This document shows positions 1 through 23,644 of a DNA stretch of 23,644 nucleotides, one piece after another. The notes under the pieces are model-generated. The model had not been told where the DNA came from. It made no database searches and worked only from the letters and a program-made list of their open reading frames with translations. Both the position numbers and the translations under genes were made by a program. The stretch's first letter is position 1. The number at the start of each line of letters is the position of its first letter. Origin of the DNA: a virus; IMG/VR virus record IMGVR_UViG_3300018080_004536, positions 1 to 23,644 of that record. One strand, written 5' to 3'.

Positions 1-26
1 ATCTCAAGTCTGTTAACCGGACTTGA
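1..26 (+). CDS. 3' tail of a CDS entering from the left edge
   Basis: Only the last codons are visible; they read LKSVNRT followed by TGA at 24-26. The reading frame is inferred by comparison: the gene ending at 11432 ends in DLKPVNRS-stop, and 30 of the first 32 bases here match that position. The upstream gene is therefore probably a paralogue of the 149-residue protein at 10983-11432. The function is unknown, and nothing else of the gene lies in the window. Confidence 0.5.
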
Positions 27-119
27 AAAATAATTGGCCTAAAAATGGTTAACAGCGATGCTAATGAAAGCAAGTAATTACAAACATGGTGAGAGTAAAG
101 TTGAATACAAATTTTGGGA
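1..119 (+). repeat. Junction repeat, left copy (pairs with 11407-11525)
   Basis: This stretch comprises a gene tail, a 42-bp motif bounded by GTTAACC (12-18) and GGTTAAC (47-53), and the start of the next gene. It aligns with 11407-11525 over the same overall length with a few small indels. Identity is strongest at 1-32 (30/32), in the GTTAACC/GGTTAAC arms with exactly conserved 28-base spacing, and around GTGAGAGTA (89-97) and ATTTTGGGA (111-119). The middle has diverged. The two copies bracket the 11.4-kb accessory cassette. Confidence 0.75.
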
Positions 120-580
120 AGGGGAAAAAAGGTACTCCGCGAGAACAGGCCGAACCGAAATGTTACAAGAATTCAGATGGTGAGCTCGTTATTCCTGGTC
201 CGAACATGTTTGCCGCAATTATCGATGCTGGGAAGTTCCACAAAGTTGGTAAAAACAAAGTCACAACACAGAAAAGTTCTTTGGTTCCTGCCGCTATGTC
301 ACTTCTCGAGATCGTGATGCTGCTGCGCGGTGGTCCGTGGGAAGTTGATTCACGGTCGGTTGTAAATCCATCAACAGGCGGTCGCATGATGTGTCACAGG
401 CCGCGCCTGGATGAATGGGAGCTCGACTTCACACTGGAAGTCGATGATGAAATGTTCCACACAGATTTTGTTCGCCAATTGGTTGACGATGCCGGGAAAA
501 AGATCGGGCTCTGTGATTATCGCCCGTCGCGCAAAGGACCGTTTGGAAAATTTGTTGTGACAGGGTGGAAAGAGATTTGA
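86..580 (+). CDS. Conserved-type phage hypothetical protein
   Basis: This encodes 164 residues with no signal peptide or membrane segment. The layout matches an uncharacterised phage protein type I recall but cannot name: a basic N-terminus, an IPGPNMFAAIIDAGK stretch near residues 37-51, a KVTTQKSSLVPA segment near 58-69, and a C-terminal block with IGLCDYRPSRKGPFGKF near 140-156. The chosen ATG at 86 has only a weak Shine-Dalgarno. The start lies inside the junction repeat; at the right-hand copy the equivalent ATG is lost. It is followed by the gene-free hairpin region. The function is unknown. The C-terminal GPFG-K-F block loosely recalls glycine-rich loops of RNA-binding folds, but I do not claim that. 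Confidence 0.75.
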   Translation: MVRVKLNTNFGKGKKGTPREQAEPKCYKNSDGELVIPGPNMFAAIIDAGKFHKVGKNKVTTQKSSLVPAAMSLLEIVMLLRGGPWEVDSRSVVNPSTGGRMMCHRPRLDEWELDFTLEVDDEMFHTDFVRQLVDDAGKKIGLCDYRPSRKGPFGKFVVTGWKEI

Positions 581-601
581 GGTTTGATGCGCAGCACTGT
601 T

Positions 602-695
602 CGGCATCGTGGTGCCGGGTAGGGCAGAGCAGAGTGTTGTAAAGCAAGGCAAGGCAAGGAACCTCCTCGGGGCGATCACATTCAAACCGAGGGGG
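602..695 (+). ncRNA. Two-hairpin repeat element, copy 1
   Basis: Hairpin I is CGGCAT (602-607) / GTGCCG (612-617) with loop CGTG, followed by GGGTA (617-621). After a purine-rich run with three GCAAG units comes hairpin II: CCTCCTCGG (662-670), the 16-base loop GGCGATCACATTCAAA (671-686), then CCGAGGGGG (687-695), all nine pairs formed with one G-T wobble. The same order recurs at 767-836 and 869-954. There is no supported protein-coding gene at 581-1070. Function is unknown; RNA rather than DNA activity is inferred from the changing but mostly paired stems. Confidence 0.5.
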
Positions 696-766
696 CAAGC
701 AATGTCAGATACTGCGTTGTGGTGCGATGTGTGGTGCAGCAAACACTCGCTGCGTGGTGTATTGTT

Positions 767-836
767 CGGCAAAGCCGGGTAATGCAAGGCAAGGCAAGGA
801 AACCTCCCCGGGGCGATCACGTTCAAACCGAGGGGG
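767..836 (+). ncRNA. Two-hairpin repeat element, copy 2
   Basis: Hairpin I is CGGC (767-770) / GCCG (774-777) with loop AAA, then GGGTA (777-781) and a GCAAGGCAAGGCAAGG run. Hairpin II is CCTCCCCGG (803-811), loop GGCGATCACGTTCAAA (812-827), CCGAGGGGG (828-836), with a single C-A mismatch. Between copies 1 and 2 lies another small stem, GCAGC (736-740) / GCTGC (749-753). The loop-to-loop distance from copy 1 is 141 bp. Confidence 0.5.
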
Positions 837-868
837 CTGATGGCAAGACGAGGTACGGTGTGGTTAAG

Positions 869-954
869 CCCGGTTGTGCGGGGTACTGTGTGGCAAAGCA
901 AGGTGAAGCAAAACGAGGAAAGCCGCCAGCGGCGATCACGTTCAAAGCTGGCGG
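869..954 (+). ncRNA. Two-hairpin repeat element, copy 3 (most diverged)
   Basis: Hairpin I is CCCG (869-872) / CGGG (879-882), followed by GGGTA (881-885). Hairpin II has a different but perfectly paired stem, CCGCCAGC (923-930) / GCTGGCGG (947-954), around the same loop GGCGATCACGTTCAAA (931-946). Stem sequence replacement with retained pairing and an invariant loop is the strongest sign that the fold matters. The distance from copy 2 is 119 bp, not a multiple of three, so the copies lie in different reading frames. Confidence 0.5.
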
Positions 955-994
955 TCAAATCACGGTTGTGTGAAGCAAAGTTGTGTATCGCACA

Positions 995-1026
995 GTGGCG
1001 CTAGGTTCTGTGGCGCTAGGTGGCGC
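995..1026 (+). repeat. Short direct repeats upstream of the MazG-like gene
   Basis: GTGGCGCTAGGT occurs perfectly at 995-1006 and 1010-1021, with a partial third GTGGCGC at 1020-1026. The period is 15 bp for the first two copies. They sit 45-76 bp upstream of the ATG at 1071 and are followed by a T7 run (1041-1047). They could be binding sites for a regulator or a recombination by-product; nothing in the sequence decides this. Confidence 0.5.
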
Positions 1027-1070
1027 AACGTAATCCAAGGTTTTTTTATCAACAACGAAAGGGATCAAAG

Positions 1071-1757
1071 ATGTCTGAAAACAATCGTATGTACATGGAT
1101 AAGGTTTTGAAAACAGAAACACTTGAATTTGCAGACATCAATAAGCGACTAGCATCGCCATCGATGGCAAGGGTTTTGCACGCGACACTTGGAATTTCAA
1201 GTGAGATCGGTGAACTGCTGGAAGCCGTTGTCGATGGCGATGAACCGCGAATACTCGAGGAGCTTGGAGATGCGTTCTGGTATGGAGGTACCGGAGCCCA
1301 TGCTCTTATGTTTATTGGGGCGGAAATGAGCCCGGAAAGCGTGTTCGGGCAAGAGTTGGAGACAACAAGGGCGAGTTCGCTGGCCGACACAAGAATCGCA
1401 TCGATAATGCCGATCATGACTGCAATGATTAAGGACGCCGAAATGCTGCAAAGCAATGTGAAGGCACATATCTACTATGGCAGAAGATTCAGGTGTAATG
1501 CGGCGTTTACAAATTTCTTCACAATCTTGGATCATTGTAAAAGAATAGGGCTGTCCTATGGCTGGTCAAAAACTGACATTATGGAAGCGAACAACAAGAA
1601 ACTGCTCGGAAAAGAAACCGGCAGATACAAAGGCGGGTTCAGCGCGGACGATGCAAATCATCGAGATCTTGAAACAGAGCGAGCAGGGTTGGAGGAAAGT
1701 GCAGAAAGAAAGAGCGCGGTTGAATTCGTAAACAGTTTTGGTGAAAAAAACAATTAA
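1071..1757 (+). CDS. MazG-like nucleotide pyrophosphohydrolase
   Basis: This encodes a 228-residue cytosolic protein with the signature of the all-alpha NTP pyrophosphohydrolase (MazG/dUTPase-2) superfamily: E45-x2-E48 in an SSEIGELLEA helix and E64-x2-D67 in EELGD, the acidic residues that bind Mg2+. The family hydrolyses NTP or dNTP to NMP and pyrophosphate. Phage members are thought to adjust nucleotide or alarmone pools. A late segment with NNKKLLGKETGRYKGGF (about 178-194) resembles the usual N-K-L...RY..GF end of such domains. Between the two parts lies an insertion of roughly 90 residues that makes it longer than minimal MazG proteins. The ATG at 1071 was chosen over an upstream in-frame start because AAAGGGA precedes it; the upstream part reads through the repeat region. 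The substrate cannot be told. Confidence 0.8.
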   Translation: MSENNRMYMDKVLKTETLEFADINKRLASPSMARVLHATLGISSEIGELLEAVVDGDEPRILEELGDAFWYGGTGAHALMFIGAEMSPESVFGQELETTRASSLADTRIASIMPIMTAMIKDAEMLQSNVKAHIYYGRRFRCNAAFTNFFTILDHCKRIGLSYGWSKTDIMEANNKKLLGKETGRYKGGFSADDANHRDLETERAGLEESAERKSAVEFVNSFGEKNN

Positions 1758-1766
1758 GGAGGGGAG

Positions 1767-2192
1767 ATGACGACAATAGACGAGCTCGATGAATTCTATG
1801 AGACAGAGTGTAAAGAGTGTGCAAGCAAACCTGGAACACCTGACCTTTGCAGTTCCTGCTTGGGAAACAGGGAGAAGATTGCAAGGGCAGTTCAGGCTGC
1901 GAAAGAAATGGGAGAGAAAACAGACAATCTCAGAGATCAAGTTGAGCGTTGGAAAATCGCAAGCGGGCTTGAGGATTCGAGCGGAGATCCGGATGGTATT
2001 ACACCAGAGGCATCTAGCAAGTACCGGGTTAAATTGGAAATACAAATACAAAACGCAAAAAGTAGAATCAATGCGCTGGAGGCAGAGGTTCACAGATTGG
2101 ACAAGGCAGTGACAGTTCAGGAGATTCGAGAAAGAGCGCTCCAGGATGCATTGGTGCGCCTTGCCTGCCACATTGAACCGGAGGAATTCTAA
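1767..2192 (+). CDS. Zinc-finger/coiled-coil hypothetical protein
   Basis: This encodes 141 residues starting at an ATG with a strong AAGGAGGGGAG Shine-Dalgarno, 9 bp after the MazG-like gene. The N-terminus has four cysteines spaced C-x2-C-x8-C-x2-C (CKECASKPGTPDLCSSC), a likely zinc site. The rest is highly charged and heptad-like (about 30-60 and 85-130), suggesting a coiled coil. The stop overlaps the next start as TAATG, so translation is probably coupled. I do not recognise the family. A zinc-bound nucleic-acid or protein-interaction role is possible but unproven. Confidence 0.75.
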   Translation: MTTIDELDEFYETECKECASKPGTPDLCSSCLGNREKIARAVQAAKEMGEKTDNLRDQVERWKIASGLEDSSGDPDGITPEASSKYRVKLEIQIQNAKSRINALEAEVHRLDKAVTVQEIRERALQDALVRLACHIEPEEF

Positions 2193-2509
2193 TGCAAGCC
2201 AAGGCGCCTGACACAATGATTTTCTTCGAAGGCGATGAATGTGGCGAGGCAATATTTGATTGCCCTCATTTGAATTTTGACTGGGGATTGTGCGAGTTGT
2301 TCAACATGGATCTTGGATCAAACAACGACAAAACAGACAGGTCGGCTCCAGCATATGTTCGGTGTGAACAATGCAAAAAATGGACAGCGAACAAGTGCGA
2401 AAAACCACCCCGAACAGTGACGTTCACGATCACTGTCCCAGATGGTTCCGATGAACGACTTATTGAATTGATAGAAGGCATAGCCAAGAAAGAAGGTTTG
2501 GCAAAGTGA
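2192..2509 (+). CDS. Cys-rich hypothetical phage protein
   Basis: This encodes a 105-residue acidic protein beginning at the ATG in TAATG. It contains scattered cysteines (C12, C19, then CELF and CEQCKKW...CEKPPR), of which CEQC plus a downstream C could bind metal. The last 35 residues, with VTFTITVPDGSDERLIELIEG, look like a strand followed by an amphipathic helix. The stop overlaps the GTG start of the next gene (GTGA). No family was recognised. Confidence 0.65.
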   Translation: MQAKAPDTMIFFEGDECGEAIFDCPHLNFDWGLCELFNMDLGSNNDKTDRSAPAYVRCEQCKKWTANKCEKPPRTVTFTITVPDGSDERLIELIEGIAKKEGLAK

Positions 2510-3228
2510 CAAAAGCACAAGAAAAGGTTCGCGAACTTTATCCGTTGTTGGTTTGGTATCAAGCGATCTGGGCAGCACCTTTTATCGGAGGTTTGGCAGG
2601 TTTGATCGCTGTGGTTTCATCGGCGGTTGAACTTGCCGGCATGGCAATTGGCGTGGCTGCCTCAGTGGCCGTGTTGCTCATCGGAATCGGGGGTTTTGCA
2701 AAGCAGGTATCGGATCGCTACGACACGATCAAAAGTGTGTTCATTTTCAAAAATGATTGGGGCGATATTGGCCCGGCCCCGATAGCATTTTGTACGCGGG
2801 CAACTGGTGAAAGTGCATTGCGTGCTGTGAAACTGTTTCGGCTTTGCACGAAGGATGTCGCTCGTTTTAATAGAGAAAAATGGAGAAAGGAATATTTGAA
2901 CATATTGACGCAACACGTGTTCCAAGCAGGCGTCGAGATAGAGGCCGAGGAAGACGGAAGGCCATCTAATGAATATTTTCACCCGATCACATTTGTCACG
3001 CTACATGACGGCAAGTTCATTAAGCGCGGCGGCCGTAAATTCTTCGGCGTGGCATATGGCAAATGGGTTGATGTAGTTGATGACGGTTTATCCGATCGCG
3101 GTTTTGTTGGGCTCGTTGTGCACGAGCTAAAACACAGAGTGCTCGAACAAATCAATCCATATTTGAGTGTAGATCAACAGCATGAGATCATGGGTGCGGA
3201 CTTGCAGGATGCAAAGGAGGCAGTGTAA
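2506..3228 (+). CDS. Membrane-anchored HExxH zincin-like protein
   Basis: This encodes 240 residues with a GTG start at 2506 that overlaps the previous stop. Two hydrophobic segments, about 22-41 and 44-64, form an N-terminal hairpin anchor. A basic and acidic soluble part follows. Near the C-terminus, LVVHELKHRV contains H206-E207-L-K-H210, matching the HExxH zinc and catalytic motif of zincin metallopeptidases. H226, E227 or D231 downstream could supply a third ligand. If active it would be a membrane-tethered peptidase; topology suggests the catalytic part is cytoplasmic, but that is uncertain. No close named family was recognised, and a five-residue motif alone can arise by chance. The hydrophobic residues before it and its position in a predicted helix favour a real zincin. 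Confidence 0.6.
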   Translation: MTKAQEKVRELYPLLVWYQAIWAAPFIGGLAGLIAVVSSAVELAGMAIGVAASVAVLLIGIGGFAKQVSDRYDTIKSVFIFKNDWGDIGPAPIAFCTRATGESALRAVKLFRLCTKDVARFNREKWRKEYLNILTQHVFQAGVEIEAEEDGRPSNEYFHPITFVTLHDGKFIKRGGRKFFGVAYGKWVDVVDDGLSDRGFVGLVVHELKHRVLEQINPYLSVDQQHEIMGADLQDAKEAV

Positions 3229-3231
3229 ACG

Positions 3232-3468
3232 ATGACAGTTGCAAACCATTGCGAGAATCCAACAGAAGCCAAATGTCCGTCATGTAATTTGTGGTCACCT
3301 GTTTGCTGGTTTGAGGAGCTGCCACCTGGCGGTTATTGGTGGAGTGACAATAGCAACGGGGGCGGTTGCCCAAGGTGCGGATATATCGCATTGGTTGAAA
3401 CAGAGTGCGAGTTTAGGAAAGGGGAGTTTAGCCGAGATGAATTCTACAAAAAAAAACAAAGAGAGTAA
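3232..3468 (+). CDS. Small zinc-ribbon protein
   Basis: This encodes 78 residues. Two CxxC knuckles, CPSC (15-18) and CPRC (46-49), separated by about 27 residues, form a classic zinc ribbon. The C-terminal tail is charged (FSRDEFYKKKQRE). An AAAGGAGG lies just before the previous stop, 11 bases from the ATG. The 3' end overlaps the start of the next gene by about 30 bp. The role is unknown; zinc ribbons of this size in phages often bind nucleic acid or act as adaptors. Confidence 0.7.
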   Translation: MTVANHCENPTEAKCPSCNLWSPVCWFEELPPGGYWWSDNSNGGGCPRCGYIALVETECEFRKGEFSRDEFYKKKQRE

Positions 3469-3706
3469 GATTGAACTTGGAGTGTCAAAGAAACATCTAC
3501 GCCAGGACAGGGACCTTGCATGCCTGCATTGCGGGCTTGTATTCCAGGTGAAAGAATTAACAATTGATGAATCCGGGTTTGACGCATGCCCCAGGTGTAA
3601 TGCAGCCGGGCTGGGTGTGGATATTTATGATGCCTCCGATCAAATAGTGAAGAGTGCGGTTGAGTATTCTCGTCGTTCAAAACATGTGACAAAGGAGACG
3701 GCGTGA
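3437..3706 (+). CDS. Small zinc-ribbon protein
   Basis: This encodes 89 residues. The start at 3437 was chosen because GGAAAGGGGAG precedes it by about ten bases; longer upstream readings in this frame only shadow the preceding gene. Two CxxC pairs, CLHC near 29-32 and CPRC near 51-54, bracket a short beta-rich segment (LVFQVKELTIDESGFDA), as in zinc ribbons. The tail is helical and basic. It overlaps the gene before it and, by one base, the gene after it. Function is unknown. Confidence 0.7.
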   Translation: MNSTKKNKESKIELGVSKKHLRQDRDLACLHCGLVFQVKELTIDESGFDACPRCNAAGLGVDIYDASDQIVKSAVEYSRRSKHVTKETA

Positions 3707-3972
3707 TGTTTGGCAGGTTGACTGCTATGAGTGCTGGCGTTGGGATGCTTGTTTATGGCATGGCCTGTATCGTATCGGATGAACAGTCAATTGTTTCATT
3801 GTCATGGGTTTTGGCTGGTTTTTTTGTTTTGTCTGTTTCTTTTGTGGCTGTGATGTTTGCAGACAGCAGAGAAGAACAAAACAGCGATCATGTTTGTGAT
3901 CCGATTGGCTACATAGAAACAATCGATATTGTATGCAGAAAACAAACCAAGATGAAAACAAGTTTACAATAG
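3706..3972 (+). CDS. Small two-helix membrane protein
   Basis: This encodes 88 residues with two hydrophobic stretches, about 7-24 and 31-53, then a charged cytoplasm-like tail. The ATG at 3706 sits in TGATG over the previous stop, 8 bases after AAAGGAG. A GTG three bases earlier is an alternative. Two-helix proteins of this length include holins, but there is no endolysin nearby and no holin family signature, so I call it only a membrane protein. Confidence 0.65.
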   Translation: MFGRLTAMSAGVGMLVYGMACIVSDEQSIVSLSWVLAGFFVLSVSFVAVMFADSREEQNSDHVCDPIGYIETIDIVCRKQTKMKTSLQ

Positions 3973-3983
3973 GAGGTCGCGAT

Positions 3984-4490
3984 ATGGGAGGAAGTGCTGA
4001 AGTTATCGGTCGCAAGTATTGCAGCTTAACATTGATTGAATGTATGCCAGAAATGCAATTGAAAAAGTTTTTGGCAAGCATCCAACATTCAATTACAAAA
4101 TGGGAAGAAGTCAAGATTGCAGTTTCAGCATTAATCGAGGACAATGATGATACGTGGGCAATTGAACAGCTTTCCATGGTGATCAACAGTTGCGGAATGT
4201 GTCATTTTTTCAGGATAGGAGGAGGCGAATACGAGTGCAGTGATTGCCCATTACATGTGGAACAAAAAGCATGCTTTCACCGCGGAGGTTATCGCGAAAT
4301 CTTCAGTGCCATTGAATACATCACAGATGCGTCAGCATCTGCCGATTATTCTGATTATGCAAAATGTTTGACAACAACAGTTGTGCGCATTGGAGATGAA
4401 ATCATTTCATACTCGGATGATCTGGTTGAGTACTTGCGAGGGTTGACTGAACACATCGTTTTGATTGTCAAAAAGAAAGGATCACTGTAA
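3984..4490 (+). CDS. Cys-motif phage protein (paralogue of 10048-10437)
   Basis: This encodes 168 residues. The ATG at 3984 is preceded by AGGAGG at a 7-base distance, so the longer in-frame reading from 3933 is rejected. In the middle it has C-x2-C followed after 13 residues by C-x2-C-P and a further C eight residues on (CGMCHFFR ... CSDCPLH ... CF), a likely zinc site. The same spacing occurs in the protein at 10048-10437, so the two are probably members of one family. The flanks are predicted helical. The stop overlaps the next start (TAATG). Function is unknown. Confidence 0.7.
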   Translation: MGGSAEVIGRKYCSLTLIECMPEMQLKKFLASIQHSITKWEEVKIAVSALIEDNDDTWAIEQLSMVINSCGMCHFFRIGGGEYECSDCPLHVEQKACFHRGGYREIFSAIEYITDASASADYSDYAKCLTTTVVRIGDEIISYSDDLVEYLRGLTEHIVLIVKKKGSL

Positions 4491-4804
4491 TGAAAATGAA
4501 GATTAGCGAAATCCCGGATCTGGATTGCACAGATATAGACGCGGAGGAAGCCAGGGGGATTGCATTTGCCAACAGCGAGGAAGGGAAGATTTTTGACAGG
4601 ATCATGAATAGAGTTTTATTCACAGCAAGGATGGGCAAATACAAAATGGGTATTTATGTTAACACTAAATCGCACAAGGGCAACGATGTTTTAGAGAAAG
4701 TCTGCGAATCATTTCGAGCCAGAGGATATATGATTGAACAAGATCTTGACGATAAAACCTACAGTGGACATGTCCGCATTGATGTGGATTTCCACGATCT
4801 GTAA
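4490..4804 (+). CDS. Conserved-type phage hypothetical protein
   Basis: This encodes 104 residues starting at the ATG of TAATG. The pattern is EARGIAFANSEEGKIFDRIMNRV (helix), a short strand (GIYVNTK), a helix ending in CESFRARGYMIEQ, and a final strand pair with HVRIDVDF. This helix-strand-helix-strand layout with a 'G-Y-x-I/V' turn is common in small phage proteins of unknown function. The region is followed by a 9-bp gap to the next gene. No catalytic motif is visible. Confidence 0.7.
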   Translation: MKMKISEIPDLDCTDIDAEEARGIAFANSEEGKIFDRIMNRVLFTARMGKYKMGIYVNTKSHKGNDVLEKVCESFRARGYMIEQDLDDKTYSGHVRIDVDFHDL

Positions 4805-4813
4805 GGTTGGCAA

Positions 4814-5251
4814 ATGACACCAGAACAAAATGAAAAACTTTTGGAGTTGCTGCCAGAAAAACCATTGGGCGGATCAAGGGCGGCCGCTTTTTTTATCCCA
4901 GAAGAAGATCCGTTGATTGTAAACCCGCCGCCAGGGTGGAAACGACAAGAGGTCCGAGAAGACGGGGTGTCGTGGATCAACAAGAAAAAGCGACTCTTCG
5001 TAATCGCCAGCATTGCCACTGAGAGCGACAAAAAGCAATGGCTCCATGTCTCATGCTCACACGCCACAAGGTTGCCGACATACGGAGAGATGGCGATGGT
5101 GAAAAGAGTTTTTGTAGGAAGTGATCGATATGCAATCAGCATAATGCCTCCAACAAAATGCCACGTGAACATTCATCCGAATTGCCTCCATTGGTGGTCA
5201 TGCTTAAACGGCCATCCCCTACCTGAATTTTCCTTCGATGGGTCAATCTAG
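4814..5251 (+). CDS. Widespread phage protein family (DUF7694-like)
   Basis: This encodes 145 residues. The second half reads as a familiar conserved phage block: KQWLHVSCSHATRLPTYGEM (84-103), VKRVFVGSDRYAISIMPP, HVNIHPNCLHWWSC and a LPEF...GSI ending. From memory this corresponds to DUF7694; I cannot check that here. The family is found scattered through tailed phages and has no established function. The N-terminal 50 residues are proline-rich and variable. The ATG lies 9 bp after the preceding stop, with a weak AAGGTTGG upstream. It ends the first co-directional gene run; a 98-bp gap follows. Confidence 0.75.
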   Translation: MTPEQNEKLLELLPEKPLGGSRAAAFFIPEEDPLIVNPPPGWKRQEVREDGVSWINKKKRLFVIASIATESDKKQWLHVSCSHATRLPTYGEMAMVKRVFVGSDRYAISIMPPTKCHVNIHPNCLHWWSCLNGHPLPEFSFDGSI

Positions 5252-5320
5252 CGCTCGCCTGGTCCAAGACAAAAAAACACAAAACGATAGGTTGATGGCA
5301 TTGCACCGAGCCCACTAATC

Positions 5321-5348
5321 GGCTAATCTGTTGGTCCAGGAGTTAGCC
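5321..5348 (+). promoter_or_regulatory. Inverted repeat enclosing the RBS of the RHH gene
   Basis: GGCTAA (5321-5326) and TTAGCC (5343-5348) are perfect inverted arms separated by 16 bases, and the Shine-Dalgarno AGGAG (5338-5342) lies in the loop, ending just before the right arm. The ATG follows at 5350. The site could be an operator for the small DNA-binding protein it precedes, or an RNA hairpin that limits ribosome access. A nearby CTAATC/CTAATC tandem overlaps the left arm. No confident -35/-10 promoter was seen in 5252-5349. Confidence 0.4.
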
Positions 5349-5349
5349 A

Positions 5350-5577
5350 ATGAACAACGCAGTGCGAAAGCATATGGCCCGAGTGCCGATGACAGATGTC
5401 GAGGCAGCAGTTGTGCGGCAAAAGGCTGAGGAAATGGGCATCCCGATTGCGAGGTTGATTCGCAGATGTGTTTTCGGGGTGGACTATGAAATTCAGCGGC
5501 AAGTCAATCCGCACGAAACGACCGAGCCGACGATAGAGCTTCCTGAATGTAAGTTGAAAGTCGCAGGGAAACGCTAG
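5350..5577 (+). CDS. Ribbon-helix-helix-like DNA-binding protein
   Basis: This encodes 75 residues. Residues 10-42 (RVPMTDVEAAVVRQKAEEMG then IPIARLIRRCVFG) have the form of a CopG/Arc-type fold: a strand with alternating residues, a helix, a turn around MGIP, and a second helix. RHH proteins bind operator DNA as dimers through the strand. The tail (43-75) looks unstructured. The ATG is preceded by CAGGAG. The inverted repeat directly upstream would suit autoregulation. It stands alone, with gaps on both sides, unlike the tightly overlapping genes around it. Assignment rests on pattern only; an alternative is a small accessory protein with a similar helix pair. Confidence 0.55.
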   Translation: MNNAVRKHMARVPMTDVEAAVVRQKAEEMGIPIARLIRRCVFGVDYEIQRQVNPHETTEPTIELPECKLKVAGKR

Positions 5578-5622
5578 CCGGTTTTGGTCTGAACCATGGG
5601 GTCGATAAAAGGGAGGAAGTGA

Positions 5623-6432
5623 ATGAAGAAAATATTTTTAGTCGCAGCAGATATTGAGGCCGCAAGAGGCGAGCAGTTTTGGTATGCCGAGGCAGAGACA
5701 AAAGCGGAGGCAATCGACATTGTCAACAATGGCGGTGGGACTTTTTATGAAGAGGAAGTCGAAGTGACTTCGCTTGGAGGGTATTTTCATGCCGGAGAGC
5801 TCGACAGGGAAGATGTCGAAAAAATAGAAGCCGTTACGCAACACAAACAGTTTTCATTCAGAGGCGGGCTTCCGTTTGAAAACGGGAGCTATTTGGCGAT
5901 GTGGCCAGGCCGGGAAGACCCGGTGTTGACGGATTGTTTGTTTTATGACGGGGTGCAATACATCGGCGACTCGAATGGGCCGCTTGTTTCTGTGCACGAA
6001 ATTTATCGTGAAAAGTTGCCGAAATTTCTTGTTTCACAAAGCGGAAAATTTGTTTCTTTCACTCCGAAATTTGAAAGGCATTTGATCCCGGATTGGGCGT
6101 GCCGGGTTAGTTCAGAAGTCGTCCACAATGAATACGGCGAGCCAGAGCACGGGAAAAGCCTCGGGTTTTTTTGCCGATGGTGCGGTGCCTTGACATGCGC
6201 CGACAACGTAAAGGGTAGGCGTTCCAGTTGCCCGGCGTGCGGTGGCAATGATCAACCCAAGGTTAAATATTCAGACGCCGACAAAGGCGCCGAAGGCGGC
6301 CAGGTGGATTTCGATTGTAAGGATTGCGGGTTTCGGCTTGAAGTGGGCAATTTGCCCGGATCGACAATAACGATTCGGTGCCCGCAATGCAAAAGCAAGG
6401 TCCAAGGTTTCCAGCACAAAGGTGGAAACTGA
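5623..6432 (+). CDS. Hypothetical protein with two C-terminal zinc ribbons
   Basis: This encodes 269 residues, with the ATG preceded by GGGAGGAAG. The N-terminal 70 residues (KKIFLVAADIEAARGEQFWYAEAETKAEAIDIV...) resemble short phage domains that begin with a strand and carry an EAxxxAxxI helix. The C-terminal part has two zinc ribbons: CRWCGALTC...CPACG (about 184-207) and CKDCGF...CPQCKSK (about 231-258). Such paired ribbons usually grip nucleic acid or another protein. It lies 2 bp upstream of the sigma-like gene and is probably co-transcribed with it. No enzymatic motif was found. Confidence 0.7.
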   Translation: MKKIFLVAADIEAARGEQFWYAEAETKAEAIDIVNNGGGTFYEEEVEVTSLGGYFHAGELDREDVEKIEAVTQHKQFSFRGGLPFENGSYLAMWPGREDPVLTDCLFYDGVQYIGDSNGPLVSVHEIYREKLPKFLVSQSGKFVSFTPKFERHLIPDWACRVSSEVVHNEYGEPEHGKSLGFFCRWCGALTCADNVKGRRSSCPACGGNDQPKVKYSDADKGAEGGQVDFDCKDCGFRLEVGNLPGSTITIRCPQCKSKVQGFQHKGGN

Positions 6433-6433
6433 C

Positions 6434-6901
6434 ATGCCGTGCATACCGCTTGGGATGGGCGAAGAAGCATCCTCCAGGTTGAAAATGGCATCTGTTGAGC
6501 AAATCGAAGATGCGATCGATAACCGATATGGCATTCGTCTCGATGTGATGACGTTGCCGGCGATGTTGGAATCTGTTGTCTCGCTTCGGTATGGCCTTGG
6601 AGACGATTCGCACAAATTGACATACAAGGAGATAGGGCAATCAATCGGAGTGAGTGTCGAGAGAGCTCGGCAGTTGGAGTTTGATGCAATAAGGAAGCTG
6701 AGGCACAGCATCAATGAAAGGCGCATGAGGGAAAGGCACACGAAGTTTCTGCAAGCAGAGCAAGGCGGCTGGGATTCAAGGTTGCATGGTGTGAGACTGG
6801 GCCCCGTCGGCAAACTTTATATGGACTGGAAACGCGGCTGGTTGAGCGCGGATCGTGCCATTCACAGGCTGTCAACGATGGACGGAGGGAATAAGCCATG
6901 A
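6434..6901 (+). CDS. Stand-alone sigma-70 region 4-like protein
   Basis: This encodes 155 residues. Residues 46-91 match sigma region 4 closely: VVSLRYGLGDDSHKLTYKEI, GQSIGVSVERARQLEFDAIR and KLRH, the same layout as the RpoD C-terminus (VLRMRFG...TLEEVG...VTRERIRQIE..ALRKLRH). That domain binds -35 elements and the beta flap of RNA polymerase. Regions 2 and 3 are absent, so it cannot act as a full sigma factor. It may work as a phage transcription regulator that appropriates the flap, or as a -35-binding activator. The N-terminus (1-45) and C-terminus (92-155) are unassigned. The ATG at 6434 follows AAAGGTGG; a GTG four codons earlier is possible. It overlaps the next gene by ATGA. Confidence 0.8.
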   Translation: MPCIPLGMGEEASSRLKMASVEQIEDAIDNRYGIRLDVMTLPAMLESVVSLRYGLGDDSHKLTYKEIGQSIGVSVERARQLEFDAIRKLRHSINERRMRERHTKFLQAEQGGWDSRLHGVRLGPVGKLYMDWKRGWLSADRAIHRLSTMDGGNKP

Positions 6902-7143
6902 CCGCGGACAAGCAGCAAGAGCGAGCCAGGTGCATCGATTGCAAATGGCTTGAAGTAAGCACCGGTTACCCTCGATATATTTGCCACGTGCCGATACAGC
7001 GCAACCAGGCATACGATCCGATCCGTGGCTGGTATTTCATGACAGGCGATGCGCGAGATCGCAACGTGGACGGCCGGTGCAAGCACCAGCAGAAAACAAA
7101 AAAAGCATGGTTCAAGTCGCTGTTCAGAACGAATAGCAAGTGA
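6898..7143 (+). CDS. Small Cys-rich phage protein
   Basis: This encodes 81 residues starting in ATGA over the sigma-like gene's stop. Four cysteines are arranged as CIDC (12-15), C near 29 (YICHVP) and C near 61 (GRCKH), with a conserved-looking W/Y environment. This resembles the small four-cysteine proteins commonly found in phage accessory operons. The tail is strongly basic (KTKKAWFKSLFRTNSK). A metal site is likely; the role is unknown. Confidence 0.7.
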   Translation: MTADKQQERARCIDCKWLEVSTGYPRYICHVPIQRNQAYDPIRGWYFMTGDARDRNVDGRCKHQQKTKKAWFKSLFRTNSK

Positions 7144-7174
7144 CTGCCATTACGAACGAAAGAAGGATAAGGCC

Positions 7175-8374
7175 ATGAAATATTTAATTTACGTACTTTT
7201 CAGTACAGCTATCATTGGCGGGTGCCTGCCAGCAGAAGACGATACCAATACGGACACGGACGCCGATGCCGGCACCGATACTGATACGGACACTGACACA
7301 GATACCGATGCTGACACGGACACGGACACGGACGCCGATGCTGACACGGACGCCGATGCCGATACCGACACAGATACCGACACCGAATCAGAGGAAGATT
7401 CAAGCTGCATTAATGAAGCATGCTTAAACTATGACAACAAAACACACACTGGCTGCTCATGCCGCGAGGAGGGATTTTGCATTCCTGACATAGCTGGGAT
7501 TGATGTGTTTTGGCACCCTCTGACGTGCACGCTGGACTGCACTAATGATCCGAACATCTGTCTAGAAGGTTATCACTGTGTCGAGATACCTGCATTTGTT
7601 GGCGAAATTTACCCTGACACATTTCCAGGTTCGCTTTGTGCAAAAGACGAAGAAGGATCAGACACAGACCCAGACACTGATGAAGCGTTCGGGATAGAAT
7701 GGGTTCCGATCCCTGGCGGTGTTTTCCAGATGGGTACCGATGCCGGCCGTGAGAATGAATTACCAGTGCACACAGTGACAGTCCCTCTCTTCGAGATGCT
7801 GAAGTCAGAAGTAACGGTGGCACAATACAACGAATGTATCGAAGAGGGGGCATGCACGGAGCCAGGGGGAGGCGTGAATGCAACATGGCCACTACGTACA
7901 AATCATCCCGTGAATTATGTAAGCTGGTTTCAGGCAACTGATTTTTGTGAATGGGCCGGAGGCCACTTGCCATCAGAGGCGCAGTGGGAATATGCGGCAA
8001 CAAATTGTGGAGATCCTATTTTGTATCCATGGGGGGATTCCGTGGCCACTTGCGCAACGACAGTCATTTTTGAAAATGGCGATGGATGCGGAACTGGGTC
8101 GACGATGCCAGTGTGCAGCAAGCACGATGGGAATACCGATCAAGGGCTCTGTGACATGCATGGCAATGTCTGGGAGTGGATTCAAGACTGGTATCACCAA
8201 TCGTACACCGGAGCGCCGGATGACGGGACACCCTGGGAATCGCCCGAGGGTATTGTCAGAATCACTCGCGGCGGCGCCTTCAGCTACGATGGGACATACA
8301 CTGTGAAATATCGCAACGATCATGCTGACCCTTCGATTCAGTTTCAGGGTGATGGGTTTAGGTGTGCAAGGTGA
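7175..8374 (+). CDS. Lipoprotein with Asp-Thr linker and SUMF1 (FGE-sulfatase) domain
   Basis: This encodes 399 residues. The N-terminus is a lipoprotein signal: MK, a hydrophobic core, and lipobox IGG-C17. After export by Sec, the Cys would be acylated and the protein anchored in a membrane. Residues about 22-75 are almost entirely D with T or A, a flexible acidic linker. A Cys-rich block follows (about 80-160, some 11 cysteines), likely disulfide-bonded. From about 175 to the end runs a SUMF1/FGE-sulfatase domain: EWVPIPGGVFQMG, HTVTVPLFEMLKSEVTVAQY, HPVNYVSWFQATDFCEWAGG, LPSEAQWEYAA, DMHGNVWEWIQDWY, ITRGGAF and GDGFRCAR. The paired catalytic cysteines of true formylglycine-generating enzyme are not evident in the RGGAF segment, so a binding or C-lectin-like role is likelier. 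The architecture is typical of bacterial surface proteins and looks host-derived. The ATG at 7175 was chosen for the signal peptide and an AGAAGG upstream. Confidence 0.85.
   Translation: MKYLIYVLFSTAIIGGCLPAEDDTNTDTDADAGTDTDTDTDTDTDADTDTDTDADADTDADADTDTDTDTESEEDSSCINEACLNYDNKTHTGCSCREEGFCIPDIAGIDVFWHPLTCTLDCTNDPNICLEGYHCVEIPAFVGEIYPDTFPGSLCAKDEEGSDTDPDTDEAFGIEWVPIPGGVFQMGTDAGRENELPVHTVTVPLFEMLKSEVTVAQYNECIEEGACTEPGGGVNATWPLRTNHPVNYVSWFQATDFCEWAGGHLPSEAQWEYAATNCGDPILYPWGDSVATCATTVIFENGDGCGTGSTMPVCSKHDGNTDQGLCDMHGNVWEWIQDWYHQSYTGAPDDGTPWESPEGIVRITRGGAFSYDGTYTVKYRNDHADPSIQFQGDGFRCAR
7238..7395 (+). repeat. Simple GAYRCN-type coding repeat (Asp-Thr/Asp-Ala linker)
   Basis: About 26 hexameric units of a GAC/GAT codon followed by an ACN or GCN codon form the linker of the lipoprotein. 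The units vary (gacacg, gacgcc, gataccg and similar), so the tract is not a perfect microsatellite. Changes in unit number would keep the frame and alter linker length only. The tract creates long spurious Ser-Val reading frames on the minus strand. Confidence 0.85.
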
Positions 8375-9018
8375 ATCACGTATTCAAAGTCGGGCAAACC
8401 GTTTGGGTGGAGGGCATTTACACGTATGGCTACAAAGTGAGGCAAGGCGAAGTTGTAGAAATTGGATATTCGCCAAACTCTTGCAAGAACTTCATTGTCG
8501 CAAAATTTGGCCCTCCAGGCTTTCAGGAGGGTACAATCTCACTGGCTATGAGTGACGTTTTTTCCTCAAAACTTGAAGCCATTGAGCGAACATTCGAAAA
8601 GCTCGAGGCAAAGCGAGCTTCCCTTGTTGTGCAGCAATCCAAGGTCTGCGATCTGATCAGGGTCTTGCGTGAAGAGGCATCGGACGAAGAGAAAGCAATC
8701 AAATATCCAGAGCCGGAAGTCATCGACACCGTCAATGTCAAAAAAATGCCCAATAGTCCTGGTGGCAAAATTGAAGAAATCGACGGTGGCGCAACGGTGA
8801 GGACAAGGCATATCCAAACAGGGAGCGATGGGAAAACAATGACAGTTAAGGAGTTAATCGAAGAATTGAAAGAATGCGCCCAGGATGCGTTTGTGTATCA
8901 CGAAGGGTTTTTTCTAAGGGACCGCACTGAAGCCGGCATTGTTTTGGTCGAGGAACGAAAAGATGTTCAAGGGAATCACGTTGTTTTCTTGGTTCCCTGG
9001 ATCATTGTAAATGACTGA
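8371..9018 (+). CDS. Phage hypothetical with N-terminal 'VGQxVWV' domain (paralogue of 9680-10051)
   Basis: This encodes 215 residues from the GTG at 8371, which overlaps the lipoprotein stop (GTGA); a GTG nine bases upstream is the alternative. The first 60 residues (FKVGQTVWVEG...VRQGEVVEIGY) look like a small beta barrel of the KOW/SH3 kind and are similar to the N-terminus of the protein at 9680-10051. A coiled coil follows (about 60-105). The C-terminal 65 residues, beginning MTVKELIEELKECAQDAFVY, match a small alpha/beta phage module often seen alone. It therefore seems to be a fusion of two common phage modules. Function is unknown. Confidence 0.7.
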   Translation: MNHVFKVGQTVWVEGIYTYGYKVRQGEVVEIGYSPNSCKNFIVAKFGPPGFQEGTISLAMSDVFSSKLEAIERTFEKLEAKRASLVVQQSKVCDLIRVLREEASDEEKAIKYPEPEVIDTVNVKKMPNSPGGKIEEIDGGATVRTRHIQTGSDGKTMTVKELIEELKECAQDAFVYHEGFFLRDRTEAGIVLVEERKDVQGNHVVFLVPWIIVND

Positions 9019-9208
9019 AGCAAAGGTTCAGCGGTACACAATGCGGTACACACACTGTAAAGAGGAACTATCCGAGTACAGTAGCGAGCTCATCAAGGAT
9101 GACTGCGGAGAATGGATTAAGCGCGAAGATCACGAGGAAATTGTCAATGGCCTGAAGGCTTACATTAGGATGTTAGAGCACAAAAGAAATGAAGACTGGG
9201 GGCGTTGA
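9011..9208 (+). CDS. Small phage hypothetical protein
   Basis: This encodes 65 residues, charged and mostly helical. The text DDCGEWIKREDHEEIVNGLK (30-49) follows a pattern common in short phage proteins, in which an acidic 'D-G-x-W-V-K..DH' turn precedes a long helix. The ATG at 9011 overlaps the preceding stop by 8 bp with only a weak Shine-Dalgarno. Function is unknown. Confidence 0.65.
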   Translation: MTEAKVQRYTMRYTHCKEELSEYSSELIKDDCGEWIKREDHEEIVNGLKAYIRMLEHKRNEDWGR

Positions 9209-9222
9209 AAGATGGTGTCGCT

Positions 9223-9687
9223 ATGAACAAAGATCAACAGTGGGAAATGTCGCCAGAGAGGTTGAGCGTAATGAAAGCAAGGGCTCAGTCGAGGCACGAT
9301 TTCAGTGTTGACATAATGGAGAAGCTTGGGAATTTGTTTATCGGTGTTGGGCAATATCAATCGACAGGCGGTTTGGGTATACAAGGCGAAATCAGTGAGT
9401 ATCTCGCGAGGGAAATGTTCGGTGATTACAAACAGGGGACAGCCAAGCAGAAGGGTTTGCGTTGGATCACGGGCTCTATTGCCAGCGAGGTTGCACAGGA
9501 GTCGATGGTTGACGACTCGATCCACTTGTTCGCTGCTAGTATTCACGGGATAGGTCGCGAGCTCGAGGGCAAGGTTGTCGATGGCCCAATAAATGCCTTC
9601 ATCGAGTATGACATTTGTTCAAGCACATGGGTTGTAAAATATTCTGTGGTTATCGACACGGCCAAACGGGAGGGTACTGATGGATAA
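9223..9687 (+). CDS. Hypothetical phage protein
   Basis: This encodes 154 residues from the ATG at 9223. A TTG at 9205, overlapping the previous stop, would add six residues and cannot be excluded because neither has a clear Shine-Dalgarno. The sequence is mixed alpha/beta with a glycine-rich middle (GVGQYQSTGGLGIQGEISEY) and a beta-rich C-terminus (AFIEYDICSSTWVVKYSVVI). No motif was recognised. It overlaps the next gene by 8 bp. Confidence 0.65.
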   Translation: MNKDQQWEMSPERLSVMKARAQSRHDFSVDIMEKLGNLFIGVGQYQSTGGLGIQGEISEYLAREMFGDYKQGTAKQKGLRWITGSIASEVAQESMVDDSIHLFAASIHGIGRELEGKVVDGPINAFIEYDICSSTWVVKYSVVIDTAKREGTDG

Positions 9688-10051
9688 TGAGGCGAAAAGC
9701 AAAGAAGGTTTTGGAATAGGGCAAATCGTGTGGGTTGCCGGGAACAGTTTGTCGCACTGGGAAGTATGGCAGGGCAAAGTCATACAAGGACCGATTTTGA
9801 GGGGGGAACGTGTCTTCTGTGAAATTAGCGGGATCGACCGTGTTTCTCACATCAAGCCGCATCTCCAATTGGTTGAGAATTTTTTCGAGACGAAACAGCA
9901 TGCAATATCACGCACGTTGCTTCGTTTGAATACCGTCGAAATGGCTGAGCGCAGAACGTTCGAGGACAGGCTGGACCATTATGACGATATGCGTTGCGCG
10001 CTTCACATCGAGTTTGCACGTTCGTCTGTTTCGACAGAGGACGGTGAATGA
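9680..10051 (+). CDS. Phage hypothetical with 'VGQxVWV'-type domain (paralogue of 8371-9018)
   Basis: This encodes 123 residues, with the ATG at 9680 preceded by GGGAGGG. The N-terminal 55 residues, GFGIGQIVWVAG...WQGKVIQGPI, parallel the KOW/SH3-like domain at the start of the 8371-9018 protein. Both are followed by a helical segment carrying F-x(2,3)-K and an S-R or E-R pair. The C-terminal module of the longer paralogue is missing. The pair probably arose by duplication within this operon. It ends in an ATGA overlap. Function is unknown; such barrels often bind nucleic acid or peptides. Confidence 0.7.
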   Translation: MDNEAKSKEGFGIGQIVWVAGNSLSHWEVWQGKVIQGPILRGERVFCEISGIDRVSHIKPHLQLVENFFETKQHAISRTLLRLNTVEMAERRTFEDRLDHYDDMRCALHIEFARSSVSTEDGE

Positions 10052-10437
10052 TGGGAAAAAAGAAAATCGACTATCTTGGGTATGATCCTGCAACCATTGA
10101 TGCGTGGCGGGATGTTTTGCTAAAAGCGATCAAATGCGGAAATGAACATGAAGATATTGAGCCTCTTTTCGACTTTCTGATGACAATAAGGAAGAGGCAC
10201 CGGCGCGTAGTCGCAGCCATGATGACATTGGTACGATGGATTCACATTGATGACAAAGAAATGCATTATTGCCAATGCCCGTTGTGTGCAGTTTCTAGCC
10301 TGAGGTCGTATGGTGAAATCGATACAAGTTGTGACGTGTGCCCATTCAAGGAAAAATTTGGTCAAGGTGCAAGCTGCATTGATTCTGTAGAGGATGGCAA
10401 AGCGGACTTGAAAACAAGAAGCGAGGTTAACAGATGA
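10048..10437 (+). CDS. Cys-motif phage protein (paralogue of 3984-4490)
   Basis: This encodes 129 residues, starting in ATGA; a second ATG follows at once. The N-terminal half is helical and rich in basic residues (KRHRRVVAAMMTL). Residues about 77-111 carry CPLC, then after 13 residues CDVCPF, then C eight residues later, the same C-x2-C-x13-C-x2-C-P-x8-C spacing as in the protein at 3984-4490. It is a probable zinc-binding module. The two homologues differ in overall length and lie 6 kb apart in the same cassette. Function is unknown. Confidence 0.7.
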   Translation: MMGKKKIDYLGYDPATIDAWRDVLLKAIKCGNEHEDIEPLFDFLMTIRKRHRRVVAAMMTLVRWIHIDDKEMHYCQCPLCAVSSLRSYGEIDTSCDVCPFKEKFGQGASCIDSVEDGKADLKTRSEVNR

Positions 10438-10796
10438 GTTTAAAAATAACATATAATTTGTTCGAAGGTGAACCGGTAGGAAATGAAGATTGCTACTATC
10501 ACAACAATGAGCGATGTACATTTATCGGCAAAGGTTCATATTTAACACCATGTCTCCCATCGCATCACAGTGCCTGCTTGCCGGGTATTCGCATCCAAAG
10601 AGATAACTTTAAGAAAACGCTAGAAGACCATGACAGAAAACTAATTGAATTCGTTTGGTTAGTAAAAGAATGTCCGGCAAATAGCGCGCATTTGATGCCC
10701 TTGGCGGCAGACGCATTATTAAGACAACTACACACGGATTCCGTGGTTAGTGAGGAGGAAAATAATGAAGTTAAACCAAGCACAAAGCCTTTCTAA
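10434..10796 (+). CDS. Hypothetical phage protein
   Basis: This encodes 120 residues, starting in the ATGA overlap at 10434. Cysteines cluster in the first half (EDCYYHNNERC, TPCLPSHHSACL) and could form a metal or disulfide site together with nearby histidines. The second half is a helical stretch. Codon choice turns AT-rich here: the first 60 bases after 10440 are only about one third G+C, unlike the genes before it. The 3' end overlaps the next gene by 32 bp. No family was recognised. Confidence 0.65.
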   Translation: MSLKITYNLFEGEPVGNEDCYYHNNERCTFIGKGSYLTPCLPSHHSACLPGIRIQRDNFKKTLEDHDRKLIEFVWLVKECPANSAHLMPLAADALLRQLHTDSVVSEEENNEVKPSTKPF

Positions 10797-10986
10797 TCTA
10801 ATGTTTGAAATTAGGGGAGAACTGAAAAAAATTGTTTTAAACAATAGTACGTGGAAAACGCCTTGTGACACAAAAAAAATCGCCAGGTGCTGTCCAGAGG
10901 AAGAGCAGGAGTTGGGACGAGAACAGGTTTTGGATGATATAAGGGCTCTAATTGAGACACTAGAAGAGGGAAAATGGGGCAAATGA
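10765..10986 (+). CDS. Small hypothetical protein
   Basis: This encodes 73 residues. The ATG at 10765 was chosen because GAGGAGG lies 7 bases upstream; an in-frame GTG at 10750 is possible but lacks such a site. It contains C34 and the pair C42-C43 in a helix-rich, charged sequence (KKIARCCPEEEQELGREQVL). It overlaps both neighbours. It is AT-rich like the flanking genes. Function is unknown. Confidence 0.65.
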   Translation: MKLNQAQSLSNLMFEIRGELKKIVLNNSTWKTPCDTKKIARCCPEEEQELGREQVLDDIRALIETLEEGKWGK

Positions 10987-11432
10987 TGTTACACGAAGTC
11001 AAATTAATATTTGGTTATGATGGTTATTGCGGTGATGTGTCCGTAACTCCGAAATCGATGATGGAATTTCTAACAAAGCCTTTTGAAAAGTGGCTCTATA
11101 AAAAAACATGGGAAGACGCTACAAAAATAGATAACTGGACGGAATCTGACTTTCACATACATGTTTTCGAATCAACCAGCCATTACAACGATGAGGACTT
11201 TTTTTTCGATCCTAGATCGGCAGAATGGCTAGGGTTTAGGGCGTCTTTGGAGCAAACAGATGCAGAGGTAGAGTTTATATTCACCTTGGGACACATCGGT
11301 GGCGAAATACGGCCTGATATTGACAAACTGTCAACAAATCTATGCGGTGAGTTGAAAAGCGCAAAATCAATACTAGATAGAGCACTCGAAGGCATAGTGA
11401 GACGTGATCTCAAGCCTGTTAACCGGAGTTGA
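10983..11432 (+). CDS. Hypothetical protein; paralogue tail at the window start
   Basis: This encodes 149 residues from the ATG in the ATGA overlap. An ATG at 10974 adds three residues but lies only 3 bases from GAGGG. The protein is acidic and aromatic-rich, with strands around HEVKLIFGYDGYCGDV and EVEFIFTLGHIGGEI and a C-terminal helix; this could be an immunity-like or small beta-sandwich fold, unproven. Its end DLKPVNRS-stop is nearly repeated at the left edge of the window, so at least one paralogue existed upstream. It lies at the right border of the repeat-bracketed cassette. Confidence 0.65.
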   Translation: MMLHEVKLIFGYDGYCGDVSVTPKSMMEFLTKPFEKWLYKKTWEDATKIDNWTESDFHIHVFESTSHYNDEDFFFDPRSAEWLGFRASLEQTDAEVEFIFTLGHIGGEIRPDIDKLSTNLCGELKSAKSILDRALEGIVRRDLKPVNRS

Positions 11433-11525
11433 AAAATAAAGGCCGAAAAAGTGGTTAACACAACAGGAAACAAAATCAACAGTTTACAGGAATCTGTGAG
11501 AGTAGTTGAAACTAGGATTTTGGGA
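11407..11525 (+). repeat. Junction repeat, right copy (pairs with 1-119)
   Basis: This contains the last eight codons of the preceding gene, the GTTAACC (11418-11424)/GGTTAAC (11453-11459) pair with 28 bases between, and sequence matching the start region of the gene at 86. The ATG of that gene is replaced here (CTGTGAGAGTAG), and the long frame does not continue. The copy therefore keeps the junction but not the 164-residue gene. Confidence 0.75.
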
Positions 11526-11622
11526 TGGCAAAGCTGCCGAGCATGCAAACGAGATCTATATCGCTGAATACGAAAAAGCATTCGGGAAAGAATATAGCCA
11601 ACGAGGAGGGTGCAATGTGTAA
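11506..11622 (+). CDS. Possible short TTG-start ORF or gene remnant
   Basis: From the TTG at 11506 a 38-residue frame reads MKLGFWDGKAAEHANEIYIA, then EYEKAFGKEYSQRGGCNV and stop. GAGAG precedes it, and the stop overlaps the next ATG by 8 bp, the style of the real genes here. It begins within the right junction repeat, so it may be what replaced the 164-residue gene. A similar string of bases (AAAAAGCATTYGG) occurs again at 11821-11833. It is too short for certainty and could be chance. Confidence 0.3.
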   Translation: MKLGFWDGKAAEHANEIYIAEYEKAFGKEYSQRGGCNV

Positions 11623-11815
11623 AAAAATGAGCAGGCGTGAACGTGATTTGCGATGGTTGAAAAGATTAAAGGCCGCTCCGTCAATAATCGGTGAGCACCG
11701 CAGGAAGAAGATCGAAGGTGTTGAGTGTAAGAATTCACTTGGTAAGTTGGCATTTTGGGGTTCCGATATTGATGAACCGCCGCTTTTTTCGCGGATGTTT
11801 GATTTGCTCAAGTAG
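11615..11815 (+). CDS. Small basic hypothetical protein
   Basis: This encodes 66 residues. The ATG at 11615 has a clear CGAGGAGGG Shine-Dalgarno 4-5 bases upstream, so the longer in-frame reading from 11525 is rejected. The N-terminal half is very basic (MCKKMSRRERDLRWLKRLKA...RRKKIEG), and the end is aromatic and acidic. It could bind nucleic acid. It lies just before the terminase module and shows no recognised family. Confidence 0.6.
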   Translation: MCKKMSRRERDLRWLKRLKAAPSIIGEHRRKKIEGVECKNSLGKLAFWGSDIDEPPLFSRMFDLLK

Positions 11816-11875
11816 TTACAAAAAAGCATTTGGAGAAAACCAAAGGCGTGTCGAAGCGAAGGAGTAGAGGGAGAG

Positions 11876-12472
11876 ATGGCAACGAATGAAGAAAAGAAAG
11901 CCGCGGGGAAGCGGAAAAAAAAGGAAGAGCCACGGACTCACACGACTGTTCAATGCCTAGACGGTCGTGACCCGAAAAAACCGGGCCCCAAACCAAAGCG
12001 CAAATCGACGCCTCTTATATCGCGCGATACGTACAATCTGATGTATAAGGCGTACCTGGACAGGCAGAGCGTCAGGCACGTTGCAAAAACAGCAGGCGTT
12101 TCGCAGCAAACAGCAAACAAGTATGTCAACCATGGGGACCCAAAGCGGGGCATGATGTCGCTCCGTGACCGCATGGCAAAGATCCAAGACATGACGCGCC
12201 AGCAGCAGGACTATGACGTCGCGCGTGCGTGGGGAGAGTTCCAGAAGGCCGCCCGTGGCATCTTCATGAAGAACGTCCAGCGCATCAACGATATGAAGCC
12301 TGAGGAGCTCGATGCCAACAAGATTCCCGACAACCTCAACAAGCTACTGACTGTTGTCGAGCGAACCTTTGGCGGTGCAGAGCATACCCATGAAATCAAA
12401 GGGAAATATTCAGACTGGACCGTTGATGAATTACGAGGGTATCTCGAGAACGGTATTGAGCCGAATAAGTAG
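11876..12472 (+). CDS. Putative small terminase subunit (HTH protein)
   Basis: This encodes 198 residues. The first 45 residues are a Lys/Pro-rich tail. Residues about 52-86 form a helix-turn-helix (DTYNLMYKAYLDRQSVRHVA, KTAGVSQQTANKYVNHG). A helical middle and C-terminal part follow (MKPEELDANKIPDNLNKLLTVVER). DNA recognition by an N-terminal HTH with a helical oligomerisation part is the usual TerS design, and position at the head of a ParB...TerL...portal series supports it. TerS recognises the packaging site and loads TerL. The start has GAGGGAGAG directly before it. TerS proteins diverge strongly, so an alternative is a plain transcription regulator. Confidence 0.65.
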   Translation: MATNEEKKAAGKRKKKEEPRTHTTVQCLDGRDPKKPGPKPKRKSTPLISRDTYNLMYKAYLDRQSVRHVAKTAGVSQQTANKYVNHGDPKRGMMSLRDRMAKIQDMTRQQQDYDVARAWGEFQKAARGIFMKNVQRINDMKPEELDANKIPDNLNKLLTVVERTFGGAEHTHEIKGKYSDWTVDELRGYLENGIEPNK

Positions 12473-12501
12473 GCGAGCGAACAATATGCGAATAACGCGG
12501 T

Positions 12502-12519
12502 ATTGCCCTGGCGGGCAAT
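12502..12519 (+). promoter_or_regulatory. Perfect stem-loop between the TerS-like and ParB-like genes
   Basis: ATTGCCC (12502-12508) and GGGCAAT (12513-12519) pair perfectly around TGGC. No T-run follows, so it is not an ordinary intrinsic terminator. GGCAATCCT at 12514-12522 recurs at 12541-12549. The 97-bp gap contains no gene. It could attenuate or stabilise mRNA, or be a DNA site read by the adjacent TerS-like protein. Confidence 0.4.
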
Positions 12520-12569
12520 CCTAACAAAAGACACAGGACCGGCAATCCTGCGAACAAAGTGAGGCACCA

Positions 12570-13265
12570 ATGGCAAAGAGCGAGAAGAAAAAGACAGTGA
12601 GCAAGAAAATAAACCCCAATGGTGCGTTGAAGGTTCCAGGGACGAATGTCTCGATGCTCAGCGGGCTTGAGCCGCTCCTCATACCGATTAGTGATGTTTC
12701 CCCTGACCCCGCTAACCCAAGGAGGGTGAAGGACTTAGGGGCCCTAGTGGGAAGCCTCAAGAGGTTCGGCCTGCGGAAGCCTATCGTTGCGAATGGGAGA
12801 AACAATATAATCGAAGCTGGGCACCAGACGCACCATGCGATGACCGAGCTTGGCGCGACTCATATCCCTGTTCTGTGGGCTGATGACGACGGGTTGACCG
12901 CGACGGCATTCAATATCGCGGACAACAGGACTGGTGAGATTGTTGCGGAATGGGATGACGAGATTCTTGCAAAACTATTGAGTGAGCTAAATGATGAGGA
13001 CTGTATCGATGATATAGGGTTTTCACAACAGCAGGTCGAAGGGCTGATTTCATCGTTTGTGGATCATGAAATCAAGGATGATGATGATTTGCCGGCAACC
13101 CCGTTTGATGATGATGATGAAGGTGGCGGCGTGGCGAACAGGGTGATTATTGTGTATGACAATGATTCACAAAAGGCGTCGCTGGAAAAGAAGCTTGGCG
13201 CCAAAATTGAGAAGGTTCTATATCATTTTGATGAGTTAATAAAAGGCGGCGACGATGCCATTTGA
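12570..13265 (+). CDS. ParB/Srx-fold domain protein
   Basis: This encodes 231 residues. Residues about 36-135 match the ParB-N/sulfiredoxin-like domain common in phages: LIPISDVSPDPANPRRVKDL with NPR at 49-51, LVGSLKRFGLRKPIVANG, IIEAGHQTHHAM (81-91), LGATHIPVLWADDDG, and IADNRTGEIVAEWDDEIL. This fold binds CTP or ATP. In typical members the GH motif is followed by arginines (GHGRLRA-like); here it is GHQTHHA. An acidic linker (DDDDLPATPFDDDDEGGG) leads to a small C-terminal domain (VANRVIIVYDNDSQKASLEK...). In phages such proteins accompany DNA methylases or base-modification enzymes. The start has AGTGAGG; the 3' end overlaps the radical SAM gene by 11 bp, implying joint expression. Confidence 0.85.
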   Translation: MAKSEKKKTVSKKINPNGALKVPGTNVSMLSGLEPLLIPISDVSPDPANPRRVKDLGALVGSLKRFGLRKPIVANGRNNIIEAGHQTHHAMTELGATHIPVLWADDDGLTATAFNIADNRTGEIVAEWDDEILAKLLSELNDEDCIDDIGFSQQQVEGLISSFVDHEIKDDDDLPATPFDDDDEGGGVANRVIIVYDNDSQKASLEKKLGAKIEKVLYHFDELIKGGDDAI

Positions 13266-14559
13266 ACTCGAGAAAAGGGAGTATCAGAGCCCGAGGTGGT
13301 CATACGAAATCGTGGATTGTTCGATGCCAATGTCCATCGATACATATTCCAATTGCGGTTATCAGTGTGCTTATTGTTTTTCGCAATACCAGCGTTCGAC
13401 TAAACAGACCAGGGGGAGCAAGTACAAGGAGCGAAAGCTTGTTCAGGCTATTTCCCCTGAGCGGATAAAGCGTATGTTCACCGGTGAAATTCAAATGTCG
13501 AAAAAAAGTAAGTTGGGTCCAGAGTCAGGTGGATATTGGCAGTTCAATAAGTATATTGAGCAGCGCAAGATGATGCAGTGGGGCGGGCTCAGTGATCCGT
13601 TTTGTTCAATTGAACGCGAGCTCGGTGTCGGGTTAGAGGTGATGCGTTTTTTGCGATCAATCGATTATCCAATTTCTTTTAGCACGAAGGGGACATGGTT
13701 CCTTGATGATGAACGCTACATGGAATTGTTCCGGAATAACCTCAATTGGCATGTTAAGTTTTCGATCATAACAGGGGACAAAAAAAAGGCTGCATTTATA
13801 GAGAAGGGCGTCCGTTCCCCGGCTGAGCGCTTACGGGCAATTGAGCGCTTCGCAAAGGTTATGCCAAGGAAAGGTGCTGTCACATTGCGCTTGCGCCCTT
13901 TTATAATCGGCGTTTCCAACCCATCGCATAAGGAATTAATCAAAAGTGCTGCTGATGCTGGCGCCGGGTCTGTGAGCACCGAGTTTTTTTGTATGGAAGG
14001 CAGGCTTTCTGATAAATCCGTTTATGATGTAATCAGTAATCAATGTGGGTTTGATATCTACAATTTTTATCGCCGGCACACCAAAGGTGCCGGGTATCTT
14101 CGTTTGAACCGTGAGATCAAGCGCCAATACATAGACGAGATGGAGGACGCGGCAAGAAGTGCTGGCATTGGGTTTTATGTTTCAGACGCACACTTCAAGG
14201 AAAGAAGTGATTCCGGGTGTTGCTGCGGAATGGATAACACATGGCCTTGGTCGCGGGGGCAGCTTTGCCAGGCGTTACAGGTGGCTAAAAATACAGGTGT
14301 GGTCACTTGGGATGACATAAGCGACGGGTTAGAGTTCGCGGAGATTTTCGGGCACAGGCATGCCCAGGGGTATAACACCAAGTGCGAAGAAAACAAGGCC
14401 AAGTACATGAGAAAGTCGATGAAAGAATTTTTGCGGTGCAATTGGAACAGCACAACCGGAGCGAACGGGCCATATCGGTTTTTTGGCGGTGTGCTTACGC
14501 CTGCCGAGAGGGATGAAAAAGGGAATCTTGTTTACAAATTTAACAAGGAGAAAATTTGA
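13255..14559 (+). CDS. Radical SAM enzyme, spore photoproduct lyase (SPL)-like
   Basis: This encodes 434 residues. C34-x3-C38-x2-C41 (CGYQCAYC) is the [4Fe-4S] motif that cleaves S-adenosylmethionine to a 5'-deoxyadenosyl radical. The following WGGLSDPFCSIERELGVGLE and ISFSTKGTWFLDD resemble the 'G-x-x-D-P-x-x-x-x-E' and 'TK' segments of SPL-like proteins, some of which act on DNA thymine dimers. A CCC run at 322-324, with C337 nearby, could hold an auxiliary cluster. It is flanked by ParB-like and glycosyltransferase genes with overlaps on both sides, and by terminase genes beyond. I infer a reaction on a nucleobase or nucleotide, but the substrate is unknown; tRNA or protein modification are alternatives. 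Confidence 0.85.
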   Translation: MPFELEKREYQSPRWSYEIVDCSMPMSIDTYSNCGYQCAYCFSQYQRSTKQTRGSKYKERKLVQAISPERIKRMFTGEIQMSKKSKLGPESGGYWQFNKYIEQRKMMQWGGLSDPFCSIERELGVGLEVMRFLRSIDYPISFSTKGTWFLDDERYMELFRNNLNWHVKFSIITGDKKKAAFIEKGVRSPAERLRAIERFAKVMPRKGAVTLRLRPFIIGVSNPSHKELIKSAADAGAGSVSTEFFCMEGRLSDKSVYDVISNQCGFDIYNFYRRHTKGAGYLRLNREIKRQYIDEMEDAARSAGIGFYVSDAHFKERSDSGCCCGMDNTWPWSRGQLCQALQVAKNTGVVTWDDISDGLEFAEIFGHRHAQGYNTKCEENKAKYMRKSMKEFLRCNWNSTTGANGPYRFFGGVLTPAERDEKGNLVYKFNKEKI

Positions 14560-15509
14560 TGCGCGTCGGTCTTGTTTCAATGCGTTGGTGTGATTTTGGA
14601 GGTTGGCCAACATACACGAGACACCTTTATACCGGGTTGCAGCAAGCAGGACACGAGCCGACTGTGTTGACTGATGGCAAGGTGATGTCCGGTTGGAAGG
14701 GCGTTATGAACTTTGCGCCGATTGATAACCTGGAGGAATATGACAAGTTGATAGTCGTTGTTTTTGCGCCAGACGCGGAAGTTTCCGCGAAAATTCGTGG
14801 CAAAATCGATGCGATGGTGTTGCATGACCCAACCGAGTGGAGGAGGAAAGCGGCGAAGCGGCTCATTTGCAAACTTGAGCCGCCGCAGTTGATTTTTATA
14901 AGGGACAAACCGTTGCGCACATTTTTGAATGCTGGATTTTATCGGTTGGCGCGAACTGATTTTATCCCACACCCTTATGCCAGGATGTGTGACAAGCATG
15001 CACCAACCGACCGTGTCATTTGCACTGCCCGCGTAGATCATGACAAACGTACGCATCTTATCGTAAAGGCCGACCGAGGTGTTGAACTTTGGACCGGGTA
15101 TATAAACTGGGTCTATGATCAGGAGCGGTTCGATTCCTCCCTAAAGAAGCAGGCTTTTTACAAAGGTGCGTTTGGGTTTAAACGCGAAGATATTGCGAAT
15201 GTTTACGATGGCGCTTGTGCGCTTGTGGATATGAGCATAATCGCAGGCGATGGCGGCGGTACACAGTATACGTTTTTAGAGGCGATTGATTTTGGCGCGG
15301 ACTGCATTTTGGCAAGTGATTGGTATGCCGGGCCGCGCAGCGAAATGAAGCCTGGCGTGCATTATCATCAAGTTGGGAATGTGAAGGAGTTGCAGGGTGC
15401 GATCGACAAGGTTCGCCACGGCGGCCCGGTGTTGCAATGTGCTGCCAAGGATATCCTGGTGAGCCATGATGCCGAACAGATCGCAAGGCAATACATAGAG
15501 CTGCTATGA
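14559..15509 (+). CDS. GT-B glycosyltransferase (GT4-like)
   Basis: This encodes 316 residues. The N-terminal half begins MRVGLVSMRWCDFGGWPTYT then RHLYTGLQQAGHEPTVLTDG, the usual GT4 opening with a glycine loop and acceptor-side Rossmann fold. The C-terminal half has VICTARVDHDKRTHLIVKA and DGGGTQYTFLEAIDFGADCI, with E241 in the position of the donor-binding E-x7-E/G motif. Such enzymes move a sugar from a nucleotide-sugar donor. The ATG at 14559 lies in TGATG, 9 bases after AAGGAG. In coupling with the radical SAM gene it may glycosylate a modified base in phage DNA, but LPS or capsule modification cannot be excluded. The domain is shorter than many GT4 proteins. Confidence 0.8.
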   Translation: MRVGLVSMRWCDFGGWPTYTRHLYTGLQQAGHEPTVLTDGKVMSGWKGVMNFAPIDNLEEYDKLIVVVFAPDAEVSAKIRGKIDAMVLHDPTEWRRKAAKRLICKLEPPQLIFIRDKPLRTFLNAGFYRLARTDFIPHPYARMCDKHAPTDRVICTARVDHDKRTHLIVKADRGVELWTGYINWVYDQERFDSSLKKQAFYKGAFGFKREDIANVYDGACALVDMSIIAGDGGGTQYTFLEAIDFGADCILASDWYAGPRSEMKPGVHYHQVGNVKELQGAIDKVRHGGPVLQCAAKDILVSHDAEQIARQYIELL

Positions 15510-15522
15510 ATTTGGCACAGCA

Positions 15523-17106
15523 ATGACTGCATTAACATTACATGTGTCCCACAAGGACCCAGTCGGGCACTTGTATAGTTACGATACGTCCAAGGTTGCC
15601 GTGCCAGGGAACGAAGAGGCGACGCGCCTTGAGTTGCGGGCCCAGGTCAGTGCCGTGAAAGGGCTCCGGATCGCAGAGGCCCGTACGAAGTTCGGTCCGT
15701 TCATGGAGTATTGCTTCTTTGACGAGACGACTCGGGAGCCTTATCGGCAACAATGGTTCCATGATGAATGGGCAGATGCTTGGTCTGAATTCGATCGTGT
15801 GATCATTGTTGCACCCAGGGACCATGGGAAGACGTCGCAAATTGTTGGGCGTGTGATCTGGGAGCTTGGGCGAAACCCAAATTTGAGAATCAAAATCGCG
15901 TGTGCCGCGGATGGCCGGGCGAAAGAGCGGTTGTTCGAGATCATTCAGCATATCCAATATAACAAGCGCATCCAGGAGGTATTTCCTGAGCTGAAGCAAG
16001 ACAATGATGCTGAGTGGTCAAAACACAAAATCGTTGTAAAGCGAACCGCTATGCACAGGGATGCATCGGTCGAAGCGCTAGGCATCACTGCGACGGCAAC
16101 CGGCGGCCGTTGCGATTTGTTGATTGCGGACGATGTTGTTGATCGCCGTAATGCGCTGTCTTTCCCGAAGCTCCGCGAACAAATCAAGCAAGCATGGAAG
16201 TCCGACTGGACAAACCTTCTCGAGCCAGAGTCTCGTGTTTGGTATATTTGTACGCTTTGGCATAAAGATGATCTCAGCCACGAGTTGATGGAAAACGAAG
16301 CGTTTGAAACTTTGTTTTATGCAGTGGACCAAGGGTTCGGTGCACTGTGGCCAGACAAGTGGCCAAGTGACGCATTACGCAAACGCCATGCGGAAATCGG
16401 GTCGATTGAATTTAACCGCGGGTTCCGCAACAAAGCTGTCGATGATACGACCGCTGTCGTCCAGGAAAGTTGGATTCAGTACAAAGACCTCGCGGCTGAC
16501 CCAGGGTTTATTGAGCGACTTCCGTACATGCAAATCATCACGAGCTATGATACGGCGCGGGCAACTCATGCCAGCTCGGATTACAGTGCCAATTGCACAA
16601 TCGCGGTCGACTTGGACAAACAAACCGTTTACGTGCTGAATGCCTGGCATGCACACCTGACAGTGAAGAAACAATCAGAGCAAGTACGGAAAGAATATCT
16701 GCTTTATAAGCCCTATCGCATTTTGATTGAGAAGATCGGGCAAGCGGTTCTCGATGAATGGGTGCTGAACGACTACCCAGACATGAAGTCAGTTATCGAA
16801 GTCACGACGCCAAAGGTGAGCAAGCACCAACGATTGCTGGCGGTGACTCCGTTGATGGAAGCAGGCCGCGTGATCTTCAATTCAACGATGGACCCGAATG
16901 GCGATACATGGGAGCCGTCCCAGGGTTCGCTGGTTCACGAGTTACTGGATTTTCCTTTTGGAAAACACGACGATATGGTTGATGCATTTTCTCAGGCACT
17001 TCATGGCGCAAGGCGATACTTCCTTGACGCATGGGCGTCTGGCGCCGACAATGATATAGACGTTCGAATCGGGGGCGATGTCGAAAACGATGGGTATGCA
17101 TACTGA
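15523..17106 (+). CDS. terL: Terminase large subunit (TerL)
   Basis: This encodes 527 residues. The ATPase domain has a Walker A-like APRDHGKT (97-104) and Walker B LLIADD with D203-D204. The C-terminal RNase H-like nuclease has D343 in SYDTA, a conserved GKHDDMVDAF with D483, D484 and D487, and E396-region acidic residues (ILIEKIG). This motor powers DNA translocation into the prohead and cuts the concatemer. The start at 15523 lacks an obvious Shine-Dalgarno and lies 13 bp after the glycosyltransferase stop. It is full length for the family. The separation of TerS and TerL by three putative DNA-modification genes is unusual, since TerS and TerL are normally adjacent. Confidence 0.95.
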   Translation: MTALTLHVSHKDPVGHLYSYDTSKVAVPGNEEATRLELRAQVSAVKGLRIAEARTKFGPFMEYCFFDETTREPYRQQWFHDEWADAWSEFDRVIIVAPRDHGKTSQIVGRVIWELGRNPNLRIKIACAADGRAKERLFEIIQHIQYNKRIQEVFPELKQDNDAEWSKHKIVVKRTAMHRDASVEALGITATATGGRCDLLIADDVVDRRNALSFPKLREQIKQAWKSDWTNLLEPESRVWYICTLWHKDDLSHELMENEAFETLFYAVDQGFGALWPDKWPSDALRKRHAEIGSIEFNRGFRNKAVDDTTAVVQESWIQYKDLAADPGFIERLPYMQIITSYDTARATHASSDYSANCTIAVDLDKQTVYVLNAWHAHLTVKKQSEQVRKEYLLYKPYRILIEKIGQAVLDEWVLNDYPDMKSVIEVTTPKVSKHQRLLAVTPLMEAGRVIFNSTMDPNGDTWEPSQGSLVHELLDFPFGKHDDMVDAFSQALHGARRYFLDAWASGADNDIDVRIGGDVENDGYAY

Positions 17107-17170
17107 ACGAGCTTTGTCGGATGCTATTACTGGGGCGCTCGCCGTGCAATACCGGGAGGAGAACTTACTG

Positions 17171-17632
17171 ATGACCGTCATAATTCACGGACAAGATGCG
17201 CGGGAGTTGCGGGGTAAAGCGGTTGTAACGCTGGACCGTGTTACCGTATTGGTCGATGACGATTATTGGGAGCGAGTCGTTGGAAGAATGGTTTGTCTCG
17301 AGGGCGGGACCGAGCTCGACATTGATGATTCGCGATTGGACCAGGCCCTCGAAGGATATGATATTTCTGTAGACGGGCCGATCGGCGAGGACACGTTCAT
17401 CCCAGTTGTTGTGCGCGACATCTACATGCCTCCATTCCACGCTGTTGTTCCATGGGGGTCACTGATGCACTGTGTGAACATCATTGAGCCCGGCAATGGT
17501 GTACGCGCCACAGGTGAGCGTGTGCCGTGCTTGAGCCGGTGTGGGTCCTGCATTGCTTGTTACTATGACCGGTGGTCCGCAGTGGCAGCACGCGACGGCA
17601 TAGGCACCGACACGGAAGGGGTTACGAAATGA
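17171..17632 (+). CDS. Hypothetical protein with C-terminal Cys cluster
   Basis: This encodes 153 residues from the ATG at 17171, which follows GGGAGGAG at about 9 bases; longer in-frame readings reach back into TerL and have no such site. The N-terminal part alternates strands (KAVVTLDRVTVLVDDDYWER), with a DISVDGPIGEDTFIPVVVRD segment. The end carries CLSRCGSCIACYYDRW, cysteines spaced C-x3-C-x2-C-x2-C, a likely metal site. It sits between TerL and portal genes and overlaps the next gene (ATGA). Function is unknown. Confidence 0.65.
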   Translation: MTVIIHGQDARELRGKAVVTLDRVTVLVDDDYWERVVGRMVCLEGGTELDIDDSRLDQALEGYDISVDGPIGEDTFIPVVVRDIYMPPFHAVVPWGSLMHCVNIIEPGNGVRATGERVPCLSRCGSCIACYYDRWSAVAARDGIGTDTEGVTK

Positions 17633-18063
17633 ACGAATTGACACAGTCCGAGCAAGGGCAAGCACCGCGTTTGCGATTAGCCAAGCACATCGATTTGAAA
17701 AAGGCAGACCCCAATTGTGAACGGTGCAAGGGCACGGGGGTTGTGCGAGTTGAGAAAGTCGAAGAGCAGGGCGGGTTGCTAGATGTGCCTGTCGTTTGCC
17801 GGTGTGTGAGCCGGGCCGGCGGTGTCGTTCGCGACATGTTTGATAAAATGGTCGATGAAATGCACGAGCAAGTACAGAACGGAACCTTTGCAGAAAACCT
17901 TGCAGTGGATATTATGCGATTACCAAAGTCCGACCGCATCAATGCTGTTGAACAGTTGCGGAAGCAATTGAAGAAAGCAAAGCAGCTCCATGATGTGGCA
18001 GTGGTGAAACAACTAAAATCAGCGCTGGCACGGGTGGCACTGATGCGAGCAGAGGAGAGATAA
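17629..18063 (+). CDS. DnaJ-type zinc-motif phage protein
   Basis: This encodes 144 residues. NCERCKGTGVVRVEK (29-43) contains the C-x2-C-x-G-x-G motif of DnaJ zinc modules, followed after a short hairpin by CRC near 57-59, giving four cysteines in all. The rest is a helical, charged segment (60-144). Small proteins of this type are common in phage genomes between packaging and head genes. There is no J-domain, so it is not a co-chaperone proper. The ATG at 17629 lies 8 bases after GGAAGGGG and overlaps the preceding stop. Confidence 0.75.
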   Translation: MNELTQSEQGQAPRLRLAKHIDLKKADPNCERCKGTGVVRVEKVEEQGGLLDVPVVCRCVSRAGGVVRDMFDKMVDEMHEQVQNGTFAENLAVDIMRLPKSDRINAVEQLRKQLKKAKQLHDVAVVKQLKSALARVALMRAEER

Positions 18064-18064
18064 A

Positions 18065-18382
18065 ATGTCGACATTCCCAGAAAAACATGTATTCGATCCC
18101 ACTGAGTCCCCGGCCGGTTCGTGGGCAGTTCAAGAAACCCCGGCAATCGACATGTCGCAATGGTCCGAGAAAGGTTTCTCGTATTTGCAAGGGACCGGCA
18201 AGGCGTTCACAGGAACACTTCAGGGCAGTGTGCTCGGAGATGTATGGACGGATGTCGATGCATTCGCGGCGAGCAACGATGATGAATGGCCTGACTATTT
18301 CAATTACGCCCGTGTGAAGATCACTGGCGCCGGTGTCATCGGAACCGGAACGCGGATCGCTGTTGCTGGCAAGGTGCTCTGA
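18065..18382 (+). CDS. Small possible virion protein
   Basis: This encodes 105 residues rich in Gly, Ser, Thr and aromatic residues (GKAFTGTLQGSVLGDVWTDV, VKITGAGVIGTGTRIAVAG), with few charges at the end, as in small beta-sandwich head or tail proteins. GAGGAGAG precedes the ATG. The stop overlaps the portal start by one base, so it is translated with the portal. No named family was recognised; a head decoration or adaptor role is a guess from position. Confidence 0.7.
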   Translation: MSTFPEKHVFDPTESPAGSWAVQETPAIDMSQWSEKGFSYLQGTGKAFTGTLQGSVLGDVWTDVDAFAASNDDEWPDYFNYARVKITGAGVIGTGTRIAVAGKVL

Positions 18383-20283
18383 TGGGCAGGAAACGAGGAC
18401 GCGGCGGTGCGAGTCGCACATCGGGTGCTGAGACGGCAAAGCACGATCAGGCATTGTCCCAAGCGGGGCTCGGGTTCACTGCAAAGCAATTGCTTGCGAA
18501 GGCCCGCGTTGCGACCGACGTTTCCGTTGATGAGCCCACTGCCATTCAAGATATTCAGGCGACACAAAATCAATGGGGCGAGCAGGGGGCAATCCTAGCG
18601 CCCTATGATCCCGAGACATTGCTTCGGTTGAATGAGCTTACACCACACCTTCAGCCGAACATTGATGCATACGCCCAGAACATTGACGGATACGGCTATC
18701 ACTCTGCACCGAAGACACGGTGGATGGAAGACCTCAGCACCGAGGAGGCCGAGTCCGCAGTTCGCTATGCCTTGGAATACGAGCGCTGGCTCGATGAAGA
18801 AGAGGCGGCGTTTGGGGAGCAATCGGAAAAGGCTGATGATGAGCCGCCCAATGATGCCCCGGAAGAAGAAGAGGAAATCACGGAAGACGACATCCAGGCA
18901 AAAATCGAGATGGTTCAAAAGCAGCTTCGCCGAGAGCAGTTCCGATTCGATTCATGGTTTGAGAATTGTTGTTCGACGATGAGCTTCACACGGTTGCGTC
19001 GAATCGTACGGATGGACAAGGAGGCAAGTGGCTGGGGTTGCATGGAGATGATCCGTGATGAACACGGCCGCCTTATGCGCCTCGGGTATATCCCAGGCTT
19101 CACAGTGCGTCCTCTCATTGAGGAAACCGAGCTCGTGCAAGTGGTTGAGCAGAACCCTGCAACGCCGCTTAGTGACGGCCGTGAGGTCCGTGTGTGGCGT
19201 CGCTTCCGTAGGTATGTCCAGATTGTAGGCTCACGAAAAGTTTACTACCGGAGCCCCGGCGACCCGCGTATCGTGTCGATGAAGACTGGGAAGATTTACG
19301 AGACGATCCAAAAGATGCAGCACCCCGATGCCGAGGGGAAGAATGCACAGCAAGCGAATGAGCTATTGTGGTTTGCTCACCATTATCCGCTTTCCCCTTG
19401 TTCACCGCCGAGATGGATCTCGAACTTGCTTCGAGTACTCGGTACCCGTGAGGCGGACGAAACAAATTACTACCACCTGAAAAACAAAACGATGTCAGGC
19501 GGGATTTTGTTTGTGTACGGCGGGACTGTGAAGCAGGGCGTGAAGGACCGGCTCGAGTCGCGCATTTCCCAGGAGCTTCAAGGGAGCGAGAACACATCGC
19601 GAATCATGGTTGTCGAGGCGATGCCTGTGAAGGCGGGACCCAATGACAGGACCACGATTCCCCAAATGCAATTCCAGTCGATGCGAGACACGAACCAAAC
19701 AGACGCGATGTTCCTGGACTACGATACGCGCGCGGCGGATTCCATCGGTGCGGCATTCCGCCAATCACCATTGATGCGCGGCTATACCCCGGACAACTTG
19801 AACCGGGCCACGGCCGAGACGGTGGTCGAGCTCACCGAGCAGCAAGTTTATTCAACCGAGCGCGAGGATTTCGACTGGCAAATCAACAAACACGTGATTC
19901 CTGAGATTGGGATCAACCTGTTGGATTTCAAATCGAACACGCCTCCGACAACGAGTGCCGAGGAGATCGGTGAATTCGTAAAAGCAGTTGCCCCGCATGG
20001 CGGTGTGACACCGGCACAAATCCAACGACTGTCGGCCGATGTTCTCAATCTTCCGTATGAGCAAATCAAAGAAGACTGGGCACAGCAGCCAATGGCGTTG
20101 ACGTTGGCCGGCTTCATGCCTGATAGCGGCGGGGTCCCTTTGGATGCCGAGGAACAAACAAGGCTTCGGAATATCGAGGACAAGATTGCGCGGATCACAA
20201 CGGACGAACTTCGCGACAACGGGATCGATGTGGAAGCGAAGGCCACGCTGTTTGATTTGCATACAGAGGAAAGGGACAAATGA
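18382..20283 (+). CDS. Phage portal protein
   Basis: This encodes 633 residues. ETLLRLNELTPHLQPNIDAYAQNIDGYGY (about 75-103) is the usual opening helix of the portal clip/wing region; SGWGCMEMIRDEHGRLMRLGYIPGFTVRPL and YRRYVQ-type strands follow. The later SRISQELQGSENTSRIMVVE and DTRAADSIGAAFRQSPLMRGYTPDNLNRATAE match the stem and crown part of PBSX/HK97-type portals. A dodecameric portal forms the DNA entry channel at one capsid vertex. An acidic insertion lies at about 137-172 (EEEAAFGEQSEKADDEP...EEEEE), and the N-terminus is basic. It is longer than many portals. Its stop overlaps a 24-residue ORF. Confidence 0.9.
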   Translation: MGRKRGRGGASRTSGAETAKHDQALSQAGLGFTAKQLLAKARVATDVSVDEPTAIQDIQATQNQWGEQGAILAPYDPETLLRLNELTPHLQPNIDAYAQNIDGYGYHSAPKTRWMEDLSTEEAESAVRYALEYERWLDEEEAAFGEQSEKADDEPPNDAPEEEEEITEDDIQAKIEMVQKQLRREQFRFDSWFENCCSTMSFTRLRRIVRMDKEASGWGCMEMIRDEHGRLMRLGYIPGFTVRPLIEETELVQVVEQNPATPLSDGREVRVWRRFRRYVQIVGSRKVYYRSPGDPRIVSMKTGKIYETIQKMQHPDAEGKNAQQANELLWFAHHYPLSPCSPPRWISNLLRVLGTREADETNYYHLKNKTMSGGILFVYGGTVKQGVKDRLESRISQELQGSENTSRIMVVEAMPVKAGPNDRTTIPQMQFQSMRDTNQTDAMFLDYDTRAADSIGAAFRQSPLMRGYTPDNLNRATAETVVELTEQQVYSTEREDFDWQINKHVIPEIGINLLDFKSNTPPTTSAEEIGEFVKAVAPHGGVTPAQIQRLSADVLNLPYEQIKEDWAQQPMALTLAGFMPDSGGVPLDAEEQTRLRNIEDKIARITTDELRDNGIDVEAKATLFDLHTEERDK

Positions 20284-20354
20284 GCCTGTTCGGTGCATTT
20301 GTAATCATAGGCGGCTTGCTAATATTGATTGCTGACTTTCAGTCGTACAAATAG
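20280..20354 (+). CDS. Very short membrane peptide (24 aa)
   Basis: This reads MSLFGAFVIIGGLLILIADF followed by QSYK. It starts in ATGA over the portal stop and is preceded by GAGGAAAGGG, a strong ribosome site at a suitable distance. About 18 hydrophobic residues would form one membrane helix. The genuine-looking start and packing support translation. Function is unknown; a small membrane effector or a regulatory ORF are possibilities. Confidence 0.5.
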   Translation: MSLFGAFVIIGGLLILIADFQSYK

Positions 20355-20363
20355 GGTGTCACA

Positions 20364-20600
20364 GTGAACCTTTTCGAAAAGCAGTCTTGTAAATTCTCGG
20401 TCAAAGACATCGTTGAGCTGAAGAGCGGTTTTGATATGCATGACATTTACAGCAAGTGCCGTGTGTGGTTGATCGATGCCGGGCTCGTGAAGGTTGCACC
20501 ATGGCAAGCAACGGAAGAAGAGAACCTTGCAGAGCAGTCGGTTTGGCTGACTATTGAATGCGTTGAAAGAAAATATCGCAAGATTGGGATTGCACGATGA
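20364..20600 (+). CDS. Small hypothetical protein
   Basis: This encodes 78 residues with a GTG start at 20364 after a weak AGGGTG. The sequence has an alpha/beta mix (FSVKDIVELKSGFD...CRVWLIDAGLVKVAPWQATE), ending in a strand and a basic tail. Its stop overlaps the next ATG (ATGA). No family was recognised; its place after the portal suggests a head-completion or scaffold-associated role, unproven. Confidence 0.6.
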   Translation: MNLFEKQSCKFSVKDIVELKSGFDMHDIYSKCRVWLIDAGLVKVAPWQATEEENLAEQSVWLTIECVERKYRKIGIAR

Positions 20601-21067
20601 GCGACCTGCCAGACATACCATACGCCTTTCCACGCCAACGGATCGTCAATGCCATTGGCAACGAATTCTTGTTGACTGCAACTGCGCAGCTTTGGCACTC
20701 CTATTCGGCAACGAGCGAGATCACCGGATTGCAGGATGACTGTATTGCTGTGGAGTACTCGACAGGTGCTGTTCCAGTCCCCGGTGAAGCAGACAGAACG
20801 ATGACGGTGCGATTCGCTTGGAACCTTGCAACACCGCGAGATATTTTGGAGCGGCAAATCAACTATTCCATTCGTCAGCTTGGGCAATTCTTTTTTGGGC
20901 AGACTGACGGTCGAGGCAGTACGCATCCGATCGTGTGGCCAAACACAGAGGCGCTTTCGTATTCAACTGACGGCATCGCGCGCGGGCCGCTTCGGCACAT
21001 TCGGTTTGTTTATGTGACCGTTGATAATTTCTCCGAGTGGGTGCCGCCGATGAACTACACGCCATAG
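20597..21067 (+). CDS. Hypothetical protein, possible head or tail component
   Basis: This encodes 156 residues beginning in ATGA. It is beta-rich with few charges: FLLTATAQLWHSYSATSEIT, AVEYSTGAVPVPGE, RTMTVRFAWNL and HIRFVYVTVDNFSEWVPPMN. One central helix (PRDILERQINYSIRQLGQFF) breaks the strands. This composition and place suit a virion protein. There is no recognised domain. The stop is followed at once by a G-rich ribosome site for the next gene. Confidence 0.65.
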   Translation: MSDLPDIPYAFPRQRIVNAIGNEFLLTATAQLWHSYSATSEITGLQDDCIAVEYSTGAVPVPGEADRTMTVRFAWNLATPRDILERQINYSIRQLGQFFFGQTDGRGSTHPIVWPNTEALSYSTDGIARGPLRHIRFVYVTVDNFSEWVPPMNYTP

Positions 21068-21076
21068 GGGGGGGTG

Positions 21077-21421
21077 ATGCGCTATCATGTCCGCAGAGAT
21101 GTTCAGTCACTCCAGGAAACCGGAGGGAAGGTTGCCCCCGGGGAAATCATTGTTCACCGGACTGGGACGTTGCTTTTGAATTGCCCGAAGTGCGGGAAAG
21201 TTCAATTCGTTGCTGCCAAGCTCGAAGGAAGCGACCAGGCCCCTGACATCATGAAGCCGATCCAATGCGGTGCCGGGTATTGCAACCGTTGCGGAGTGTG
21301 GTTCAAGATTGTGACCGGCCGCCCGATCATCGTAGAAGAAGTTCCAGTCGTAAAACAAGCCGAGATTCCAGATGTGCTCAAGCGTGCAGGGGTCAAGCGG
21401 CCTCCCGGACAACCGGTGTGA
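21077..21421 (+). CDS. Zinc-ribbon protein
   Basis: This encodes 114 residues. CPKCGK (36-41) and, about 35 residues on, CNRCG (69-73), with an extra C near 64, form a zinc ribbon flanked by strands (TGTLLLN and VWFKIVTGRPIIV). The ATG at 21077 follows a run of eight G; a GTG one codon upstream is an alternative. The C-terminus is proline-rich. Role is unknown; small ribbons next to portal and head genes are frequent in phages. Confidence 0.7.
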   Translation: MRYHVRRDVQSLQETGGKVAPGEIIVHRTGTLLLNCPKCGKVQFVAAKLEGSDQAPDIMKPIQCGAGYCNRCGVWFKIVTGRPIIVEEVPVVKQAEIPDVLKRAGVKRPPGQPV

Positions 21422-21424
21422 TCC

Positions 21425-21562
21425 ATGCTGTTCGCACAAATGTCAATTGCGTTCGTTTTGTTCGCATTGATATTCCTTGCTTCGCTGTTGATGGTCGACG
21501 CTGTTATCGTTGTTGTGTTTTGGGTAATCGAGCAATTGGAGCGATGGTTTTATGACGACTGA
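21425..21562 (+). CDS. Small membrane protein (45 aa)
   Basis: This reads MLFAQMSIAFVLFALIFLAS then LLMVDAVIVVVFWVIEQLER and WFYDD. It is almost wholly hydrophobic to residue 36, enough for one long or two short helices, then an amphipathic acidic end. It starts three bases after the previous stop and overlaps the following minor head gene by 11 bp. No strong Shine-Dalgarno is seen. It might be a holin-like or pore-forming protein, but no endolysin is in view. Confidence 0.55.
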   Translation: MLFAQMSIAFVLFALIFLASLLMVDAVIVVVFWVIEQLERWFYDD

Positions 21563-23644
21563 TTGGACAGCCGAGCCGATCCGTGGGTATTGCACGGCAT
21601 GGCCCACGCGGGATTTCGGTACTGACAAAATTGCCGCCGTGCTTTCCACTGGTGTGCGCTCCGATCGTATTGGCAAGACAGCGCACAAATCATATGTCGC
21701 TTTGACCGAATCGTCTCCAGCTATTGCATTGCAGTCACGGACAGTGGACAGCGCCAGGTTCGAGGCAATTGAAAAGCTTCCCATTGGGCCTATTGTTCTC
21801 TGTGAACGGATGGCGGCCTATCCCACGAACCTCCTAAGAAAGCTGGAAGTACTTCGCAAAGACAACCGCGGCTCGCTTCTCGTTGCATACAACGGACACG
21901 TCGTGGACAAAGCAACGAACCCAGTGAACCCGTTCGACTTTCGGTCTGCCATCGACAAGATTGCAAGCGGCCTTCGGACGGCGGATCGGGAATTCGCCAA
22001 GCCTTTGCTCGAGCAATACTTTGAGCGGCTGAGCGTTGACTGGACAAAGCTAGGCAAGCGGGCAAGGGCACAAGTGCTGAGCGATGCTCGGGCATTTCTT
22101 GGGACGCTCAATATCGACCCGTTGGTTGGCGCATGGGAATCGAGGTTGACTGTCAACCTTGCAACAGTCGCCGACAAAACAGTGAAGGTCATTCGCGAAA
22201 CATTTCTGCCATCGATACAGCAAAGTTTGTCGCTCGTGGAAACGGTGGCAGTAGAAAACATTGCCAAGCAGCCTGGATTGTTTGCTCGTGATGAAATGGG
22301 CCGTCGCTCAAATGCTCTCACAAAGAAAGTGAGGAAAGTTGTCGAGCAAGGATTGAAAGACGGGCTCGGGAGGAATGAGATTGCAAAAGAGATAATGAAA
22401 GTCGGCAATGGATACTGGGACAAGCGCGGGCTGAATTATGCACGCGTTGTCGCCGCAAATAGTGTCGCGCGTGCCCGGAGCCATTCTTCCCTTGTTGCAT
22501 ATCGAGACGCAGGCATCGAGCAGTTAGAGGTGCAAGCAGTTCTCGATGAGGCCACAACAGATATTTGCCGGTCGCTTGACGGTACGATCATCAGCGTCGG
22601 TGATGCGTGGAAGCACAACCTTGCAATCAACGATATAAAAGATCCCGAGGACATTGGTAAGGTCGCCCCGTTTATGCGCACGAAAATGAACCGTGAGACT
22701 GGACAAAGGGAAGTTCTCACCGGAAGCGGCAAGGTGTATGCAACGATCACTAGATCCGGTATCGGAGTGGCCGACGATCGCGGTGATTTCAAGCAAGGTA
22801 TGGGGGCAAAGAAGCTGGGGAAGGAAGGTGTCTCCACACCGCCTTATCACCATGGGTGCAGGAGCTTTACGGTGCCTCGGACGTCGTATATCTCGGTGCC
22901 TGCCGGCCGCAATGCCAAGACTTACCCGACCCCGGTTACACGGCCGACAAAGCCAGCCAAGGCTACGCAACGCCCGCCACGTGTGACTCGGGCACCTACG
23001 CTCGATGACCCCGTCACAGTTCAAAATGCAGTACCAAGGGCCCCTGGCCACACGATTCCAGGCCCGAAGAAGGTTTCACCAAAACCACAGAAGGTTTCAC
23101 CGGAGCCGGAAGATGACGGGCCTGTCACGGTGCGAAACAATCCGAGGGCGACCGAGTATTTGATTCCTCCGCGTGGCGGGCTCGACAAGGCAAGCGATTC
23201 AGTTCAGTTTTCAATCGACTCTGCAATGAATGCAATGCTGTCGATGGTCGGTGAGGCGACCGTGATCAAGGGCCGCGATCTTACAATGGTTGAGCTCGGG
23301 CAAGCACTTCGTTCTTTTTTGCTCGCGCAAGTTGGCAAGCCATTTACGGGGAATTCACTTCGCGTGTCAGTGCCAAAGCTCGAAGGGCTCGGGTTCAAAA
23401 CAACTGCAATGGACCAACAGTCGGCATGGAAAAAAGCGATGCAGTTTGCCGGGCCAAAGCTGCGCGGGATCATTCGATACAGGCAGGTCCCAAGCATTCG
23501 TGCTGGCAAACACATCGGGTATTACCCCGATCGAGATTTGATTGTTGTGCGTTCCTCAAAAGAAGAGGCCTCCATTCTGAGGGCTGTGCAATTCTACATT
23601 GACTCATTAGGTGATCACCGTTTCGCAGGAAACACAGTGCGCAA
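21552..23644 (+). CDS. Minor head protein, Mu F/SPP1 gp7-type (5' part; runs off the right edge)
   Basis: The frame is open from the ATG at 21552 to the last base, 697 residues without a stop; the end lies outside. Residues about 295-440 are the phage Mu F/SPP1 gp7 head-morphogenesis domain: YARVVAANSVARARSHSSLV, LDEATTDICRSLDG (C339), and PPYHHGCRSF (H433, H434, C436). This domain sits at the portal and helps DNA delivery or head assembly. A linker follows with DDPVTVQN (485) and DDGPVTVRN (521), two near repeats around KKVSPKPQKVSPEP. From about 535 a folded C-terminal domain begins, of unknown type (FSIDSAMNAMLSMVGEATVI). Such C-terminal extensions often carry extra activities. The start is unmarked by a strong Shine-Dalgarno. 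Confidence 0.9.
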   Translation, partial: MTTDWTAEPIRGYCTAWPTRDFGTDKIAAVLSTGVRSDRIGKTAHKSYVALTESSPAIALQSRTVDSARFEAIEKLPIGPIVLCERMAAYPTNLLRKLEVLRKDNRGSLLVAYNGHVVDKATNPVNPFDFRSAIDKIASGLRTADREFAKPLLEQYFERLSVDWTKLGKRARAQVLSDARAFLGTLNIDPLVGAWESRLTVNLATVADKTVKVIRETFLPSIQQSLSLVETVAVENIAKQPGLFARDEMGRRSNALTKKVRKVVEQGLKDGLGRNEIAKEIMKVGNGYWDKRGLNYARVVAANSVARARSHSSLVAYRDAGIEQLEVQAVLDEATTDICRSLDGTIISVGDAWKHNLAINDIKDPEDIGKVAPFMRTKMNRETGQREVLTGSGKVYATITRSGIGVADDRGDFKQGMGAKKLGKEGVSTPPYHHGCRSFTVPRTSYISVPAGRNAKTYPTPVTRPTKPAKATQRPPRVTRAPTLDDPVTVQNAVPRAPGHTIPGPKKVSPKPQKVSPEPEDDGPVTVRNNPRATEYLIPPRGGLDKASDSVQFSIDSAMNAMLSMVGEATVIKGRDLTMVELGQALRSFLLAQVGKPFTGNSLRVSVPKLEGLGFKTTAMDQQSAWKKAMQFAGPKLRGIIRYRQVPSIRAGKHIGYYPDRDLIVVRSSKEEASILRAVQFYIDSLGDHRFAGNTVR

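Follow-up and report, generated by a model that had tools for sequence, protein, structure and literature searches.

The window analysed here comprises an entire IMG/VR record, 23,644 bases long and itself a fragment, in which the absence of a gene says little about the virus. Three genes on its plus strand lie between a TerS-like gene and the gene for the terminase large subunit (TerL), and encode a ParB-like protein (12570..13265, +; 231 aa), a radical SAM enzyme of a family designated c1 (13255..14559, +; 434 aa) and a GT-B type glycosyltransferase of protein cluster c38 (14559..15509, +; 316 aa). The radical SAM gene overlaps the ParB-like gene by 11 bases, and the ATG of the glycosyltransferase gene, at 14559, sits within TGATG (the mechanical start call is a TTG at 14556). 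When the open reading frames were re-derived, gene order, overlap and placement were exactly as the first-pass annotation had given them. The slot is bounded upstream by the TerS-like gene (11876..12472, +; 198 aa, with an HTH) and downstream by TerL (15523..17106, +; 527 aa; PHROG_38 terminase large subunit, 2e-80). The TerS-like protein gave no confident family match in Pfam, PHROG and named-family searches; its relatives lie close to TerL in many TerL-related contigs, which makes the label a fair, if not a proven, one.

The ParB-like protein carries the N-terminal domain of the ParB superfamily (PHROG_620 ParB-like, 5e-33), although it scores under the cut-off of Pfam ParB_N (17.3 bits) and its ParB box reads GHQTHHA against the canonical GERRxxA, so that the first-pass suggestion of a nucleotide-dependent partner is a tentative one. 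It also matches a DNA methyltransferase group (PHROG_498, 9e-29), and its domain is of the type found at the N-terminus of phage ParB-methyltransferase fusions. ParBc proteins are likewise reported next to a phage cytosine carboxymethyltransferase, where their function is unknown (PMC12783734).

The glycosyltransferase scores 16 bits against Pfam glycosyltransferase group 1, below the cut-off; its c38 relatives in contigs L073 and L086 score above the cut-offs and share with it the motif GDGGGTQYTF(L/F)EA. A single-protein search of viral contigs returned only a near-identical contig, and a structure model built from three sequences reached a pLDDT of 47 and was set aside.

The first-pass annotation had found no gene in the window to supply the first step of a base modification, and this holds across the 23,644-base fragment: a search with the M6 thymidylate-synthase-like (TS) protein found no TS homologue, and the window holds neither a TET/JBP dioxygenase nor a TAGT. 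A 5-hmdU kinase and an amino-acid:DNA transferase (ADDT), both present beside relatives of the radical SAM enzyme, are likewise absent from it.

c1 is a widespread, undescribed family of phage radical SAM enzymes

The window enzyme scored 25.2 bits (2e-5) against the Pfam radical SAM model, under the cut-off of 29.5, and its assignment was confirmed by the fold (see below). Its cluster motif, CxxxCxxC, is formed by C34, C38 and C41, which are kept in 56, 56 and 57 of the 57 family members, respectively, on a modelled (beta/alpha) barrel, as in the radical SAM superfamily. Further cysteines are conserved in C246, C323 and C324 (57 of 57 each) and C22 (53 of the 54 rows reaching that position), and these four might bind an auxiliary cluster or serve in radical transfer. 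The enzyme is not a member of the NCBIfam families PA0069 (5e-13, 48.7 bits against a curated cut-off of 360) or Rv2578c (34.4 bits against 430). Identity with the M6 isomerase was also ruled out: the match to M6 gp53 is remote and confined to barrel columns 31-229, and gp53-like proteins coexist with c1.

A single-sequence search with the window enzyme found no match in isolate phages or viral contigs, and the family emerged only through the TerL relatives and a five-member alignment profile. The profile search recovered c1 from 59 viral contigs and 15 genome-collection contigs (two further genome-collection matches, at ~20% identity, are not members); isolate phages gave at best remote matches. 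Within PHROGs, 53 of the 57 members match phrog_13321 only, a group annotated as of unknown function. A literature search, with Iyer 2013 and Lee 2022 outside its coverage, returned no paper on the c1 family or on 5-hmU made by radical SAM enzymes in phages. All 15 genome-collection members are filed under gut-anaerobe lineages, mostly from MAG contigs that may be mis-binned; the filings are bacterial (Bacteroides, Phocaeicola, Prevotella, Mediterranea, other Bacteroidaceae, Victivallales, Lachnospiraceae, Clostridia, Atopobiaceae and Bacilli) and archaeal (Methanobrevibacter).

The terminase-adjacent slot is an exchangeable modification island

To compare the slot, the window TerL was used as query and yielded 34 related contigs, several of ~95-100 kb. 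In most of them DNA-modification genes and ParB lie upstream of TerL, a count open to bias from the way the contigs were found. The slot holds 7-deazaguanine-type genes in L007, L008, L010, L013 and L016-L018 (FolE confirmed by Pfam; QueE-, QueD-, QueC- and DpdA-like genes assigned by reading the sequence), a TAGT in L005, L026 and L034 (identified by Pfam in L005 and L026), and relatives of the window radical SAM enzyme in L003, L019, L022, L027, L030 and L032. The slot is thus an island in which 7-deazaguanine, TAGT and radical SAM modules are swapped while the position beside the terminase is conserved. This adjacency is at most suggestive as a pointer to protection of the DNA at packaging time, perhaps from host nucleases. 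That ParB is specific to c1 can be ruled out, as ParB also accompanies the 7-deazaguanine and TAGT modules.

The trio itself recurs. Genes of the same clusters stand in the same ParB, radical SAM, glycosyltransferase order in the distant phages L073 and L086/L091, and so the trio passed the conservation check that the first-pass annotation had set for it. The window type of glycosyltransferase lies beside c1 in a few contigs only (L073, L086/L091 and L002). In L086 a TAGT follows the three genes, so that the GT-B enzyme there might add a second sugar; in L003, the nearest relative of the window, c1 is found with a B12-type radical SAM enzyme and a TAGT in place of the window-type enzyme.

c1 loci carry one of two alternative arms

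We next counted the neighbours of c1 within seven genes in 57 non-redundant loci, taking Pfam identities from representatives. ParB was present in 50 of these, and a glycosyltransferase arm in 25 (TAGT in 21, the window type in 3 and another GT-B type in 2). ADDT was found in 19 and P-loop kinases in 18; minor neighbours were small GNAT proteins (11 loci), SAM synthetase (4), M6-like radical SAM enzymes (4), PIG-L deacetylases (2) and TET (1), and B12-dependent radical SAM enzymes adjoin c1 in some loci. Strikingly, not one of the 57 loci combined a glycosyltransferase with ADDT (chance 5e-7) or with a kinase (chance 1.5e-6), with the L003 locus scored as lacking a glycosyltransferase by gene calling, yet its contig holds a TAGT. 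On the radical SAM tree, arm labels change at least 11 times, as forced by well-supported branches; L057 (ADDT) and L067 (TAGT), for example, are sisters with support of 100/99. In no phylogenetically independent pair of loci do the arms go the same way (median p 0.03). Since the arms are mutually exclusive and swap on the radical SAM tree, one radical SAM family appears to feed two exchangeable arms. Known versions of both arms require a 5-hydroxymethylpyrimidine. For TET/JGT-type glycosyltransferases and hmdU kinases, the common substrate is a hydroxymethyl base (PMC6449724, PMC12783734).

These neighbours bear directly on what the trio does. The first-pass annotation had proposed a DNA-modification module, and the genes around the relatives of its radical SAM enzyme are indeed DNA-hypermodification genes; we consider it very likely, from this context, that the trio modifies DNA bases, and it probably adds a sugar to the DNA of the phage itself. 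The annotation had also named resemblance to cell-envelope enzymes only as a reason to drop the idea for the glycosyltransferase, a concern answered by the setting, which is one of DNA modification. It is correspondingly very improbable that the genes are ordinary accessories placed beside the terminase by chance, namely a photolyase-like repair enzyme and an envelope- or protein-directed glycosyltransferase: the best named match of the glycosyltransferase is an LPS galactosyltransferase (E 0.02) and the nearest fold of the radical SAM enzyme is that of a repair enzyme, but dozens of unrelated loci pair c1 with DNA-modification genes and 7-deazaguanine-type genes occupy the same slot in TerL relatives.

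c1 alternates with TS and TET in ADDT phages

In phages, 5-hmdU is regarded as the starting point of complex thymidine modifications, and its known makers are TS homologues and O2-dependent dioxygenases; the TS homologues form a family of hmdU/hmdC synthases. Of the 34 records with c1, the longest of which reach 140 kb, none has a TS homologue and three (L055, L058 and L060) have TET/JBP, absences that are soft as IMG/VR records are often fragments. The three contigs with TET show that c1 is not always a substitute.

Two control sets were then picked by ADDT alone. In the M6-type set (36 records of at least 30 kb), TS was present in 35 and c1 in none. In the set with the other ADDT type (28 records), c1 was present in 8, TS in 4 and TET in 15 (13 over the cut-off), one record had none of them and no record had two; the absence of TET and TS was checked in the 8 c1 records, in six of them by local search. 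Zero overlap among the three has a chance of 1e-7 when relatedness is ignored. On the best ADDT tree the labels for the first-step source change 10 times, and a single clade (99/94) includes c1, TET and TS members; the one source-less record in that clade has a c1 record as its sister (100/99), and its own contig ends near the ADDT gene. The alternation has, as read from these genomes, the pattern of non-orthologous replacement. Because c1 fills the place of TS or TET in relatives, it is the likely answer to the missing first-step gene of the trio.

This argument is stronger for the ADDT arm than for the glycosyltransferase arm. TS, TET and c1 were all missing from a set of 28 TAGT phages, which rules out that every phage with a DNA glycosyltransferase needs one of the three; some of these enzymes work with another first step or with none. 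TAGT alignments of broad scope were too divergent for scanning.

The predicted fold of c1 is closest to spore photoproduct lyase

An AlphaFold2 model of c1 built from 57 sequences reached a pLDDT of 93.8. With this model, Foldseek returned spore photoproduct lyase (SPL) first (E 5e-8; next 7e-5), and VIA-align superposed 262 residues on SPL at 3.0 A with a Z of 19.0 (Z 15.8 for the second-ranked family). At the sequence level, the c1 profile (profile A8) found no relevant match among sequences of solved structures, and no SPL chain at E<=10. The enzyme SplB, whose radical SAM chemistry targets thymine in DNA, thus has the closest solved fold; c1 differs from it in its extra cysteines (22, 246, 323 and 324) and C-terminal region, and in lying in a phage operon. 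Repair by SPL passes through a thymine allylic radical that is quenched by a cysteine (PMC5368176). The modelled resemblance points to thymine as the target of c1.

Discussion

Altogether, c1 is likely, by its genomic position, to be the source of the hydroxymethyl handle, and the explanation that we consider fairly probable as a whole is that c1 makes a 5-hmU handle anaerobically, the glycosyltransferase glycosylates it and the ParB-like protein is an accessory. The SPL-like enzyme would activate the 5-methyl group of thymine rather than act on cytosine, most likely in DNA rather than on a nucleotide; water would trap the thymine allylic radical after a one-electron oxidation, leaving 5-hydroxymethyluracil without use of oxygen. 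c1 would in this way take the place of the 5-hmdUMP synthase (a TS homologue) or the TET/JBP oxygenase. The GT-B enzyme would then add a sugar to the hydroxyl, giving a base-J-like glycosylated hmU, and the ParB-like protein may recruit the enzymes to DNA or give site choice. That the product of c1 is 5-hmU, made on DNA and without oxygen, is close to a toss-up; put most sharply, and a shade more tentatively, c1 could hydroxylate the thymine methyl group in DNA without oxygen, as an anaerobic counterpart of TET/JBP and the TS-type synthases, and feed a glycosyl or an amino-acid arm in phages of anaerobes. The first-pass claim that a base is altered by radical chemistry and then glycosylated is supported in part, by the DNA-modification setting and the place of the radical SAM enzyme; an altered base in virion DNA is what it predicts. 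We counted in favour of this explanation the gut-anaerobe filing of the 15 genome-collection members and the SAM synthetase genes near c1, and against it that hydroxylation by a radical SAM enzyme needs an extra oxidation step with an electron acceptor.

c1 might instead be a downstream tailoring enzyme which, like the M6 isomerase, rearranges an attached group, with an unrecognised gene supplying the hydroxymethyl group. The M6 pathway does include a COG1533-like radical SAM enzyme, gp53, whose barrel bears a remote similarity to that of c1. We nevertheless hold this to be unlikely: c1 is common to the glycosyl and amino-acid arms, which share no attached group; the ADDT tree shows it alternating with TS and TET; and gp53 relatives coexist with it, together with an M6-like PLP enzyme in L047, L062 and L089 and as the isomerase in L082. 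The order in L047 (ParB, ParB, c1, ADDT, PLP enzyme, M6-like radical SAM isomerase, kinase) is one such case. Somewhat less likely still is that c1 makes a different handle, for instance on cytosine, or an alkyl or amino group in place of a hydroxyl, which the glycosyltransferase or kinase then uses. TAGT enzymes associate with TET systems, TET also occurs in three c1 contigs, and B12-dependent radical SAM enzymes lie near c1 in some loci, all consistent with such a handle; however, the ADDT, PLP enzyme and kinase of c1 loci are related to enzymes acting on 5-hmdU, and the SPL-like fold points to thymine.

Our preferred reading, a hydroxymethyl handle made by c1 and then glycosylated, has several parallels. 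Thymidine hypermodification in Pseudomonas phage M6, ViI and phiW-14 employs a TS-homologue hmdU synthase, 5-HMUDK, ADDT, a PLP enzyme and a radical SAM isomerase. Their common intermediate is hmdU (PMC6449724). Relatives of c1 likewise lie beside ADDT and a kinase, in some loci with a PLP enzyme and a gp53-like radical SAM enzyme, and the module is often near terminase genes; unlike those systems, the c1-bearing records lack a TS homologue, c1 is a family distinct from gp53, and the window has a glycosyltransferase in place of the kinase and ADDT. Phage TET/JBP with TAGT, and kinetoplastid base J (JBP with JGT), follow the same predicted logic of a hydroxymethyl group and then a sugar, and TAGT is the most frequent glycosyltransferase beside c1; here a radical SAM enzyme would replace the O2-dependent dioxygenase, and the window glycosyltransferase is probably of GT-B group 1 and no TAGT. 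CmoX/CmoY cytosine carboxymethylation also installs a handle that is then decorated, often with ParBc nearby, but its carboxymethyl handle derives from a methyltransferase, without radical SAM or TET/TS enzymes (Nat Commun 2025, PMC12783734).

If true, a third, radical-based route to 5-hmdU would account for the presence of such DNA in phages of strict anaerobes, and would give the radical SAM superfamily a new reaction, close to that of spore photoproduct lyase. A further prediction is phage DNA carrying base-J-like glycosylated 5-hmU, which was unreported in phages as of 2019 (PMC6449724), and c1 is a directly testable enzyme. Phage 7-deazaguanine modification (FolE/QueD/QueE/QueC/DpdA) is of different chemistry, and the window has no Que or DpdA genes, yet in relatives it occupies the same slot beside ParB and TerL; this terminase-adjacent slot is a good place to seek further DNA chemistry.

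Genes accompanying the proposed first modification step

The known first-step enzymes, thymidylate-synthase homologues (TS) and TET/JBP dioxygenases, and the radical SAM family of the window's enzyme (c1) mostly alternate with one another among modification loci, and the sole exceptions seen to this exclusive pattern were the viral contigs L055, L058 and L060, which carry TET/JBP and c1 together in one locus with a DNA glycosyltransferase (TAGT). TS, TET and c1 were all absent from 28 TAGT-bearing records (e.g. L005, L197, L213 and L267), where either a further first-step enzyme may act or an unmodified base may be glycosylated.

Near c1, four contigs (L094, L099, L104 and L105) encode an S-adenosylmethionine synthetase, fitting the consumption of one SAM for each modified base. 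Because a PIG-L type de-N-acetylase adjoins TAGT and c1 in L056 and L067, the DNA sugar there may be an N-acetylhexosamine that is then deacetylated. Ahead of c1 in L032 (3144-6678) lie genes for a glutamine amidotransferase, an amino-acid:DNA transferase (ADDT), an amidoligase-like protein (assigned by eye, without a Pfam match), a GNAT protein and a kinase, possibly for an elaborate amino-acid modification.

B12-type radical SAM genes were found near ParB in L015 (4656-7971), L026 and L034. The L015 gene also adjoins a C5-cytosine DNA methylase, immediately upstream of TerL, perhaps pointing to radical extension of 5-methylcytosine.

Gp54 of Pseudomonas phage M6 (L113, 21686-22249) is annotated as terminase small subunit, whereas it matches Pfam HMUDK_HMUD1, the 5-hmdU DNA kinase (8e-18).

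Further genes of the window

A protein combining a long Asp-Thr-rich repeat with an FGE-sulfatase domain (7049-8374; domain match 3e-48) is of a type found in deltaproteobacterial lipoproteins, and may be either a hint at the host or a virion decoration. The window also encodes a MazG-like nucleotide pyrophosphohydrolase (1020-1757), scoring just over the cut-off, and a sigma-70 region 4 protein (6422-6901; 1e-12).
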